From contig JANQPF010000021.1 in NCBI GenBank assembly GCA_028285415.1, forward strand, positions 1 to 64,000: 64,000 nt of DNA, given 5' to 3'. Positions 1-64,000 of the stretch are shown here, piece by piece. Made by a program: the position numbers and the translations under genes. The stretch's first letter is position 1, and each line of letters opens with the position of its first letter. Source of the DNA: Pseudomonadales bacterium (GTDB taxonomy: Bacteria; Pseudomonadota; Gammaproteobacteria; Pseudomonadales; Azotimanducaceae). The notes below the pieces were generated by a model. The model was not told where the DNA came from. It did not search any database and saw nothing but the letters and a program-made list of their open reading frames with translations.

Positions 1-689
1 GGAATCTCCGCGAATCCGGCGGCTTCGCCCTGCTCGACGAAAACCGTCGCGCCGCGCTTGATTTCCTGAACCGCAAGAGGCGCCAGCGCGCAGATTTCCT
101 CGGCCAGCGCCAGGGCCCGGGGGATCTGCTCGCCGGCGGGTACAACTTCCTGCACGAAGCCGATCTCGCGGGCTCGCTCAGCGCCGAACTCGTCCGCGCG
201 CAGCAGGTGATACATCGCATTGCCCCAGCCGGCGCGCTGTATGTACCTCACATGTGCGCCACCGAAGACGGCGAGACCGCGCTTGGGTTCCATCTGGCAG
301 AAGCGGCAGTCGTCGGCAGCAACGACGATGTCAGCGCCGAGCATCATCTCGATGCCGATGGTGAACGTGATGCCCTGGACTGCCATGAGCACCGGTTTGC
401 TGCACTTGCGTGAGAGGCCGAATGCGTCGACGCCGGGGTTTTCCGCACGGTCTTCCTCCCCCCGCATCGACGCGGCGAAGCGCGGCAGATCCAGCCCCGC
501 TGTGGTGTGCGGCCCGGCGAACGTCACGACGCCCACCCAGAGCTCCGGGTCTTCGTCGAGCCGTGTCATATGGGTGGAGAGATCGGCAAACATCTCGGGG
601 GTGAAGCCGTTCATTTTGTCCTGACGATCGACGGTGATGTGCAGGACGTGGCCGCTCGTAGTGGCGGTGACGTTACCGTTGTCGCTCAT
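1..689 (-). CDS. Enoyl-CoA hydratase/isomerase (crotonase) family protein, C-terminus cut by window edge
   Basis: The reverse strand is open from an ATG at 687-689 to the window edge, giving the first 229 residues of a crotonase. Crotonases hydrate or isomerise enoyl-CoA thioesters in the cytoplasm. The oxyanion-hole and active-site stretch lies at about residues 98-118 (SKPVLMAVQG...IGIEMMLGAD). Both family glutamates appear to be present, E114 and E134, the latter in 'MEPKRGLAVFGG', so the protein is likely a true hydratase. It lies 15 bases downstream of the LLM oxidoreductase gene on the same strand and is probably co-transcribed with it. The substrate cannot be told. The stop codon is outside the window. 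Confidence 0.85.
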   Translation of the reverse strand, partial: MSDNGNVTATTSGHVLHITVDRQDKMNGFTPEMFADLSTHMTRLDEDPELWVGVVTFAGPHTTAGLDLPRFAASMRGEEDRAENPGVDAFGLSRKCSKPVLMAVQGITFTIGIEMMLGADIVVAADDCRFCQMEPKRGLAVFGGAHVRYIQRAGWGNAMYHLLRADEFGAERAREIGFVQEVVPAGEQIPRALALAEEICALAPLAVQEIKRGATVFVEQGEAAGFAEI

Positions 690-704
690 GTTGGCGATTG
701 CTCC

Positions 705-1637
705 TCATTTTCCTGGGTTCAGCGCGTCAATTTCCGGCAGCAGCTTTTCCACCATCAGTTTGGTCTGCGCAAGCATGTCCTCGGTCCCGGATGCGATTGG
801 CCGCAGAATGAACTTGTGTACCCCGACGGCGCGGAAGTCGTGGACGAGGGCCATCATGTCCTCGACGTCGCCAACCGCAGAGTATCCGCGCGGATCTTTG
901 CCCAGCCTCTTTTCGAGCAGCTTGGAGTAGCGCTCGACAATCGGCTCATCCGGCCTGCCGAAACGGAAACCGAATCCTGCACCGAAGTGATCTTCGGCAA
1001 TACTACGGTCGAGTTCTTCGGCCCGCTGCTTGATTCCTGCAATGACCGGTGCAATTTCGCTCGCCGTTTCAATGCCCGCCTGCCAGCCGGTACCCCATCG
1101 GGCGGTACGTTCGATCGCTTGTTTTGCCGATCCGCCGACCCACAGCGGGAGAGGGTCCTGCACCGGTTTGGGCGCAATAGTGGCGTTGTCGAGCTGGTAG
1201 TACTCACCGTCGAAGCTGACGTTGTCCTCGCGCCACAGGCGCGCCATGATCTCGAGACCTTCGGCGGTTCGCTTGCCGCGACCTCTGGTCGGCGTGCCGG
1301 TGGCGGTAAAGTCTTTGGACAGTGCGGATCCGACGCCAAATGCCGGTAACAGTCGTCCCTCACTCAGAACGTCGATGGTGGCGCACTGTTTGGCCATGAG
1401 GACGGGGTTGCGCAAGCCCATGCTGGCCACGTTCATGCCGAACTTCAGGCGTTTGCTGCCACCTGCCAGGGCTGCCATGGCGCTCATGGTTTCGAGATTG
1501 GGCGCGGCGTCGATGATTCGATCGCTCTGCCAGATCGAGTCGACGCCGCCGTTGTCGCATACGTCCACCCAGCGCCAGAATCCTTTTGCGTCGTCAAAGC
1601 TGAAGTTGGCAATACCAATGCCGGCGCCAATGCCCAT
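705..1637 (-). CDS. LLM-class flavin-dependent oxidoreductase (luciferase-like monooxygenase family)
   Basis: This 310-residue protein is a single luciferase-like TIM barrel, the normal length for the family. Typical signatures are the N-terminal 'ANFSFDDAKGFWRWVDVCD', the 'LKFGMNVASMGLRNPVLMAK' strand, 'GRLLPAFGVGS' and 'PLPLWVGGSAKQAIERTARWG'. Members use FMN or F420 to oxidise varied small molecules. The cofactor cannot be decided here, although F420 use would be unusual in a gammaproteobacterium. The gene sits between peptide-type ABC permeases (14 bases upstream) and a crotonase (15 bases downstream). The set may take up and degrade a small organic compound, which is inference. Confidence 0.85.
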   Translation of the reverse strand: MGIGAGIGIANFSFDDAKGFWRWVDVCDNGGVDSIWQSDRIIDAAPNLETMSAMAALAGGSKRLKFGMNVASMGLRNPVLMAKQCATIDVLSEGRLLPAFGVGSALSKDFTATGTPTRGRGKRTAEGLEIMARLWREDNVSFDGEYYQLDNATIAPKPVQDPLPLWVGGSAKQAIERTARWGTGWQAGIETASEIAPVIAGIKQRAEELDRSIAEDHFGAGFGFRFGRPDEPIVERYSKLLEKRLGKDPRGYSAVGDVEDMMALVHDFRAVGVHKFILRPIASGTEDMLAQTKLMVEKLLPEIDALNPGK

Positions 1638-1651
1638 GCCGTTCCCCTGGA

Positions 1652-2491
1652 TCAGATAAAGTTGGGATTATCCCTGCGATCCAGCCGGTCCCGCAAACGA
1701 TCGCCGATCGTGTTGCAACTCCACACCGTCACGCCGAGGCACAAACCCGGAAAGATCAACATCCAGGGCGAAGATTCCATGACCTGCGTGCCGTCGGCGA
1801 CCAGAACGCCCCAACTGGTCGACGGCTCCTGGATGCCGAGCCCGAGAAAGCTGATGAAGCTCTCCGCCAGAATGACACCGGGGAGCGCAAGCGTTGCGTA
1901 GACCACCACCGGCCCCAGCACGTTCGGCAGCACGTGACGTCGCAGGAGTTCGGGCGTTGAAGCACCCATACCGCGGGCGGCTTCGATAAAAGCCGCGTGG
2001 CGCACTCTGAGCGTTTCACCGCGCACAATGCGCGCAATGTCCAGCCAGAAGAGGGCGCCCAGTGCCAGGAAAAGAAGGTAAGGGTTGCGCCCGAAGACGA
2101 CCACCAGAAGGATCACAATCAGGATCAGCGGCAGGCTGTAGAGCGCATCGACAATACGCATCATGACCTGATCGGTACGGCCGCCGATGTAGCCGGCGAG
2201 CATGCCCCACGGCACCCCGATGCAGAGGCTCACGGTGATCGCAATGAGCGCAACGCCCAGGGACACGCGTCCTCCCGCCATGGTGCGCACGAACAAATCG
2301 CGTCCAACCTGGTCGGTGCCGAACCAGTGCGAGGCTGAGGGTGGTGCCTCCATGGCGTCCCAGTCCATGTCCTCTATACCCCAGCTGCTGAACGCGGGGG
2401 CCAACAACGCGCCGCATACAACGAGGAGAAGCAGTGCCGCCGCAAAGATCATGAGGTGTGTGCCGCCGGGGCGCTGCTGCGCCGCGCTCAT
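1652..2491 (-). CDS. ABC transporter permease, DppC/OppC type
   Basis: This 279-residue inner-membrane permease has an N-terminal transmembrane helix (about residues 12-34), then the OppC N-terminal region ('HWFGTDQVGRDLFVRTMAGGRVSLGVAL') and a BPD_transp_1 core. The cytoplasmic EAA-type loop that contacts the ATPase is 'FIEAARGMGASTPELLRRHVLP'. It forms the second pore subunit with the permease encoded just upstream. The start codon overlaps the stop of that gene by four bases (ATGA), so the pair is translationally coupled. No DppD/DppF-like ATPase gene lies in this cluster. Confidence 0.92.
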   Translation of the reverse strand: MSAAQQRPGGTHLMIFAAALLLLVVCGALLAPAFSSWGIEDMDWDAMEAPPSASHWFGTDQVGRDLFVRTMAGGRVSLGVALIAITVSLCIGVPWGMLAGYIGGRTDQVMMRIVDALYSLPLILIVILLVVVFGRNPYLLFLALGALFWLDIARIVRGETLRVRHAAFIEAARGMGASTPELLRRHVLPNVLGPVVVYATLALPGVILAESFISFLGLGIQEPSTSWGVLVADGTQVMESSPWMLIFPGLCLGVTVWSCNTIGDRLRDRLDRRDNPNFI

Positions 2492-3408
2492 GAGCGCAGT
2501 CGCATACGCGGATCCAGCGCGCCGTAGGCGAGATCAACCAGTAGGTTGAACGTCAGAATGGCGCCGGCATAGACGATCACGACACCCATCACCAGCGTGT
2601 AGTCTCTATTCAGCGCGCCCTGCACGAAATAACGGCCGATACCCGGCAGATCGAAGATCTGCTCGACCACAACGGAGCCGGTCAGGAGACCAGCTGCCGC
2701 TGGTCCGAGAAATGAGATGAGCGGGGTTGCTGCGATTGGCAGCATGTGTCGCCAGACTACGCGAGCTTCTGACAGCCCCTTGGCCCGTGCGGTGCGCACG
2801 TGGGGCTCGAGACGTGCGCTGGCGATGCTGCCGCGCATCAGGCGTGCAATGGCCGCGACATAAGGTAGCGCCAGGGCCACGGCAGGGAGCACGAAGTGCC
2901 GCGCGCTGCCGCTGCCGCCGGCTGGGAACCAGGCAAGCCCGACCGAAAAAATCAGCACCATGAGCGGTGCCGCGATGATGGTGGGCAGAGCGAGGTTCAG
3001 GTTCGTCACCGCCATGAGACCCTGATCCAGGTTGCTGCCGGGGCGGAGCCCGGCGGTGATGCCAATTCCCATACCGAGCATCAGCGCCAGTACCAGGGCG
3101 CTCAAACCAAGACCCAGACTGATGGGCAGGCCCGCTGCGATGAGTTCGCCGACCGTGAAGTCTTTCTGCTTGAATGACGGGCCGAGATCGCCCGTCAGGA
3201 GATTGCCCCAGTAACGCAGGTACTGAGTCGTCAGCGGCTGGTCGAGTCCGTATGCCGCCTGCAGGTTCGCCTCGATTTCCGGTGGCAAGCGGCGTTCGCC
3301 GTCAAAAGGCCCGCCGGGAGCCGCCCGCAGCAGGGCAAACACGACGGTGACCACCACGAAGAACGTGAGCAACGTGTAGAGGGCGCGGCTGCCCAGGTAG
3401 GCGGTCAT
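2488..3408 (-). CDS. ABC transporter permease, DppB/OppB type
   Basis: This 306-residue permease of the peptide/nickel family has the typical start 'YLGSRALYTLLTFFVVVTVVF', a short periplasmic domain ('DGERRLPPEIEANLQAAYGLDQPL') and the ATPase-contact loop 'HVRTARAKGLSEARVVWRHMLP'. It would pair with the DppC-type permease and receive solute from the binding protein encoded upstream. It overlaps that gene by four bases (3405-3408) and the next permease by four bases (2488-2491). Family members carry di- or oligopeptides, but also opines, sugars and nickel, so the substrate is open. Confidence 0.92.
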   Translation of the reverse strand: MTAYLGSRALYTLLTFFVVVTVVFALLRAAPGGPFDGERRLPPEIEANLQAAYGLDQPLTTQYLRYWGNLLTGDLGPSFKQKDFTVGELIAAGLPISLGLGLSALVLALMLGMGIGITAGLRPGSNLDQGLMAVTNLNLALPTIIAAPLMVLIFSVGLAWFPAGGSGSARHFVLPAVALALPYVAAIARLMRGSIASARLEPHVRTARAKGLSEARVVWRHMLPIAATPLISFLGPAAAGLLTGSVVVEQIFDLPGIGRYFVQGALNRDYTLVMGVVIVYAGAILTFNLLVDLAYGALDPRMRLRS

Positions 3409-4982
3409 GGATCCTGTGGAGGATCGGGCCAGCTGAGGTAGCGAACCTGATGAACGTCGCGGGGATTGTCGTGCCAGCCTTGCAGATCCGGGTGCACCAG
3501 GCGTCGGACGGCGGTGCTGTACAGCGGCACGACGGGATACAGGCTGGCGGCAACCGCCTCAGCCTCTTGCAGCAATGCGTTGCGGGCGTTGGCGTCGGCG
3601 GTACGCTGCGCCTCGGCCATGAGCGCATCGTACTCGGCGCTGCTGAATCTTCCGTAGTTGACGTCTCCCGTTTCGCTCTGCAGGAGACCCAGATAGTGCT
3701 CAGCGTTGTTTTCGCCGACCCAGCCGGCCCAGGCAACCTCGAAGTCGCCCTGGCGCAAATCGCCAAAGTGGTTGCGCAACTCGCTCTGGTGCAACTCTGT
3801 CCGCACGCCGATGCGCCGCCACATACCGGTAATTGCCAGGTTGACCTTCTTCTGTTCGCTGCCCGTCACATGGCGGAGCGTAAGCTCGAGCGGGTTGTCA
3901 GCGTTGATGCCGGCTGCCTGCAGCAGCGCCCTGGCCTTCGTGAGCCGCTCGGGCATGGGCGTCATCGTGTGCGGTTGGGGTACCCCCTCATAGGCGTCGA
4001 GGAGCGTCGGGGTGAAGCTGAAGGCCGGCGTGTAGCCGGAGCGCAGAACCTTGTCGGTCAGAACGCGCTGATCGATCGCAAGAGCAAGCGCTTCGCGGAC
4101 GCGGACGTCGTCCAGCGGCCGGTGCCCGGTGTTGAAAACGAGGTACATCATCGACAGCAGGCCCGACAGGCGCAGCGCGTCTGGCGTGCCGGCGCGGACT
4201 TTGTCGAGCTCGCCGATCGGGAAAGCGCTGATCGCGTGGAGCTCACCGCTGCGATACCGGTTGTAGGCGCTCTGTTCCGTCGCGACCGCGTGATACCGCA
4301 CCGTATCGATCGCGGGTTCCGAGACAAAGTGCGGGTTCACCCGGAACTCGACGTGCGCCTGAGGTTGCCACTCGGTCAGCGTGTATGCGCCGTTTGAGAC
4401 CCAGTTGGCGGGTTTCACCCAGGCATCTCCATGTCGTTCGATGACATGTTTCGGGACGGGATAAGCGGTGGGGTAGAGAAGGCGCTCCAACAGGTAAGGA
4501 TATGGGCGCTCCAGAGTCAGCACCAGGGTGTGATCGTCAACTGCGCTGACCCCGAGCTCGGTGACCGGCATTTCCCCGCGATTGATTGCCGCGGCGTTTT
4601 TCAGCATGTACATGAAATACGCAAGGCTTGCCGCCGTCTCTGGCGCCTGCAGGCGCCGATACGCATACACGAAGTCATGCGCCGTCAGCGGCGCGCCGTC
4701 CGACCATGCGAGATCCGGACGCAAGTAGAACTGCCAGGTGAGGCCATCGTCGCTCGTGTCCCACGATTGCGCGGCGCCAGGCACAATCTCGCCGCGCGCG
4801 CTGAACGTCGTCAGACCCATGAAAAGGTCGTTCAAGAGCGTCTCTTCGAGGCGCAGATTGTATCGGTGCGGATCCAGAGTCTGCGGCTCGCCCGTGTTGC
4901 CGATGTGCAGCTGCGCCGCAGCATGGGCATGGGGCGGCATCGTCACCGTGAGCAGCAGCGCCAGGAGATAGTGGAAACGCAT
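3405..4982 (-). CDS. Periplasmic substrate-binding protein of a peptide-type ABC importer (SBP_bac_5 family)
   Basis: The predicted product has 525 residues. The open frame reaches further upstream, but the ATG at 4980-4982 begins a clear signal peptide (MRFHYLLALLLTVTMPPHAHA) and is taken as the start. The mature part begins 'LHIGNTGEPQTLDPHRYN', the usual opening of OppA/DppA-like cluster C proteins, followed by 'ETLLNDLFMGLTTFSARGEIVPGAAQSW'-type sequence. It binds solute in the periplasm for the two permeases that overlap its 3' end. The start lies only 44 bases from the divergent glucokinase gene, so both promoters must share or overlap that gap. The long family length fits an oligopeptide or similar ligand. 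Confidence 0.9.
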   Translation of the reverse strand: MRFHYLLALLLTVTMPPHAHAAAQLHIGNTGEPQTLDPHRYNLRLEETLLNDLFMGLTTFSARGEIVPGAAQSWDTSDDGLTWQFYLRPDLAWSDGAPLTAHDFVYAYRRLQAPETAASLAYFMYMLKNAAAINRGEMPVTELGVSAVDDHTLVLTLERPYPYLLERLLYPTAYPVPKHVIERHGDAWVKPANWVSNGAYTLTEWQPQAHVEFRVNPHFVSEPAIDTVRYHAVATEQSAYNRYRSGELHAISAFPIGELDKVRAGTPDALRLSGLLSMMYLVFNTGHRPLDDVRVREALALAIDQRVLTDKVLRSGYTPAFSFTPTLLDAYEGVPQPHTMTPMPERLTKARALLQAAGINADNPLELTLRHVTGSEQKKVNLAITGMWRRIGVRTELHQSELRNHFGDLRQGDFEVAWAGWVGENNAEHYLGLLQSETGDVNYGRFSSAEYDALMAEAQRTADANARNALLQEAEAVAASLYPVVPLYSTAVRRLVHPDLQGWHDNPRDVHQVRYLSWPDPPQDP

Positions 4983-5026
4983 TGGAATACCTGTACTTCG
5001 TGGCTCAAGCATACTAAAAACGCGGT

Positions 5027-5965
5027 ATGAAAGAGGATCTTGTCGCCGACATCGGCGCGACCAACGCGCGCTTTCAACGGTGTGCCGGCGGCGTTCTGGA
5101 AGGTGATGCCGTCGTGCTGCCGATGGCGCACTACGAAGAGGCGGACGCGCTGCTGCACGCCGCGCTCGCCGCGCTCGGTATTGATGCCTGTCGCGAAGCG
5201 TTACTTGCCATTGCCGGACCTGCCGCCGCTGACGGCGCAATTGAGGTCACCAACACCGGGATGCAGTTTACCCCCGCGGACTGCGATCGAATTCTTGGTG
5301 GTCCCTGCAGGCTGGCCAATGACTTCTATGCGCTGGCCCGCGCTGTGCCGCACCTCCAAGCCCTCGAGCAGCTGGGCGGCGTTGCGGGAGGCCAGGGGAA
5401 CAGGGCGGTACTGGGTCCCGGCACGGGGCTTGGCATGGCCGCGCTCGTCAGCCACGCTGACCGCTGGCTGGTTGTCCCGTCGGAAGGTGGGCATGCGGAT
5501 CTGGCCCCGGGAAATCATCTGGAGCTCGAGCTCTGGGGGGTGCTGGAGGCGAGTCACGGACACGTCTGCTGGGAAAGCGTGCTGAGCGGCAGCGGTCTGG
5601 TCAATTTGTACCATGCCATGTCTGCCGTCTGGGGTGGGCGCGGTGAGGCGCTGACGCCGGAAGAGATCAGCGGCCGCGCGATGGCCATGAGCGATCCGGT
5701 GTGTCATCAGACCCTGGAGACGTTTTATGCGTTGCTCGGCGCGGCGGCCGGTAATCTGGCGCTGACGGTAGCTGCCTGGGGTGGTATCTACATCGGCGGC
5801 GGCATTGCTCCCGGCATGGCCGACTTCATCAAGACCAGCCCGCTGCGGCGGCGCTTCGAGGAACGCGGCGATCTGAGCGGCGTGGTGGCCGACGTACCGA
5901 TTTATCTGATCACGCAGACCAATGCCGGTCTCGTCGGCGCCATGCACTGCCTCTACGATTCGTAA
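5027..5965 (+). CDS. glk: Glucokinase (proteobacterial Glk family)
   Basis: This 312-residue enzyme phosphorylates glucose with ATP in the cytoplasm. It belongs to the proteobacterial Glk family rather than the ROK family. Visible motifs are the phosphate-1 loop 'DIGATNARF' (D8-F16), the catalytic aspartate D99 in 'LANDFYALA', the ATP-binding 'GPGTGLG' (130-136), and E153/H156 in 'PSEGGHADLA'. The later 'SGSGLVNLY' also fits the family. Length matches E. coli Glk (about 321). No good Shine-Dalgarno is seen upstream of the ATG. It is transcribed divergently from the peptide importer and stands alone. Confidence 0.93.
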   Translation: MKEDLVADIGATNARFQRCAGGVLEGDAVVLPMAHYEEADALLHAALAALGIDACREALLAIAGPAAADGAIEVTNTGMQFTPADCDRILGGPCRLANDFYALARAVPHLQALEQLGGVAGGQGNRAVLGPGTGLGMAALVSHADRWLVVPSEGGHADLAPGNHLELELWGVLEASHGHVCWESVLSGSGLVNLYHAMSAVWGGRGEALTPEEISGRAMAMSDPVCHQTLETFYALLGAAAGNLALTVAAWGGIYIGGGIAPGMADFIKTSPLRRRFEERGDLSGVVADVPIYLITQTNAGLVGAMHCLYDS

Positions 5966-5977
5966 GCGATCACCGCG

Positions 5978-7363
5978 TCATGAGCCGTAGGCGGCGACCG
6001 CATCGATAATGAACTGGTCGTGCTGCCAGCGCTTGCCGTTGGGGTCGATGCCCGTGCGGACGATCACCATGTTGTGAGCGGGCACAACCGTTGCGAATTG
6101 ACCCTTGTTACCCGCCGTGGTGTAGGTGCCCGGCGGCACGCCCGGCAGGGTGTCCAGCAGCCAGAACTGCGCGCCGTAGCCCTGCTCACCGGTTTCGCGA
6201 GGCAGCGCGGGTGCAGCCTGAACGACGTAGTCGGCCCAGGCGGCGGGGAATATCTGCTCCGTGCCCCACGTGCCGCGCTGCAGATAAAGAAGCGCGAAGC
6301 GCGCCAGGTCCCGTGCAGTCGTATACACCTGACTCGAGCCGATGAAGTTACCGAGATGATCCGTCTCCATGCGCGTGTGGTACATACCGATGCGGTGGAA
6401 CAACTCGTCATACGGATAGCGCAGGTAACGCAGGTCGTCGCCGAGCGTCGCACGCAGCGCTCTCAGCAACAGCAGCGTATCGTTGTTTGCGTACTTCCAG
6501 CGGGTCCCCGGCTCAGCTACCAGGTGGGTGGTGGTCGCCGCGCTGATGACGTCCTGTCCCGCAAAGTAGATGGCGTTGGTGTTTGCACCCTCGCTGTAGA
6601 GTCCCGAAGACATGTGTAACAGGTGTTCCAACGTGATTTGCTGGCGTGGGTCATCGAGATACTGCCACTCGGGGATGTTGGCAGGCGCGCTGACTGACAG
6701 CAGGCCGTCACGTTGGGCAATACCGATCAACGTGCTGCTGATGCTCTTTGCGGTTGACCACGTGCGATACCCGCTGTGGACGCCGAAACCGTCGCGATAG
6801 CGCTCGCCAACCAGCTCCCCGTCTTTGAGAATGACCACGCCGACCGTGACGGTACCGTCGCCGTACATTTCTCCGTCGAAAGCCGCCTCCAGCACGGCCC
6901 GCTGTTGAGCGTTGGGCCGCGGCCGAGCGTCGTCGCCAGCGGGAAACGGCACGTCACTGAGATCGGGTGCCGTGGGATAGTCGACGTAGGGCAGGCGGCC
7001 CACGTCCGCCGCGGACCAGTTTGGCGGCAGCAGCGTGCATCCCATGGTCGGACGAAACGCGGCGATGGCTTCATGGCCCTTGTGGACGCTGCGCACCAGA
7101 GAGCGTCGCGTGTCGATTGACGGGGCCGACAGGTTGAGCCTGGCCAGATCAACCAGCTCGAGACGCCGGATGTCATCCGCCGCCCGGCCGGCAAAAAAGT
7201 GCGCCGAACAGGTGAAAATTGCGGCATATCCGGCGGCAGCTTCGCTGACTTCCCCGGCCCCTGCCGGGCGTTGAAACGGCACTTCTGCGAAGCTCGCTGA
7301 CGAAGGTGCAAGCAGGGCTGCGAGCAGAGCTGCGAGCAGAGCTGAGAAGAGCAGGTTTTTCAT
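5978..7363 (-). CDS. Serine hydrolase of the beta-lactamase (class C / penicillin-binding-like) fold, exported
   Basis: This 461-residue protein has an N-terminal signal peptide with a short repeated hydrophobic core (ALLAALLAALLAP, residues 9-20), encoded by near-identical DNA repeats near 7315-7350. After a linker of about 150 residues comes a beta-lactamase-like domain. The nucleophile motif is S203-T-A-K206 ('TWSTAKSISS'), the tyrosine motif is 'KYANND', and the third motif is probably 'TAGNKGQFATVVP'. Such proteins are esterases, D-aminopeptidases or amide hydrolases; a true beta-lactamase role is not supported. It overlaps the upstream crotonase gene by four bases (ATGA), so the two are coupled. 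Confidence 0.85.
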   Translation of the reverse strand: MKNLLFSALLAALLAALLAPSSASFAEVPFQRPAGAGEVSEAAAGYAAIFTCSAHFFAGRAADDIRRLELVDLARLNLSAPSIDTRRSLVRSVHKGHEAIAAFRPTMGCTLLPPNWSAADVGRLPYVDYPTAPDLSDVPFPAGDDARPRPNAQQRAVLEAAFDGEMYGDGTVTVGVVILKDGELVGERYRDGFGVHSGYRTWSTAKSISSTLIGIAQRDGLLSVSAPANIPEWQYLDDPRQQITLEHLLHMSSGLYSEGANTNAIYFAGQDVISAATTTHLVAEPGTRWKYANNDTLLLLRALRATLGDDLRYLRYPYDELFHRIGMYHTRMETDHLGNFIGSSQVYTTARDLARFALLYLQRGTWGTEQIFPAAWADYVVQAAPALPRETGEQGYGAQFWLLDTLPGVPPGTYTTAGNKGQFATVVPAHNMVIVRTGIDPNGKRWQHDQFIIDAVAAYGS

Positions 7364-8130
7364 GATTGCGCCTGATCCCGGCCGCGAGCCTGGATGTTGG
7401 CGCGGCGTTCGGAAACGTCCGCTGCGCGCACCCGATGTGCCCGGCTCGCAGTGTCTTCCAGCGCCAGTCCGTTGGTCAGCGTGTCATGCCAGCCGGCGTC
7501 CATGATGCGCAGGATCTCACCGCGCGTAACCGGCTCTGTGGAGACAATGTCGCGGGCGAGGGCGGTGCACGTCTGCAGCAGCTCGTCCGCCGGCACAACG
7601 CGGTTGACCAGGCCCCAGCTGCAGGCGGTTTCGGCGTCCAGGTAGTTGCCGGTGAGGCTGAGCTCCTTGGCCCGGTTGATGCCAATCAATCGCGGCAGTC
7701 GCTGCGACAACCCCCAGCCCGGGACCACACCAACCCGGGCATGCGTGTCCGCAAACTTTGCCTCCGGGCTTGCGATGAGAAAGTCGCACATCAGCGCAAT
7801 TTCGAAACCGCCGGTGATGGCAAAGCCGTTGATGGCGCCGATGATGGGTTTGTTGAGCGCAGCCAAGGCGTCGGACAGGTTGCGGCTGCCGAGCGCCTCT
7901 TCCGGTGACTTTTCGCCGCCGAGTTCCTTCAGATCGAGACCCACGGTGAATGCGCGCCCGGCGCCGGTGAGAATCACAACCTCAGTTTGCTCGTCCTGTG
8001 CGAGCTCGTCGAAAACCTCAGCGATGCGATTCCGCAGTGCCGCTGACAGTGCGTTCAGCGCGTCGGGACGGTTCAAAGTGACGGTGGCCACCCCTGCCTC
8101 GCGAGCTACCAGTACCAGGTCGTCGCTCAT
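7360..8130 (-). CDS. Enoyl-CoA hydratase/isomerase (crotonase) family protein with altered second catalytic residue
   Basis: This 256-residue protein is full length for a crotonase. It has the substrate loop 'FTVGLDLKEL' and the oxyanion region 'NKPIIGAINGFAITGGFEIALMCD'. The first catalytic glutamate is present as E110. The second, which lies four residues before the conserved Gly of 'G-x-x-P-G-x-G', is H130 here ('DTHARVGVVPGWG'), so classical syn-hydration by two glutamates is unlikely. It may be an isomerase, a hydrolase or a variant hydratase. It is the first gene of a two-gene unit with the serine hydrolase and is divergent from the CHAD-like gene. Confidence 0.85.
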   Translation of the reverse strand: MSDDLVLVAREAGVATVTLNRPDALNALSAALRNRIAEVFDELAQDEQTEVVILTGAGRAFTVGLDLKELGGEKSPEEALGSRNLSDALAALNKPIIGAINGFAITGGFEIALMCDFLIASPEAKFADTHARVGVVPGWGLSQRLPRLIGINRAKELSLTGNYLDAETACSWGLVNRVVPADELLQTCTALARDIVSTEPVTRGEILRIMDAGWHDTLTNGLALEDTASRAHRVRAADVSERRANIQARGRDQAQS

Positions 8131-8206
8131 GTAAGCCCCTCTTTTCAGACAATATTTCGAATAAATGTTGCAGACAAATTGCCAGTCTAGGGAACCTCTG
8201 AATGAG

Positions 8207-8223
8207 TGTACAATCGACGTACA
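8207..8223. promoter_or_regulatory. Inverted repeat TGTAC-N7-GTACA over a possible -10 box
   Basis: In the 112-base divergent gap, TGTAC (8207-8211) and GTACA (8219-8223) form a perfect inverted repeat with a seven-base spacer. TACAAT at 8209-8214 inside it resembles a sigma-70 -10 element for the rightward CHAD/redoxin unit, but no good -35 is visible. A dimeric repressor could bind here. The assignment rests on symmetry and position only. Confidence 0.35.
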
Positions 8224-8242
8224 AGAAACCTGGGGGAAAACG

Positions 8243-9244
8243 GTGCGGCTGGCGGACTTCGTCGTAAGTTACAGCCTGGAAATCAATAACCGGTGTCTGC
8301 GGTACCTGGCCGAATGTGACGCCCGCGGCAGCATGCTGGCTGCTGATCAGGGCGCTGCGGTGGCTGCAGAGATGCATACCGTCTATGCCGAAAGCCTGCT
8401 CGCCCGGGACAGTCGCCGCCTGACCAGCATGTGGGCCCTGACCGCACCCGGCTGGAAAGGGGTGAACGGGGCGCTGGGTGAGCATGTCGACGGGCTCAGG
8501 GAAGCCTCCGGAGCCCTGACGGATGCCGCATCCAACCGCCGGCTGGCGTTGCGGTTGGCCTCCCTTGCCAGTGAAGACGACGAAGCAGAGGCCATTCTCA
8601 AGGTGGCACGCAAGCTGCCGAGCGAGGTGCCGCTGACCTGGGACGATCTGAATGACTTGTTTGCCGACGACAGCGCCTGTTGGCGCGCTGCGGACAGTTT
8701 CCGGGCGCTGGCTGACGAAGAGGTGCTCAAGCGCGTCGCGCGCAGCTACCGCAAAGGGCACCGCCTGGCTGGTGCGCTGCGCGAGCATGCGGCGGACGGC
8801 AGCGTGGTCGTCTGGCTGGACGACGAAAGCGACAAGTTTCACAAATGGGTGCAGCTGACGGCGCATCAGATGGAACTTTTCCGCGGCGGACTGTCAGAAA
8901 AAACCAAGGCGCAGCTGTGGTATCTGGACAAAATGTCGGACACGCTGCGCACTCGCGCCGGTTTGCGGGCCCTCAAGCGCGCGACGCGCCGGGTCAACGT
9001 GAAGAAGTCCGTGGCGAAAACTGTGGTCGGTTACATCGATCAGCAGATTACCAAGATGGACAAACGGATCGTGCGTCTGGCTGACGGGTGTTTCAACGTG
9101 AAGCCACGGCGGGTCGAAGCCGCGCTGGGCCAGGCGTTCAGCGCGCTCGGATTGCCGGAGGTCACGCTGATGGACCCGCAGGTCGCGGCGAACACGCCGA
9201 CCGGCCGGTTAGAGCAGATAGAGAGAATAGAGAGAACGGTTTGA
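8243..9244 (+). CDS. CHAD domain-like protein
   Basis: A GTG at 8243 preceded by GGGGG (8232-8236) is chosen as start and gives 333 residues; the frame stays open to 8165. The protein is helical and rich in Arg, Lys and His. Its middle part ('YRKGHRLAGALREHAADGSVVVWLDDESDKFHKWVQLTAHQMELF...LWYLDKMSDTL') resembles CHAD domains, which are four-helix bundles linked to polyphosphate binding, and it may carry two such units. Similarity is weak, so the family call is moderate. The stop is followed two bases later by the ATG of the redoxin gene, suggesting one operon. No signal peptide is seen, so it should be cytoplasmic. Confidence 0.6.
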   Translation: MRLADFVVSYSLEINNRCLRYLAECDARGSMLAADQGAAVAAEMHTVYAESLLARDSRRLTSMWALTAPGWKGVNGALGEHVDGLREASGALTDAASNRRLALRLASLASEDDEAEAILKVARKLPSEVPLTWDDLNDLFADDSACWRAADSFRALADEEVLKRVARSYRKGHRLAGALREHAADGSVVVWLDDESDKFHKWVQLTAHQMELFRGGLSEKTKAQLWYLDKMSDTLRTRAGLRALKRATRRVNVKKSVAKTVVGYIDQQITKMDKRIVRLADGCFNVKPRRVEAALGQAFSALGLPEVTLMDPQVAANTPTGRLEQIERIERTV

Positions 9245-9246
9245 GG

Positions 9247-9834
9247 ATGTACAAACGCGTAGTGGATTTGTGGCGCTGGTCGATACTGCTGCCCGGGGTG
9301 TTGCTCGTCAGCGTGATCGCCACGGCCGAGGATGACTATGCAACCGGTTGGGGTCCGGCAATCGGCAGCGCGTTGCCTGTCCTCGATGCACCGGATCAGA
9401 GCGGAGCGCGGCGCACGCTTGCCGATCTCAGTGGTGACCAGGGATTGTTGTTGTTCCTCAGCCGATCGGCCGACTGGTGACCCTTCTGTAAAAACCAGTT
9501 CGTGCAACTGGAAGAATGGCGTGAACAATTTGCGGGTCTGGGCATCAACGTAGCGGGTATGACCTATGACGAGCTTGGCATCCTGGCGGAGTTTCATGCT
9601 GCGGAGAATCTTGGCTTTCCGCTGCTCAAAGACGAGAACGCCCGGCACGTCAATGCGCTCGGCATTCGCAACGAAGACTACGACCAAGGCCACCGGGCGT
9701 ACGGCATACCCCACCCCGGCATTCTCCTCATCAGCCCGGACGGTAAGATCAAGGCGAAGTATGCGGTGCCCGGGTATCGCCGCAGACCGCCGTTCAAGGC
9801 GTTGTATGGAGACGTTGAAGCGGCGCTGCGCTAG
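9247..9834 (+). CDS. Redoxin-family selenoprotein (AhpC/TSA-like), TGA at 9478-9480 read as selenocysteine
   Basis: The ATG at 9247 opens a frame interrupted only by TGA at 9478-9480 and closed by TAG at 9832-9834. Read through, it gives 195 residues with U78. An N-terminal hydrophobic signal or anchor (about 10-28, ending 'VSVIATA') points to the periplasm. The rest is a thioredoxin fold of the AhpC/TSA group: 'AIGSALPVLDAPDQSGARRTL', then 'RSADW-U-PFCKNQ', then 'YGIPHPGILLISPDGKI'. The TGA falls exactly on the first Cys of a WCxxC active site, giving UxxC, and homology continues without a frameshift on the far side. A hairpin fitting bacterial SECIS rules follows the TGA. It would reduce a peroxide or disulfide. 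The alternative is a nonsense mutation in a CxxC redoxin. Confidence 0.83.
9481..9514 (+). promoter_or_regulatory. Bacterial SECIS-like hairpin downstream of the UGA codon
   Basis: Inside the coding sequence, CCAGTT (9495-9500) and AACTGG (9506-9511) form a perfect six-base-pair stem closed by the loop CGTGC (9501-9505). The loop G at 9502 is the second loop base and lies 22 bases past the TGA. Bacterial SECIS elements bound by SelB have a short stem with a G in the first two loop positions, 16-37 bases after the UGA. A lower stem CTTC (9483-9486) with GAAG (9511-9514) would need an asymmetric bulge. Confidence 0.7.
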
Positions 9835-9957
9835 CGCAGGCGTCGGTATCACGACGCGGCGGACGGATGGTCGGACAGGTGGTCGGACAAGAACCGCGGT
9901 AAATAATGCGCAAAATCGCCTGGCCGCGGTTGATTTCACCGCGCCCCATTCGCTTAA

Positions 9958-10830
9958 ATGCGCCGCACCATGAAACGCCACCATCGACATCTCCCGCTCC
10001 TGTTTGCCGCCTGGCTGAGCCTGGCCGGTTGTTCGTCGATCGTCAGCTCTGTGACACAGGGTTTTGCCGACGACCTGTCCACGGCGATTCTGGACAATGA
10101 AGATCTGGCAATGGTGCGTGACGGCGCGCCGTCCTACTTGATCCTGATCGACAGCCTCGTCGCCCGTTCCCCCGATGACGCCTACATGCTGCAACAGTCG
10201 GCCTCGCTGCATTCTGCTTACGCCGCCGCGTTTGTCACGGACGAGAAGCGGGCAAAGCTCCTCCACGACAAAGCCAGGAGCCAGGCGCTGGCTGCAGCCT
10301 GTATCAGACTGAAAGATGCCTGTGGCCTCGATACCCGGCCGTTTCGCGAGTTTGAAAACTGGGTGCAGCAGCGTAAGTTGAAGGAGGTACCGGCACTTTA
10401 CGATCTGGGCACCACCTGGGCGAGTTGGATACAGGCGAACAGCGACGATTTCAACGCGATCGCCGACCTGGCACGGGTCAAGGCGTTGATGCTCAAAGTG
10501 ACGGAGCTCGACGACAGTCACGACAACGGCGGCGTTTATCTATACTTAGGTGTGTTCGAAACACTGTTTCCGCCTGCCATGGGCGGTAACCCTGAGCTGG
10601 GGAAGGAGTATTTCGAGGCAGCGGTGTTACGCTCGGAAGGTGCAAATCTGATGGCCAAAGTGCTTTTTGCCGAGCAGTACGCCAGACTGGTTTTCGACCG
10701 GGAACTGCACGACAAGCTCCTGAGTGAGGTGCTGACGGCGCCGGCCAGGGCTCCCGGCTTGACGTTGATGAACACGGTGGCGCAGGAACAGGCTCAACAA
10801 CTTCTGGATTCAGCGGATGACTATTTTTAG
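9958..10830 (+). CDS. TatT-like lipoprotein of a TRAP transporter (TRAP-T component)
   Basis: The 290-residue product has a lipoprotein signal ending in 'LSLAGC' with lipidated C25; an ATG at 9970 is an equally good start. The mature part is all helical. Its sequence ('PSYLILIDSLVARSPDDAYMLQQSASLHSAYAAAF', 'LKDACGLDTRPFREFENWV', 'YLYLGVFETLFPPAMGGNPELGKEYFEAAV') matches the TatT family, TPR-like lipoproteins that bind DctP-type receptors and are thought to handle hydrophobic ligands. It starts the seven-gene overlapping operon and overlaps the DctP gene by 14 bases. A 123-base gap separates it from the redoxin gene. Confidence 0.88.
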   Translation: MRRTMKRHHRHLPLLFAAWLSLAGCSSIVSSVTQGFADDLSTAILDNEDLAMVRDGAPSYLILIDSLVARSPDDAYMLQQSASLHSAYAAAFVTDEKRAKLLHDKARSQALAAACIRLKDACGLDTRPFREFENWVQQRKLKEVPALYDLGTTWASWIQANSDDFNAIADLARVKALMLKVTELDDSHDNGGVYLYLGVFETLFPPAMGGNPELGKEYFEAAVLRSEGANLMAKVLFAEQYARLVFDRELHDKLLSEVLTAPARAPGLTLMNTVAQEQAQQLLDSADDYF

Positions 10831-11824
10831 ACGGTTTGGTTTTCTTCTGGTGTTGTGTGCCGGCTGCCTTACGCTGCCGGCGCAGGCGGCAACGTTCAAG
10901 ATAGCAACCCTCTCTCCCGAGGGCTCAGGCTGGATGAAGGTGCTGCGCAAGTACGGCAAGCGCATCGAGGAACGCACCGACGGTGAAGTGAAGTTCAAGT
11001 TTTACCCGGGCGGCGTCATGGGTGATGACAAGGCGGTCATGCGGAAAATGCGCGTCGGGCAGCTGCATGGCGCCGTGGTGACCTCTGGCGGGCTGGCCCA
11101 GGTTTACCCGGACATTGCGCTTTACAGCATGCCGATGCTGTTCCGCAGCGAGGCGGAGATTGATCACGTGCGGGCGGCCCTGGACAGCCAGCTCATGGCG
11201 GGGTTGCGTGAGGAAAAATACGTGGGTTTCGGCTTTGCTGAAGTTGGATTCGCCTACCCGATGTCCCAGCAGCCCGCGGTGAGCGTGACCGCGATGCGGC
11301 AGCGTAAGGTATGGACGCCCGACAACGATCAGGCGTCGCTCGAGGGGTTCAAGGCGTTCGACATATCGCCGATTCCCCTGCCGATCGCCGACGTGCTCGC
11401 AGGCCTTCAAACCGGGCTCATCGACAGCATCGCGTCGCCGCCGATCGGCGCAATAGCTCTGCAGTGGCACACCCAGGTCGACTACGCGCTGGAGCTGCCG
11501 CTACTCTACATTTACGGCCTTTTTGCCATGGCAGAGCGGCCCTTTAACCGGCTTTCGGCTGAGCATCAGGCGGTTGTCAGCGAAGAGATGCAAACGGCGG
11601 TCAAAGAGGTGGACGCTGCGGCGCGCCGGGATCACAACAGTGCCAAGGCCGCATTGTCCAATCAAGGCATCGAGTGGCTGCAGCCGGGTTCCGAAGATAC
11701 AACGGAATGGATAACTCTGGCGGACGACGCCCGCCGCGACATGGTAGCGGGCGACTATATCTCCGCCGGTTTGTACCAGAAGACCATCGATCTACTCGCA
11801 GAGTTCCGCGAATCGGGTGGTTGA
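10817..11824 (+). CDS. TRAP transporter solute-binding protein, DctP family
   Basis: This 335-residue periplasmic protein has a signal peptide cleaved near 'LPAQAA' (residues 22-25). The mature part begins 'TFKIATLSPEGSGWMKVLRKYGKRIEERTDGEVKFKFYPGGVMGDD', the usual DctP opening, with the family's conserved arginine region near 'YPMSQQPAVSVTAMRQRKVWTPDND'. It should pass ligand to the DctQ and DctM membrane subunits, with the TatT lipoprotein as partner. It overlaps the genes on both sides by 14 and 8 bases. The TatT-associated DctP branch is generally not a C4-dicarboxylate binder, so the ligand is open. Confidence 0.92.
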   Translation: MTIFRRFGFLLVLCAGCLTLPAQAATFKIATLSPEGSGWMKVLRKYGKRIEERTDGEVKFKFYPGGVMGDDKAVMRKMRVGQLHGAVVTSGGLAQVYPDIALYSMPMLFRSEAEIDHVRAALDSQLMAGLREEKYVGFGFAEVGFAYPMSQQPAVSVTAMRQRKVWTPDNDQASLEGFKAFDISPIPLPIADVLAGLQTGLIDSIASPPIGAIALQWHTQVDYALELPLLYIYGLFAMAERPFNRLSAEHQAVVSEEMQTAVKEVDAAARRDHNSAKAALSNQGIEWLQPGSEDTTEWITLADDARRDMVAGDYISAGLYQKTIDLLAEFRESGG

Positions 11825-12278
11825 ACGCCTTTTCAGCTGGCTGCGGCGCATTGAAGATGCGCTCCTTGCGCTGCTTCTGACCGCAATGATCGGCGTGGCG
11901 GCAACTCAGGTGCTGCTGCGCAACTTCTTCGATACCGGCCTCTATTGGGGTGACAGTGCCGTGCGCGTCATGGTGCTGTGGGTGGCGATGCTCGGGGCGA
12001 TGGTCGCTTCGCGCAGCGATGAGCACATCCGCATCGATCTGGCAGGACGTTATCTGCCCCCGGCCATGAAAGTGCACGTCGCACGTCTGGTGAACTTCTG
12101 CGTATTTGCTCTCCTGTGTGCGTTTGCCTGGTACAGCGCTGAATTCGTACGTTACGAATACGAAGACCAGACCGTCGCTTTTGCGGATATTCCCGCCTGG
12201 ATGTGCGAGATCATCATGCCGATTGGCGCTGCGGTGATGGCCTTGCGTTACGCCATTTTGACCGTCAAGCCGAAATGA
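11817..12278 (+). CDS. TRAP transporter small permease, DctQ type
   Basis: A GTG start at 11817, inside the end of the DctP gene, gives 153 residues with four transmembrane helices, typical for DctQ. Family-like sequence includes 'ATQVLLRNFFDTGLYWGDSAVRVMVLWVAMLGAMVASRSDEHIRID'. It forms the inner-membrane complex with DctM. The eight-base overlap with the DctP gene and the four-base overlap with the DctM gene show tight translational coupling. Confidence 0.9.
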   Translation: MVERLFSWLRRIEDALLALLLTAMIGVAATQVLLRNFFDTGLYWGDSAVRVMVLWVAMLGAMVASRSDEHIRIDLAGRYLPPAMKVHVARLVNFCVFALLCAFAWYSAEFVRYEYEDQTVAFADIPAWMCEIIMPIGAAVMALRYAILTVKPK

Positions 12279-13555
12279 TTCTGCTTGGTGTCATTCTGCT
12301 GATTCTGCTGGCGCTGGCCGGAGCACCGCTCTTTGCGGTCCTTCTCGGGGCGGCGATGCTCGGGTTTTACAGCGCCGAGATTGATCTTGCCATCATCGCA
12401 ATAGAGCTCTATCGAATTGTCGATACGCCGCTCCTCATTGCGCTGCCACTCTTTACCTTCGCAGGGTATCTGCTGAGCGAAGCGAATACCTCAACGCGGC
12501 TCGTCAACCTGGTGCAGAGCATGTTCGGCTTTCTCCCGAGTGGGCTTGCGGTGGTCGGTTTTGTGGCGTGCGCCGTTTTCACGGCGCTCACGGGGGCGTC
12601 GGGTGTCACCATCGTTGCGCTCGGCGCCTTGCTCCTGCCGGCGCTCAAAGAGTCGGGCTTCAGCGAACGCTTCAGTCTGGGTCTCGTCACCACGTCCGGC
12701 AGCCTGGGACTCCTCCTCGTGCCGTCAGTGCCGCTGATTCTCTACGGGGTCATTGCGCAGCAGATGAACGTGGGTGAGCCTTTCACGATCGTCGACCTTT
12801 TCATAGCCGGTATTGTGCCGCTGCTCCTGATGCTCGGTCTCCTCACCTCCTGGACGCTGTGGATACATCGCGGCGGGAAAATCCCGCGTACGCCGTTCGC
12901 CTGGCCAAACGTGTGGCAGGCGGTCAAAGACGCCCGCTGGGAGCTGCCGCTGCCCTTCATCGTGCTGGGTGGCGTGTTCAGCGGTTTTCTAGCTGTCTCC
13001 GAAGCTGCAGCCGTCACAGCGTTGTACGTCATCGTTGCCGAAGTCCTGCTATATCGTGAGATCAGCATTCGCGAGCTGCCCAGAATCATGGTCGAGTCCA
13101 TGGTCATGGTAGGCGGCATTCTCCTCATTCTGGGGATTGCTCTGGCGTTTACCAATTTCCTGGTTGACGCGGAAGTGCCGCAAAAGCTCTTCGAATTCAT
13201 GGAAGAGTACATCAGCAGTCCGTTGGGATTTTTGTTGCTGCTCAACATTCTGCTGTTGGCGCTCGGCGCGGTTCTCGACATCTTCTCGGCGATTGTCATC
13301 ATGGTCCCGCTGCTGCTGCCGGTAGCGGCGAACTACGGTATCCATCCCGTGCATTTGGGGATAATCTTTCTTGCCAACATGCAGATTGGTTACTTCACAC
13401 CGCCGATAGGTATGAACCTCTTCATCGCCAGCTACCGATTCGACAAACCGCTGATCGAGCTCTACAAAGCAGCATGGCCCTTCATGGTGGTGTTGCTGAT
13501 AGCCCTGCTGTTGATTACGTACGTTCCCGTTCTGAGCCTGGGTCTCATTTCCTGA
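12275..13555 (+). CDS. TRAP transporter large permease, DctM type
   Basis: The ATG at 12275 overlaps the DctQ stop (ATGA) and gives 426 residues; the frame is open further upstream, but that part reads as DctQ antiphase. It is a polytopic membrane protein with about 12 helices. Family signatures are 'TPLLIALPLFTFAGYLLSEA', 'TGASGVTIVALGALLLPALKESGFSERFSLGLVTTSGSLGLLLVPSVPLILYG' split over two helices, and the C-terminal 'ANMQIGYFTPPIGMNLFIASYRF'. It carries ions and solute across the inner membrane. Its stop shares one base with the MlaC start. Confidence 0.93.
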   Translation: MILLGVILLILLALAGAPLFAVLLGAAMLGFYSAEIDLAIIAIELYRIVDTPLLIALPLFTFAGYLLSEANTSTRLVNLVQSMFGFLPSGLAVVGFVACAVFTALTGASGVTIVALGALLLPALKESGFSERFSLGLVTTSGSLGLLLVPSVPLILYGVIAQQMNVGEPFTIVDLFIAGIVPLLLMLGLLTSWTLWIHRGGKIPRTPFAWPNVWQAVKDARWELPLPFIVLGGVFSGFLAVSEAAAVTALYVIVAEVLLYREISIRELPRIMVESMVMVGGILLILGIALAFTNFLVDAEVPQKLFEFMEEYISSPLGFLLLLNILLLALGAVLDIFSAIVIMVPLLLPVAANYGIHPVHLGIIFLANMQIGYFTPPIGMNLFIASYRFDKPLIELYKAAWPFMVVLLIALLLITYVPVLSLGLIS

Positions 13556-14112
13556 TGCATCGAATGGCTTTTCTGCTATTCCTGCTACTGCCGCTGCAGG
13601 GATACGGTGATAGCGCAGAGCCGGTCGAGCGTCTGCACTCAGCCCTTCTGGAGGCGATGCAGTTGGACGACCATCCAGCCCGCGAAGCCCACCTGCGGCC
13701 GGTCATCGGCGAAGCTTTTGACGGGCGGCGCATTGCCGGGATCAGTCTGGGCCGCACCTGGCGGAGCCTCGACGACGCTCAGCGGGACGATTTTGTTGCC
13801 CTCCTGATGGACCTTGTCGTTGCCACCTACGCGGACCGGTTTGATCGGTTCAACAATCAGAGTTTTGTTACCGACGCGGTGCAAACCGTACAAGCCAACG
13901 TCGTGGTACAGACGCGGCTGGTGCGCGTCGACGATGAGGACGTGCGGCTCGACTATGTTCTGAGACAAGGCAGGATCTTCAACGTCATCGCCGATGGCGT
14001 CAGCGATTTGTCATTGCGGCGTGCCGACTACAACAGCATCCTGAAACAGGAAGGCTACGACAGTCTGGTACAGCATCTGCGAGACAAAACGGCTGCAGCG
14101 AGGAACGGGTGA
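13555..14112 (+). CDS. MlaC/Ttg2D-family periplasmic phospholipid-binding protein (HpnM-like)
   Basis: The ATG at 13555 follows the DctM stop in a TGATG junction and gives 185 residues with a signal peptide (MHRMAFLLFLLLPLQGYG). The mature part fits the MlaC/Ttg2D/HpnM family: 'LRPVIGEAFDGRRIAGISLGRTWRSLDDAQRDDFVALLMDLVVATYADRF', then 'VVVQTRLVRVDDEDVRLDYVLRQ' and 'WxxxxI'-type 'RIFNVIADGVSDLSLRRADYNSIL'. MlaC proteins shuttle phospholipid across the periplasm. Its place directly after a TRAP transporter and before MlaA is unusual, since the classic MlaFEDB complex is missing here. Confidence 0.88.
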   Translation: MHRMAFLLFLLLPLQGYGDSAEPVERLHSALLEAMQLDDHPAREAHLRPVIGEAFDGRRIAGISLGRTWRSLDDAQRDDFVALLMDLVVATYADRFDRFNNQSFVTDAVQTVQANVVVQTRLVRVDDEDVRLDYVLRQGRIFNVIADGVSDLSLRRADYNSILKQEGYDSLVQHLRDKTAAARNG

Positions 14113-14855
14113 AACGCCTGCTTGCAGCGCTAGCGTGGCTCGGGGCTGCCGGCTGCGCCGGTATGGGAGGGGATGAATACGCGGTATACGACCCGCACGA
14201 GCGCGCCAACCGCGCCGTCTACGACGTCGTCGACTCTGTCGATCGGCACACGCTGACGCCGGTGGCGCGCGGCTATCAGAAGATCACCCCCGACTGGCTC
14301 GAGAGGGGAATATCGAACGTGTTTCTGAACCTGCGCACGGTGCCGAGCGCACTCAACGGTTTTCTGCAAGGCAAACCTCGTAGCGGCGCCACAGACCTTG
14401 CCCGGGTGGTGATTAACTCGACGGCAGGCATCGGCGGCTTCTTCGACGTCGCCTCGCGCATGGATCTGCGCTATCAGGAAGAAGATTTCGGGCAGACCCT
14501 GGCAGTTTGGGGGGTGACGCGCTCGCGTTATATTTACGTGCCCTTTCTCGGACCCTCAACGCTGCGCGATCTACCGACCACGCTCGTGCGCAGCTACGTG
14601 CCGCGTCTGCTTCTCGGCAGCGAGTACCACTGGAGCATCAGCGTGGTCGACGCCGTCAGCACCAGGGCGGAACTGCTGAGTGCAACGGACGTGCGCGATG
14701 CAAGCGCTCTGGATCCCTATGCCTTCACACGCGACGCCTACTTTCAACGCCGCAGGTTCCTCGTGTATGACGGCCAGTTGCCGTTAGAAGACATGTTCGA
14801 CGATTTCGACGAGTTCGAGGATTTCGAAGAAACCGACAACCCCGACGATGGTTAG
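14109..14855 (+). CDS. mlaA: MlaA (VacJ) family outer-membrane lipoprotein
   Basis: A GTG at 14109 overlapping the MlaC stop gives 248 residues. The signal peptide ends in a lipobox with C16 ('LGAAGC'). The core matches MlaA/VacJ: 'YDPHERANRAVYDVVDSVDRHTLTPVARGY', 'VPSALNGFLQGKP', 'VINSTAGIGGFFDVASRMDL' and 'EDFGQTLAVWGV'. MlaA sits in the inner leaflet of the outer membrane and removes misplaced phospholipid. The last 25 residues are strongly acidic (DDFDEFEDFEETDNPDDG), an extension that may bind a basic partner. It overlaps the RND gene by eight bases. Confidence 0.93.
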   Translation: MKRLLAALAWLGAAGCAGMGGDEYAVYDPHERANRAVYDVVDSVDRHTLTPVARGYQKITPDWLERGISNVFLNLRTVPSALNGFLQGKPRSGATDLARVVINSTAGIGGFFDVASRMDLRYQEEDFGQTLAVWGVTRSRYIYVPFLGPSTLRDLPTTLVRSYVPRLLLGSEYHWSISVVDAVSTRAELLSATDVRDASALDPYAFTRDAYFQRRRFLVYDGQLPLEDMFDDFDEFEDFEETDNPDDG

Positions 14856-17403
14856 CCGCTGGCTGAGCTCTTGGGTGGCGCTCGTGACAAAGCGCGCCCG
14901 GTTGACGCTGCTGCTGCTTGGCATCGTGACGGCGGGTTGTACCTGGATTGCCATCACCCAGTTTCACATGAATGCGGAGCTGGGTGACCTCATCACCCAG
15001 GAAGCACCGTGGCGCGACGATTTCGATCGCTTCGAAGCGGGCTTTCCAGATCTCGTGCGTACCGCCGTCATTGTCGTGAGCAGCTCTTCCGCGCACAGGC
15101 TCGAACGCACGACCAGCGCCATCGTCGCACGCCTCGAGGCTCAGCCGGAACGCTTCAGCGCGGTGGCAGCGCCAGGGAGCGAGCCGTTCTTCCGCGACCA
15201 CGCGCTGCTGTACATGAGCATCGATGAGCTCGACGACATGGGGGACCGGCTCGCCGAAGCGCAGCCGTGGCTGAGCGCCGTTGCCTCGGATCCCAGCCTG
15301 CGTAGCGTGTTGAATCTGGTTGAAGACGGCGCGCGCAACGAAGCGCCACCGAGATTTGCCCGCGTTCTGGAGCTACTGGGCGACTCAGCGCACCGTGCGG
15401 CGGCGGGCGAGGACGCCGCAATTGCCTGGACGGACGAGCTCTTTGCGCTTGATGCCGAACGCCATCAGCTGATCTATGTGAAGGCTGCGCAGGGCCGGGA
15501 GCCGCCGGTCACCGACGCGGACGTCGTTGCAGCTCTGCGCGACATGGTCGCTGAGCTCGGACTCGATGAAGGCTCCGATCCGCATGGGCTTACGGTCAGG
15601 CTGACGGGCGAGATTGTGCTGCAGCACGAAGAGCTGGAAGCTGCGGTCGGCGGGGTGACGCTTGCAGGCTGGTTGTCGCTGATACTCCTCTTCTGCGTCC
15701 TCATCGTCGGCGTGCGTTCGGGCAAGATCATCGTTGCCACGTTTACGATGCTGGCGATTGGTATCGTCTGGACGTCGGCGTACGCCATGCTGACCGTCGG
15801 TGAGTACAATACGCTCTCCGTTGTGTTCATCGTCATGTTTTTCGGCCTGGGTGTCGACTTTGCGCTGCACTTTTCGCTGCGCTATCAGGAGGCGATCAGC
15901 CGCGATGGCGAGGACGTTGCGGCAGCGCTCGGCGCCAGCGTATCCGGTGTGGGACGCGCAATTTCGCTCTGCACGGTGACCACCGCGCTCGGCTTTCTCG
16001 GCTTCTGGCCGACGGCGTATCAGGGGCTCGCCGATCTGGGCGTGATCAGCGCCGGGGGTATGGCCGTAGCCTGGTTTCTGACGTTTACCTTTCTTCCCGC
16101 ATTCTACGCCCTGGTTGGTCCTCCTCGCCCGCACCAGATGGATCTGCCGACCAGCGAAGGGATCGTACGGTGGCTCTTCGGGCACCGCCGATGGGTCGTT
16201 CTCGTGGTGGCCGTCGGGGGCGTTTCTGCGGCGGCGGTTGCCTCCCGATCGCACTTTGACTACAGCGTCCTCGCGCTGAAAGACCCGACATCTGAATCCA
16301 TGCGCACGCTGCGGGTTCTGCAGCGCGAGGGTCTGGCTACCGACTACCAGCTTGCCGTTGTTGCGCCTGCGCCGGTTGATGCGGGGAAGCTCGAGCAGTT
16401 GGCGGAAGTCGAGGAGGTCCTCGGGCCGGATGATCTGCTGCCTGTGGACGTCGAAGACAAGCTGTGGGCGCTGGCAGATCTGCAGCAGATGCTATGGACC
16501 GCGCTCTATCCGGGTGACGGGGAAACGCCACCGGACGTAGCGGCGCTCAGGCGGCAGGGCGTGGCGCTCGCGGAGTTTCTGGCCAGCGGCGAGGCGGAGC
16601 TGGCTGAGGGGACAGCTCTGGACTTTCGCGCAGGACTTGCCGCGATGGCGCAGGCGGAAGATTCAGCCTGGCTGACGTGGCAGCGAGGTGTCATCGACAA
16701 TCTTCAGGAAGAGCTTGCCTGGCTGCGGCGAGCCGTGGCCGTCGCGGAAGTTGAGTTCACCGATCTCCCGGAGGACGTCAGGGCGCGCGTTGTCAACGCC
16801 GAGGGACAGATGCTGAGCGTCATCACTCCCGCTGAAGACATTGCGCCGGTGGCGGCGCTATCGGCGTTCATCAGTGCGGTGCGCGACGTGGAACCCAACG
16901 CGACAGGTCGGCCCGTCATCGAATGGGGAGTTGGCGGTATTGTGATCAGCGCGTTTCAGCAGGCACTCCTCTTTGCAATAGGTGCGATTGTGCTGGTGCT
17001 TTTCCTGGTGTTGCGCAACGCGCGGCTGGTCATGCTGATTCTCCTGCCGCTGCTGCTGACCACGGTGTTTACGCTGGCGCTATCGGTTGTGTTCGACGTG
17101 CCGATCAACATGGCCAACATTCTGGTGATTCCGCTCATATTCGGCCTTGGCGTCGACAACGGGATTCACGTGGTTGATCGTTACCTCGGCGAGGGTGACA
17201 TGGACCATCTCATGCACTCCAGCACGCCTCGTGCGGTCATGCTATCGACGTTGACGACCATCGGCGCTTTCGCCGCGTTGTCCCTCTCTCCGCACGCGGG
17301 CACCGCCTCGATCGGCTTGTTGCTGACAGTGGCGATCGGCTTTCTGCTGGTGTTTACCGTGTTTCTTCTTCCGGTGCTGCTCAACACGGGCCGCGGCGAA
17401 TGA
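14848..17403 (+). CDS. RND-superfamily (MMPL/HpnN-like) lipid transporter
   Basis: This 851-residue inner-membrane protein has two repeats of one helix, a large periplasmic loop and five more helices (helices near 18-38, 270-420, 445-465 and 705-845). The first loop starts 'FHMNAELGDLITQEAPWRDDFDRFEAGFPDL', typical of HpnN-like RND proteins. The conserved transmembrane motif 'FGLGVDFALHFSLRYQE' appears in the first half and 'FGLGVDNGIHVVDRY' in the second; the aspartates should carry protons. HpnN moves hopanoids to the outer membrane in bacteria that make them, but related proteins occur without hopanoids. Being last in the TRAP-MlaC-MlaA operon, it may supply force for lipid movement. Confidence 0.88.
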   Translation: MVSRWLSSWVALVTKRARLTLLLLGIVTAGCTWIAITQFHMNAELGDLITQEAPWRDDFDRFEAGFPDLVRTAVIVVSSSSAHRLERTTSAIVARLEAQPERFSAVAAPGSEPFFRDHALLYMSIDELDDMGDRLAEAQPWLSAVASDPSLRSVLNLVEDGARNEAPPRFARVLELLGDSAHRAAAGEDAAIAWTDELFALDAERHQLIYVKAAQGREPPVTDADVVAALRDMVAELGLDEGSDPHGLTVRLTGEIVLQHEELEAAVGGVTLAGWLSLILLFCVLIVGVRSGKIIVATFTMLAIGIVWTSAYAMLTVGEYNTLSVVFIVMFFGLGVDFALHFSLRYQEAISRDGEDVAAALGASVSGVGRAISLCTVTTALGFLGFWPTAYQGLADLGVISAGGMAVAWFLTFTFLPAFYALVGPPRPHQMDLPTSEGIVRWLFGHRRWVVLVVAVGGVSAAAVASRSHFDYSVLALKDPTSESMRTLRVLQREGLATDYQLAVVAPAPVDAGKLEQLAEVEEVLGPDDLLPVDVEDKLWALADLQQMLWTALYPGDGETPPDVAALRRQGVALAEFLASGEAELAEGTALDFRAGLAAMAQAEDSAWLTWQRGVIDNLQEELAWLRRAVAVAEVEFTDLPEDVRARVVNAEGQMLSVITPAEDIAPVAALSAFISAVRDVEPNATGRPVIEWGVGGIVISAFQQALLFAIGAIVLVLFLVLRNARLVMLILLPLLLTTVFTLALSVVFDVPINMANILVIPLIFGLGVDNGIHVVDRYLGEGDMDHLMHSSTPRAVMLSTLTTIGAFAALSLSPHAGTASIGLLLTVAIGFLLVFTVFLLPVLLNTGRGE

Positions 17404-17406
17404 GTT

Positions 17407-20400
17407 TCAGCCGTTGCGCATGACGCGCAGGTTGGTGCCGAGGAGCTTGCTCGCCTCTGCCAGCGGCAGCGCTTTGCTGAACAGCCAGCCCTGAGCGTAT
17501 TCACACGACTGCTCCGCGAGAAAGTTCATCTGTTCCGTGGTTTCCACACCTTCGGCGACAACTTCCATTTTCAACTGATGGGCCATGGCGATGACGGCGC
17601 GCGTGATGGCCACGTCGTCTTGATTGTCAGGGATGTCCATGATGAAGCTGCGATCGACCTTCACGGTATTGATCGGGAAGCGCTTCAGATAGTTCAGTGA
17701 TGAATAGCCCGTACCGAAATCGTCGATGGCAAGGCGAACCCCCAGCTCCGACAGTCGTTCCACAGTTGCCTGGGCGGCTTCCACGTCCTGCATCAACATA
17801 GTCTCTGTGATTTCGAGCTCGATCGCTTCGGGTGACAGCTCCGCTTCGCGCAGACAGCGTCGCACGGTGGCGACGAGGTTGGGGTCGCGGAACTGACGCG
17901 GCGAGATGTTGACGGCAACCTGGATTGGCCGGTCCTGCTGTTCGCTCAAGCTGCGTGCGGCTCCGCACGCCTCTTCGATGACCCAGGCGCCGATATCGAT
18001 GATGATGCCGGTATCTTCGGCAACGCCGATGAACTCGTCGGGAGTCAGAAACCCGCGCTCCGGGTGATTCCAGCGGATCAGGCTTTCGAAGCCGACAATC
18101 TGATGATCAACCAGGCTCACCTTGGGTTGGAAATACAGCTCAAACTGCTTCTCATCCAGCGCCTCGCGGATTTCGTACTCAGTCCTGAGCCTCTGCACGG
18201 CGTTGGTGTTCAGATCCTCACTGTAAAACTGGTAGTTGTTGCGGCCGCGCTCTTTGGCTTTGTACATGGCAAGGTCCGCGTTGCGCAGGAGCTCGTTCGG
18301 GTCCAGGCCGTCTCCCGGGAGGACCGTGATGCCGATACTGGTGGTGACCACCAGCGGCTGGCCGGAAATGGTGATGGGCTCGCGCAGGTGATTCAGGATT
18401 TTCTGTGCGACAACCCCGGCATCGGTCGGGCTGCCGATGTCCGAGAGCAGGATCGTGAACTCGTCTCCGCCGGTACGCCCTACCGTATCCTCACCGCGGA
18501 CACACAGCTGCAGGCGGCTTGCGACCTCGCGTAGCAGATCGTCCCCCACCTGGTGCCCCAACGTGTCGTTGACGCGTTTGAAATTGTCCAGATCAAGGTA
18601 CAGCAGCGCGCTGACGCAGTTGTTGCGCACGCAGTGTTCGATGGCGTGACTCAGACGTTCCTGGAACAGCCGGCGGTTTGCGAGATTGGTCAGCGTGTCG
18701 TAGAACGCCATGCGCTCCATGCGCTGCTGGCCTTGTTTGATGTCGGTGATGTCGGCGACCTGGACAATGTAGTAAAGCGGCTCCCCGCTGCCGGACCGCT
18801 GCAGAACGACGTGGAAGTTGGTCCAGATTTCGAGGCCGTTTTGACAAATCATGCGACGCTCGGAGCGATGCGTCTTGTCGTCGTGCAACGTCAGCCCGCT
18901 CAGGCTGTCCTTCAACTTGGCGCGATCGCCGGCCGGTACCAGGCGCGATACGTGGATGCCGTTCATGTGCCGTTCGTCATAGGCGAGTAGGTCGGCGGCG
19001 GTATGGTTTGCCTGGAAAATGCGGCCCTGCATGTCGACCAGCAGAATACCGATAGGTGCGTTCTCGAAGATGCCGCGAAAGCGCTCTTCGCTCCGGCGCA
19101 GCCTTTCCTCGGTGGTGCGCTGCTTGCTGATGTCCTTGGCGATGACCATGACATACGCTTCGCCGGAAAGCTCGAGAACCGTAGCGGAAACCAGCGACGG
19201 CACCGCCTCGCCGGATTTGGTGCGGAAGGTTACCGCCTGGTTCGCAAGTTTGCCGTCTCTGGCAATGTCGTCGGTGGCCTCTTTGAGCTCCTTGGTGTCG
19301 AGAAATTCTGGAAAGTCATAGATCGACTGGCCAATGATCTCGTCGCGCTCGTAGCCGCTGCGCGAGAGTAAGGCGAGGTTGAGGTCGGTGATCACGCCGT
19401 CGGCATGCCGCAGGATCACAATCCCATCGGGACTCTCGCTGAAGACTTTCTCGAATTTCTGCTCCGACTCGACGAGCGCCGCTTCGGCGGAGATACGCTT
19501 GGTGATATCCCGGCCGATGCAGAGCACACACAGCGTGTTGTCGATGTCGATATAGCGCAGCGATATCTCAACGTGAACAAGGGTGCCGGCAGCGGTTTTC
19601 AGCATGGTTTCGTAGTGGCTGACCTCCTGGTCTTCCCGCAGCTGTTCGACGACCGCGGCGCGTTCCGTGACATTTGCCCAGAACCCCAGGCTGTCTTCGG
19701 TCTCGCCGATGGCTTCCTCGCGCGGGTAGCCGAGCAGACGGCTGAAGCCGTCGTTAAAGTCCAGAATGGTCGTATCTTCCGCGCGCAGCACGAGGATGGC
19801 GTCCGGGCTGCCGTGAAAGATTTGCGAAAAGCGTGCCTGAGAGGCATCCGCACCCTGCCAGTCACGGGCGCGTCCGTCGACGTCGATGATGACGGCAAAC
19901 CCGCCGGGCCGCGCGCCGGACAGCCGGATGACGTGGGCAGTCACTGCGGTTTCCGTGTCGTGCTCAAGCTTCAGCTGATCCACGGTCACCGTATTACGAT
20001 GCCGCTGCCCGAAATGTTGCAGCGCCTTCATGAAGCGTTTGCGGCTGTTGGGTTCGAGCAGGCCGTAGATCGGGCTGCCGAGGAGTTCGCTCTCGCTCAG
20101 CGCAAGCTTGTGGCAGGCGTAGGGATTGGCGTACGTGATGGCCAGCTTGTTGTCGGTCAGGAGCGTAAAGTCCGAGCTATGCCCGATGATGCGGCGCAGA
20201 AGGCGTCCGGCCGATGCCGCCGCACGCTCCGCCTGCTGAGCGGCGGTGAGGTTCGTGATGTGGATGAGATAGCGTCGCCGCCATCCTGGGCCGCGGTAGA
20301 GGCGGACGTGGCAGAGCAGCTTGCAGCGTGGCTTCTTGGGGCGCTGTAGCTCGAGCTCGACGTCCGCGCCCTGGCCTTGCTGGAGGACGTTGCGCTGGCT

Positions 20401-20790
20401 GGTGATCGCCTCCCAGGCGGCGTTGCCGAGAAGGCTGGCGACCGTGTGGCCGCACAGGTCCTGTGCGAGCTGCAGATCGGGGTGGGCGACAATGTCACAA
20501 AGGGTCTGATTGGCGGTCTCGACAAGGCCATGGCCATTGGCGATGAGGAATCCACCGGGGGCGTCTGCAAGGGTAGCGCTGATGTCGGCGGATTCGATCT
20601 GTCGACTGGCAACGAGCGTTGCGGTCAATCCACAGAGTAGGGTGATGGCGGCGGTGGCGAGCGCAAAGTATGCAATGTGGAGGAGGCGATCCGGATCGGC
20701 GGGCATCATCAGGGCGCCAGCGACCGTGCCGGCCGTCAGCCCGATGAAAATACAGATTGCGAGCAAACCTCGCCAGCCGACTGATGTCAT
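17407..20790 (-). CDS. Membrane-bound PAS-GGDEF-EAL cyclic di-GMP signalling protein
   Basis: This 1127-residue protein has two N-terminal transmembrane helices (about 7-28 and 38-60) and then about five PAS domains between residues 70 and 680 (clear ones at 'AILVLRAEDTTILDFNDGFSRLLGY', 'GIVILRHADGVITDLNLALL' and 'GILLVDMQGRIFQANHTAADLL'). A GGDEF domain follows with an intact 'RTGGDEFTILL', then an EAL domain with 'GFESLIRW' (ESL in place of EAL, the metal-binding Glu kept) and 'DDFGTGYSSLNYL'. Both synthesis and breakdown of c-di-GMP are possible. It is convergent with the RND gene three bases away and divergent from yjbQ. Confidence 0.92.
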   Translation of the reverse strand: MTSVGWRGLLAICIFIGLTAGTVAGALMMPADPDRLLHIAYFALATAAITLLCGLTATLVASRQIESADISATLADAPGGFLIANGHGLVETANQTLCDIVAHPDLQLAQDLCGHTVASLLGNAAWEAITSQRNVLQQGQGADVELELQRPKKPRCKLLCHVRLYRGPGWRRRYLIHITNLTAAQQAERAAASAGRLLRRIIGHSSDFTLLTDNKLAITYANPYACHKLALSESELLGSPIYGLLEPNSRKRFMKALQHFGQRHRNTVTVDQLKLEHDTETAVTAHVIRLSGARPGGFAVIIDVDGRARDWQGADASQARFSQIFHGSPDAILVLRAEDTTILDFNDGFSRLLGYPREEAIGETEDSLGFWANVTERAAVVEQLREDQEVSHYETMLKTAAGTLVHVEISLRYIDIDNTLCVLCIGRDITKRISAEAALVESEQKFEKVFSESPDGIVILRHADGVITDLNLALLSRSGYERDEIIGQSIYDFPEFLDTKELKEATDDIARDGKLANQAVTFRTKSGEAVPSLVSATVLELSGEAYVMVIAKDISKQRTTEERLRRSEERFRGIFENAPIGILLVDMQGRIFQANHTAADLLAYDERHMNGIHVSRLVPAGDRAKLKDSLSGLTLHDDKTHRSERRMICQNGLEIWTNFHVVLQRSGSGEPLYYIVQVADITDIKQGQQRMERMAFYDTLTNLANRRLFQERLSHAIEHCVRNNCVSALLYLDLDNFKRVNDTLGHQVGDDLLREVASRLQLCVRGEDTVGRTGGDEFTILLSDIGSPTDAGVVAQKILNHLREPITISGQPLVVTTSIGITVLPGDGLDPNELLRNADLAMYKAKERGRNNYQFYSEDLNTNAVQRLRTEYEIREALDEKQFELYFQPKVSLVDHQIVGFESLIRWNHPERGFLTPDEFIGVAEDTGIIIDIGAWVIEEACGAARSLSEQQDRPIQVAVNISPRQFRDPNLVATVRRCLREAELSPEAIELEITETMLMQDVEAAQATVERLSELGVRLAIDDFGTGYSSLNYLKRFPINTVKVDRSFIMDIPDNQDDVAITRAVIAMAHQLKMEVVAEGVETTEQMNFLAEQSCEYAQGWLFSKALPLAEASKLLGTNLRVMRNG

Positions 20791-20826
20791 ATCATACGGT
20801 TTACGCTAAATGCGCAGGAGCCATCC

Positions 20827-21234
20827 TTGAACGCCATCATCAACGTATCGGCGGACGGCCAGGGCCTCTATGACATCACGCACAAAGTTATCGAATCCGT
20901 TCACGGTTTCGGCGTAAGTGAGGGTTTGGTCACACTTTTTCTAAGGCATACCTCGGCCAGTCTGCTAATACAGGAGAACGCGGATCCCGCGGCGCAACGG
21001 GATCTGGAAGCGTGGTTGAACCGTCTTGTACCGGAAGAAGACCCTCTTTATACCCATACCCAGGAAGGCCCCGACGATATGCCGGCACACATCAAAGCGG
21101 CGCTGACGGCAACCCATCTGTCCATACCGCTAATGCAGGGTCGGCTCGCGCTCGGTACCTGGCAGGGTATTTTTTTGTGGGAGCACCGCCATCGGTCGGG
21201 TGGGCGTGAGATTGTGGTGAACGTGACGTCCTAA
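20827..21234 (+). CDS. yjbQ: YjbQ family protein (UPF0047, secondary thiamine-phosphate synthase activity)
   Basis: This 135-residue protein starts at a TTG (20827) placed six bases after AGGAG (20816-20820), which decides the start. It is full length for the YjbQ/UPF0047 family. Visible motifs are 'GLVTLFLRHTSASLLIQENADPAAQRDLEAWLNRL' (in parts) and 'WQGIFLWEHRHRSGGREIVV'. YjbQ forms a trimer and shows weak thiamine-phosphate synthase activity in E. coli; its main role is not known. It overlaps the convergent small gene by four bases. Confidence 0.9.
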   Translation: MNAIINVSADGQGLYDITHKVIESVHGFGVSEGLVTLFLRHTSASLLIQENADPAAQRDLEAWLNRLVPEEDPLYTHTQEGPDDMPAHIKAALTATHLSIPLMQGRLALGTWQGIFLWEHRHRSGGREIVVNVTS

Positions 21235-21617
21235 GACTGTTTGTCGCGAATGTGATCCATGTAGCGACGGTGACCCTCGGGGTCCAGAATCATGCTTGCG
21301 AAGTAGCTCAACAGGTCTTTGTGTGACTGCGTCAGACGGGCTTCACCCATTGCCCGCTCGCCGTCTTTGGAGGTCACGAACTTGAAGATATCCTGCAGGG
21401 TTGTGCCCGGGCCGAGCACGTCCTCCATCTCCTCAATCAGCACGTCGTGAAGGTCTTCGAGATCTTCCTCGAGGAGACCGACATCTTCAGGCGACAGCAC
21501 CACGTTCGCCCACAGCGTGGCGACATAGATGCTGTACAGGTTGCGATCGATGAAGCGCTCCGCGACGGTTGAGCGCTCGCGGATATCAGCGAATACGGGA
21601 GCAAACTGTTCCTTCAT
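21231..21617 (-). CDS. Hypothetical acidic helical protein
   Basis: The ATG at 21615-21617 gives 128 residues. I do not recognise the family. The protein looks soluble and helical, with an acidic cluster in the middle ('LLEEDLEDLHDVLIEEMEDVLG') and a C-terminal part rich in His and Asp. It has no signal peptide or membrane helix. The gene is convergent with yjbQ (four-base overlap) and divergent from the acyl-CoA dehydrogenase pair. Codon use looks like that of its neighbours, so it is probably a real gene. Confidence 0.7.
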   Translation of the reverse strand: MKEQFAPVFADIRERSTVAERFIDRNLYSIYVATLWANVVLSPEDVGLLEEDLEDLHDVLIEEMEDVLGPGTTLQDIFKFVTSKDGERAMGEARLTQSHKDLLSYFASMILDPEGHRRYMDHIRDKQS

Positions 21618-21696
21618 TCGGGCATTATTGCATCTGTAGTCCCGGGACAGTACGGTTGCGGCTGGAAATTTTCCGAAGCAAGAACAACGCTCCCAC

Positions 21697-22824
21697 ATGC
21701 TGCAATTTGACCGCGTAAGCCTGGACAGCGATACCGAGACGCTGCGGGCACAAGTGCGCGAATTCTTGGAAGACAACGAAAGTCATTTCACGACGCCAAA
21801 CTCCGATTTTGGCACGGGCCACGATCCGGAGTTCAGCCGTAAGCTCGGCGAGCGCGGCTGGATAGGTATGACCTGGCCAAAGCGCTACGGCGGTGGGGAG
21901 CGGACGTTCTTCGAACGCTACGTCGTCACGGAAGAGACGCTCGCCGCGGGCGCGCCGGTCAGCGCACACTGGATAGCGGACCGACAGAGTGGTCCGCTGC
22001 TGCTGCGTTTCGGAACCGAGGCGCAGCGCGAAACTTATCTGCCGCAAATCACCGCGGGCGAAGCCTACTTTTCCATCGGCATGAGTGAGCCCGACACCGG
22101 CTCGGATCTGGCCTCGGTACGCACAACCGCCATCAAAGAAGGGGATCAGTACCGCATCAACGGCACGAAGATCTGGACAACCGATGCGCATCGCAATCAC
22201 TTCATCATCTGTCTGGTGCGAACCGACCCATCGGCCACCCGCCACGATGGTCTGTCACAGATCATCGTCGATTTGAAAAACGATGGCGTGGACGTGCGGC
22301 CGATCGCGAACATGGCAGGCGGTGAGGACTTCAACGAGGTTGTGTTCGACGACGTGATGGTGCCTGCAGATCGAATTGTCGGCGAGCCTGGCAACGGCTG
22401 GACACAGGTAACCTCGGAGCTTGCGTACGAACGCAGCGGCCCCGAGCGGTTTCTTTCGGCGTTTCGCGTGTTTGTCGAACTGGTTCGCGCCTGCGGCCCG
22501 GATCCGGCGGCACATGAGGCTGCCGCAATTGGCCGTATCGCCGCTCATCTCATGACCATGCGGCGCATGTCCATCTCGGTGGCCGGGATGCTCCAGGGCG
22601 GCAAAGACGTGGCCGTAGAGGCAGCGCTGGTCAAGGAGCTCGGCAACAACTTCGAAAAGGTGCTCCCTGAAATAGCCCGCCTGGCGGCGCCGGAAAGCGC
22701 CATCAAAGGCAGGTTCAGGGAGACCTTCGAAGAGACCATGCTGCTGTCACCGTCCTTTACCCTGCGCGGCGGCACGCGCGAGATTCTGCGCGGAGTCATT
22801 GCGCGGGGGTTGGGTCTCAGATGA
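21697..22824 (+). CDS. Acyl-CoA dehydrogenase, larger subunit of a likely heteromeric pair
   Basis: This 375-residue flavoprotein has the three acyl-CoA dehydrogenase domains. Motifs include 'GWIGMTWPKRYGG', the FAD/substrate loop 'YFSIGMSEPDTGSDLASVRTTA', 'WTTDAHRNHFIICLVRTD' and the C-terminal 'LRGGTREILRGVIARGLGL'. It lacks the 'QxHGGxGF'-type motif of the C-terminal domain, which the next protein carries. That split is known from heteromeric steroid-type enzymes (FadE28/FadE29-like), where two different subunits build each FAD site. The stop overlaps the start of the partner gene by four bases. Substrates are likely branched or ring-derived acyl-CoAs, by inference. Confidence 0.9.
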   Translation: MLQFDRVSLDSDTETLRAQVREFLEDNESHFTTPNSDFGTGHDPEFSRKLGERGWIGMTWPKRYGGGERTFFERYVVTEETLAAGAPVSAHWIADRQSGPLLLRFGTEAQRETYLPQITAGEAYFSIGMSEPDTGSDLASVRTTAIKEGDQYRINGTKIWTTDAHRNHFIICLVRTDPSATRHDGLSQIIVDLKNDGVDVRPIANMAGGEDFNEVVFDDVMVPADRIVGEPGNGWTQVTSELAYERSGPERFLSAFRVFVELVRACGPDPAAHEAAAIGRIAAHLMTMRRMSISVAGMLQGGKDVAVEAALVKELGNNFEKVLPEIARLAAPESAIKGRFRETFEETMLLSPSFTLRGGTREILRGVIARGLGLR

Positions 22825-23786
22825 GCGAAGCGCAGGAAACACGACAGATCATCCTCGATACCGCCGAGCGCATGTTCGGCGATCTCTGCGACAAACAGCT
22901 GCTCGACGCGGCTGAACAGGGTGAGTTTGCGGCCCCGCTGTGGGAACAGATAGCCGCCAACGGCTTCCATCACCTGGGTGCGGCAGCCAGCGGAACGAGT
23001 GCCGCTGATCTTTACGCCTTCCTGATGACCTGCGGCCGCCACGCGGTACCTTTACCGTTGGCGGAAACGCTGCTGGTCAACAACTGGCGTGAGCCGGATA
23101 ACGGTCTTTACAGCATCGGCATCGTCGACGGCGACGAAGTCGTGGACGTACCCTGGGGTCGTCGTGCCGAGGCGGTGATTGCGGTAAACCCCGCAACCGG
23201 CGCCGTGTGTGCCATCGATACGCCTGAGGTCGTGCGCCAGTCTGTCAACATGGCGGGTGAGCCGCGCGACGTCGTCCGGCTGACATCGGATGCGGTGCCG
23301 TTGGAAGTTGCTGATGATCCTTTTGCACAGCTCGCGCTGACTCGCGCCAACCTCATGGCGGGCGGGGTGCAGGCGCTGCTGGAGCTCGGCATTACCTTCG
23401 CGAGCGAGCGCGAACAGTTCGGCCGTCAGATTTCCAAGTTTCAGGCGATTCAGCACAGCCTTGCGATCATCGCCAGCGAAGCGGCCGCGGCGCGCCGCGC
23501 GGCCGATGCGGCGGTTGATGCCCTGGGTGATGAACGGTTTGTAGTGGAGGTGGCCGCCAGCAAAGCGCGTATTGGCGAAGCGGTCACCGTCGCGGCAGAG
23601 CAGGTCCATCAGATTCACGGCGCCATGGGCTTCACCCACGAACACCGCCTGCATCACTTCAGCCGTAGAACGTGGGCCTGGCGTGATGAATTTGGCAACG
23701 AGTTTTTCTGGCAGCAGCGGCTCGGTGCCCACCTTGCCAACCTTGGTGCTGACAAGGTCTGGTCGTTCATGGCGACACGCGGGTAG
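22821..23786 (+). CDS. Acyl-CoA dehydrogenase, smaller subunit of a likely heteromeric pair
   Basis: This protein has 321 residues, shorter than a usual acyl-CoA dehydrogenase (about 380-400). The middle beta domain is reduced and has no 'SEPxxGSD' loop. The C-terminal helical domain is intact, with 'FASEREQFGRQISKFQAIQHSLA' and the FAD motif 'QIHGAMGFTHEHRLHHFSRR'. Together with the upstream subunit it would form a complete enzyme, probably an alpha2-beta2 heterotetramer. The ATGA overlap with the upstream gene supports equal production of the two. Confidence 0.88.
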   Translation: MSEAQETRQIILDTAERMFGDLCDKQLLDAAEQGEFAAPLWEQIAANGFHHLGAAASGTSAADLYAFLMTCGRHAVPLPLAETLLVNNWREPDNGLYSIGIVDGDEVVDVPWGRRAEAVIAVNPATGAVCAIDTPEVVRQSVNMAGEPRDVVRLTSDAVPLEVADDPFAQLALTRANLMAGGVQALLELGITFASEREQFGRQISKFQAIQHSLAIIASEAAAARRAADAAVDALGDERFVVEVAASKARIGEAVTVAAEQVHQIHGAMGFTHEHRLHHFSRRTWAWRDEFGNEFFWQQRLGAHLANLGADKVWSFMATRG

Positions 23787-23796
23787 GCAGCGGCGC

Positions 23797-24771
23797 ATGC
23801 CAGCCCAGGTTGAACTACCGCCCCGTCCTGAACCGCCGTTGCAGATAGGCATCAGCCAGTGCCTTCTGGGAGAGGAAGTGCGCTACGACGGTTCGGGGGC
23901 ACGATCGTCGTTTCCGCATGCGGCTTTGGCCGGTTTGTTCGAGTATCAGTCGTTCTGCCCCGAGGTGGGCATTGGCATGACCGTGCCGCGCGATCCGATT
24001 CGCCTGGTTGGTACCGAGGAGGACTACCGGGTGGTGGGCGTCAAAGATCCCACTATCGACAAAACGGATGAGCTGCGGGCCTATGCGAATGAACAGGTGA
24101 AGCAGTTTACGGATTTTGCGGGCTACATTTTCATGCACAACTCGCCGAGCTGCGGGTTGATGCGGGTAAAGATTTACCCCAGTCGTAACGCACCGGCAAA
24201 GCGTCAGGGCCGCGGTATCTATGCTGCTGAGGTGACCAGGCAGCTGCCGAACCTGCCGGTCGAGGATGGCGGGCGGCTGTTTGATGTGGTTCTGCGCGAG
24301 AATTTCGTCACCCGGACTTTTGCTTATGCGCATTGGTTAGGTGTCAACGAAGATCTGACGCCCGGCAGGCTGGTGGCGTTTCACAGCCGCTACAAATACC
24401 TGCTCATGGCGCACAGCCAGGTGGCCTATCAGGAAACCGGCAGGCTTTTGAGCAATCTCAAAAGTGACTTTGCGCAGAAGGCGCAGACTTACATTGGTCT
24501 TCTCATGCAGGGGCTTGCTCAACCCTGCTCACGCAAAGGCCACGCCAACGTGCTCTCCCATCTGCAGGGTTACCTGAAAAAGCGAATCGACAGCGAATCG
24601 CGTCAGGAACTGGGTGGGCTCATTGAAGCCTATCGTCTGGGCGAGGTACCGCTGCTCGCGCCGATTACCCTCCTGAAACACCACTTTCGCCGCTATCCCG
24701 ACGAGTACGTGTTGCAGCAGAGCTATCTCGAGCCGCATCCCTCGCACGCGGCACTGCGCAGGCAGCTTTAG
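23797..24771 (+). CDS. DUF523 / DUF1722 two-domain protein (YbgA-like)
   Basis: The ATG at 23797 gives 324 residues; the frame is open further upstream, but only as a shadow of the dehydrogenase. The N-terminal half is DUF523, with 'ISQCLLGEEVRYDGSGARS', 'FCPEVGIGMTVPRDPIRLV' and the Cys-containing 'NSPSCGLMRVKIY'. The C-terminal half is DUF1722, with 'FVTRTFAYAHWL', 'FHSRYKYLLMAHSQVAYQETGRL' in parts and 'PITLLKHHFRRYPDEYVLQQSYLEPHP'. The family often lies near DNA photolyase genes, but none is here. DUF523 Cys residues may bind an Fe-S cluster. The exact function is not known. Confidence 0.88.
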   Translation: MPAQVELPPRPEPPLQIGISQCLLGEEVRYDGSGARSSFPHAALAGLFEYQSFCPEVGIGMTVPRDPIRLVGTEEDYRVVGVKDPTIDKTDELRAYANEQVKQFTDFAGYIFMHNSPSCGLMRVKIYPSRNAPAKRQGRGIYAAEVTRQLPNLPVEDGGRLFDVVLRENFVTRTFAYAHWLGVNEDLTPGRLVAFHSRYKYLLMAHSQVAYQETGRLLSNLKSDFAQKAQTYIGLLMQGLAQPCSRKGHANVLSHLQGYLKKRIDSESRQELGGLIEAYRLGEVPLLAPITLLKHHFRRYPDEYVLQQSYLEPHPSHAALRRQL

Positions 24772-24780
24772 GAGAAGCGG

Positions 24781-26991
24781 ATGCTCGTCTGGATACGCAA
24801 TCTGGGCAGTCGCCTGCGGCAGCGACTGAGCGTGCCGTCCGATGTCCGTGCGGGAAGCACGCGCGCGCTGCTTTATGTGGCCTGGGCGTTACTTGCGATT
24901 GTGCCGCTTGTAATCCTCGCGACGGCGCCGAGCATCTACAACTTCCTGGCGCTGCTGCTTGCGGCCGCGCTGGGTGTTCTGGGCGCTGCGCTGGTGTGGC
25001 TGGGATTGCGTCTGATTGCGCGCATCAGCCCGCGGCTGCTGTGGGCGCTCCTGCTCCTGATGGTGGTGTTTCTGCCGTTTGCCTGGCTCGGCGCAACGCT
25101 TTACGTCGTGCTGGGATGGCTTGCACTCTCCCTGGCGTTGCTGGGTGGAGGCCTCGTTGCGGTGCGTCAGCAGCCCGGCAAGTGGCCCGGTATTGCGGCG
25201 CTCTCGATCGGAGCGTTGCTCATGGTGGCTTTCCTGGTTGGTCTGCTGCTCGACGGTTGGCAGGCGGAAGAGGAGATCGTCTGGGAGCCGATGCAGGGAC
25301 CCGGTCTCAATCTCGACGATCCGGCGGCGCCCGGTTCGTACAGCGTGAGCGAATACACCTACGGCCCCGGGAACGATCCGCATCGCGATGAGTTTGGTGA
25401 GGGTGTCACTTTCGTCACGGAGCCGGTGGATGGCTCGAAGCTCCTGGACGGGTGGGAGGGCGCTTCGGGATGGGCGCGCACCGCGTTCTGGGACGCGAAT
25501 GCCGAAACGCTGCCGGTGCGCGGGAGGATCTGGCTGCCGGAGGGTGAAGGGCCGTTCCCGTTGGTTTTGATTGTCCACGGCAACCACGCGATGGAGGACT
25601 TTTCCGACGGCGGCTATGCCTACCTTGGAGCGCTGTTTGCCTCACGTGGAAGCATTGCCGCGTCGGTGGACGAGAATTTCCTCAACCTGAGCACAAGCAG
25701 TCTGCTGGGGCTCTTTGATGGCGGGCTGGAAGAAGAAAACGACGCCAGAGGCTGGATGTTGTTAGAGCATGTCCGCCAGTTCCGCGACTGGTCCGAGGAC
25801 CCTGAGCATCGGTTGAATGGTCTCGTCGATGTCGATCGCGTTGTGCTCATTGGTCATAGCCGGGGCGGCGAGGCCGTGTCCGAAGCGGCTGTGTTCAATC
25901 GTTTGTCACACTATCCTGACGATGCAACGCTTACCTTCGATTACAAATTCGGTATTCAGGGTATCATCGCCATAGCGCCGGTGGATCATCAGTATCATCC
26001 GCGCGATTTCGACACGAACATGCGTGACGTGAACTACCTCGTCATTCACGGCAGTCACGACAGTGACGTGAATTCGTATGCAGGCTATGCTGCGTATTCA
26101 CGGCTCGAGAACGCCAACTGTAAGGACTGTTTCCGGGCGGGTTTTTATGCCATAGGCGCCAATCACGGACAGTTCAACACAAGCTGGGGCCGCTATGACG
26201 TGCCGGCTCCGTTCAACAGATTTCTCAACGTCGATCCTCTGATGGAAGGCGCTGCGCAGCGGCGCGTTGCTCAGGTGCTCTTCAGCGCATTCCTGGAAGC
26301 CACGGTGCACGACAAGCCGGCGTATCGCCAGCTTGTTGCGGCACCCGGGCGGCAGCAGGCTCTTTTTGGCGAGACCGCACGGTTCCTGAGCCACTATCGC
26401 GCGGCAGACGACTATGTGGTTGCGGACTACGGCGAAGATGCAGATGTCGCAACGGCAACATCCGCAGGGGCGGTCATACGAGGCTCCAATCTCACGCTAT
26501 GGCGCGAAGCGGATCTCAGTCTCAAGTGGCGCAGCGCAGACAACGCCATGGCGCAGCTTGGCTGGCAGGCGCCCGGAGCTCGCTACGACGTTTCCGGGAT
26601 CAGTCCGCTCCCGGGGGCCAGAGTTCTGAGCCTCGCCATCGGCATGAGCGAGCAATCACCGGGCGATATCGAAGACTACGAGGCGCCGGACCGCATCGAT
26701 TTCCACGTTGAGATCGAAGATGCTGCCGGGCATGTTTCGCGCTTGCCGATATCCGCGCGGCGTGCCCTGCTGCCGCAGGTCAAACCCGTCATGTACAAGC
26801 TACCCGGGCTCGATGCCGACGCCCCCTCGGAGGTGGTCATGCAGCGCTACCGTTTTGCGCTGGCCGAGTTCGAGGCACAAAACCCGCAGCTCAGTGCCGA
26901 AGCGCTGCGGCGCGTCAGCCTCGTATTCGACCTTACGGATGCGGGCACGGTCTGGCTCGACGACCTGACGCTCTCCACCCGCGTAGACTGA
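24781..26991 (+). CDS. Membrane-anchored alpha/beta hydrolase
   Basis: This 736-residue protein begins with about five to six transmembrane helices (residues 28-160) and continues as a periplasmic alpha/beta hydrolase domain. The domain shows 'LVLIVHGNHAMEDF' (oxyanion region, about 265), the nucleophile elbow 'VVLIGHSRGGEAVSEAA' (serine near residue 361) and a candidate catalytic His in 'YAIGANHGQFNTSW'. A C-terminal beta-rich part ('ISPLPGARVLSLAIGMSE' onward) may bind carbohydrate or lipid. Similar hydrolases of this type are mostly uncharacterised. It starts nine bases after the YbgA-like gene and is probably in its operon. Confidence 0.75.
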   Translation: MLVWIRNLGSRLRQRLSVPSDVRAGSTRALLYVAWALLAIVPLVILATAPSIYNFLALLLAAALGVLGAALVWLGLRLIARISPRLLWALLLLMVVFLPFAWLGATLYVVLGWLALSLALLGGGLVAVRQQPGKWPGIAALSIGALLMVAFLVGLLLDGWQAEEEIVWEPMQGPGLNLDDPAAPGSYSVSEYTYGPGNDPHRDEFGEGVTFVTEPVDGSKLLDGWEGASGWARTAFWDANAETLPVRGRIWLPEGEGPFPLVLIVHGNHAMEDFSDGGYAYLGALFASRGSIAASVDENFLNLSTSSLLGLFDGGLEEENDARGWMLLEHVRQFRDWSEDPEHRLNGLVDVDRVVLIGHSRGGEAVSEAAVFNRLSHYPDDATLTFDYKFGIQGIIAIAPVDHQYHPRDFDTNMRDVNYLVIHGSHDSDVNSYAGYAAYSRLENANCKDCFRAGFYAIGANHGQFNTSWGRYDVPAPFNRFLNVDPLMEGAAQRRVAQVLFSAFLEATVHDKPAYRQLVAAPGRQQALFGETARFLSHYRAADDYVVADYGEDADVATATSAGAVIRGSNLTLWREADLSLKWRSADNAMAQLGWQAPGARYDVSGISPLPGARVLSLAIGMSEQSPGDIEDYEAPDRIDFHVEIEDAAGHVSRLPISARRALLPQVKPVMYKLPGLDADAPSEVVMQRYRFALAEFEAQNPQLSAEALRRVSLVFDLTDAGTVWLDDLTLSTRVD

Positions 26992-27011
26992 AGCTCGGCC
27001 GGCAAACTGAA

Positions 27012-27030
27012 GCTCAGCCTGCGGCTGAGC
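27012..27030. terminator. Hairpin between convergent genes
   Basis: GCTCAGCC (27012-27019) and GGCTGAGC (27023-27030) form a perfect eight-base-pair stem with a TGC loop in the 41-base gap between the hydrolase gene and the ABC exporter. No T-run follows on either strand, so termination is likely but weak or factor-assisted. A direct repeat ACTGAAGCTC lies just to its left. Confidence 0.4.
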
Positions 27031-27032
27031 AC

Positions 27033-28922
27033 TCAGCTTGCGGGCTGCGGCTCATCGAGTGCCCGGCTCGACTCCTGCAGACTCTGCTGGCGGTAGAGGT
27101 CGTAGTAGTGGCCTCGCGCCGCCATGAGCTCGTGATGGCTGCCTTGTTCGGTAATCCGGCCGTCCTCGATGACAATGATGCGGTCGGCACCTCGAATCGT
27201 GGAGAGGCGGTGCGCAATGACAAAGGCAATCCGTCCGGCGAGCACCCGCTGCATACCCTGCTGGATACGCTGTTCGGTCTCCGTATCGACGGACGAGGTC
27301 GCTTCGTCCATGACGAGGATCTGCGGATCGGCCAGCACCGCACGTGCGAAGGAGACGAGCTGTTTCTGACCGGCTGATAGCCTGCTCCCCGATTCACCTG
27401 CGTCGGCGTCGTAGCCGTCTTCGAAAGCGATGATGAACTCATGAGCGCCGGCAACTTTGGCAGCCTCAATGACCTCTTCGTCGCTCGCGTCGAGGCGCCC
27501 GTAGCGGATGTTTTCCATGATGGAGCCGGAGAACACGTGCGCGTTCTGCAACACCATGCCGATGTTCGACTGCAGCCAGTGCAGGCTCCGCGTCCGGTAG
27601 TCGACGCCGTCGATGAGCACCTCACCCCGGGTGGGTTCGTAAAAGCGGCAGATGACGTTGACCAGCGTGCTCTTACCGCCACCGGTTGGCCCGACAATTG
27701 CCAGCGTCTCGCCACGCGTCACTGTAAGCGATACGTCGTCAAGGACGGGTTTCGCAGGATCATAGGCGAACGAGACCTGCCGCAGGGTAAGCGCTTCGAT
27801 CTCCGCCGCGCCGCCGTCTGCGGCGAACTGTCCGCTGGCACGTTCGCGCTTTGCCTGTACCGCCATCGCCGCTTCAACCTCCGGCGAGTCCTTGATGGCG
27901 GGTTCTGCTTCTATGAGGCTCAGGATCCGCTCCGCGCTGGCCTGCGCCATCTGCATCTCGGCGAACCAGTGGCCCAGCTGCTCGATAGGGTCGAAGAAGT
28001 GTCGCGTATACGCCATGAACGCAATGAGCGTGCCCACGGGAATGATGCCGGCAATCATGTCCATGCCGCCAACCGCCAGCGCAAGTCCCGTTGCCAGGCT
28101 TGCCATTGTGATCACAATCGGCAGGTAAACCGCCGCGTGGGTCAGGTTCGTGACAGACGCATCATGCATCCGGTTCGTCAAACTGGTGAAGTCCTGCTGG
28201 TTGGCGTCCTCGCGTACGAACGACTTGCTGGTCAGAACCCCCATGATGGCTTCGTTGAAGTTCCCGGTGATCCGGGAGTTCGTGGAACGGACCAGCCGCG
28301 CGCTTTTCAAGATCCGGCGCTGAAAGCGCGCCGAGATCCAGGCGAGGAACGGCAGGATGGAGAAAACCACGAGCGCCAGCTTCCAGTTCATGACGAACAT
28401 GGCAAAGGCAATGCCGATCATCATCGTGAAACCCCACACCAGGTCGAGGAAACCCCAGGCGAGAATGTTCGACAGGCGCTCCACGTCCGAGGTCATGCGC
28501 GCCATCAGCCAGCCCACTGGACGATAGTCGTAAAACGAGAACGACAGGCGCTGCAGATTCGCGAACCCGTCTTCGCGGATGTCGTGGGAGATGTGGGTAC
28601 GGATCTTGCCCGCCATCCAGATGAATCCGCCGATCGCGATGCAGATGGTCACCGTGCACAGGAGGTACATCAGCCCCCAGAACCAGAGCTGCGGATCGGT
28701 GCCGCCTTTGAGATAGGCGTCCACCGAGTCGATGACACCCTTGGTCAATAGCGGATACGCCACTTCCATGAGTGCCGTCATGAAGGCGAAGAACGCCAGC
28801 CACTTGAGCTCTCTCGGGTAGCGCTTCGCATAGTCGAAAAGCTTCCGCCAGAGCGACACGTTGATGTGCGCCGCCAGCGCCTCTTCATCGAATCCGTCGT
28901 CGTAGTTTTCGTCGTCATACAT
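27033..28922 (-). CDS. ABC exporter half-transporter with complete ATPase site residues
   Basis: This 629-residue protein is a transmembrane domain of six helices (about 40-320) fused to an ATPase domain, as in MsbA/BmrD-type exporters. The ATPase has Walker A 'GPTGGGKST' (411-419), signature 'LSAGQKQ' (515-521), Walker B ending in the catalytic E540 ('ILVMDEATSSVD') and the H-loop 'AHRLSTI' (His571). An acidic N-terminus (MYDDENYDDGFDEE) precedes the first helix. It overlaps the partner gene by eight bases and should pair with that protein as a heterodimer. The substrate is not known; drugs, lipids or a peptide are possible. Confidence 0.92.
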   Translation of the reverse strand: MYDDENYDDGFDEEALAAHINVSLWRKLFDYAKRYPRELKWLAFFAFMTALMEVAYPLLTKGVIDSVDAYLKGGTDPQLWFWGLMYLLCTVTICIAIGGFIWMAGKIRTHISHDIREDGFANLQRLSFSFYDYRPVGWLMARMTSDVERLSNILAWGFLDLVWGFTMMIGIAFAMFVMNWKLALVVFSILPFLAWISARFQRRILKSARLVRSTNSRITGNFNEAIMGVLTSKSFVREDANQQDFTSLTNRMHDASVTNLTHAAVYLPIVITMASLATGLALAVGGMDMIAGIIPVGTLIAFMAYTRHFFDPIEQLGHWFAEMQMAQASAERILSLIEAEPAIKDSPEVEAAMAVQAKRERASGQFAADGGAAEIEALTLRQVSFAYDPAKPVLDDVSLTVTRGETLAIVGPTGGGKSTLVNVICRFYEPTRGEVLIDGVDYRTRSLHWLQSNIGMVLQNAHVFSGSIMENIRYGRLDASDEEVIEAAKVAGAHEFIIAFEDGYDADAGESGSRLSAGQKQLVSFARAVLADPQILVMDEATSSVDTETEQRIQQGMQRVLAGRIAFVIAHRLSTIRGADRIIVIEDGRITEQGSHHELMAARGHYYDLYRQQSLQESSRALDEPQPAS

Positions 28923-30780
28923 TATCGGTACCTGCAGATTGCTCGAGGTCAGCCTTGATCTGCGCGTCCAGCGCGCCCTGTATTTCGCAGAGGCGGCGAT
29001 AGTTGCCCGGTTCTGCGGCGAGCTCGGTATGAGAGCCGAGCTGTACGCAGCGCCCGTGCTCGAGGACCATGATGCGGTCCGCGTGCATGACCGAGCTCAA
29101 CCGGTGGGCAATGATGAGAGTAGTCTGCCTGCCTTTGCGGCTTTTCAGCGCTTCCAGGATGAGCTGCTCGGTGCCCGTATCCACGGCCGACAGCGAGTCG
29201 TCCAGCACCAGGACCGGCGGGTCTTTCAGGAGTGCGCGCGCCAGTGCCAGGCGCTGACGCTGACCGCCGGAAAGCGTCACGCCACGCTCGCCGACCATCT
29301 CGTCAAAGCCGTTGGGAAATCCTTCGATGGCACCGTGAATGGCCGCTTCCTCGCACGCCCGCACAATCTCGTCCCGGGGCGCGTTGGGACGTCCGACCGC
29401 AAGGTTTGCCGCGATGCTGCGCGAGTACAGAAACGGATCCTGCAGCACAACGCCAATCTGCGCGCGGAGCCAGAAGCGGTCGAGCTCCGCAATCTCACGG
29501 CCGTCGAGCTTGAGAGACCCCTCCTGATAGGGATACAGGCGCAGCAGCGCCCGGATCAGCGTGGTTTTACCCGATCCTGGCGGTCCCACAATGGCAAGCG
29601 TCTCGCCTGCCTGAATCTCGACGCTCAGGTTGTCGAGCACAGCCCCCCCGGCACCGTAGGCGACGGTCAGATTGTTGACCTCAATGTGACCGCGTGCGCG
29701 GCCGCCTTCGGGCACCACACGCGCTTCTTCTTCCGGCTCCTCGAGAATGTGGTTCACCCGGCCGAGGGAGATGACCGCCTTGCCGGTATCCGTCAGCACC
29801 CGGCCGAGCTGACGCACCGGCCAGATCACAATCGACAGACACGTCATGAAGATGAAGAGATCACCGATCGTGATAGAGCCCTGCAGCGCATAGTACCCGC
29901 CCGCCAGGAGCACAATGCCAAGCTGACTCATGGAGAAAAAATCCGAGATGGACCAGTAGTAGGCCATCAGCTGTATCAGCCGGTAGTTCTTGTTGCGGAA
30001 ATCCGCGTTTTTGACGCCGAAGCGCTGTCGTTCGTGGGTCTGGCGCGCAAACGCGCGCACCACGCGAATCCCGGTCAGGTTTTCCTGCAGCGCGGCGGTC
30101 ATGGCGCCCTCGGATTCGTCTGTCACCTGAAACGCGCTTTTGACGTTCTGGAAAAAGATGTACGCCCCGATGATCAGGAACGGCATCATCACGAGCGACC
30201 AGATTGCCAATGGTGCGTGTATGGAAAAGAGCACAGGGACCACGCAGATCACGAGCATGATCGCGCGGCCGATCTCGATGACGTCGCTCACCAGGAATAC
30301 CCGCAGCGTTTCGACGTCCGAGCTGCAGCGCTGCACCAGGTCCCCGGTATCCGCCGTGTCGTAGAAGCGTGCCTGCACGTGGTGCAGGCGGCGGTACAGT
30401 GACTCCCGCAGACGTCGCGCGATGTTCTCGGAAGCCTGCGCCGCCAGACGGCCCCGGGTGTACAGAAACAGACCGCCAACCGCCGTGATGAGGATACTGG
30501 CGATTGCGGATACCCACAGGTAGCCCGTCATGGTGAGATCGCCGGAGAACCACTCGGTCAGTGCCAAGAGCGTCCCTTCGCCGTAACCAAAGTCGTCCCG
30601 ATCGATGACGTCTATTGCGTGACCGCCGATGATGGGCGCACCGAACATGCAGATGTTCGTCAGCCCCATCGCCAGGATGGCGCCGAGATAGCGCACGCGC
30701 TCACCTTCCGTGATTCGCCACAGACCGCTGTATTGGGCGTTCTGTTCGTCTTCCGTGATGTTCAATGCTGCTGTGTTCAT
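28915..30780 (-). CDS. ABC exporter half-transporter with degenerate Walker B
   Basis: This 621-residue protein has six transmembrane helices (about 30-330) and an ATPase domain with Walker A 'GPPGSGKTT' (399-407) and signature 'LSGGQRQ' (503-509). The residue after the Walker B aspartate is D528 ('VLVLDDSLSAVD') where an active ATPase has Glu. This matches the degenerate-site subunit of heterodimeric exporters such as TM287/288 and BmrCD. Its partner is the next gene. Upstream by 152 bases lies a 31-residue small ORF with a promoter, probably leading the same transcript. Confidence 0.92.
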   Translation of the reverse strand: MNTAALNITEDEQNAQYSGLWRITEGERVRYLGAILAMGLTNICMFGAPIIGGHAIDVIDRDDFGYGEGTLLALTEWFSGDLTMTGYLWVSAIASILITAVGGLFLYTRGRLAAQASENIARRLRESLYRRLHHVQARFYDTADTGDLVQRCSSDVETLRVFLVSDVIEIGRAIMLVICVVPVLFSIHAPLAIWSLVMMPFLIIGAYIFFQNVKSAFQVTDESEGAMTAALQENLTGIRVVRAFARQTHERQRFGVKNADFRNKNYRLIQLMAYYWSISDFFSMSQLGIVLLAGGYYALQGSITIGDLFIFMTCLSIVIWPVRQLGRVLTDTGKAVISLGRVNHILEEPEEEARVVPEGGRARGHIEVNNLTVAYGAGGAVLDNLSVEIQAGETLAIVGPPGSGKTTLIRALLRLYPYQEGSLKLDGREIAELDRFWLRAQIGVVLQDPFLYSRSIAANLAVGRPNAPRDEIVRACEEAAIHGAIEGFPNGFDEMVGERGVTLSGGQRQRLALARALLKDPPVLVLDDSLSAVDTGTEQLILEALKSRKGRQTTLIIAHRLSSVMHADRIMVLEHGRCVQLGSHTELAAEPGNYRRLCEIQGALDAQIKADLEQSAGTDNV

Positions 30781-30904
30781 ACCGTATCGTCCAAAAATGT
30801 CAGTCGCGCCTGGAGCCGGGTTGGGCGGAGTACCTGAGCGTCAAACGCAGAACGGATACACGTCGCCCGGGGCCTGGTAGCCGGCGCTGAAATCGTGATG
30901 GAGG

Positions 30905-30921
30905 TCGGGCGGTGCGCCCGA
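30905..30921 (-). other. GC hairpin between the small ORF and the ABC exporter
   Basis: TCGGGCG (30905-30911) and CGCCCGA (30915-30921) form a seven-base-pair stem with a three-base loop, 11 bases after the small ORF stop on the same strand. No T-run follows, so it is not a standard terminator. It could stabilise the small-ORF message or attenuate read-through into the exporter genes. The remaining stretch 30781-30904 shows no other clear feature. Confidence 0.4.
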
Positions 30922-30932
30922 GGGCAAAGCCG

Positions 30933-31028
30933 CTAGCTGGTGAGCTTCAGCCTGTGCCTGGAGATGACATTGACCGAGGCATCACGATAGGCCGGTACGC
31001 AGATCGGGTTCTTTGTATCGATGCTCAT
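30933..31028 (-). CDS. 31-residue small ORF with strong ribosome binding site, upstream of ABC exporter
   Basis: On the reverse strand, AGGAGG (31036-31041) lies seven bases before an ATG at 31026-31028; a second ATG sits one codon earlier. The frame runs to TAG at 30933-30935 and gives 31 residues starting MSIDTKNPICVPAYRDASV and ending in a basic stretch (SRHRLKLTS). It has one Cys and no hydrophobic segment. A good sigma-70-like promoter and palindrome lie upstream. The ORF could be a secreted or modified peptide for the exporter, a regulatory leader peptide, or a small protein of other use. I know no homologue. Confidence 0.55.
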   Translation of the reverse strand: MSIDTKNPICVPAYRDASVNVISRHRLKLTS

Positions 31029-31069
31029 CATGTTGCCTCCTGTCGAAAGGACCACGGGATGTGGATGGG

Positions 31070-31097
31070 GGCGGAATGTTAAGGACGAAATTCCGCC
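31070..31097. promoter_or_regulatory. Palindromic operator candidate GGCGGAAT-N12-ATTCCGCC
   Basis: GGCGGAAT (31070-31077) and ATTCCGCC (31090-31097) are perfect inverted repeats of eight bases. On the reverse strand they flank and partly cover the -10 box and the spacer of the promoter for the small ORF. This is the usual position of a repressor site, with half-site centres about two helical turns apart. Confidence 0.5.
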
Positions 31098-31104
31098 TTG
31101 GCAA
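31076..31104 (-). promoter_or_regulatory. Sigma-70-like promoter for the small ORF and ABC exporter
   Basis: Reading on the reverse strand, TTGCCA (31104-31099) is a five-of-six match to the -35 box. It is followed by a 17-base spacer and TAACAT (31081-31076), a four-of-six match to the -10 box. The predicted start of transcription near 31069 is about 40 bases upstream of the small ORF. No other gene start lies between, so the promoter should serve the small ORF and the two exporter genes. Confidence 0.55.
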
Positions 31105-31135
31105 GCCCTCTTGTTAGGAAACCGCAGAAAAAGGG

Positions 31136-32131
31136 TCAGAAGTTGATGACCATCTTCCCCGTGTTCGCACCGGTAAAGAGGCCAATGAAAGCTTCGGGTG
31201 CGGCTTCAATGCCGTCATAGATCGTCTCTTTCGCTGTGATGGCGCCCGACGTCACCCATGCCTCCATGTCACGACGGAAGTCGTCGGCAAGGTGGTTGAA
31301 GTGGCTGACAATGAAGCCCCGGAGCGTCAGCCCCAGGCCTATCGCCATGGCCAGGTTGTTGGGGCCGGGGCTCGGTTCGGTGTCGTTGTAAATTGAAATA
31401 GCGCCGCAGAGTGGGATCCGTCCGAACGGCCGCATGTGCATGATGGCCGCCTGCAGGTGATCACCGCCGACGTTGTCGAAGTAGACGTCGAGACCTTCGG
31501 GCGCACCTTCCCTCAGGTGCGACAGGAGGTCACCCTCCTTGTAGTCAAAGGCGTAGTCGAATCCGAGCTCCTCGGTCAGGAGCGCAACCTTGTCCGCGGA
31601 GCCGGCGCTGCCGAGAACGCGACAGCCCTTGAGTTTCGCAATCTGGCCGACGATGCTGCCGACCGCGCCGGCCGCGCCCGAGACGAAAACGGTCTCACCC
31701 TCCTTGAGGGCACCGACTTCGAGGAGGCCTACATAGGCGGTCATCCCGGGCATGCCGATGGCGCCGAGATAGGCTGAGGGATCCGCAACGATTGCGCCGA
31801 GCTTGTCGATCCCCTCAGTCGGCGCCGTGAACGCCTCCCGCCACCCGAAATGGCTGGTGACGTAGTCGCCTTCGCTGAAGTCGGGACTCTTTGATTTCAC
31901 GACCTTGCCGATGGCGCCGCCGGTCAGCACCTCGCCAATCTGGAACGGTGGCACGTAAGATTTGCGGTCGACCATGCGTCCCCGCATGTAGGGGTCGACC
32001 GACATGCAGACGTTCTGCACCTGGATTTCTCCGTCGCCGGGCTCGGCAACGTCTTCGCTGATGATGGAAAAGTCACTGTCTTGCGGCATACCAACGGGAC
32101 GTTGGGCCAGTACTACGGATTTACTTTGCAT
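31136..32131 (-). CDS. NADP-dependent MDR oxidoreductase (CurA / leukotriene B4 dehydrogenase-like)
   Basis: The ATG at 32129-32131 gives 331 residues; the frame upstream is only a shadow of the next gene. It is a zinc-free medium-chain reductase: 'DPYMRGRMVDRKSYVPPFQIGEVLTGGAIGKV', the nucleotide-binding 'ETVFVSGAAGAVGSIVGQIAKLKGCRVLGSAGS', and 'VYFDNVGGDHLQAAIMHMRPFGRIPLCGAIS' in parts. Members reduce the double bond of unsaturated ketones or aldehydes with NADPH. It lies four bases after the TPP enzyme gene on the same strand, probably one operon. Confidence 0.9.
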   Translation of the reverse strand: MQSKSVVLAQRPVGMPQDSDFSIISEDVAEPGDGEIQVQNVCMSVDPYMRGRMVDRKSYVPPFQIGEVLTGGAIGKVVKSKSPDFSEGDYVTSHFGWREAFTAPTEGIDKLGAIVADPSAYLGAIGMPGMTAYVGLLEVGALKEGETVFVSGAAGAVGSIVGQIAKLKGCRVLGSAGSADKVALLTEELGFDYAFDYKEGDLLSHLREGAPEGLDVYFDNVGGDHLQAAIMHMRPFGRIPLCGAISIYNDTEPSPGPNNLAMAIGLGLTLRGFIVSHFNHLADDFRRDMEAWVTSGAITAKETIYDGIEAAPEAFIGLFTGANTGKMVINF

Positions 32132-32135
32132 GGGA

Positions 32136-33773
32136 TTACTCGTTCGAAATGGTGATTTCCTGGTCGGTGATGAACTCCAGCAGCGCCGGCTGGCCGTTCT
32201 TCGTCGCTTCGATGCCGCGTTCCAGCGCCGCAACGATGTCGTTGGGGTCCGTGACGCGCTCACCGTAGCCGCCGAAGGCTTTCGCCATGTCGGCGTAGTG
32301 GCCTGAGATTTCAATGGCCCCGTACTTCTCCTGCGAGATTGGCATGATGGGAATCTCAATGGCCATGGAAAAGTTGTTGAAGAGGATCGACAGTATCGGG
32401 ATGCGCTCGCGTGCCGCTGTTTCGAAGTCCATGCCGGTGAAACCGATGGCAGCGTCTCCCCAGACGTTGATGCAGAGCTTGTCCGGGTGTGCGAGCTTCG
32501 CGCCCATTGCCAGCCCCAGGCCGTAGCCGAGCTGGGTGGTCTTGCCCCAGCCGATATAGGACAGCGGTTCGGTGGCCTCCCAGAACGGTGTGGTCTGATC
32601 CCGTGGACTACCGGCGTCGTGCGTGATCACGGTGGCGGCTTTGTCCACCATGTTGTTGAGCTCCCATAGCACCCGGTACGGGTTGATGGGCGCTTCGTTG
32701 TTGGTGAGCTTGGGCTTCCACTCACCCAGCCACTCCTCGCGCAGCGCCGCGATGCGCGCAGGCTCGTCGGCTCGCGCGTCCGCCCGGGCTCGGTCCAGGC
32801 TGTCCATCGCGCCGGAGAGCGCAGACAGCGTGAGCCTGGCGTCGCCGACCAGTCCGTACTGCGCGGGGACGTCCTTGTTCAGATCCATGGGATCGAGCGT
32901 TGCGTGAATGATGGTTTTGCCGCGGGGCATTGGCACGCCGAAGCCGGTGAGCGCAAACGAGCAGCCAATGCCGAGAATGACATCGGCGTCCTCCAGGTAG
33001 CGCTTGACCGCTCGCGGATTGGCGCGGCCGCCGCTGCCGAGCGACAGCGGGTGGTCTTCGGGAAACGCGCTTTTACCTTCAATGCTCGTGGTGACGGGGA
33101 TGTTCCAGGTCTCCGCGAGCGTTTTCAGCTCCTCCCAGGCTTTGGCGTAGTGCACGCCCTGACCCGCGTAGATCACCGGGTGCTCGGCGCCCGCCAGCAC
33201 CTCGGCGGCGCGGGCAACGTCATCCGGCGCTGGCGCAGTTTTGGCGCTGTAAGCAGGCACGTAGTCCCACGTGTCCGGCACCTCTTCGCCGAAAACATCC
33301 ATTGGCACCTCGAGCAGCACCGGACCGGGGCGACCGTTTCTCAGCTGAAAAAATGCGCGGCGCATGATTTCCGGAACCGCTTTGCCCATGGTCACGGGCT
33401 CAGCCCACTTCGTGATGTGCTGCATGTTGAGCGTCGAGTTGAAGTTCGGGTAGTAGTGCGCCAGCCGCCGTGGATAACCCGCCGGAATGACGAGAATGGG
33501 CACGGATTCGGAGTATGCCTGAGCGACGCCGCCGAACGCGTTTTCCGCGCCGGGACCGTGCTGCATGCAGAAGACGCCAATCTTGTCTCCGGAGGACATA
33601 CGGGAGTAGGCGTCGGCCATATGCAGACCAATGCGCTCCTGGCGCACGATCACCGTGCGGATATCCACCGCAGCAGCGGCTTCGATCAGCGGATTGACGG
33701 GATAAGCGAACAGCACGTCCACGCCCTCGGCTTTCATCGCGTGGGCGATGGCATCTACAACCTTCATCTTCAA
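32136..33773 (-). CDS. Thiamine pyrophosphate-requiring enzyme (acetolactate synthase / benzoylformate decarboxylase superfamily)
   Basis: This 545-residue protein has the three domains of the family. The N-terminal domain carries the catalytic Glu near residue 46 ('IVRQERIG') and 'GVFCMQHGPGAENAFGGVAQAY'. A central domain with 'VIYAGQGVHYAKAW' follows. The C-terminal TPP domain has 'CINVWGDAAIGFTGMDFETA' and 'SILFNN', the GDG-like metal motif being GDA. An AGGGAG sequence precedes the ATG. The actual reaction cannot be told; it may be a decarboxylase or lyase for a 2-keto or 2-hydroxyacyl substrate. It is followed by an MDR reductase gene. Confidence 0.87.
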   Translation of the reverse strand: MKMKVVDAIAHAMKAEGVDVLFAYPVNPLIEAAAAVDIRTVIVRQERIGLHMADAYSRMSSGDKIGVFCMQHGPGAENAFGGVAQAYSESVPILVIPAGYPRRLAHYYPNFNSTLNMQHITKWAEPVTMGKAVPEIMRRAFFQLRNGRPGPVLLEVPMDVFGEEVPDTWDYVPAYSAKTAPAPDDVARAAEVLAGAEHPVIYAGQGVHYAKAWEELKTLAETWNIPVTTSIEGKSAFPEDHPLSLGSGGRANPRAVKRYLEDADVILGIGCSFALTGFGVPMPRGKTIIHATLDPMDLNKDVPAQYGLVGDARLTLSALSGAMDSLDRARADARADEPARIAALREEWLGEWKPKLTNNEAPINPYRVLWELNNMVDKAATVITHDAGSPRDQTTPFWEATEPLSYIGWGKTTQLGYGLGLAMGAKLAHPDKLCINVWGDAAIGFTGMDFETAARERIPILSILFNNFSMAIEIPIMPISQEKYGAIEISGHYADMAKAFGGYGERVTDPNDIVAALERGIEATKNGQPALLEFITDQEITISNE

Positions 33774-33796
33774 GCTCCCTTGTTTTTGTGCGCGCG

Positions 33797-35461
33797 TTAC
33801 CAGCTGACGGCTGGATCGATGTCGGCGTTCCGCCAGGCGTTGGTGCGCTGTTCGGTCAGCTCGGCGGTGTCTTCACCGAGTTCCTGCTGTGCCATTTCCA
33901 TCCCGTAGAGCGACCACGGATTCATGGGAAAGTGCACGAGATCTTCGGCAAACGTCTCTCGCGCCGCGGCGTGATCACCCATCCGCATCTGCGCCTCGCC
34001 GAGCGTCTGACGGACCGGGTAGTGCCAGAGCGGCGGTTCTGTATAGGGTAGTTTGTCTTGATGGGCAACTGCCTTCTCGAGCTCCGCAAGCTCAGCTTCG
34101 GCATCGTCCAGAGTGCGGGCAATGCGGGCGCGGACAAGCGAGATGGCGATGCCGGTCAAATCGTCGACAACCCCGGGTCGGCGCATGTTGAGACCACGGA
34201 GGTCTTCGTCCGCAGCCAGACTTTCGAGGACCTCGAGCTCGAGTTCCGCACCCTGCAGGTTGCCTTTGGCCGCGTAGGCGAGCCCGCGACCGTAGTGAGA
34301 CATCGCCTGGGCGAACGGCAGTTTGCCGTCGTGCACTGGGAGCGCCAGCACGTCGTCCCACATACCGAAGCGTATGTAGGTATACACAGGCACGGCAACG
34401 TAACTCTGCAGCGCGCCCATCTGCTCGGCGACCTCGAGCGGTACCTTCTCGGCAAGTTTGAGCGCGCTGTCGACGGACAGCGCCTTGCGGCCCTCCATCA
34501 TTGCCGAATACCAGAGGAAGTGAATGTTGTGAGGGTAATACGCTGCGGGGTAGAGGCCCTGAGCGTTGCATTGTGCAATGTAGTCTTCGTCCGCCAGCGC
34601 CGCTTTCTGGTTGGCGATGACCGCATCGGCGTACCGTCCGACCCGCAGATAAATGTGCGAGGGCATGTGGACGAGATGCCCGGCAATCGGGACGAGATCG
34701 CGCAGCCCGTCAGCGGCTGCGACCGCCTTCTCGGGCTCGAAGCGCTCCATGGCGTGGATGTAGAGATGCATGGCGCCGGGGTGTTGAGGGTCCAGCTCGA
34801 GCACGTGCTCGAGCTGGGCGACGAGGTTGGTCGTGTGCTCGCTGGCGGGTGCGCCGTCGTCGAGCCAGTACTCCCAGGGCATGAGGTCCATGAGCGACTC
34901 GGCCCACAAGGTGCGTGCGTGCAGATCGTTCGGGTACCGCTCAACGAGGCCCTGCATCGCGCCGGCAAAGACGACGTCCAACGCGGCCCGGTTTTCGCCG
35001 CTTTCGCTGTAACGGGTCGCGATGGCGTCAATGTAGGCCTGTTCCCGCGGGTTTTCGAACGGGCGCAGCGTCTGTGCGCGCTGCACGGCTTCCCAGGCCG
35101 GCGCCACGGCATCCGGCATCATGGGCGCGTTGATGTTCGGACCGAGTGCAAGTGCCGCACCTGCCCAGCAGATCCCGCACGTCGCGTCGAGTCGCGCGGC
35201 CTCCTTGAACGACCGCACGGCCTCGGCGTGATTGAAGCCGAACGCCAGCGTCAGTGCCTGATTGAAATAAGCCTGCGCCAGCGGCACCTCCGTGCTGATC
35301 TCGAATTCCAGCGGACCGATGCCTTCGAGCAACGGCGCGGTGGGTTTGTCCGCCGCCCGGGCTGCGCCTTCAGCTGTTTCGGTCTGAGCGTCGTTGCTAC
35401 CGGCACAGGCGGTCAAGGTCGTAACCAGCACGCAGAGCAGAATTGTCTTTGTTGTATGCAT
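33797..35461 (-). CDS. TPR-containing lipoprotein
   Basis: The ATG at 35459-35461, preceded by GAGGA nine bases upstream, gives 554 residues with a lipoprotein signal (lipobox 'TLTAC', C19). The rest is made of helical TPR-like repeats, first 'LAQAYFNQALTLAFGFNHAEAVRSFKEAARLDATCGICWAG' in parts, then repeats at 'RYADAVIANQKAALADEDY' and 'GDHAAARETFAEDLVHFPMNPWSLYGMEMAQQ'. Such proteins often act as scaffold or enzyme-like lipoproteins in the periplasm. The catalytic residues, if any, are not obvious. It lies in the same direction as the TPP gene (23-base gap) and the TIGR03084-like gene (11-base gap). Confidence 0.82.
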   Translation of the reverse strand: MHTTKTILLCVLVTTLTACAGSNDAQTETAEGAARAADKPTAPLLEGIGPLEFEISTEVPLAQAYFNQALTLAFGFNHAEAVRSFKEAARLDATCGICWAGAALALGPNINAPMMPDAVAPAWEAVQRAQTLRPFENPREQAYIDAIATRYSESGENRAALDVVFAGAMQGLVERYPNDLHARTLWAESLMDLMPWEYWLDDGAPASEHTTNLVAQLEHVLELDPQHPGAMHLYIHAMERFEPEKAVAAADGLRDLVPIAGHLVHMPSHIYLRVGRYADAVIANQKAALADEDYIAQCNAQGLYPAAYYPHNIHFLWYSAMMEGRKALSVDSALKLAEKVPLEVAEQMGALQSYVAVPVYTYIRFGMWDDVLALPVHDGKLPFAQAMSHYGRGLAYAAKGNLQGAELELEVLESLAADEDLRGLNMRRPGVVDDLTGIAISLVRARIARTLDDAEAELAELEKAVAHQDKLPYTEPPLWHYPVRQTLGEAQMRMGDHAAARETFAEDLVHFPMNPWSLYGMEMAQQELGEDTAELTEQRTNAWRNADIDPAVSW

Positions 35462-35472
35462 GGGTGATGTCC

Positions 35473-36303
35473 TCATCGGGGTTGCGGAACCCGGGAGCCC
35501 GGGGCCGGCGGTTGCTCTGGCGGGCCGGCAAAACACTGCGCAATGGCCATCCAAGCGGCGGCGTTGTCGCCTGCCACTTCGAGCGAGGTGTCCTCAACGT
35601 TGCGCACCTGGGTCACAACCTGGCAGAACTCGACCGCGTCGCCGGTCACGCTGTGCCCTGCAGTCGCCTCGTTCCAGGCCCAGGTGGCGCCGGACGGAGA
35701 GGTCAGAGCAATGCTCGGCGCAGGTTCCGGTACTTCGAGCTTTCTGTTGGCAAACGTCCAGCCGTAAGTGCGCACGCCGATTTCCGCGACGTTGCGCAAT
35801 CGATCGGTGTGGGTGCGCGGCAGGCGCATCAGGTCGTAGATCTCCCAGCCGTGCGCCCAGGTTTCCATCTGCCGGGCGGTCGCGAACATGCGCGCTTTCA
35901 TGCCGGGCCCGGCCCAGTCGAAACGCTGTTCCGGATCTGCGCTCAGGAGCGCCTCGTGCAGCTCGACGTACATGTCGTGCCAGCGCTGCAGAAGATCCGG
36001 TCCGTTGATGGAGTGACCGTCCACCGCAAGCCACTGATCGGAGTATTCCCGCATGTCTTTTGCCGCGCCGATGGCAGCGAGGAGCTCACGGAACGCCTGC
36101 CCGTCGCGCAGCGTCGTCAGCGCCATGTGATCGGACAGGTGCAGGTGGGCAATGACGTCCCAGACGGTCCAATCCTTGAACGTCGAGCGCTCGGTCCAGT
36201 ACCCGGTGTCCGCGTCCTCGAGCACCTTGTAGAGTTCATCGGCCTCGGCGCGAAAGTCGTCCGCGGCCTGCTTCAGCGCTGCGCCGGCATCTTCAGCTGA
36301 CAT
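35473..36303 (-). CDS. TIGR03084-like, DinB/maleylpyruvate isomerase-type metal-binding protein
   Basis: This 276-residue protein has an N-terminal four-helix DinB/MDMPI-type bundle. The metal-binding His candidates are in 'VWDVIAHLHLSDHMAL' (about 47-62) and 'RQMETWAHGWEIYDL' (about 146-160), as in TIGR03084 proteins. The C-terminal part ('RTYGWTFANRKLEVPEPAPSI...ATWAW') is a small alpha/beta domain. Family members are cytoplasmic; some use mycothiol in actinobacteria, which is not expected here. The function in gammaproteobacteria is unknown. It is the first gene of a run of genes on the reverse strand. Confidence 0.8.
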   Translation of the reverse strand: MSAEDAGAALKQAADDFRAEADELYKVLEDADTGYWTERSTFKDWTVWDVIAHLHLSDHMALTTLRDGQAFRELLAAIGAAKDMREYSDQWLAVDGHSINGPDLLQRWHDMYVELHEALLSADPEQRFDWAGPGMKARMFATARQMETWAHGWEIYDLMRLPRTHTDRLRNVAEIGVRTYGWTFANRKLEVPEPAPSIALTSPSGATWAWNEATAGHSVTGDAVEFCQVVTQVRNVEDTSLEVAGDNAAAWMAIAQCFAGPPEQPPAPGSRVPQPR

Positions 36304-36630
36304 ATTGTCCTCCCACGCGAAAATTTACCAAGGAAGACGAAGCCGTGCGAGCACCGGCGTAAATATGGTAGATTGAAAATCCAAGCGCACAATCCTGTGC
36401 CCCCTGGAGTAAACGACGTTGAAGACCACCTTCGTATAGAAATCCATCGTTTGATGGATTGCCAAGCAAACTCTGCTGGCCAGTCGTTTCTCCGGGAGAA
36501 ATCCCCAGTCTGATAAACCTGATGCACGTCGGCGTGATGTGACGCCGTACTTGTTGCGTCGACCGATGACCCGACGATGGGAGATTCGGCAGGTCAGCCT
36601 CATCTCTTTCTGCGTAAGAGGAGGTCCGCC
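36304..36630 (+). other. Non-coding leader region with three hairpins
   Basis: No convincing gene is seen. Three inverted repeats stand out: AATCCATC/GATGGATT (36441-36460, four-base loop), TTTCTC/GAGAAA (36487-36501, three-base loop) and GGCGT/ACGCC (about 36530-36545). They could fold a structured 5' untranslated region for the small basic protein gene, or a small RNA. Clear promoter boxes are not visible. Confidence 0.35.
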
Positions 36631-36786
36631 ATGCCTACGTCGAGACATCGACGCAAGCGCGCGTCCGGACGCAAGTCCGCCGATGCGCATACGCAAGCCC
36701 AGCCACAGCCGTGGCGCGAGAAGAAACTGCGCAGCAGTTTCCGATCGCAACCCCGGCAGGTGGAAAAGAAGTACTGGCGACAGTAA
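36631..36786 (+). CDS. 51-residue highly basic small protein
   Basis: An AGGAGG (36619-36624) six bases before the ATG at 36631 marks a strong start. The product of 51 residues starts MPTSRHRRKRASGRKSADA and ends REKKLRSSFRSQPRQVEKKYWRQ-like; about a third of the residues are Arg or Lys. It has no Cys and no hydrophobic part. It may bind nucleic acid or the ribosome, by composition only. A strong terminator follows 24 bases after the stop. I know no family for it. Confidence 0.65.
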   Translation: MPTSRHRRKRASGRKSADAHTQAQPQPWREKKLRSSFRSQPRQVEKKYWRQ

Positions 36787-36809
36787 TCGAACTTTCTGGA
36801 GGTAAAACG

Positions 36810-36837
36810 AAAAAGGGGCGGATAACCGCCCCTTTTT
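36810..36837. terminator. Bidirectional Rho-independent terminator
   Basis: AAAAAGGGGCGG (36810-36821) and CCGCCCCTTTTT (36826-36837) are a perfect twelve-base inverted repeat with the loop ATAA. GC-rich core and A/T flanks give a T-run after the stem on both strands. It ends both the small-protein transcript from the left and the isocitrate lyase transcript from the right. Confidence 0.92.
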
Positions 36838-36857
36838 CTGGCTCGTGAAACCAGCGC

Positions 36858-38459
36858 TTAGAACTGGTTCATCGTGTTGGCCGCACCGCCGGCCAGCAGC
36901 GCTTTCTCACCGAGGAAGTACTCCTTGTGATCGTCGCCGATGTTGGAGCCCGCCAGATCCTGGTGCTTTACGGCAGACAGGTCGTTGCGGATTTCCTGAC
37001 GCTGCACGTCGCGGACGTACGCCAGCATACCCAGATCGCCGAAGTACCCTTCAGACAGCGTGTCTGTGGACAGCGCCGCCGTGTGGTAGGTCGGCAGGGT
37101 GATCAGGTGGTGGAAGATGCCCGCTTCGCGAGCCGCGTCGCGCTGGAAGCTCTGTACCAGGCGGTCGGCTTCCTGCGCAAGCTCAGAGTCGTCCAGCGCC
37201 ACGTCCATCAGACCTTTCTCGTCGACCGCCGGATCCGGGTAGGCGGATACGTCTTTGCCTTCGGCCTGCCAGTCTTCGAAGACCTGCTGACGGAACTTCA
37301 ACGTCCAGTTGAAAGACGGAGAGTTGTTGTAAACGAGCTTCGCTTCGGGGCGCACTTCACGGATAGCGTTCACCATGTCGGCGATCTGCTTGACGTTGGG
37401 CTTCTCCGTTTCGATCCAGAGCAGATCCGCACCGTGCTCGAGACTCGTGATGCAGTCGAGCACAACGCGGTCGAAGCCGGTGTCTTCGCGGAACGCGTAG
37501 AGACCGTTGTCCAGACGCTTCGGCTTCATGAGCTTGCCACCGCGGTGGAAGGTGATGTCGCCGTCCTGAATTTCGTTGACGTCGTGTACCTCTTCGGCGT
37601 CCAGGAAGCTGTTGTACTTGCTGCCGAGATCACCGGGCTCGAGAGAGACCGGTACCTTCTGGGTGAGACCGGCGCCCAGGGAGTCAGTGCGTGCAACGAT
37701 GATGCCGTTCTCCACGCCGAGCTCCAGGAACGCGTAGCGGATGGCATTGATCTTGGAGACAAAATCCTCGTGGGGCACCGTCACCTTGCCGGCCTGGTGG
37801 CCGCACTGCTTGGCGTCGGAAACCTGGTTTTCGATCTGAATGGCGCAGGCGCCGGCTTCAATCATGCGCTTGGCCAGAAGATAGGTGGCCTCTTCGTTGC
37901 CGAAGCCTGCGTCGATGTCGGCAATGATCGGCACGACGTGGGTTTCATAGTTGTCGATGCGCTCGATGAAGCTGTCGACGTCACCGCCGCTGGCGCGGGC
38001 TTCGTCGAGCTCGGCGAAGATGTGGCGCAGCTCGCGGGCGTCAGCCTGCTTCAGGAACGTGTAAATCTCTTCGATGAGGTCAGCGACCGTCGTCTTCTCG
38101 TGCATGCTCTGGTCGGGCAGCGGGCCGAACTTGGAACGCAGCGCCGCAACCATCCAGCCGGACAGATAGATGTAAGACCGGTCAGTGGTCTGCTGATGGC
38201 GTTTCACACCCATCATGACCTGCTGGGCAATGAAGCCGTGCCAGCAGCCGAGGCTCTGGGTGTATTTGCTGGAGTCGGCATCGTAGGCCGCCATGTCGCG
38301 GCGCATGATGTCGGCGGTGTAGCGCGCAATGTCCAGACCCGTCTTGAAGCGGTTCTGCAGGCGCATGCGCACGGCGTATTCCGGGTTGATGGCGTGCCAT
38401 TCGTCCTTGCCCTGAATCTGGGCATGCACGGCGGCAATTTCGTCGAGATATGCAGACAT
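36858..38459 (-). CDS. aceA: Isocitrate lyase, long (about 530-residue) form
   Basis: The ATG at 38457-38459 gives 533 residues. The enzyme splits isocitrate into glyoxylate and succinate, the first step of the glyoxylate shunt used for growth on acetate or fatty acids. The catalytic motif 'KQCGH' is at 217-221, and 'IIADIDAGFGNEEATYLLAKRMIEAGACAIQIENQ' in parts supplies the metal-binding region. The length fits the Pseudomonas-type AceA, not the 434-residue E. coli form. No malate synthase gene lies nearby. The 221-base gap upstream is shared with a divergent regulator gene. Confidence 0.95.
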   Translation of the reverse strand: MSAYLDEIAAVHAQIQGKDEWHAINPEYAVRMRLQNRFKTGLDIARYTADIMRRDMAAYDADSSKYTQSLGCWHGFIAQQVMMGVKRHQQTTDRSYIYLSGWMVAALRSKFGPLPDQSMHEKTTVADLIEEIYTFLKQADARELRHIFAELDEARASGGDVDSFIERIDNYETHVVPIIADIDAGFGNEEATYLLAKRMIEAGACAIQIENQVSDAKQCGHQAGKVTVPHEDFVSKINAIRYAFLELGVENGIIVARTDSLGAGLTQKVPVSLEPGDLGSKYNSFLDAEEVHDVNEIQDGDITFHRGGKLMKPKRLDNGLYAFREDTGFDRVVLDCITSLEHGADLLWIETEKPNVKQIADMVNAIREVRPEAKLVYNNSPSFNWTLKFRQQVFEDWQAEGKDVSAYPDPAVDEKGLMDVALDDSELAQEADRLVQSFQRDAAREAGIFHHLITLPTYHTAALSTDTLSEGYFGDLGMLAYVRDVQRQEIRNDLSAVKHQDLAGSNIGDDHKEYFLGEKALLAGGAANTMNQF

Positions 38460-38619
38460 GGCTTGTGTGTCCTCAATTGGTTCAGGTCGAGCGGGCGCGC
38501 ACCATAGCAATCTGCGTAAAGGCTGAAAATGGAATCGTTGACAATCAATATATTCCATTCAGGAAAGCCATCCGAGCCGTGTGTGTCTGTTCTCGGTTGG
38601 TCCTGTTTAGCGACAAATA

Positions 38620-38659
38620 TTTTATGTAAAACATAAAATAATACTTGTAAAACGCAAAA
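38620..38659. promoter_or_regulatory. Palindrome and 21-base-spaced direct repeats, operator candidate
   Basis: TTTTATGT (38620-38627) and ACATAAAA (38631-38638) form a perfect palindrome with spacer AAA. The sequence TGTAAAACATAAAA (38625-38638) is repeated as TGTAAAACGCAAAA (38646-38659), 21 bases further, two helical turns. The repeats lie 22-60 bases before the XRE gene start in AT-rich DNA, so binding there by the XRE protein is likely. Binding may also reach the isocitrate lyase promoter. Confidence 0.55.
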
Positions 38660-38680
38660 CTCATCGATAGGCTCCTGGAC

Positions 38681-38899
38681 ATGGAAATCCGTGTGAACCT
38701 CGATGTGGAAATGGCCAGAAACAAGATGTCGCTGAAGGAGCTGTCCCAGCGCGTGGGCATCTCGATGACCAACCTGTCGCTCTTGAAGACCGGCAAGGTC
38801 AAAGGCATCCGTTTCAACACGCTGGCGGCAATCTGCCGTGAGCTGAACTGCCAGCCCGGCGACATTCTCGAGTTCACCCCCACAACGGACGGAAACTGA
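38681..38899 (+). CDS. XRE-family (YozG-like) HTH transcriptional regulator
   Basis: This 72-residue protein is a single Cro/CI-type helix-turn-helix: 'MSLKELSQRVGISMTNLSLLKTGKVKGIRFNTLAAICREL' (about 16-55, in parts). It matches the short YozG-type regulators ('CQPGDILEF' at the end) that are usually paired with a membrane protein gene, as here. It probably binds the repeats just upstream and regulates its own operon. It begins 221 bases from the isocitrate lyase start on the other strand. Confidence 0.88.
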   Translation: MEIRVNLDVEMARNKMSLKELSQRVGISMTNLSLLKTGKVKGIRFNTLAAICRELNCQPGDILEFTPTTDGN

Positions 38900-38940
38900 A
38901 CATGGTTGCCAGCACGTACACCTCGACCAAGGAGCCGCTC

Positions 38941-39507
38941 ATGTACAAGGATTATCTGTATCCCGGGATTGCCGCCATTGCGTTGGCGGTTCTCTTCCCG
39001 ACCTACTGGCTGTTGGAACTGGATTTCACCTTCAGCACGGGCGCACGCCGCGAGGCTTTCGGGGGCATGGACTTTCTGTACCTGGCGGTGGGGCTCCTTG
39101 CGGCGTATGTCTGGTGGGGGCTGCGGCGTGTTCTCGTCGAGCAGAACGCCTATCGCGGTGCGGACTCGCTCCTCATCATGATTGTCGTGCTGAACCTGCT
39201 TTTGACGGGCTTGATGTTCAGCGCTGGTCTCATCGAACCTTTGAACACAGACGCGTTTGTCATCGGCGGTACCGCATTGTCTCTGGTGCTCTTTGGCGTG
39301 CTCGATATTGTGCTTGCGGTCATCCTGCTGCGTGACAGTCGCGAGCTGCCCGGTCTGGTGAAAGTATTCGCCGTTGCGAATCTCATTCACGGGATCTGCG
39401 AGGTCACGATTCTTATGTCCTGGGCGGTGATCTTTCTGTACCCGGTCACCGTGGTGATCCTGGCTGTTCTCTTCCTGCGCAGACCCGAAGAGGTGGAGTT
39501 CGTCTAG
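38941..39507 (+). CDS. Polytopic membrane protein paired with the XRE regulator
   Basis: The ATG at 38941 is preceded by AAGGAG with a six-base spacing and is preferred over an ATG at 38902, which has a poor site. The 188-residue product has about five to six transmembrane helices (near 7-25, 43-62, 78-98, 105-125 and two near the C-terminus). I do not recognise a family. Regulator plus membrane protein pairs of this type are common, and the membrane protein may sense or bind the signal. The stop overlaps the convergent sulfatase-like gene by four bases. Confidence 0.75.
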   Translation: MYKDYLYPGIAAIALAVLFPTYWLLELDFTFSTGARREAFGGMDFLYLAVGLLAAYVWWGLRRVLVEQNAYRGADSLLIMIVVLNLLLTGLMFSAGLIEPLNTDAFVIGGTALSLVLFGVLDIVLAVILLRDSRELPGLVKVFAVANLIHGICEVTILMSWAVIFLYPVTVVILAVLFLRRPEEVEFV

Positions 39508-41213
39508 CCCCGACTGAGCCCGGTATGGTCGAAAGCGCTGAAGAAGCGGTGAATGCGCTCCGGATTGCCGGCGAATGACACGACACCTTCCGCTTCGGCG
39601 TCTTTGAGGGACTGCTTGCCGCCGAGGATCGCCGCCCAGGTTTCGTGGCTCAGGGTCAACGAAAGCTTGGCGTGCGTGCCGTCGGTAGGCACGGCGACCT
39701 GGCCGCGGATCCGCAAGCCCGCCTGCTCGCCGCTGGCAAAGCGCCAGGCCATCTCGTCTTCGATGCCAGCGGCTTTGTCCGGATCGAGCAGCACGCGCAG
39801 CACCGGTATGAAATGGGTCGGCGATTGTGCAAGTACCTCTGCCGGTCGGAAGCGGTGGGATTTGAGGCGCGTGAGATCAATCTGTCCTTCGAGCTCGCGC
39901 GCGCGCGTCAGGCACCAGTTGCGCACGTTCGCCGATGTGGTGTGATGGGCAATGCCGCGCATTGCCAGCGCCAGCTGGCGCTCGTCTGAAGGGGTGACAG
40001 CATCCCCGCTGCAAAGCCAGGTGCCGAGCTCAACCGCCCAGCGCCAGTCGGCGTCGCGCAAGGCGTCATCACGTTGCGCACGCACGGCGTCAGCGCCGCC
40101 GAAACCGTCGATCATTCTGGCGTAGCGCACGGTATCCGGCAGCGGAAACAGATGGCTGTCGTCCTCGTCGAGCCAGCCGAAGAGCCCGGCGTGGATCTGC
40201 CTGACATGGTGTTCAACGACACCGTAAAACTGCCGGGTGAAATAGCTGCGCTCGAAGCGTGCGGGCAGCTGCACGGCCGCGGTGAGCTCGGACAGGGAGA
40301 GACCACGGTTCACCCCGCGCACGGTCTGGTCCCAGATGAACTGAATGGCATCGCGAAAGTCGAGCACCGCGGACGCCACCTCCTCACCCGAGACGGGCGG
40401 ACCGTGGGTGCAGATCAGGTGCTCGGGCGCGTAATCGTAGATTTCATCGATGCCGGTCAGCAGCATCCGCGGGTCGCGGTACTCCTCGCCGCGAATCGCG
40501 TAGATATTGAACAGACTCGGCCACACCAAGTTATTGACGCAAACGCGCAGCTCCGGAAACCAGAGGGTGAGGGAGTCTGTTGCATCGGAGGGAGCATGGG
40601 TCAGGACAACCCGCGTGCCGGCAATGTCGAGCTCTTCGCGTTTGTCGATGAGGTGCTGGGCGGGCACATAGCCGGGCGTGAAAGGTGCATGATCGGGATT
40701 GCGGTAGAAGAGCCCCAGACCGCAGTGCAGGAGCGCATCCACCCCCTCTGCAGGAAGCTGCACACCAAACTGGCGGACGAGCCCGCGCGCGGAGCGTGGC
40801 GCAATCTCCCCGCCGAAGCGCCTCAGATTTGCGTCGATGTCTTTATGCCCATAGATGGCGGTGGCGGCGCCCGGGCTGTCGGCCAGCACCGCCTCGGTGC
40901 CGTTGACATAGTGGAAGTGGCTGTAGATGACCGCGGCTATGGGTTTGTCGGTTACCTGACGCAGTTCGTCCAGCGCGCTCTGCATCTCTTCAATCGATTC
41001 GCCGGTATCTATGGCAATGATGCCGGCCGGTGCGTCGATGAACGTTTGATTGGACAGACCGTTGCCGACCAGGCACCAGGCGTGTTCCCCAACGCTGTAC
41101 ATCTGCCGCGTGAGGCGTTCGCCGTGGGCAATGGCGTCGGGGTGCGCACGCTGGCCGGCCGGGCCGGTTGCCGGCTTGGTCTCGTTGATGGATGCGGGGA
41201 TCGGGTCGGTCAT
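39504..41213 (-). CDS. Alkylsulfatase-like metallo-beta-lactamase-fold protein with altered metal motif
   Basis: The ATG at 41213 gives 569 residues; a GTG at 41243 is an alternative. Domain order fits the SdsA1/BDS1 alkylsulfatase group: metallo-beta-lactamase domain (about 40-280), dimerisation domain (about 280-430) and SCP2-like C-terminal domain. The usual THxHxDH zinc motif reads 'SHFHYVNG' (H99-x-H101-x-V103-N104), so the Asp and His of the second metal are missing. Later His residues appear in 'LTHAPSDATDSL' and 'ICTHGPPVSGEE'. It may bind one metal and act on something other than alkyl sulfates. No signal peptide is seen. Confidence 0.8.
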   Translation of the reverse strand: MTDPIPASINETKPATGPAGQRAHPDAIAHGERLTRQMYSVGEHAWCLVGNGLSNQTFIDAPAGIIAIDTGESIEEMQSALDELRQVTDKPIAAVIYSHFHYVNGTEAVLADSPGAATAIYGHKDIDANLRRFGGEIAPRSARGLVRQFGVQLPAEGVDALLHCGLGLFYRNPDHAPFTPGYVPAQHLIDKREELDIAGTRVVLTHAPSDATDSLTLWFPELRVCVNNLVWPSLFNIYAIRGEEYRDPRMLLTGIDEIYDYAPEHLICTHGPPVSGEEVASAVLDFRDAIQFIWDQTVRGVNRGLSLSELTAAVQLPARFERSYFTRQFYGVVEHHVRQIHAGLFGWLDEDDSHLFPLPDTVRYARMIDGFGGADAVRAQRDDALRDADWRWAVELGTWLCSGDAVTPSDERQLALAMRGIAHHTTSANVRNWCLTRARELEGQIDLTRLKSHRFRPAEVLAQSPTHFIPVLRVLLDPDKAAGIEDEMAWRFASGEQAGLRIRGQVAVPTDGTHAKLSLTLSHETWAAILGGKQSLKDAEAEGVVSFAGNPERIHRFFSAFDHTGLSRG

Positions 41214-41355
41214 GGCAGCGTCTTGCTCGGAGAATCGATGCACTTTGCGCCTGCTCTGCGTTCGCTGTCAAAGATCGGGGTGCCGATATGCACCAGGCGG
41301 ACAGAGGTTGCACTTGGGGATGCGATGACAGAGCATTTTGCGCATGGGGGAATCA

Positions 41356-41571
41356 ATGGATCGGATAACCGACGAGGTGATCGAAACCTGGCGGCGGGAC
41401 GGCGTTGTGCTGGTGCGTCAGGCGCTGAAATTGGAGGGGTTGATGCGGGCCGAGCTGGGTCCAGCCCACGCGCTCGGTGATGCCGGAACTTTGGCCATGC
41501 GCTCAGCGTCGCGGAACGCTGTGGCGCGACTTAACGCTGTGGCGCGACTTATTGAATCATGCTCGAGTTGA
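41356..41571 (+). pseudogene. Decayed phytanoyl-CoA dioxygenase-like N-terminus
   Basis: A frame from ATG 41356 encodes 'MDRITDEVIETWRRDGVVLV', which looks like the start of a phytanoyl-CoA dioxygenase (PhyH) protein. After about 40 residues the similarity ends in low-complexity sequence ('ASRNAVARLNAVARL') and the frame stops at 41571. No iron-binding HxD..H motif is present, so the gene has lost most of its length. The frame runs into the glpS start. The call rests on the first 25 residues only. Confidence 0.45.
41515..41550. repeat. 18-base perfect tandem duplication
   Basis: AACGCTGTGGCGCGACTT occurs twice in direct tandem, at 41515-41532 and 41533-41550, just before the glpS start at 41559. 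It lies inside the decayed dioxygenase frame and probably arose by slippage. It adds six codons in frame and sets the distance to glpS. Confidence 0.8.
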
Positions 41572-42500
41572 ACGACGTCCGCCTGCCCGGCGCGAGCGTT
41601 GCGTTTGCACATACGTTTGCGGCCGGGGAAATCAGCGTGGTGCTCGGCGCCAATCAATCCGGGAAGACAGACCTCTGCCGGCTCATCGCCGGCCTGCCAA
41701 CCCGGGCCAGCGGTGCCGTGCGCATCGACGGGGAACCGGTGGTCGCGGGCCCGCGTCATCGTCCGGTTGCCATGGTTTATCAGGCGTTCATCAACTACCC
41801 GAACTTGACCGTGGCGGAGAACATCGCTTCGCCGCTCAAAGCCCGGCGCCGCGCCCAGGCGGAGATCGCCGCGGCTGTGCACGAACTGGCCGCGAAGCTT
41901 GGTCTCGAACATCTGCTCCAGCGCCAGCCCGCGGAACTCTCCGGAGGCCAACAGCAGCGTCTCGCGATCGCCCGCGCGCTCGCCAAAGACGCCCGGGTGC
42001 TGCTCCTGGACGAACCGCTGGTCAACCTTGATTTCAAGCTGCGCGAGGCGTTGCAGACGGAGTTGCGCGCGCTCCTGAAGGCGAGCGACACCGTGGTGGT
42101 TTATACCACCAGCGATCCGCGAGACGCGTTTGCGTTGGGCGATGAGGTTGTGCTGCTCAGCTCAGGGGAGAAGCTTCAGGCCGGCGCGCCCATTGCGGTG
42201 TACACGAATCCGTCGAGCCTGGCGGCGATGCAGCTCCTGAGCGATCCTGGCGTGAATCTCTTTGAACGAGATGGCCACACCCACGCGGTGAGACCCGAAC
42301 ATCTTCGCGTCAGTACGGACGGTGAGCTGAGCTTTGATCTGAGGGTCACTGCCAACGAAACGAACGGTGACGAATCGTTCGTTCACGGCGTTGTCGAGGA
42401 ACGCGACTGGGTGGTGCGCACGCGTGGCATGCTGGAAGCGCTGCCCGGCGATGTGCTGCGCTTGAGCGCCCGGCACGACGACGTCAGGCGGTTCACCTGA
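41559..42500 (+). CDS. glpS: Glycerol-type ABC importer ATPase 1 (GlpS-like), H-loop His missing
   Basis: This 313-residue ATPase belongs to the MalK/UgpC-type group and is first in the GlpSTPQUV-like operon. Walker A is 'GANQSGKTD' (30-38), signature 'LSGGQQQ' (127-133) and Walker B 'LLLDEP' with E152. The H-loop reads 'YTTSDPRDA', with S185 in place of the catalytic His. The C-terminal regulatory domain ('AVRPEHLRVS') is present but short. It should pair with the next ATPase, GlpT-like, to energise the importer. The start follows the tandem repeat by eight bases. Confidence 0.85.
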   Translation: MLELNDVRLPGASVAFAHTFAAGEISVVLGANQSGKTDLCRLIAGLPTRASGAVRIDGEPVVAGPRHRPVAMVYQAFINYPNLTVAENIASPLKARRRAQAEIAAAVHELAAKLGLEHLLQRQPAELSGGQQQRLAIARALAKDARVLLLDEPLVNLDFKLREALQTELRALLKASDTVVVYTTSDPRDAFALGDEVVLLSSGEKLQAGAPIAVYTNPSSLAAMQLLSDPGVNLFERDGHTHAVRPEHLRVSTDGELSFDLRVTANETNGDESFVHGVVEERDWVVRTRGMLEALPGDVLRLSARHDDVRRFT

Positions 42501-42501
42501 C

Positions 42502-43521
42502 ATGTCCAGCATTGAGCTCAAAAATCTGCGATTCTGCTATCCCGGCGCAGATGAAGACACCCTGAGTGATCTCAACCTGCAGATTGCCAACGGCGAGGCG
42601 CACGCGCTCCTCGGCGCGTCGGGCGCGGGTAAAACGACGCTCCTCAACCTGCTGTCTGGACTGTTGGTGCCAACCGCAGGGCAGGTGCTTTTCGATGGCC
42701 GTGACGTCTCGGAGTTGCCTGGCCGGGAGCGGGCCGTCGCTCAGGTGTTTCAGTTTCCGGTGCTCTACGAGGCGATGAGCGTCGCCGAAAATCTCGCGTT
42801 TCCGCTGCGCAACCGCGGACTGGATGCCGAAGCCATCAGCGCTCGCGTTGCTTACGTGTCGGATGAGCTCGAGCTCGGCGATCGTCTGGCGCGCAAAGCC
42901 ACGTCACTGTCGCTGTTCGAAAAACAGCTGGTTGCCGTTGGTAAAGCCCTGATGCGCCCCGACGTATCGCTGGTCCTCCTCGACGAGCCGTTGACGGCGG
43001 TGGAGCCTCGGATCAAATGGCGTCTGCGGCAAACTCTGCGCAAGGTGCAGGCAGATCTGGGCGTGACGATGATCTATGTCACGCACGATCAGACCGAAGC
43101 GCTGACGTTTGCGGATCGCGTCTCGGTGCTGACCGCTGACGGCATTGTGCAAACGGGCAGCCCGAGGGAGGTTTATCAGTCGCCGGCGCAGGAGTTCGTC
43201 GGCCACTTTGTCGGCAGTCCGGGAATGAACTTTATCCCCGCGAACGTGTTGCAGACAGTACCGGGAGACCGGGCTGGCTTTCGTCCGGAGTGGGCCAGCA
43301 TAGATCCTGGCGGCCAGCTCGCCGGCTCGGTGGGTCGGGTCAGTCTTCTCGGCACCCGTGGCGGAGTTGCTGAAGGCCTGGTCACCGTGTTCACTGAGCA
43401 CGGCGAGGTCAACGTGCGTGGGCCTGTCGAGGTGCAGGAAGGTGACGCGGTCGGTATTCGGGTCGATCGCTATGTTGCTTTTGCGAACGAGCTTCGCATC
43501 GCCGAAGGGGAGCTCGCATGA
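42502..43521 (+). CDS. glpT: Glycerol-type ABC importer ATPase 2 (GlpT-like), signature motif lost
   Basis: This 339-residue ATPase starts two bases after the GlpS stop. Walker A 'GASGAGKTT' (38-46), Walker B 'VLLDEP' with E162 and the H-loop H195 ('YVTHDQTEA') are all intact. The signature LSGGQ is replaced by 'LSLFEKQ' (136-142). It therefore complements GlpS, which keeps the signature but lost its His. The regulatory domain follows ('GFRPEWASIDPG'). The name follows the Rhizobium glycerol importer and is not the E. coli glycerol-3-phosphate antiporter GlpT. It overlaps the permease gene by four bases. Confidence 0.85.
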   Translation: MSSIELKNLRFCYPGADEDTLSDLNLQIANGEAHALLGASGAGKTTLLNLLSGLLVPTAGQVLFDGRDVSELPGRERAVAQVFQFPVLYEAMSVAENLAFPLRNRGLDAEAISARVAYVSDELELGDRLARKATSLSLFEKQLVAVGKALMRPDVSLVLLDEPLTAVEPRIKWRLRQTLRKVQADLGVTMIYVTHDQTEALTFADRVSVLTADGIVQTGSPREVYQSPAQEFVGHFVGSPGMNFIPANVLQTVPGDRAGFRPEWASIDPGGQLAGSVGRVSLLGTRGGVAEGLVTVFTEHGEVNVRGPVEVQEGDAVGIRVDRYVAFANELRIAEGELA

Positions 43522-44390
43522 GCTACAAACCGCAGAACAACCGCGCCTGGCTTGGTGTGCTGCCGGTCCTGCTCATCGTCGCTTTCAGCGCCGTGGTGCC
43601 GCTGATGACGGTGATCAACTATTCGGTGCAGGACATTCTCGATTTCAACACGCGCTTTTTTGTCGGCTTCGAATGGTACGTGCAGACCCTGAATGACGAG
43701 CGCTTCATCGAGGCGTTCGGCCGGCAGCTGGCGTTCAGCTTCACGGTGCTGGCGCTGGAGATCCCACTCGGTATTGCCGTTGCGAGGGGCATTCCGAAAA
43801 ACAGCCGTCTGACGCCGCTGATTCTCATTGTGCTGGCGCTGCCGCTCCTCATTCCCTGGAACGTGGTCGGCACGATCTGGCAGATATTCGCTCGCTCCGA
43901 CATTGGTCTTCTGGGCGTTGCCATCAACGCCATGGGTATCTCGTACAACTACACCTCCGAGCCCCTGCATGCGTGGCTGACGCTCGTTGCCATGGACGTC
44001 TGGCACTGGACGTCGTTGGTGGCGCTGCTCGCCTTTGCCGGTCTCACGGCAATCCCGCAGCCTTACTATCAGGCGGCGGAGCTGGATGGTGCCAGCAGCT
44101 GGCAGGTGTTGAGATACGTCGAGCTCCCACGGCTGAGGGGCGTGCTGATCATCGCGGTGCTGCTGCGGCTCATGGACAGCTTCATGATCTACACGGAACC
44201 GTTTGTCTTGACGGGGGGTGGACCCGGCAATACGACGACCTTCCTGAGCCAGTATCTTGCGACCATGGCGGTCGGCCAGTTTGATCTCGGCCCGGCCGCA
44301 GCCTTCTCGGTGATCTACTTTCTCTTCATCCTGCTCTTCTGCTGGCTCTTCTATCAGAGCGTGGTGAAACGCGATGAGGAGACGCCGTGA
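43518..44390 (+). CDS. glpP: Glycerol-type ABC importer permease (GlpP-like)
   Basis: This 290-residue permease has six transmembrane helices and the ATPase-contact loop 'YYQAAELDGASSWQVLRYVELP' (about 191-212). It belongs to the MalF/UgpA-type sugar permease family. It begins in the end of the GlpT-like gene (ATGA) and its own stop overlaps the second permease gene by four bases. Together with GlpQ-like it forms the pore. Confidence 0.9.
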   Translation: MSYKPQNNRAWLGVLPVLLIVAFSAVVPLMTVINYSVQDILDFNTRFFVGFEWYVQTLNDERFIEAFGRQLAFSFTVLALEIPLGIAVARGIPKNSRLTPLILIVLALPLLIPWNVVGTIWQIFARSDIGLLGVAINAMGISYNYTSEPLHAWLTLVAMDVWHWTSLVALLAFAGLTAIPQPYYQAAELDGASSWQVLRYVELPRLRGVLIIAVLLRLMDSFMIYTEPFVLTGGGPGNTTTFLSQYLATMAVGQFDLGPAAAFSVIYFLFILLFCWLFYQSVVKRDEETP

Positions 44391-45190
44391 GCAGGTCGGG
44401 GCGCTGGATACTCTGCGCATACCTCGTCTACCTCGTGCTGCCGCTTTACTGGCTTTTCAGCATGGCGATCAGCAGCAATGCGGACATTGTCGGTGAGTTC
44501 AACGCGTTTCCGGCCGCGCCGACGCTGGCTAACTTTGCGGAGATCTTCTCGAACCCGGTCTGGTACCAGGCTTTCGGGAACTCTCTGACCTATGTCTTCA
44601 TCAACACGCTGATCTCACTGGCGGTGGCCATTCCGGCGGCGTATGCCTTCTCCCGCTACCGCTTTCTCGGCGACAAACAGCTCTTCTTCTGGCTCTTGAC
44701 CAACCGTATGGCGCCGCCTGCGGTCTTCCTGCTGCCGTTTTTCCAGCTGTATTCCGCCATCGGGCTCTTCGACACGCCGCTTGCAGTGGCCCTTGCCCAC
44801 TGCCTCTTTACCGTGCCGCTGTCCGTCTGGATCCTCGAAGGTTTCTTCTCGGGGGTGCCAACCGAGCTTGACGAGATGGCGCAGCTCGACGGTCACAGCT
44901 TCGGCTACTTTTTTCTGCGGGTCTTTCTACCCATCAACCGCGGCGCAATTGGCGTGACGCTCTTCTTCTGCTTCATGTTCAGCTGGGTGGAGCTCCTGCT
45001 GGCGCGGACGCTCTCCGGGGCTGAGGCCAAGCCGATTGTTGTCGTCATGACCCGGACGGTGAGCGCATCGGGTCTGGACTGGGGCGTGCTCGCTGCGGCC
45101 GGCGTGCTGACCGTGTTGCCGGGTGTGCTGGTCGTCTGGTTCGTACGCAAAGATCTGGTCAAGGGTTTTGCGTTGGGGCGGGTGTCATGA
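44387..45190 (+). CDS. glpQ: Glycerol-type ABC importer permease (GlpQ-like)
   Basis: This 267-residue permease of the MalG/UgpE type has six transmembrane helices and the ATPase-contact loop 'TELDEMAQLDGHSFGYFFLRVFLP'. It starts at a GTG overlapping the upstream permease stop by four bases, and its stop overlaps the small membrane protein gene by four bases. The name follows the Rhizobium importer; it is unrelated to E. coli GlpQ phosphodiesterase. Confidence 0.9.
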   Translation: MSRSGRWILCAYLVYLVLPLYWLFSMAISSNADIVGEFNAFPAAPTLANFAEIFSNPVWYQAFGNSLTYVFINTLISLAVAIPAAYAFSRYRFLGDKQLFFWLLTNRMAPPAVFLLPFFQLYSAIGLFDTPLAVALAHCLFTVPLSVWILEGFFSGVPTELDEMAQLDGHSFGYFFLRVFLPINRGAIGVTLFFCFMFSWVELLLARTLSGAEAKPIVVVMTRTVSASGLDWGVLAAAGVLTVLPGVLVVWFVRKDLVKGFALGRVS

Positions 45191-45459
45191 GCTGGATGGC
45201 CTGGACGTTGCCCACCGCCATTTTCTTCGGCGCAATTGGATTCAGTCTGCTGGTGCTGACGCTCTGGGAGCTCAAGTCGCCGACAATATTGCGCAAAGGC
45301 CTGCTGCCCATTGCAACGACGCGTGGTGACCGTTTCTTCATCAGCCTCTTGAGCGCCGCGTTCATTCATCTGTTGTGGCTGGGGCTCGTTGATGCGCCCG
45401 TTTATCCTGCGACGGCTGTGTCGGTCCTGGTTGCTGCGGGACTCTTAAAGTGGGGCTGA
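45187..45459 (+). CDS. glpU: Small DUF2160 membrane protein (GlpU-like)
   Basis: This 90-residue protein has two to three transmembrane helices and matches DUF2160, starting 'MSWMAWTLPTAIFFGAIGFS' and containing 'LLPIATTRGDRFFISLLS'. DUF2160 genes sit between the second permease and the binding protein in glycerol-type ABC operons, exactly as here, and this placement supports the glycerol assignment. Its role is unknown; it may be an accessory subunit. It starts in the last four bases of the permease gene. Confidence 0.88.
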   Translation: MSWMAWTLPTAIFFGAIGFSLLVLTLWELKSPTILRKGLLPIATTRGDRFFISLLSAAFIHLLWLGLVDAPVYPATAVSVLVAAGLLKWG

Positions 45460-45518
45460 AGGCTCCTGCGCTGTATTTATTGCTCTATACTCAGCGCTCG
45501 CTGAGATTGGGGTTTCAA

Positions 45519-47245
<1,727 letters not shown>

Positions 47246-47249
<4 letters not shown>

Positions 47250-47986
47250 GTAATCTCGAAGTCGATTTCGCCCAGAGGACCAAATGTGGCTGTGTAGCTA
47301 CCCGGCTGGGCGGGCACCATGCCGCCGATGGAGCCGGTCATGAGAATCTGGCCGGCTTCGAGCGCATAACCTCTCGTCAGCGCCTCGTTGATGAGGAATA
47401 CCAACGCCTGACGCTGGCCGCCGAGCACCTCTGCAGAGGTGCCGCTCAGCAGCGTCTCGTCGCCGCGTGCGAGAGTTGCTTCGTACGTGTCTATCTCCGC
47501 CGCGTCGACAGCTGCGGCTTCGCCCAGCAGATAGCCGTAGGACGCCGCGTTGGTTGCAATGAGATCGAGACCGTTGGGTTTGGTGGCGAGGTTGGGTGAG
47601 GCAATTTCGATCATCGGGATGCACGCATTCACGGTATCCAGCACGTTTGCATCATTGACCGGATCCGTCACTGCATGGGCTAAGCGAAAGCCGATCTCTG
47701 TCTCGAGCAGCGCACTCTTGGTGGGCTGGATGGGTTCAGCGGCGTTGAACTCCCCGCGTGCAAAGAGCGCGCCGATGATCGGCACGTTGATACCCATCGC
47801 CGCCTGGGCCTGCGGCGCCGTCAACGCCGCTTTGAATCCGGTGATTGTCTCTTTGCGCAGATGCACATACTGGTGCTGCACGTCGTATGCGTCAGCCAGC
47901 GACAGGCCTTCCTGCTCGGCGGTGATGCTGTCGTAGTGGTGCAGCTCTTTGAAGGCGTGTAGAAATTTTTGTGGCCAGTCGCTCAT
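47246..47986 (-). CDS. 2-keto-4-pentenoate hydratase / fumarylacetoacetate hydrolase-family protein
   Basis: This 246-residue protein resembles MhpD-type hydratases: 'EIGFRLAHAVTDPVN' region with Glu residues for the metal, 'CIPMIEIASPNLATKPNGLDLIATNAASYGYLLGE' in parts, and 'ILMTGSIGGMVPAQPGSYTATFGPLGEIDFEI' near the end. The family adds water to 2-hydroxypentadienoate in meta-cleavage of aromatics, but close members have other substrates. It overlaps the SGNH hydrolase gene by four bases, so the two are coupled. No other aromatic-pathway gene lies nearby. Confidence 0.85.
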
Positions 47987-49134
47987 GCGTCCCCCTTGAA
48001 ACCGCCGTTGTCATCGAAGGCAAGGTTGGCGAAACGCTCGCCCATGCGCTCGTAGCCGGCGCCGTTGGGATGCAGGTCGTCGGGCAGGTCCGCGGCGTCT
48101 TCCGGCCCGAAGAGCGCCAGACCGTCGAGATAGTGCAGGTTGGTGTCACCAGCCTCGCGCCGCGCGGCGACGAGCCTGCTCAGAATCTTGCGAATCCAGA
48201 CTAACGTCAGGCAGCCGGCGCGTAGCTCCTCGTTGCCGGGGAACGTCTCGAACTTGCCGGCTTCGTTCGGCAGCGTCGGCCCCGGGTTGTTTTCCGCACT
48301 CGGGCAGAAGATGGGGGAGACGATGAGTATGGGTGTATCGGACTGGCCCTCGCGCAGCGTGTCGAGAAAGCCGTGGACAGCCGGGGCAAACGTACGCTCG
48401 CGCATCGAGTCCATGTTCACGACGTTGATGCCGAGCTTCAGGCTGATGAGGTCCGCCGGCAGATCGCGGATGGTGCGCGCGACGAACTGATCCAGCTGGC
48501 AGTTGCCGCCGAGACCGAGATTCAGGAGGTCCAGACCCGCCAGGCGAGCTGCTACTGCCGGCCAGCTGCGCGTTGGGCTCGTGGCCTCCGAGCAGTGGCT
48601 GATGGAGCTGCCGTGATGCACCCAGAGCGGACGCGCCGGCGCACGATAGGGTTGAATAACGGCATCGGTGCTCACGCGCAGCCCGCGGAGCTCAACCTGC
48701 GCCGAGGTGGGCAGCCAGATCTGGCACTGCTTCATCCCCGCCGGCAGGTTGTCGAATCGCACGCTGCCATCGGCACCTTCGATGAGGTTCGGCTGGGTCG
48801 GGCGGCGCAGGTCGACCTCGAGGACGTTGCCGCTGTCTTCCTCGAGGCTGGCGTGCAGCTTGCCGTCGACGACCAGGTCGAACACCGCCCGGCGCGGGGC
48901 GCGGGCGGCCATCTGGATGCGGGTGAGACGTACGTCCAGCTCGATGCGTGTGGCATCGGTGGCAATCTCCAGGCGCACGCCGGAGGGTTGCTTGACCATG
49001 ATTTCCATGAACGCAGGCACCTGGGGGCGGGTCCAGGCGGGCAGACGGCGCGGCGTGATACCGTGCTCACCGTGGTCGAAGTCCAGCGCGCCGGTGATCT
49101 TCACGTACTCGTGCTCGAACGCAACGTCCTGCAT
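47983..49134 (-). CDS. SGNH/GDSL-type esterase with N-terminal beta-sandwich domain
   Basis: The ATG at 49132-49134 gives 383 residues. The N-terminal 165 residues form a beta-rich domain as in bacterial carbohydrate esterases. The SGNH domain follows with block I 'WVHHGSSISHC' (catalytic Ser), block II 'LNLGLGGNCQLD', block III 'ISLKLGINVVNM' and block V 'LPDDLHPNGAGYERMG' (Asp and His). It should hydrolyse an acyl or acetyl ester. No signal peptide is seen, so it is probably cytoplasmic. It is the first gene of a unit with the FAH-family hydratase. Confidence 0.87.
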   Translation of the reverse strand: MQDVAFEHEYVKITGALDFDHGEHGITPRRLPAWTRPQVPAFMEIMVKQPSGVRLEIATDATRIELDVRLTRIQMAARAPRRAVFDLVVDGKLHASLEEDSGNVLEVDLRRPTQPNLIEGADGSVRFDNLPAGMKQCQIWLPTSAQVELRGLRVSTDAVIQPYRAPARPLWVHHGSSISHCSEATSPTRSWPAVAARLAGLDLLNLGLGGNCQLDQFVARTIRDLPADLISLKLGINVVNMDSMRERTFAPAVHGFLDTLREGQSDTPILIVSPIFCPSAENNPGPTLPNEAGKFETFPGNEELRAGCLTLVWIRKILSRLVAARREAGDTNLHYLDGLALFGPEDAADLPDDLHPNGAGYERMGERFANLAFDDNGGFKGDA

Positions 49135-49207
49135 GGCGGTCTCCCTCTCTGAATCGTAGTATCGTACGCCTTCGGACAGGGTTACAACCACACGCACGGG
49201 GGTACAG

Positions 49208-49825
49208 ATGAGCGATTCGCATGCCATTTCAACGGTTGCCGAGTTGAGAGCGGTCATTGGTGAAGAGGTGCCGGGGCTGTCGGAGAAGAACGTCGACCAT
49301 CTCAATGACTTTGCGCTCGACTATCTCGCCAAAGCGCCGTTTCTCGTGATGGCTACCTCCGATGCCAGCGGCAATCTCGATGCATCGCCGAAGGGCGACG
49401 GCCCCGGCTTCGTCGAAGTGGAGGACAAGCGCACGCTGGTGATTCCGGACCGCCCGGGTAACAAGCTGGCTTACGGGCATCTCAATATTCTGGACAATCC
49501 GCGCATCGGATTGATCTTCATGATTCCCGGCACCCCCGAAACGTTCCGGGTCAATGGCGACGCTGAGCTGACCGCTGACCCGGAGCTGCTCGAGCGGCTT
49601 GCCGCGCGGGGGAAACCGGCAACGCTTGCCGTCCGGGTACATGTGAAAGAAGCGTTCTTCCACTGCGCCAAGGCTTTCATGCGGTCTGGCCTGTGGCAGC
49701 CGGACTCGTGGCCGGATCGGCACAAAGTCTCCTTTGGAGAAATGTACGCGGCGCAGCGCCGGGGTGAGCTGACCGCGGAGCAGGTCGACGCCGCGGTGGC
49801 AGCCGACTACGAAGCCAACCTGTAG
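49208..49825 (+). CDS. Pyridoxamine 5'-phosphate oxidase-like FMN-binding protein (MSMEG_1061-type)
   Basis: This 205-residue protein has the split-barrel flavin-binding fold. Typical sequence is 'KAPFLVMATSDASGNLDASPKGDGPGFV' in parts, 'IPDRPGNKLAYGHLNILDNPRIGLIFMIPGTPETFRVNGDAEL' in parts and 'FFHCAKAFMRSGLW' near the end, as in the PNPOx-type MSMEG_1061 family. It is not the true PdxH. The reaction is unknown. The TesB gene starts nine bases after its stop, so they may form an operon. Confidence 0.87.
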   Translation: MSDSHAISTVAELRAVIGEEVPGLSEKNVDHLNDFALDYLAKAPFLVMATSDASGNLDASPKGDGPGFVEVEDKRTLVIPDRPGNKLAYGHLNILDNPRIGLIFMIPGTPETFRVNGDAELTADPELLERLAARGKPATLAVRVHVKEAFFHCAKAFMRSGLWQPDSWPDRHKVSFGEMYAAQRRGELTAEQVDAAVAADYEANL

Positions 49826-49834
49826 GAGCAGTCC

Positions 49835-50710
49835 TTGAGCACGGAACGCGCTGAGAGGCTGCTGACCATTCTCGACCTCGAGCAGATCGAGGAAGATCTC
49901 TTTGTTGGCCAGAACGAGGATCGCGGGCCGATGCGGCTGTTTGGCGGTCAGGTCCTCGCGCAGGCCCTGCGTGCGGCCTACGGCACGGTGAGCGACCTGC
50001 AGGTGCACTCGCTGCACGCCTATTTTCTGCGCGCGGGCAGCGCAGAGCGCCCGGTGCTCTACGAGATCGAGAGAATCCGCGATGGCCGCAGCTTTACAAC
50101 CCGGCGGGTGGTGGCCATTCAAAACGGCGTCGCCATCTTCAACATGGACGTGTCCTTTCAGATTGACGAGCCCGGATTTGATCACGCCCATCCGATGCCC
50201 AACGTGCCCGTGCCGGAAGAGCTCGAAGATGACGTTACCGTCGCCGAGTCCATGGCTGAGGACGATGGTCGCCTGAGTCCCATGGCCAGGATTGCGCGGC
50301 CGTTTGAGACCCGTTCGGTGTTTCAGCTCGGCGGTGAGGCGTGGGCGGGTGACCGTTTCTGGAGCCCCGTGTGGATGCGCTTTCGCGAGCCCGTCGACGC
50401 CGCGGATCAGGAGCTCGCGCGTTGCCTCCTCGCGTACGGATCTGACATCAGCCTCGTCTCCACCGCCAGCCTGCCTCATCAGAGGCAGCTGAGCCGCGAC
50501 CGCCTGATGATGGCGAGTCTGGACCACGCGCTGTGGCTGCACCGGGACGTGCCCGTGGATCAATGGTTGCTCTACCACAAGCGCACCTCAACCGCGCAGG
50601 GCTCCAGAGGGATGGTGCACGCGGACTTTTACAGCCAGGATGGTGAGCTGATTGCATCCGTCACGCAGGAAGGACTCCTCCGCGAGCGTCAGGATCAATC
50701 CTCGAAGTAA
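49835..50710 (+). CDS. tesB: Acyl-CoA thioesterase II (TesB)
   Basis: A TTG start at 49835 follows AGGAG (49824-49828) and gives 291 residues with two hotdog domains. Family sequence includes 'LEQIEEDLFVGQNEDRGPMRLFGGQVLAQAL' in parts, 'VHSLHAYFLRAGS' and near the end 'LDHALWLHRDVPVDQWLLYHKRTS' with 'RGMVHADFYSQDGELIASVTQEGLLR' in parts. The Asp, Thr/Ser and Gln active-site residues of TesB appear to be kept. It frees fatty acids from acyl-CoA in the cytoplasm. Its end overlaps the convergent transglutaminase-like gene by 16 bases. Confidence 0.93.
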   Translation: MSTERAERLLTILDLEQIEEDLFVGQNEDRGPMRLFGGQVLAQALRAAYGTVSDLQVHSLHAYFLRAGSAERPVLYEIERIRDGRSFTTRRVVAIQNGVAIFNMDVSFQIDEPGFDHAHPMPNVPVPEELEDDVTVAESMAEDDGRLSPMARIARPFETRSVFQLGGEAWAGDRFWSPVWMRFREPVDAADQELARCLLAYGSDISLVSTASLPHQRQLSRDRLMMASLDHALWLHRDVPVDQWLLYHKRTSTAQGSRGMVHADFYSQDGELIASVTQEGLLRERQDQSSK

Positions 50711-52077
50711 TCTGCTTTTTCGACCACAAATTGCACGCCGGCGACGTTGTTGGCCAGCATGAAACGTGCCGCAAGCTCTTCCGATAGTGGCAGGTGGGTG
50801 GCATCGACCCGCATCTGATTCCAGGTGGGATCCACGGACTGCCAGCGGCCGTCTCGATAGACCTCGTTCCACGCATGAAACAAAAACGCGGGCTTGCCGC
50901 CGTCCTGGTAGGCGAGTCCATAAATCGTGCGCGCCGGTAAACCCGCTGCGCGGGCGAGAGTCGTGAAGAGATCAGCGTAGTCCGTGCATTCCCCGGCGCC
51001 GCGACGCAACGCATCGAGCACGGAACCGGCGGGTCGATCCACGGCGTAGCGGAGCGCCTCGTGGCTCGCCCGCAGGAGCTGCGCCACCGGGTCATCGCCC
51101 GGTCCGTCGAGCGCTTTGCGCACCAGGTTCTGTATGGCTGGCGCACTGACGGGATAGCGCAGCTCCTCGCCAACGAAAGCGTCGCCGCCACCGCGGGTAG
51201 TGACAGGGTTGTGGCTGAGTTCGAGACGCCGTGGCAGATCGAAATCGCCTGTGACCGCAACGCCCAGCTCGAGCGCCGCCAGATTCGTGTGGTCTTCGAG
51301 GCGCTGATCGACTTCGAAGCGGTAGTTGGTTTTACGGCGCAGACTTTTGAGCGCAATCGCATCGGCTTCGCTGGCGGCAACCACGTCGAAAATGCCGGCC
51401 ATCGACAGCCGCAGCGGCCTCAGGCTGGCGTCGAGCTGTGTCTGGGTGGCTGCAAACGGCGCGTTTGTCTCCACCAGGTAGCCTTCGGCATTCACGTCCA
51501 CCACTCGGTAAGCGCGCTGCGTGACCCGCAGCCTTTCGAAGTCCGGCGTGTGGGCGAGGAACTGACTGTCTGGGGTACGCCGTTCGGTGGCGAGCCAGGT
51601 CTCGAACGCCACGAACGTTTCCATATCGAACGACCAGTCGAGCGCAACTTCGGAGCGTTCCCCGCCGCGAACGAGCGTGGCGCGGAAACCGGCGGCGTCC
51701 GGCACCAGCCGGGTTTCGTGAACCTGGCCATCTTGCCGGTTGGCGTAGCGGGCTTCGATCAGGGGGAACGGTGATTGGGGTCCGAACGTCAGGTGTTTGG
51801 TAATTGTGTTGGGATCGCCGTCAGCCAGCAGGAAGTGCGTCGTAGAGAAAAAGTGCCAGTGGCCCAGACGATCGACGAAGCTTCTGTTGTACATGAAGCC
51901 CACGTGATCGCCGGAGAGCTCCACGCGATACCAGCTCTCGCCCAGCATGTTGCTGGCGATTTTCACGGTGGGCGGGCGGCTGGACTCGAGCCACAGCATG
52001 GCAGCCAGAACCAGCACAACACCGACGATGACAACAAGGCCTCGACGCAAGGGATGTGTCCGTGGAGCAAACCACAA
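50695..52077 (-). CDS. Membrane-anchored transglutaminase-like domain protein
   Basis: The predicted 460-residue product (TTG start, uncertain) has one N-terminal transmembrane helix (about 12-30) and a large periplasmic part. Near the C-terminus is a transglutaminase-like core: Cys in 'GAGECTDYADLFTTLARAAGLPAR', His in 'FLFHAWNEVY' and Asp in 'WQSVDPTWNQ'. The 300-residue segment before it is not recognised. Such proteins are proteases or cross-linking enzymes in the periplasm. No ribosome binding site decides the start. Confidence 0.82.
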   Translation of the reverse strand: MWFAPRTHPLRRGLVVIVGVVLVLAAMLWLESSRPPTVKIASNMLGESWYRVELSGDHVGFMYNRSFVDRLGHWHFFSTTHFLLADGDPNTITKHLTFGPQSPFPLIEARYANRQDGQVHETRLVPDAAGFRATLVRGGERSEVALDWSFDMETFVAFETWLATERRTPDSQFLAHTPDFERLRVTQRAYRVVDVNAEGYLVETNAPFAATQTQLDASLRPLRLSMAGIFDVVAASEADAIALKSLRRKTNYRFEVDQRLEDHTNLAALELGVAVTGDFDLPRRLELSHNPVTTRGGGDAFVGEELRYPVSAPAIQNLVRKALDGPGDDPVAQLLRASHEALRYAVDRPAGSVLDALRRGAGECTDYADLFTTLARAAGLPARTIYGLAYQDGGKPAFLFHAWNEVYRDGRWQSVDPTWNQMRVDATHLPLSEELAARFMLANNVAGVQFVVEKADYFED

Positions 52078-52132
52078 TTGTATCAGCGACTGCGGTGGGA
52101 GTGCGTGGGGTCAGCAGAGGGGAAGGGTTCAC

Positions 52133-52747
52133 CTACTCAAACGCTGTTGTCGCGTAGTTACGCAGCGCGCCGCGTAGCTCGTCGATCGTTTCGTACGGCC
52201 GGCTTCGGGCAATGCGCCACAGGTGTTTGCTGGCCGGCTCGTTGATCGAAGCGGCAAAAATGCCCGTAGCGGATACGAACAGTGCGAAGTTACCTATCCC
52301 GATGGCTTCCTCGGGTGCCACGCAGATGTCGAAGTCCGGCAGACCTTCGCGATGGGGAATGATTTCCAGCGGCCGCAGTGTTGCTCCGCCGTCCGCCAGG
52401 GTGAGCACGCGGCTCATGCGCTCGACCCAGCCATCCTCGGCAATGACGGCCATGAGGTCGGCGCGGCGCTGTTGCTCCGCGTCGAGCGCGGGTATGACTT
52501 CGTCCACCCCTTCGACGTGGTCGGGCGCGTTGCCTTCGGACAGCTGCTGGAGGGCGTCGCTCACGGAGTCGAGCTTGTGGATTTCGCCCGCGTCATGGGC
52601 GGCGACCTTCTCGAGATCAACGGCCTCCACGAGCTCGTGGGCGCGCTTGGCCCGATTGATCCAGGTTTCCAGGCTGTCGTCGTCATTGCGCCCGTCGTCT
52701 GCGGGTGGAGGCGTGGGATCTGCCATGTCGTCGCCGGGGTTTTCCAT
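52133..52747 (-). CDS. Hypothetical acidic cytoplasmic protein
   Basis: The ATG at 52745-52747 gives 204 residues; six more codons are open upstream. I do not recognise the family. The N-terminal third is acidic and probably disordered ('ADPTPPPADDGRNDDDSLETW'), and the C-terminal part is mixed alpha/beta with 'IIPHREGLPDFDICVAPEEAIGIGNFALFVSATG' in parts. There is no signal peptide or membrane helix. It is divergent from glnS and 55 bases upstream of the transglutaminase-like gene on the same strand. Confidence 0.7.
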   Translation of the reverse strand: MENPGDDMADPTPPPADDGRNDDDSLETWINRAKRAHELVEAVDLEKVAAHDAGEIHKLDSVSDALQQLSEGNAPDHVEGVDEVIPALDAEQQRRADLMAVIAEDGWVERMSRVLTLADGGATLRPLEIIPHREGLPDFDICVAPEEAIGIGNFALFVSATGIFAASINEPASKHLWRIARSRPYETIDELRGALRNYATTAFE

Positions 52748-52845
52748 GCTTTCAGTGTAGTGCAAGATGCGCTTCCCGCCGGGATTGAAGCAAAATAGCT
52801 CAAGAACGGTTGATACCGACAGATAACCTGACCAGAAGCAGCACA

Positions 52846-54498
52846 GTGGAAGAACCAGTCAAAACACCAGGCGATACGGCAGACGAACCCAGAGATTTCA
52901 TCCGTCAGCGGATTGAGCGTGACATTGAAGCCGGGCAGCTGCCTGACGGGGTGGTTACGCGGTTCCCACCTGAGCCCAACGGGTTTTTACACATCGGTCA
53001 CGCCAAGAGCATCTGCCTGAACTTCGGGGTAGCCGAGGAATACGGTGGCCATACTTACCTGCGCTTCGACGACACCAACCCGATCAAGGAGGACGAAGCT
53101 TACGTCAAAGCCATACAGGAGGACGTCAGCTGGCTCGGCTTCGAATGGACCGCTCTCACGCATGCCTCGGACTACTTCGAAGAGCTGTACAAGTTTGCCG
53201 TGGATCTCATCAATGACGGCAAAGCGTATGTCGACTCGCAGGATGCGGAAGCGATCCGAGCGGGTCGCGGCACGTTGACCGAGCCGGGCGTCAACAGCCC
53301 GCACCGTGATCGCAGCGTCGCGGAAAACCTGGATCTCTTCACGCGCATGCGTGCGGGCGAGTTTGCCGACGGCGAGCATGTGTTGCGCGCAAAAATTGAC
53401 ATGTCGTCACCCAACATCAACATGCGCGATCCGGTGCTCTACCGCATCCGCCACGTCACCCATCAGCGCACCGGCGATGCCTGGTGCATTTATCCGATGT
53501 ACGATTTCACGCACTGCATCAGCGATGCGCTCGAGGGCATCACCCATTCGCTGTGCACGCTCGAGTTCGAGGATCATCGGCCGCTGTACGACTGGGTGCT
53601 GGACAACAGCAACGTCAACTTTCACCCACCGCAGATCGAGTTTTCCCGTCTGGGGCTCGAATACACGGTGATGAGCAAGCGCCTTCTCAATCGCCTCGTC
53701 GACGAAAATCTCGTCTCCGGGTGGGACGATCCGCGCATGCCGACCATTGCGGGGCTGCGCCGCCGCGGTGTCCGACCTGCAGCCATTCGAGAATTCTGCC
53801 GCCGGGTGGGTGTCACCAAACAGGACAACATCATCGAGATGAATCTCCTCGAGTTTTGTATCCGGGCGGATCTCGAGTCCAGCGCGCCGCGCGGCATGGG
53901 GGTGCTCAAACCGCTCAAGGTTACCGTCACGAACTGGCCGGGTGATGAGGAAACGCTCGAGGGGCCCTGGCATGGCAAGAACGAGGCGCTTGGTACCCGC
54001 ACGCTGCCCTTTTCCGGGGAGCTCTGGATCGAGCAGGACGACTTTGCCATGGAGCCGCCGAAGAAGTGGAAGCGGCTGAGTCCCGGCGAGATGGTGCGTC
54101 TGCGCTATGCGTTCATCATCCGCTGCGACGAGGTGATTACCGATGCGGACGGCGCGGTGGTCGAACTGAAGTGCACGTATTTCCCCGAATCACGCAGCGG
54201 GTCCGACACCAGCGGGCTGAAGCCGAAGGGTGTCATCCACTGGGTCAGCGCGGCGCATGCCGTCGCCGTGCAAATCAACGACTACGGGCGCCTGTTCCGG
54301 GTGCCTGCGCCCACCGCGGACACGTTTCTGGATGACATCAACCCCGATTCGCTCGAGGTGCTGAACGGCTACGTTGAGCCGGCCATCATGAGTTCCGAAT
54401 CCCGACACTTTCAGTTCGAACGGCTGGGGTACTTTTACAAAGATCCACACGCTGACGGTCAGTTCAACAAGACCGTCTCTTTGCGCGAGGGTTTCTGA
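52846..54498 (+). CDS. glnS: Glutaminyl-tRNA synthetase
   Basis: A GTG at 52846 is chosen as start and gives 550 residues, close to E. coli GlnS (554); a TTG at 52810 is the other option. This class I synthetase charges tRNA-Gln with glutamine. The HIGH motif is at 49-52 ('GFLHIGHAKSICLNFG'), and the KMSKS loop appears as 'VMSKR'. The opening 'FIRQRIERDIEAG' and 'TRFPPEPNGFLHIGH' are typical for GlnS, not GltX. Having GlnS supports a gammaproteobacterial origin. The HMG-CoA lyase gene starts three bases after its stop. Confidence 0.95.
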   Translation: MEEPVKTPGDTADEPRDFIRQRIERDIEAGQLPDGVVTRFPPEPNGFLHIGHAKSICLNFGVAEEYGGHTYLRFDDTNPIKEDEAYVKAIQEDVSWLGFEWTALTHASDYFEELYKFAVDLINDGKAYVDSQDAEAIRAGRGTLTEPGVNSPHRDRSVAENLDLFTRMRAGEFADGEHVLRAKIDMSSPNINMRDPVLYRIRHVTHQRTGDAWCIYPMYDFTHCISDALEGITHSLCTLEFEDHRPLYDWVLDNSNVNFHPPQIEFSRLGLEYTVMSKRLLNRLVDENLVSGWDDPRMPTIAGLRRRGVRPAAIREFCRRVGVTKQDNIIEMNLLEFCIRADLESSAPRGMGVLKPLKVTVTNWPGDEETLEGPWHGKNEALGTRTLPFSGELWIEQDDFAMEPPKKWKRLSPGEMVRLRYAFIIRCDEVITDADGAVVELKCTYFPESRSGSDTSGLKPKGVIHWVSAAHAVAVQINDYGRLFRVPAPTADTFLDDINPDSLEVLNGYVEPAIMSSESRHFQFERLGYFYKDPHADGQFNKTVSLREGF

Positions 54499-54500
54499 GC

Positions 54501-55409
54501 ATGTCGCAGCAGGTCACGGTGATGGAAGTCAGCCCCCGGGACGGCCTGCAGAACGAGGACGTGCCGTTTACCACCGAGCAGAAGCTCGAGCTGATCGATC
54601 GGGCGCTTGCCAGCGGCTGCAGGCGGATTGAGGTCACGAGTTTTGTGCATCCGAAGGTGGTGCCGCAGATGGCTGATGCTGAAGCCGTCTGTCTGGGTCT
54701 GCCGCAGCGCGGCGATGTGTCTTATACGGGTCTCATCCTGAACGAGCGGGGTTATGACCGCCTGCGGGCAACCGGTCGCCTCGACGAAGCCGGGTTGGTG
54801 GTGCCCGCGTCCGACACCTTTGGCGAGCGCAACCAGGGCCAGGACGTCGCCGCTGCACGAGCCATGGCCCTCGACGTGCTCAGGCGCGGCGGGCGGGAAG
54901 GTTTTCCGGTCCAGGTCACCATTGCGGTGGCCTTCGGTTGTCCGTTTGAAGGTGAGGTGCCGCTGCAGCGGGTCGTCGATCTCGCCAAGGCTTTTGCCGA
55001 CGCGGGAGCAACGGAGATCGCGCTGGCGGACACCATCGGGGTTGGCGTGCCGGGTCAGGTGCTCGAAGCCTTCACGGCACTGCGGAAGACGCTTGGGGAC
55101 GCGCTGCCGCTGCGCGCCCACTTTCACGACACCCGCAATACCGGTATTGCCAATGCGTTTGCTGCCCTGCAGGCAGGCGTCAACACCCTGGATGCCAGCA
55201 TCGGCGGGATTGGCGGCTGCCCCTTTGCGCCGAACGCGACGGGCAACATCGCCACGGAAGATCTCGTCTACATGCTCGACCGTTCGTCGGTGGCGCATGA
55301 CGTTCGACTCCCGGATCTGCTGGATGCGGCGGCGTGGCTCGAAACGGAACTGGGCAAGCCCGTCCCGTCGAGCCTCCTGAAAGCGGGCGGCTTTCCAGGT
55401 TCTGAATGA
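54501..55409 (+). CDS. mvaB: Hydroxymethylglutaryl-CoA lyase
   Basis: This 302-residue enzyme splits HMG-CoA to acetyl-CoA and acetoacetate, the last step of leucine breakdown. It has 'MEVSPRDGLQNED' (8-20, catalytic R13 and metal-binding D14), 'RAHFHDTRNTGIANAF' with the metal-binding His pair, and the signature with the active-site Cys 'GIGGCPFAPNATGNIATED'. Its length is normal. The other leucine-pathway genes (liu) are not in the window. It overlaps the dehydratase gene by four bases. Confidence 0.93.
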   Translation: MSQQVTVMEVSPRDGLQNEDVPFTTEQKLELIDRALASGCRRIEVTSFVHPKVVPQMADAEAVCLGLPQRGDVSYTGLILNERGYDRLRATGRLDEAGLVVPASDTFGERNQGQDVAAARAMALDVLRRGGREGFPVQVTIAVAFGCPFEGEVPLQRVVDLAKAFADAGATEIALADTIGVGVPGQVLEAFTALRKTLGDALPLRAHFHDTRNTGIANAFAALQAGVNTLDASIGGIGGCPFAPNATGNIATEDLVYMLDRSSVAHDVRLPDLLDAAAWLETELGKPVPSSLLKAGGFPGSE

Positions 55410-56332
55410 TCGGGCGATTGCCGACGCGCAGAAACGTCCTGACCGCGCGTAAGCGGATCCGTTCCCGGGTGCACCATACGCCGTTGCTGACGAGCCACTC
55501 GCTCAATGAACTGGCGGGTGTGGAAATCCTCTTCAAAGCGGAAGGGCTGCAGCGCAGCGGCTCGTTCAAATTCCGCGGCGCTCTGAACGCGGTCCTCAGC
55601 CTGCCTGCTGCCGAGCGCAGGCGCGGCGTTGTCACGCACTCATCCGGCAATCACGGAGGTGCGCTTGCCTGCGTTGCCAGCATGCTCGGTGTTCCTGCGA
55701 CCGTCGTGGTGCCGCGCGGGGGCTCAGCCTTCAAGCGCGCGTCGGTCGAACGCTACGGCGGGCGCATCGTGCATTGTGGTGCGACGCTGGCAGCGCGGGA
55801 AAAGAAGCTGGCCGAGGTGCAGCGGGCCACCGGCGCCGCGTATGTGCCGCCTTACGATCACAACGCGGTCATTGCCGGACAGGGCACCGCCATGCTGGAA
55901 ATCGTCGATGACACGAATGCCGACGAAGTCTGGGTGCCCGTTGGCGGTGGTGGTCTTGCGAGCGGCTGCGTGCTGGCTGCGCCCGCCGAGCTTCAGGTTG
56001 TCGGCGCAGAACCGGCTCTCGCTGCCGACGCCCGGCTTTCGCTGGAAACCGGTGTGCGCCAGCCGCCCATGCCGCCGCGCACGGTTGCTGACGGGCTACG
56101 CACGGCGCTCGGTGAGCGCAACTTTTCAATCCTTGCGGCCTACGGCTTACCGATACGCTGTGTGAGTGAGAGGGAAATTACGGCGGCGCAGCAACTGGCC
56201 ATGTCGTGTTTGAAAGTTCTGGTTGAATCTTCGTCCGCTGTTCCGTTAGCCGCTTTGATGAAGTACGGAGTGCAGAACCCTGATACCCGTCGCGTGGTTG
56301 TGGTGCTGACCGGCGCAAATCTCCAGGTGTAA
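55406..56332 (+). CDS. PLP-dependent threonine/serine dehydratase or serine racemase-like enzyme
   Basis: This 308-residue fold-type II PLP enzyme carries the Schiff-base lysine K55 in 'SGSFKFRGALNA', the substrate loop 'THSSGNHGGALA' and the PLP phosphate loop 'VPVGGGGLASG'. Length and lack of an ACT domain fit catabolic threonine dehydratase or serine racemase-type proteins. It would deaminate threonine or serine to the 2-keto acid. It begins in the last four bases of the HMG-CoA lyase gene. There is a 73-base gap to the next gene, which is convergent. Confidence 0.88.
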   Translation: MIGRLPTRRNVLTARKRIRSRVHHTPLLTSHSLNELAGVEILFKAEGLQRSGSFKFRGALNAVLSLPAAERRRGVVTHSSGNHGGALACVASMLGVPATVVVPRGGSAFKRASVERYGGRIVHCGATLAAREKKLAEVQRATGAAYVPPYDHNAVIAGQGTAMLEIVDDTNADEVWVPVGGGGLASGCVLAAPAELQVVGAEPALAADARLSLETGVRQPPMPPRTVADGLRTALGERNFSILAAYGLPIRCVSEREITAAQQLAMSCLKVLVESSSAVPLAALMKYGVQNPDTRRVVVVLTGANLQV

Positions 56333-56405
56333 CCGTTTGCAGAGAGTGCCGGGAACGGCTTCTGCTCCCATACGGCCATGCCCTCGTGCAGAGGTTGTCG
56401 CCTGC

Positions 56406-57350
56406 TCAGACTGTCAATCTGGACTTGAAGTAGTGGATGGCGTACTCGTCCGCCCAGCTCGTCATTTTCCAGGAGTTGATGTATGCCCCGTGCCCGCCGC
56501 GCTCGGTCAGGTCGACGGCCACGTCCGCCGGCAGATCGGCGTACTGCAGGTGTGGGATGATTGGGTCGTCCCGGGCCGCCAGGATCTGCGCCTCGACGCC
56601 GGACAGGCTGTCACCGGAAAGGTCGTAGGCGGCAAAGTACTCGGCGCTGGTGGCAAACGGCGAGTGGTAGCGGACAAAATAGTCGGTCAGCGCGCTGACG
56701 CTGGTCAGCTGCAGAGCCTCGCCGAAGTCGAAATCACCCGGGAAAGCCGTCTGTTTTGCGGCCCAGGTTTTGCGCCACTTGCCGACGAAGTAGCGCTGGT
56801 AGACCGGACTGCGGTCGATGCTGTACATCGTATTTTCCGGCTCGATTGCCGGACACACCGCAAGCGTGGTCAGCTGAGGCACTGCTCGGGCAACGCGCAG
56901 CGCAAAGTTGCCGCCGAGGGAATAGCCGAGGAGGCCGGCGCCGGCCTCGCCGTGGTTCGTCTGCAGCGTTCTGACCAGGGCCACGACTTCGTCGATCATG
57001 GCGGAGTGGAACAGCGATCTGTTGAGGTGCGCCGTTTCGCCGTGATCACGCAGATTGATGCGCGCAACGCTGAACCCTGCGTCCAGCAGCGCGCGGGCCG
57101 CTGACAGAACGTATGAAGAGCGGTAGCTGCCGAGCCAGCCCGGGATGATCATGACAAGCGGTGCCCCGGGCTTGAGGTTGAAGTGCACCAGCAGCTTGAC
57201 CCCGTCCACGGTCAGGACCTGCGCATCGGCGGCGGCCATCATCTGCGCCTCGGCGCGGGGCACCCAAAGCCTGCGTCCCATGGATGAGACGACGGTCTGC
57301 AGGTGCGGGTTGCCGAGACCTGGTGCTGGTTGAAAGTTGCCTGCCGTCAC
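56406..57350 (-). CDS. Alpha/beta hydrolase, YheT-like
   Basis: This 314-residue protein belongs to the YheT/EMB8-type hydrolases. It opens with 'LGNPHLQTVVSSMGRR', the family hallmark. The nucleophile is in 'GLLGYSLGGNFALRVA', the acid in 'AARDDPIIP' and the His in 'ERGGHGAYI'. YheT-like proteins are esterases of unknown natural substrate in the cytoplasm. It shares one base with the stop of the TraB/GumN gene, so the genes are coupled. Confidence 0.88.
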   Translation of the reverse strand: MTAGNFQPAPGLGNPHLQTVVSSMGRRLWVPRAEAQMMAAADAQVLTVDGVKLLVHFNLKPGAPLVMIIPGWLGSYRSSYVLSAARALLDAGFSVARINLRDHGETAHLNRSLFHSAMIDEVVALVRTLQTNHGEAGAGLLGYSLGGNFALRVARAVPQLTTLAVCPAIEPENTMYSIDRSPVYQRYFVGKWRKTWAAKQTAFPGDFDFGEALQLTSVSALTDYFVRYHSPFATSAEYFAAYDLSGDSLSGVEAQILAARDDPIIPHLQYADLPADVAVDLTERGGHGAYINSWKMTSWADEYAIHYFKSRLTV

Positions 57351-58504
57351 TACTTGAGGTCTTGGTTCGAGTAAATGCGTTGCCCGCGTATGCCGCGACG
57401 CTCGAGAATCCGGATGATGCTGTTGTCGCCAACGTAGTGCCCGGCGCCGGCGAGTACAAAGTAGGTGCCTTCGGTATTGAGGTACCCGGCGATTTTGTCG
57501 GCCATGCCAACGTTACGGTCGTCCATGAGTTTACGCATGAAAGCCTGGGAAATTTCGGACGTTCCGGATTGAGTCTCGAACGCCTTCTCAAACGCCGGAT
57601 CGTCGCCCGCGAGCCACGCGGTAATGAGGTCTGCCGTCAGCGGCTCGAACGCGGGAAGCTGGTCGAGCGTGTCGAGGGTCATCTGACGCTGCACGTCGAG
57701 GGACTCGTTAAACAGGAGATCGAGCTGGAAGTCCAGCGTTTCGAGCTCTTCGATGGTTCTGTGCCCAACCTGCTGGGTAAAGAAACGCTCGACACTTTGT
57801 TCCGGGTCGTAGCCCACCGACATCAGCGCAAAGAGCGCCAGCTGCTGCGTGATGAACGCGGGTTTGTAACGCGACATCTGCGCAACGGGCAGTCCGTACT
57901 CGTTGCCGATGGTGTTCAACGCGCTGAACGTTTCAGGAGACAGTACATCCTCGAGGGTCTGTCCGTCGGGCAGAAGGCCATATTGACTGTATTTGAACTG
58001 CAGGGTCTGTGGAGAGTAGGCGCTCAAATCGACCTCAACCACCAGGGTGTCGGCTTTGTCGAACGCCTGCTGAAACTGGCGTGGCAGCGGATACAGCCCC
58101 GGTTTCAGGATATGGATGGATCCGGCCGCGTAGACGATCGCGTCTCCGGCCGCATAGCGCCACAGATACAGCGGGTGAGGCGCGTCGGGCACTCGCGCCC
58201 GGATGTCCCGGCTGCTTGTGACGGGTGAGGCGCCGAGCTGGACGATCTCACAGTAACCGGTGACGGCGCCCTGTGTCGGGTGTGCGGTAAGGCATGCATT
58301 CTGCGCCGCGCTGGCGGCGGCGAGCCGGTTCGGCATACCGTGCACGGCATATTGTTTGTCCGCAGCGTCGCCGAATTGAACGATGGCCTTGTATGCCGGC
58401 TGGTCCGCGTAGCCCCTGGCTTCGTCCGCCTGCAGTAGCGCGGGCAGCGCGCCAAGCGCCAGGATGACGAGCGCGCGGATGAGTCGTTCAGCTTTCCTCA
58501 CCGA
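57350..58504 (-). CDS. TraB/GumN family protein
   Basis: A GTG at 58502-58504, six bases after GGAGG, is chosen as start and gives 384 residues with a signal peptide (residues 1-28, 'VILALGALPALLQADEA' part). The TraB/GumN domain shows 'IVYAAGSIHILKPGLYPLP' (GxxH region), 'LVVEVDLSAYSP' and the C-terminal 'DRNVGMADKIAGYL' and 'YFVLAGAGHYVGDNSIIRIL'. TraB-type proteins are metal-dependent peptidase-like proteins. About 100 extra residues precede the domain and are not recognised. The gene overlaps cinA by 17 bases. Confidence 0.87.
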   Translation of the reverse strand, partial: SVRKAERLIRALVILALGALPALLQADEARGYADQPAYKAIVQFGDAADKQYAVHGMPNRLAAASAAQNACLTAHPTQGAVTGYCEIVQLGASPVTSSRDIRARVPDAPHPLYLWRYAAGDAIVYAAGSIHILKPGLYPLPRQFQQAFDKADTLVVEVDLSAYSPQTLQFKYSQYGLLPDGQTLEDVLSPETFSALNTIGNEYGLPVAQMSRYKPAFITQQLALFALMSVGYDPEQSVERFFTQQVGHRTIEELETLDFQLDLLFNESLDVQRQMTLDTLDQLPAFEPLTADLITAWLAGDDPAFEKAFETQSGTSEISQAFMRKLMDDRNVGMADKIAGYLNTEGTYFVLAGAGHYVGDNSIIRILERRGIRGQRIYSNQDLK

Positions 58505-59243
58505 GATCCTCCGGTTCTTCACCGGCATCCCGCACGGCGTTCATGACGGCCCCTGCGGCGGATTCGATGTCTGCAGGGTCGGTGCCGCGAATGACGAGGG
58601 TTGTGCCGTAGCGGTCTTCGCGGAAAAAGGGATAGCTGCCGATGTCGAGGTCCTGATGAGCAACCTGAATGTCGCCAAGCACACCCGCAATCTGACTTTC
58701 GCCCAGATAGGCGCGGATGGAGCGCGAGCGGACGATCGGGCCGCTGCGCAGCTTGCCCTCGAGAGTCGACAGCATGCCCTGCATGACCATCGGGATGCCG
58801 GCCATGACGTAGACGTTGTCCATCACAAATCCCTGGGGACCGCCGGTCGGATTGTCTATGAGCCCTGCACCCTGCGGCACCCTCGCCATGAGGAGACGGC
58901 TTGCCATCACGTCGTCAGGCGCTGGCCGGCGGCGTATCCGATCTGCAATGTCCGGATGCTCGATGAGATTCACGTCAAACGCCTCGGCAACGCATTCGGC
59001 GGTGATGTCGTCGTGCGTTGGCCCGATACCGCCGGTGGTGAACACGTAGTCGTATTCCCGGCGCGTCTCGTTGATTGTGTCGACGATCACATTTCGAATG
59101 TCGGGTATGACACGCGCGTGCCGGGTTTGCACGCCCCAGGCCCCAAGCGTCGTGGCGATGTGGTTCAGATTGACGTCCTGTGTGCGACCGGAAAGGATTT
59201 CGTTGCCGATGATCAGCACGCAAGCGGTGACGGCTTCTTGCAT
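58488..59243 (-). CDS. CinA-like molybdopterin-binding domain protein
   Basis: This 251-residue protein is the N-terminal (COG1058) domain of CinA alone; the C-terminal NMN deamidase domain is missing, as in many proteobacteria. It has 'LIIGNEILSGRTQDVNLNHIA', 'VFTTGGIGPTHDDITAECVAEAF' in parts and 'NPTGGPQGFVMDNVYVMAGIP', typical of the family. The domain has ADP-ribose pyrophosphatase activity in some members. It is the first gene of the cinA, traB-like, yheT-like run. Confidence 0.9.
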   Translation of the reverse strand: MQEAVTACVLIIGNEILSGRTQDVNLNHIATTLGAWGVQTRHARVIPDIRNVIVDTINETRREYDYVFTTGGIGPTHDDITAECVAEAFDVNLIEHPDIADRIRRRPAPDDVMASRLLMARVPQGAGLIDNPTGGPQGFVMDNVYVMAGIPMVMQGMLSTLEGKLRSGPIVRSRSIRAYLGESQIAGVLGDIQVAHQDLDIGSYPFFREDRYGTTLVIRGTDPADIESAAGAVMNAVRDAGEEPEDLGEES

Positions 59244-59571
59244 AGTTAAAGTAATGTGTGAACTAAGTCATGCATGGTATCGGAATTGGGCGCAATCGGG
59301 AATCGAAACGGTTTCGTAGTAACTTCGTAACAATTGGAAATATCAATAAAAATACAGGGTTTCATCCACATTTCTCTTTACCCGGACTATTCTAATCTAT
59401 ACAGTGCGCGACTTCGCAGACGGCTTATTTTTGGAGAGGTAAGCTTTCCGTGAGAGTCTGTTGCAAGTTGGAATAGTGAGTACGCGCTCACAGATTGCAC
59501 AGAATGACCGAGTATGGAAGTTCGTCGTTTGGTGAAACGACGGTGTGTTCGACACTCAAATTAGTTAGTAG
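59244..59571. other. Intergenic region with hairpin, AT-richer than surroundings
   Basis: No gene is supported in this gap between divergent genes. CGTCGTTT (59523-59530) and AAACGACG (59535-59542) form a perfect eight-base-pair hairpin with loop GGTG, about 30-50 bases before the lipoprotein start. It may control translation or stability of that message. TTTACC ... TATACA near 59378-59405 could be a weak promoter. An eight-codon ORF follows GGAGAG near 59435 and is probably chance. Confidence 0.35.
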
Positions 59572-60459
59572 GTGGTTACTCTCCGCATGGGTGGACAAAC
59601 TGTACGGCTGCAGTCAGAAGCGGCTATCTCTGGACCGCGTCTTATTCCTCTATTGCTGTGTACGGCGCTTGCCGCATGTGGCGGCGGTGGCGGAGGTGGT
59701 GGTAGTGCAACAACACAGAGTGATGCAACGCCATCCCCGAGCCTGACATTTACGGCATCGCCATCATCGGTCAGCGAAGGAGAATCGACCACGCTGTCCT
59801 GGCAAAGTACCAATACCGATAGCTGTCGGGCGTCGGGCGCGTGGAGCGGCGACCGAGCAGTTTCCGGTAGTGAAACGATTTCGAATTTGCAATCAACGCA
59901 GACTTTCTCGCTAAGCTGTTCGGGAGAAGGTGGTGGCGTCCTGCGCGACGTTGTCGTAAACGTTGTCGGTGACGGTGAGGTTACCGTTAACCTATCAGCG
60001 GATCGCTACGACGTGCGTAGCGGTGAACAAGTGACGTTGACCTGGAATTCAGCCAGCGCAACCTCCTGCGAGGCGAGTGGTGATTGGAGCGGCGATCAGC
60101 CGCTGTCCGGTACGTTTACGACGCCGTCTTTGACACAAGATTCGAACTTCCGATTAACCTGCTTTGCTCAAGCACAGAGCGCGGTTGCTCAGGTTGGGGT
60201 CAACGTGGTGGATCCCACTGTGTCTTGGCAACCCGCCGCGACGAACACTGACGGCACGCCGTTTGATGATCTCACAGGCTTCACGGTCTACTGGGGTAGT
60301 AACTCGCGCGATTACACCGGAAGTGTCTCGCTCGGACCAAATACCCGGGAATACACTCTCGACTTTGCCGCGGGAACTTACTACGTCGCCGTTACGTCGA
60401 CCAACTCTTCGAACGAAGAGAGTGACTTCTCGAACGAGGTGCGTAAGCAACTCCCTTAA
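59572..60459 (+). CDS. Surface lipoprotein with two Ig-like repeats and a fibronectin type III-like end
   Basis: A GTG at 59572 or an ATG at 59587 starts a protein of 295 or 290 residues. The lipobox is 'TALAAC' (C36 from the GTG), followed by eight glycines that form a flexible tether. Two Ig-like repeats follow, each with 'GE-x-x-TLSWxSxxxxSCxASGxWSGD' and a second Cys near its end, suggesting a disulfide in each. The last 90 residues ('VSWQPAATNTDGTPFDDLTGFTVYWGSNSRDY') look like a fibronectin III domain. It is a smaller paralogue of the next protein and probably sits on the cell surface. Confidence 0.82.
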   Translation: MVTLRMGGQTVRLQSEAAISGPRLIPLLLCTALAACGGGGGGGGSATTQSDATPSPSLTFTASPSSVSEGESTTLSWQSTNTDSCRASGAWSGDRAVSGSETISNLQSTQTFSLSCSGEGGGVLRDVVVNVVGDGEVTVNLSADRYDVRSGEQVTLTWNSASATSCEASGDWSGDQPLSGTFTTPSLTQDSNFRLTCFAQAQSAVAQVGVNVVDPTVSWQPAATNTDGTPFDDLTGFTVYWGSNSRDYTGSVSLGPNTREYTLDFAAGTYYVAVTSTNSSNEESDFSNEVRKQLP

Positions 60460-60503
60460 GCGGCTTCCTGCTGCGTTTCTAAACGAATGTGATCTGCTGC
60501 GTG

Positions 60504-60523
60504 CGCCAACGAACTCGTTGGCG
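60504..60523 (+). terminator. Hairpin after the first Ig-repeat lipoprotein gene
   Basis: CGCCAACG (60504-60511) and CGTTGGCG (60516-60523) form a perfect eight-base-pair stem with loop AACT, 45 bases after the stop. A T-run is lacking, so it may be a weak terminator or an RNA-stabilising element. A second hairpin, GACGCT/AGCGTC (60689-60704), lies just before the next gene. Confidence 0.4.
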
Positions 60524-60729
60524 TGACTGCAGTCCGTTTGCGTTCGTGCTCTCGCGCACAAAATTGCGTTTTTCTAACAAACCCGTGTGTTACATCACAG
60601 GAAAGATAGCGGTGGTCAATAGACTTCTCTCTAACGCACATCTGGCAGGGGACCGCCGGAGTGCAGGGACTGTAGTCGCGTCTACACCGACGCTTGCGAG
60701 CGTCGAGTGGATCGCAGAGAGAGAGAGCT

Positions 60730-63315
60730 ATGAGACACGTTCGTGGACTGGTTTTTTGTGCCCTGACCCTGGTGGCGGCTGCCTGTTCGAGTGGCAGCGA
60801 AGAGGGTTCTTCCGACGCTTTACTTAATGCGTTCACTTTCAGCGGCAGCGTAGGCGATGGCCCGATTGTGGGTGCAGAAGTCTCGGTGACCGACGCTGAC
60901 GGTAATCTGGTCACCACTGCGACCAGCGACGATGGCGCGAACTATAGCGTTGAGATCCCCGGGCAGACCCCGCTTCCAGTGACCATAAGCGTTCAGGGTG
61001 GCACCGATCTCGTTACCCAGCGCGCTTCCGACTTCGAGTTGGTCGCGGCGTTACACACCGTTGGCCCTCAGACTGTCAACGTTTCGCCGCTGACAACGCT
61101 CGCCGTGCGCGCTGCCGAGTGCAATGGAGATATTACGCCGGAGAACCTCGATCTCGCCTGGCGGGCGATGAGTGCGGATCTCAACATAGGGCTAGACAGC
61201 ACTGCCCTCGCTGATCCGATGACAAGCGCCATCGACGAGAGCAACATAGAAACCGCCGTGCTTGCAAACGAAGCAATTGGTGAGTGGGTTCGTCGAACGG
61301 GTGCAGCTTTGCAAAGTGCGGGCGTCGCAGTTTCTCTGGACGAAGTGGTTGAGGTACTCGCCTGCGATATGGCGGACGGTGCCTTGGATGCCGCCATGGT
61401 TAGCCTCGTTGGCAGCAACGACGACCGTATCCTTGCGATTGCCCAAGCGGTAGAAATCGGCGTGCGTCTGGAAGTACTTGCTGGTCGGTTGGAAGTGGAC
61501 GGCGCGGACGCAACGTCTTCGATGAACGCAGCTATCCGCAGTATCATGCCGACGATCTCCGACGCTGACGTCAACAGTATCGCGTTTGGCATGGAAGGCA
61601 TCTCGCAGTTGGTTGACGCGCTGGCAGTGTTGCAGGGCGTCTATGCTGATGACGAACTGTTCGACTTTATACTCTTGTTGGACGGTGCTGATGTAAGTAA
61701 CGTGCGTGCTCTTGTTGATTCCGCGCTGTCCGCAGGCCCGCAGAATGTGGTTCGGGGCCTTGCAGAACGCGTGAGCCTTGCTGATTCAACGGCCATCGCC
61801 GACATCAATGCGCGGCAACGGCAGCAGGACGACGCGCTTCCGCCAATTGTCAGCTTGTCCGCGGACCCTGCTGCCATTGACCCTGGCGACGGAACCACGC
61901 TGAGCTGGGCCAGCAGCAATGCAGATCGGTGTTCGGCAAGCGGCGCATGGGATGGTGAGCAAACGCTGGGAGGTGTATTTGTCACCGCTCCGTTGAACAA
62001 CTCGACGAGCTTTGCGCTTACGTGTACTGGTATCGGGGGTGTGACCGATGCGACGGTTGCTGTAATCGTTGGCGGTCAGCCGCAGCCGGATGCACCCACC
62101 ATATCCCTGTCAGCCAGCGCATCACAGATTGAAGCGGGAGATACGGTTGATTTGTCGTGGTCGAGCACGGGAGCTACGGCTTGCACCGCCAGCGGCGGCT
62201 GGAGTGGCAGCCGCGAAACGAGCGGGCAGATACAGGTTGGTCCCCTGCAGGCAAGCACCAGTTTCTCGTTGAGCTGCTCTGGTGATGGCGGCAGCGCTTC
62301 TGATGCCGTCACGGTGTCAGTTGTGACGTCCGCCCCTGTGCCCACGGTAGCGATAACGGCCAGCGCTTCGCAAGTGGGGGCGGGCGATAGCGTGACGCTT
62401 TCCTGGTCGAGCAGTAACGCCAACAGCTGTGCAGCCTCGGGGGCCTGGAGCGGCGTGCGCAGCACATCCGGTTCGGCCAGCGTCGGCCCCCTTCAAGCTG
62501 ACAGCACCTTTGTGCTCAACTGCTCGGGTGCTGGCGGCTCGGCTAGCGATACGGTCAGCGTGACCGTCGATTCGGTGCCGCTTAATCCTCCCAGCGTGAG
62601 CTTGACCGCAAACACCACACAGGTGGGCGCTGGTGACAGCGTGACACTCAGCTGGTCCAGCAGTAACGCCGATAGCTGTCTGGCGTCTGGAGACTGGAGC
62701 GGCGCACGGAATACGACCGGTTCGATGAGCGTTGGGCCGCTACAAGCTGAAAGCACGTTTGTGATCTCGTGCACGGGTGATGGTGGTAACGCTTCCGATA
62801 CAGTTGACGTTTCGGTCGCGGCGGTAGACCCGCCAACCCTATCGCTTGCTGTAAGCACTACTCAAATCGAATCCGGGCAGAGTGTGACGCTCACCTGGAG
62901 CACAGCCGATGCGGACAGCTGTTCCGCCTCTGGTGGATGGAGCGGCGCGCGCGCGACCAACGGACAGGAGGTTATTGCTAACTTGCAGAATACCACCACG
63001 TTCACGCTTTCTTGCGCCAACTCAGGTGGTAATGTTGTCGAGATGGTCAACGTGGCGGTAGTCGGATCACTTGATTTGAGTTGGCAGGCACCCACTGAGA
63101 ATACCGATGGCTCGGCTCTCACGCCCATTTCTGCCTACCGCATCTACTATGGTACGAGCACCCGCAACTACGACGACTTCGTGGAAGTCAGCGGTTCGAA
63201 TACCAGTCACACGCTACAGCTGCTGCAGGGTGACTACTATTTGGCCGTCACCGCGGTCAATAGCCAGGCCGAAGAGAGCGGCTATTCCAATGAGATCCTG
63301 AGAAGCGCCCGTTAG
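60730..63315 (+). CDS. Large surface lipoprotein with five Ig-like repeats and a fibronectin type III-like end
   Basis: The ATG at 60730, after a GAGAGAGAG stretch, gives 861 residues. A lipoprotein signal ends in 'LVAAAC' (C19). Residues of about 35-110 form a carboxypeptidase-regulatory-like beta domain ('GPIVGAEVSVTDADGNLVTTATSDD'). A helical region follows to about 370. Then come five repeats of about 80 residues with the core 'GAGDSVTLSWSSSNAxSCxASGxWSG' and 'FxLxCSGxGGSASDxVxVxV', each with two Cys. A fibronectin III-like end ('ISAYRIYYGTSTRNYDDF') closes it. The layout resembles adhesins or matrix-binding proteins. It ends in a hairpin shared with the beta-barrel gene. Confidence 0.85.
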   Translation: MRHVRGLVFCALTLVAAACSSGSEEGSSDALLNAFTFSGSVGDGPIVGAEVSVTDADGNLVTTATSDDGANYSVEIPGQTPLPVTISVQGGTDLVTQRASDFELVAALHTVGPQTVNVSPLTTLAVRAAECNGDITPENLDLAWRAMSADLNIGLDSTALADPMTSAIDESNIETAVLANEAIGEWVRRTGAALQSAGVAVSLDEVVEVLACDMADGALDAAMVSLVGSNDDRILAIAQAVEIGVRLEVLAGRLEVDGADATSSMNAAIRSIMPTISDADVNSIAFGMEGISQLVDALAVLQGVYADDELFDFILLLDGADVSNVRALVDSALSAGPQNVVRGLAERVSLADSTAIADINARQRQQDDALPPIVSLSADPAAIDPGDGTTLSWASSNADRCSASGAWDGEQTLGGVFVTAPLNNSTSFALTCTGIGGVTDATVAVIVGGQPQPDAPTISLSASASQIEAGDTVDLSWSSTGATACTASGGWSGSRETSGQIQVGPLQASTSFSLSCSGDGGSASDAVTVSVVTSAPVPTVAITASASQVGAGDSVTLSWSSSNANSCAASGAWSGVRSTSGSASVGPLQADSTFVLNCSGAGGSASDTVSVTVDSVPLNPPSVSLTANTTQVGAGDSVTLSWSSSNADSCLASGDWSGARNTTGSMSVGPLQAESTFVISCTGDGGNASDTVDVSVAAVDPPTLSLAVSTTQIESGQSVTLTWSTADADSCSASGGWSGARATNGQEVIANLQNTTTFTLSCANSGGNVVEMVNVAVVGSLDLSWQAPTENTDGSALTPISAYRIYYGTSTRNYDDFVEVSGSNTSHTLQLLQGDYYLAVTAVNSQAEESGYSNEILRSAR
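61840..63069 (+). repeat. Five in-frame Ig-domain repeats of about 240-250 bases
   Basis: Repeat units begin near 61840, 62089, 62338, 62587 and 62830, a period of about 243-249 bases. Units 2, 3 and 4 are the most alike, sharing segments such as GGTGACAGCGTGAC or close forms, so they likely arose by recent duplication. Units 1 and 5 are more diverged. Repeat number may vary between strains. Confidence 0.8.
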
Positions 63316-63322
63316 GGCGCTT
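63303..63322. terminator. Hairpin spanning the stops of two convergent genes
   Basis: AAGCGCCC (63303-63310) and GGGCGCTT (63315-63322) form a perfect eight-base-pair stem with loop GTTA. It covers the stop of the Ig-repeat gene (63313-63315) and touches the stop of the beta-barrel gene (63321-63323). It likely ends transcription from both sides, although T-runs are short. Confidence 0.55.
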
Positions 63323-64000
63323 ATGAGGGGGGTGTTGGCAGCTGACGGAGCGCGTAGCTGATTCTGACAAAGCCTACGGATTCATCGTATTCCCTGCCGG
63401 TGCCGCTGGTTTCGCTGTCCTGTTCTTCCATGCGAGCACCCACCGCAAGCTGTAGTCGTGGGGTGGCCTGCCAGGTCAAATCGAAGTTTCCCCGGAAGGA
63501 ATCGGTACTTTCGCCCTCGTCCAAGAAATCGCGCTCATCGTAGCCCAGGCCCAAAGACAACGTTATTGAGGGGGTCAGCGTCCGTTGCAGACTTACCGTA
63601 TAGCCTAATCGCTCGGTGTCTCGTTGTGCGTCCTCATAGTCCTCCTCGTCGTATTGGGCCACAATCTGCAAGTCTGTACGCGCATTGATCGCTTTGGCCC
63701 AGGAAATGCTCGCTCGGTTGTTGAAGAACACTTCGCCCAAATCGGAATCAACGGGAAAAAAGAGATCGTCAGCCAGACTCCCGGTACGCAGAGAGATAGG
63801 GCTGTCGCGAATCTCGCGCGCTATGCCCAACGTAACCAGATCACTCGGTGACGCCTGCCATTCTACTTCTACATCGAATGTGAACCCATCCACGTCATCG
63901 AGATCAGTGCGTTTTGTTTGCGTGTATCCGCCTTGTAAAGCGTAGATCACATCGCGAGCGGTACGATCCCACGTAATTTGCCCGATTGAGTACTCGAGGT
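63321..64000 (-). CDS. Outer-membrane beta-barrel protein, N-terminus cut by window edge
   Basis: The reverse strand is open from the stop at 63321-63323 to the window edge, about 225 residues. It consists of alternating strands typical of a barrel, with aromatic residues at strand ends: 'DVIYALQGGYTQTKR', 'FTFDVEVEWQASPSDLVTLGI', 'YTVSLQRTLTPSITLSLGLGYDERDF' in parts and the last strand 'YDESVGFVRISYALRQLP'. It resembles beta-barrels of exopolysaccharide or PEP-CTERM-type systems (TIGR03016-like), but that is uncertain. It faces the Ig-repeat lipoprotein gene. The start is outside the window. Confidence 0.75.
   Translation of the reverse strand, partial: LEYSIGQITWDRTARDVIYALQGGYTQTKRTDLDDVDGFTFDVEVEWQASPSDLVTLGIAREIRDSPISLRTGSLADDLFFPVDSDLGEVFFNNRASISWAKAINARTDLQIVAQYDEEDYEDAQRDTERLGYTVSLQRTLTPSITLSLGLGYDERDFLDEGESTDSFRGNFDLTWQATPRLQLAVGARMEEQDSETSGTGREYDESVGFVRISYALRQLPTPPS

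Follow-up and report, generated by a model that had tools for sequence, protein, structure and literature searches.

A redoxin gene of marine Pseudomonadales carries a conserved in-frame UGA that is very probably read as selenocysteine

Is a redoxin gene that is interrupted by an in-frame TGA a decaying pseudogene, or is the TGA read as selenocysteine? The question is raised by a gene on the forward strand (9247..9834) of the window, the 64-kb stretch of DNA that was analysed. Its frame opens with ATG at 9247, runs into TGA at 9478-9480 and closes with TAG at 9832-9834, without any other interruption. The first-pass annotation had proposed that an apparently truncated redoxin and a separate downstream ORF are joined through this TGA, and its coordinates proved to be exact. 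When the TGA is read as U, the predicted product has 195 residues, with U78 as the first residue of the motif W-U-P-F-C. The U-x-x-C partner, Cys81 (9487..9489), is invariant in all 23 rows of our alignment A1. Two Pfam profiles extend across the TGA, AhpC-TSA (PF00578) with 75.9 bits (cut-off 26) and Redoxin (PF08534) with 44.1 bits (cut-off 26.6), and the redoxin continues in the same frame up to the TAG, as had been claimed. For other genes of the window TGA is an ordinary stop, an example being the ORF at 8165-9244.

One search covered 58 genomes, including the window's own; at E<=0.001, matches were found in 49 of these. At E<=1e-12 there are 45 matches, each of which contains exactly one stop, a TGA, and this holds down to an identity of about 28%. 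They comprise two from the window's own genome (the gene and a paralogue), 42 from the same genus and one from another family. Relatives broken by other lesions, which had been named as the mark of a pseudogene, are absent among them. The weaker matches of this search are mostly to other redoxins and are mixed, some having one TGA while others are free of stops. The window's own genome has three more matches, with 25-33% identity and no stop.

The order search covered 390 genomes (the window's own and two same-genus genomes of the 58-genome set included). At E<=1e-12, 43 genomes matched, 26 of them with the TGA and 17 without a stop. The stop-free group consists of five genomes of genus g321 from family f223 (46-55% identity to the window protein), ten of family f219 (34-42%), G657 (33%) and G477 (28%). 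A class-wide search at the same threshold matched a single one of 369 genomes, and this is the window's own. Upon tblastn against plasmids, 15 records were found, all below 60% identity; the five matches listed have 27-31% identity and are annotated as peroxiredoxin-like, alkyl hydroperoxide reductase or bcp.

The codon at residue 78 was compared across 62 loci. These are the two TGA genes of the window's genome, 29 loci from the 58-genome search, 12 new ones from the order search and 19 of 20 further stretches, the twentieth being the stretch with a third redoxin, which was excluded. Also excluded were the weak-match loci of the window's genome, search matches without a locus (e.g. G657 and G477) and 17 loci used for neighbourhood analysis, many of which are duplicates. 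The codon is TGA in 47 loci and TGC or TGT in the other 15. Alignment with Cys homologues, which had been suggested as a check, places their Cys at residue 78 and thus bears out the assignment of Sec to the first Cys of the redox site.

Eleven clade members, chosen among the 46 other Sec loci, were compared with the window gene, with gap-free counting that starts at the TGA and proceeds in both directions. Downstream of the TGA, pN is 0.09-0.28 and pS 0.53-0.95, and the corresponding upstream values are 0.19-0.40 and 0.61-0.91. We conclude that purifying selection acts on the sequence beyond the TGA; pS is near saturation, and the conclusion is therefore limited to a downstream constraint which is about as strong as the upstream one.

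The TGA is followed by a hairpin (9495..9511, forward strand) with the sequence CCAGUU-CGUGC-AACUGG, which has a stem of 6 bp and the loop CGUGC, with the loop G at 9502, 22 nt past the UGA. The rules for bacterial SECIS elements in the relevant passage of PMC13188914 are a loop of 3-9 nt, a stem of 4-16 bp, a G within the first two loop bases, 16-37 nt from the UGA to the loop, and an energy <= -7.5 kcal/mol. With a loop of 5 nt, a stem of 6 bp, G in second position and 20 nt from UGA to loop, the hairpin agrees with all rules on geometry, and its earlier description was found to be exact. With regard to energy, the result depends on the stretch that is folded, and the passage in that paper names none. 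Folding of 9478-9520 returns the hairpin with an MFE of -7.6 kcal/mol (z -0.76; 44 of 200 shuffles at least as good), while 9481-9525 gives -6.9 kcal/mol (z -0.01; equalled or bettered by 96 of 200 shuffles). For the apical hairpin of 19 nt taken by itself, the energy is -6.1 kcal/mol (z -2.59), a value reached by 3 of 200 shuffles. The folding energy alone is unremarkable, and taken on its own the hairpin counts for little. When the window was crudely scanned for TGA codons with a hairpin and a Cys/Ser/Thr motif, 16 candidates emerged, the redoxin TGA among them; the other 15 were judged by eye to be chance, based on the residues around each TGA. In the 64-kb window, Rfam at gathering thresholds gave no match and ARAGORN no tRNA.

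As the hairpin alone barely exceeds chance, the case for recoding rests on comparison. Four lines stand above chance: the conservation of the TGA, a Cys at the equivalent residue in outgroups, a stem covariation confined to Sec genes, and the presence of the Sec machinery in the genome. All six pairs are complete in 44 of the 47 Sec genes (with five pairs in the other three) versus only one of the 15 Cys genes. When synonymous codons are shuffled for the same proteins, the expectation for six pairs is 0.155 for Sec and 0.051 for Cys genes. Loop bases GU are found in all 47 Sec genes versus three of the 15 Cys genes. Among the 45 distinct Sec rows, which remain after removal of rows with N or with an identical stretch, 98.9% of the cells pair and covariation is 0.387 versus 0.160 in shuffles, none of the 500 being as high. 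Three pairs vary on both sides, a count which is unexceptional, as it is reached by 166 of 500 shuffles. For the 15 Cys rows, 73.3% of the cells pair and covariation (0.114) equals that in shuffles (0.112) almost exactly. Covariation of the stem is seen in Sec genes only. The kinship of the sequences inflates the shuffle significance; the Cys rows, though fewer, share this type of kinship and act as a control. A covariance model of the hairpin retrieved the window gene and its paralogue from the window's genome at E<=1e-9, together with seven weak matches (E 0.3-8). It does not provide a selenoprotein count because both strong matches belong to the training set and the third UxxC redoxin was missed.

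The genome which contains the window (5.97 Mb, 99% complete) was checked for the genes required for selenocysteine insertion, and all four of those that the first-pass annotation had asked for were found. The genes for selA (523.7 bits) and selB (409.9 bits) are adjacent and lie beside the gene for tRNA-Sec, which scores 73.6 bits, above the Rfam cut-off, and for which ARAGORN agrees, with anticodon tca. In this sel locus (L022:3571-6872, reverse strand), roughly 25 nt separate the tRNA gene from the preceding selB, and there is a 4-base overlap between selA and selB. selD (271 bits) is the C-terminal part of a 720-residue protein (L069:1402-3564, reverse strand). By eye, the N-terminal part of this protein resembles NADH dehydrogenase (Ndh), and it looks like the Ndh part of the Ndh-SelD fusions to which PMC2398784 refers.

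Co-occurrence with selB (E<=1e-60) was analysed for 41 genomes. All 22 genomes in which a UGA redoxin matches at E<=1e-12 have selB; three of them contain only relatives of 26-31% identity. selB also occurs in five of the 17 Cys-only genomes (G579 and four from g321) and in both genomes without a redoxin match. Of the 36 relatives within the genus, 29 carry a UGA redoxin (E<=1e-12), and selB is found in 24 of these. The five UGA-redoxin genomes in which selB was not found (G009, G029, G031, G032, G033) are 58-96% complete and consist of 90-520 contigs. In one of them, G029, a fragment of selA lies at the end of a contig; in the other four there is no selA at E<=1e-40. The missing selB in these five is likely to result from assembly gaps.

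If the TGA were an ordinary inactivating stop, with the downstream part decaying, this would be in keeping with the presence of one in-frame stop and with the failure to find selB in five of the 29 genomes just mentioned. However, one and the same TGA without a second stop in all 45 matches, down to about 28% identity, the purifying selection on the downstream part and the covariation of the hairpin make a pseudogene exceedingly improbable. The frame would likewise stay open beyond the TGA with any inserted residue, and in a selenium-free reading an altered code or near-cognate suppression might supply an ordinary amino acid. Yet tRNA-Sec, selA, selB and selD are all present, the TGA occupies the position of the catalytic Cys, the hairpin is kept in Sec but not in Cys genes, and TGA terminates other genes of the window, such as the one at 8165-9244. 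We consider such a reading to have hardly any chance of being correct. That the TGA is recoded as selenocysteine, and that the gene is not a pseudogene, is in our view close to certain. At the level of sequence comparison, both the recoding and the equivalence of Sec and Cys at residue 78 are established.

The distribution of Sec and Cys forms was examined in a tree of 61 proteins (L049 was left out). This tree needs two changes between Sec and Cys, and two are forced by well-supported branches. Within the f223 group (99/98), all five Cys rows from g321 cluster together (100/98) and stand beside a Sec row with moderate support (82/95). By parsimony, g321 would have undergone a Sec-to-Cys switch that is nested among Sec forms. 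The Cys forms of f219 have two Sec rows as their sister group; the tree's root is a single long branch. In the five g321 Cys loci (L082, L084, L087, L089, L090) the loop GU is kept in none, and selB is present in four of the five genomes. As judged from these sequences, the g321 orthologues show a Sec-to-Cys change with loss of the SECIS element, and they allow one to see how such an element disappears after the change.

The gene starts with a hydrophobic segment (9247..9330) which, by eye, is a likely export signal. The first-pass annotation had taken it to indicate a periplasmic or membrane-anchored enzyme, and similar segments recur among the relatives in A1, again judged by eye. The redoxin is probably exported. 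The AlphaFold2 model has a mean pLDDT of 86.9, with low values (55-60) for residues 1-30, and in this model Sec78 directly precedes a helix that begins at residue 79. The best Foldseek matches are Bcp4, BcpB, PrxQ and other peroxiredoxins, a ResA-like protein following at rank 29, while Bcp and ResA chains are listed first in a profile search.

Which chemistry the enzyme carries out is less clear than its recoding. In PMC2398784, TxxU is given as the motif of Sec-peroxiredoxins, which have Thr three residues before Sec. The window protein has Ala75 at this position, and all 23 rows of A1 have Ala or Val. For this reason we lean towards thiol:disulfide exchange, rather than classical peroxiredoxin chemistry, as the main activity. 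That the selenoprotein acts mainly as a Prx-type peroxidase is a somewhat doubtful but serious alternative. It draws on the best matching folds and profiles, which are Bcp/PrxQ peroxiredoxins, and on the Pfam assignment to AhpC-TSA; UxxC instead of TxxU and the Ala or Val three residues before Sec speak against it, as does the score for the BCP/PrxQ thiol peroxidase model NF006960 (44.3 versus a cut-off of 140 bits). The window protein stays below the cut-off of every NCBIfam model listed for it. The SelL-related redox protein model NF040769 matches weakly in all 23 members of A1 and gives 34 bits for the window protein, its cut-off being 120. The members of A1 also show weak profile matches to the ResA/DsbE/TlpA group, ResA in 23 of 23 and DsbE in 12-13 of 23. 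The window protein differs from that group in having Sec for Cys, and its ResA score is 30.2 bits versus a cut-off of 170.

The following course of events is proposed. SelB loaded with Sec-tRNA(Sec) would bind the hairpin at 9495-9511 and the UGA at 9478-9480 would be decoded as selenocysteine, giving the full-length product of 195 residues, whose active site is W-Sec-Pro-Phe-Cys. Once in the periplasm, Sec78 would most likely attack a disulfide or a peroxide and then form a selenenylsulfide with Cys81, to be reduced by a thiol reductant. In bacterial recoding, termination and Sec insertion compete. From this general background one might argue that two products matter, a 77-residue fragment terminated at the UGA and the full protein, with selenium supply setting the amount of enzyme. 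However, the fragment would be missing the catalytic pair as well as the greater part of the fold, and therefore it is unlikely to have a function of its own; we consider such a dual role improbable.

Selenoproteins of this kind have been described before. A Prx-like UXXC selenoprotein family is among those reported from the Sargasso Sea (PMC1088965), and the GOS study (PMC2398784) contains a family Prx-like 1 (pfam00578, UxxC, 225 sequences) besides other Prx-like families. Entries quoted from PMC13188914 include a Prx-like thiol:disulfide oxidoreductase (PF00578; UxxC, UxxU) and a Redoxin family protein (PF08534; UxxC). With 75.9 bits against the gathering score of 26 and its W-U-P-F-C motif, the window protein shares the Pfam family, the UxxC motif and a marine bacterial source with the former group, a likeness at the level of family and motif. 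It also scores above the PF08534 cut-off and has the UxxC of the Redoxin family protein as that paper's entry describes it, AhpC-TSA scoring higher (75.9 versus 44.1 bits). At this level the gene fits the published Prx-like, PF00578, UxxC selenoproteins, and its kind is thus already known from ocean bacteria. In contrast to that group, it comes with a known host lineage, a gene neighbourhood and Cys orthologues. What is added are its spread in Pseudomonadales, the TAtT-TRAP operon that follows it, and the Sec-to-Cys switch in a sister lineage whose genomes mostly retain selB. Among the title and abstract matches listed, there was none on the selenoproteins of this clade, their Cys switch or their neighbourhood.

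The gene downstream of the redoxin (9958..10830, forward strand) codes, according to Pfam, for TAtT, a TRAP transporter T-component (PF16811), and is followed by a gene for DctP, the solute-binding protein of a TRAP transporter (10817..11824, forward strand; profile matches). Among 17 loci, TAtT is downstream of the redoxin in 16 and DctP is present in 15; the exceptions are L065, where TAtT is not downstream, and L055, which ends before DctP. The upstream ORF at 8165-9244 (359 aa) ends 2 nt before the redoxin and has a match near the redoxin in seven of the 17 loci, but it has no Pfam match even at E=10. In 20 further loci, TAtT-DctPQM is beside the redoxin in three, all of them in the same family but in other genera. 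No such set was found beside the orthologues from f223 (7), f219 (4), f4, f226 and genus g293 (2), beside the paralogue or in the stretch with the third redoxin. This distribution indicates that the neighbourhood is a feature of part of one family and not of the enzyme as such.

A tentative and rather unlikely scenario is that an exported Sec-redoxin clade has been kept as Sec throughout one marine Pseudomonadales family, in part of which it is functionally tied to TAtT-TRAP uptake, and has become Cys in a sister lineage that mostly keeps selB. If this were true, it would be a natural paired experiment on keeping versus dropping Sec in gammaproteobacteria whose habitat is probably oxygenated water, a lifestyle which we assume. 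Selenoproteins are said in PMC13188914 to be rarely retained by aerobic bacteria, while a figure given in PMC5029168 is that 40.4% of Sec users are aerobic. The matched Sec and Cys orthologues would allow a direct test of what Sec provides to the enzyme. Genes of this kind are easily split or called broken under automatic annotation.

Two more UGA-containing redoxins were found in the same genome. The paralogue with a TGA (C2:413830-414351) is 46% identical to the window protein. A third UxxC redoxin (C34:111159; locus L108:548-1723) has 391 residues, the motif W-U-P-A-C, an AhpC-TSA domain and its own long SECIS-like hairpin; its C-terminal part is without a Pfam match. Longer relatives with one TGA also occur elsewhere, as at L051:1330-2544 and in rows of the 58-genome and order searches with open frames of about 380-430 aa. 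L051, which belongs to the same genus, combines AhpC-TSA with DsbD_N (PF11412) and contains one TGA. It resembles the Prx-like U/CxxC protein fused to Pfam11412 that PMC9402790 reports, and from which the window protein differs in being without the PF11412 part.
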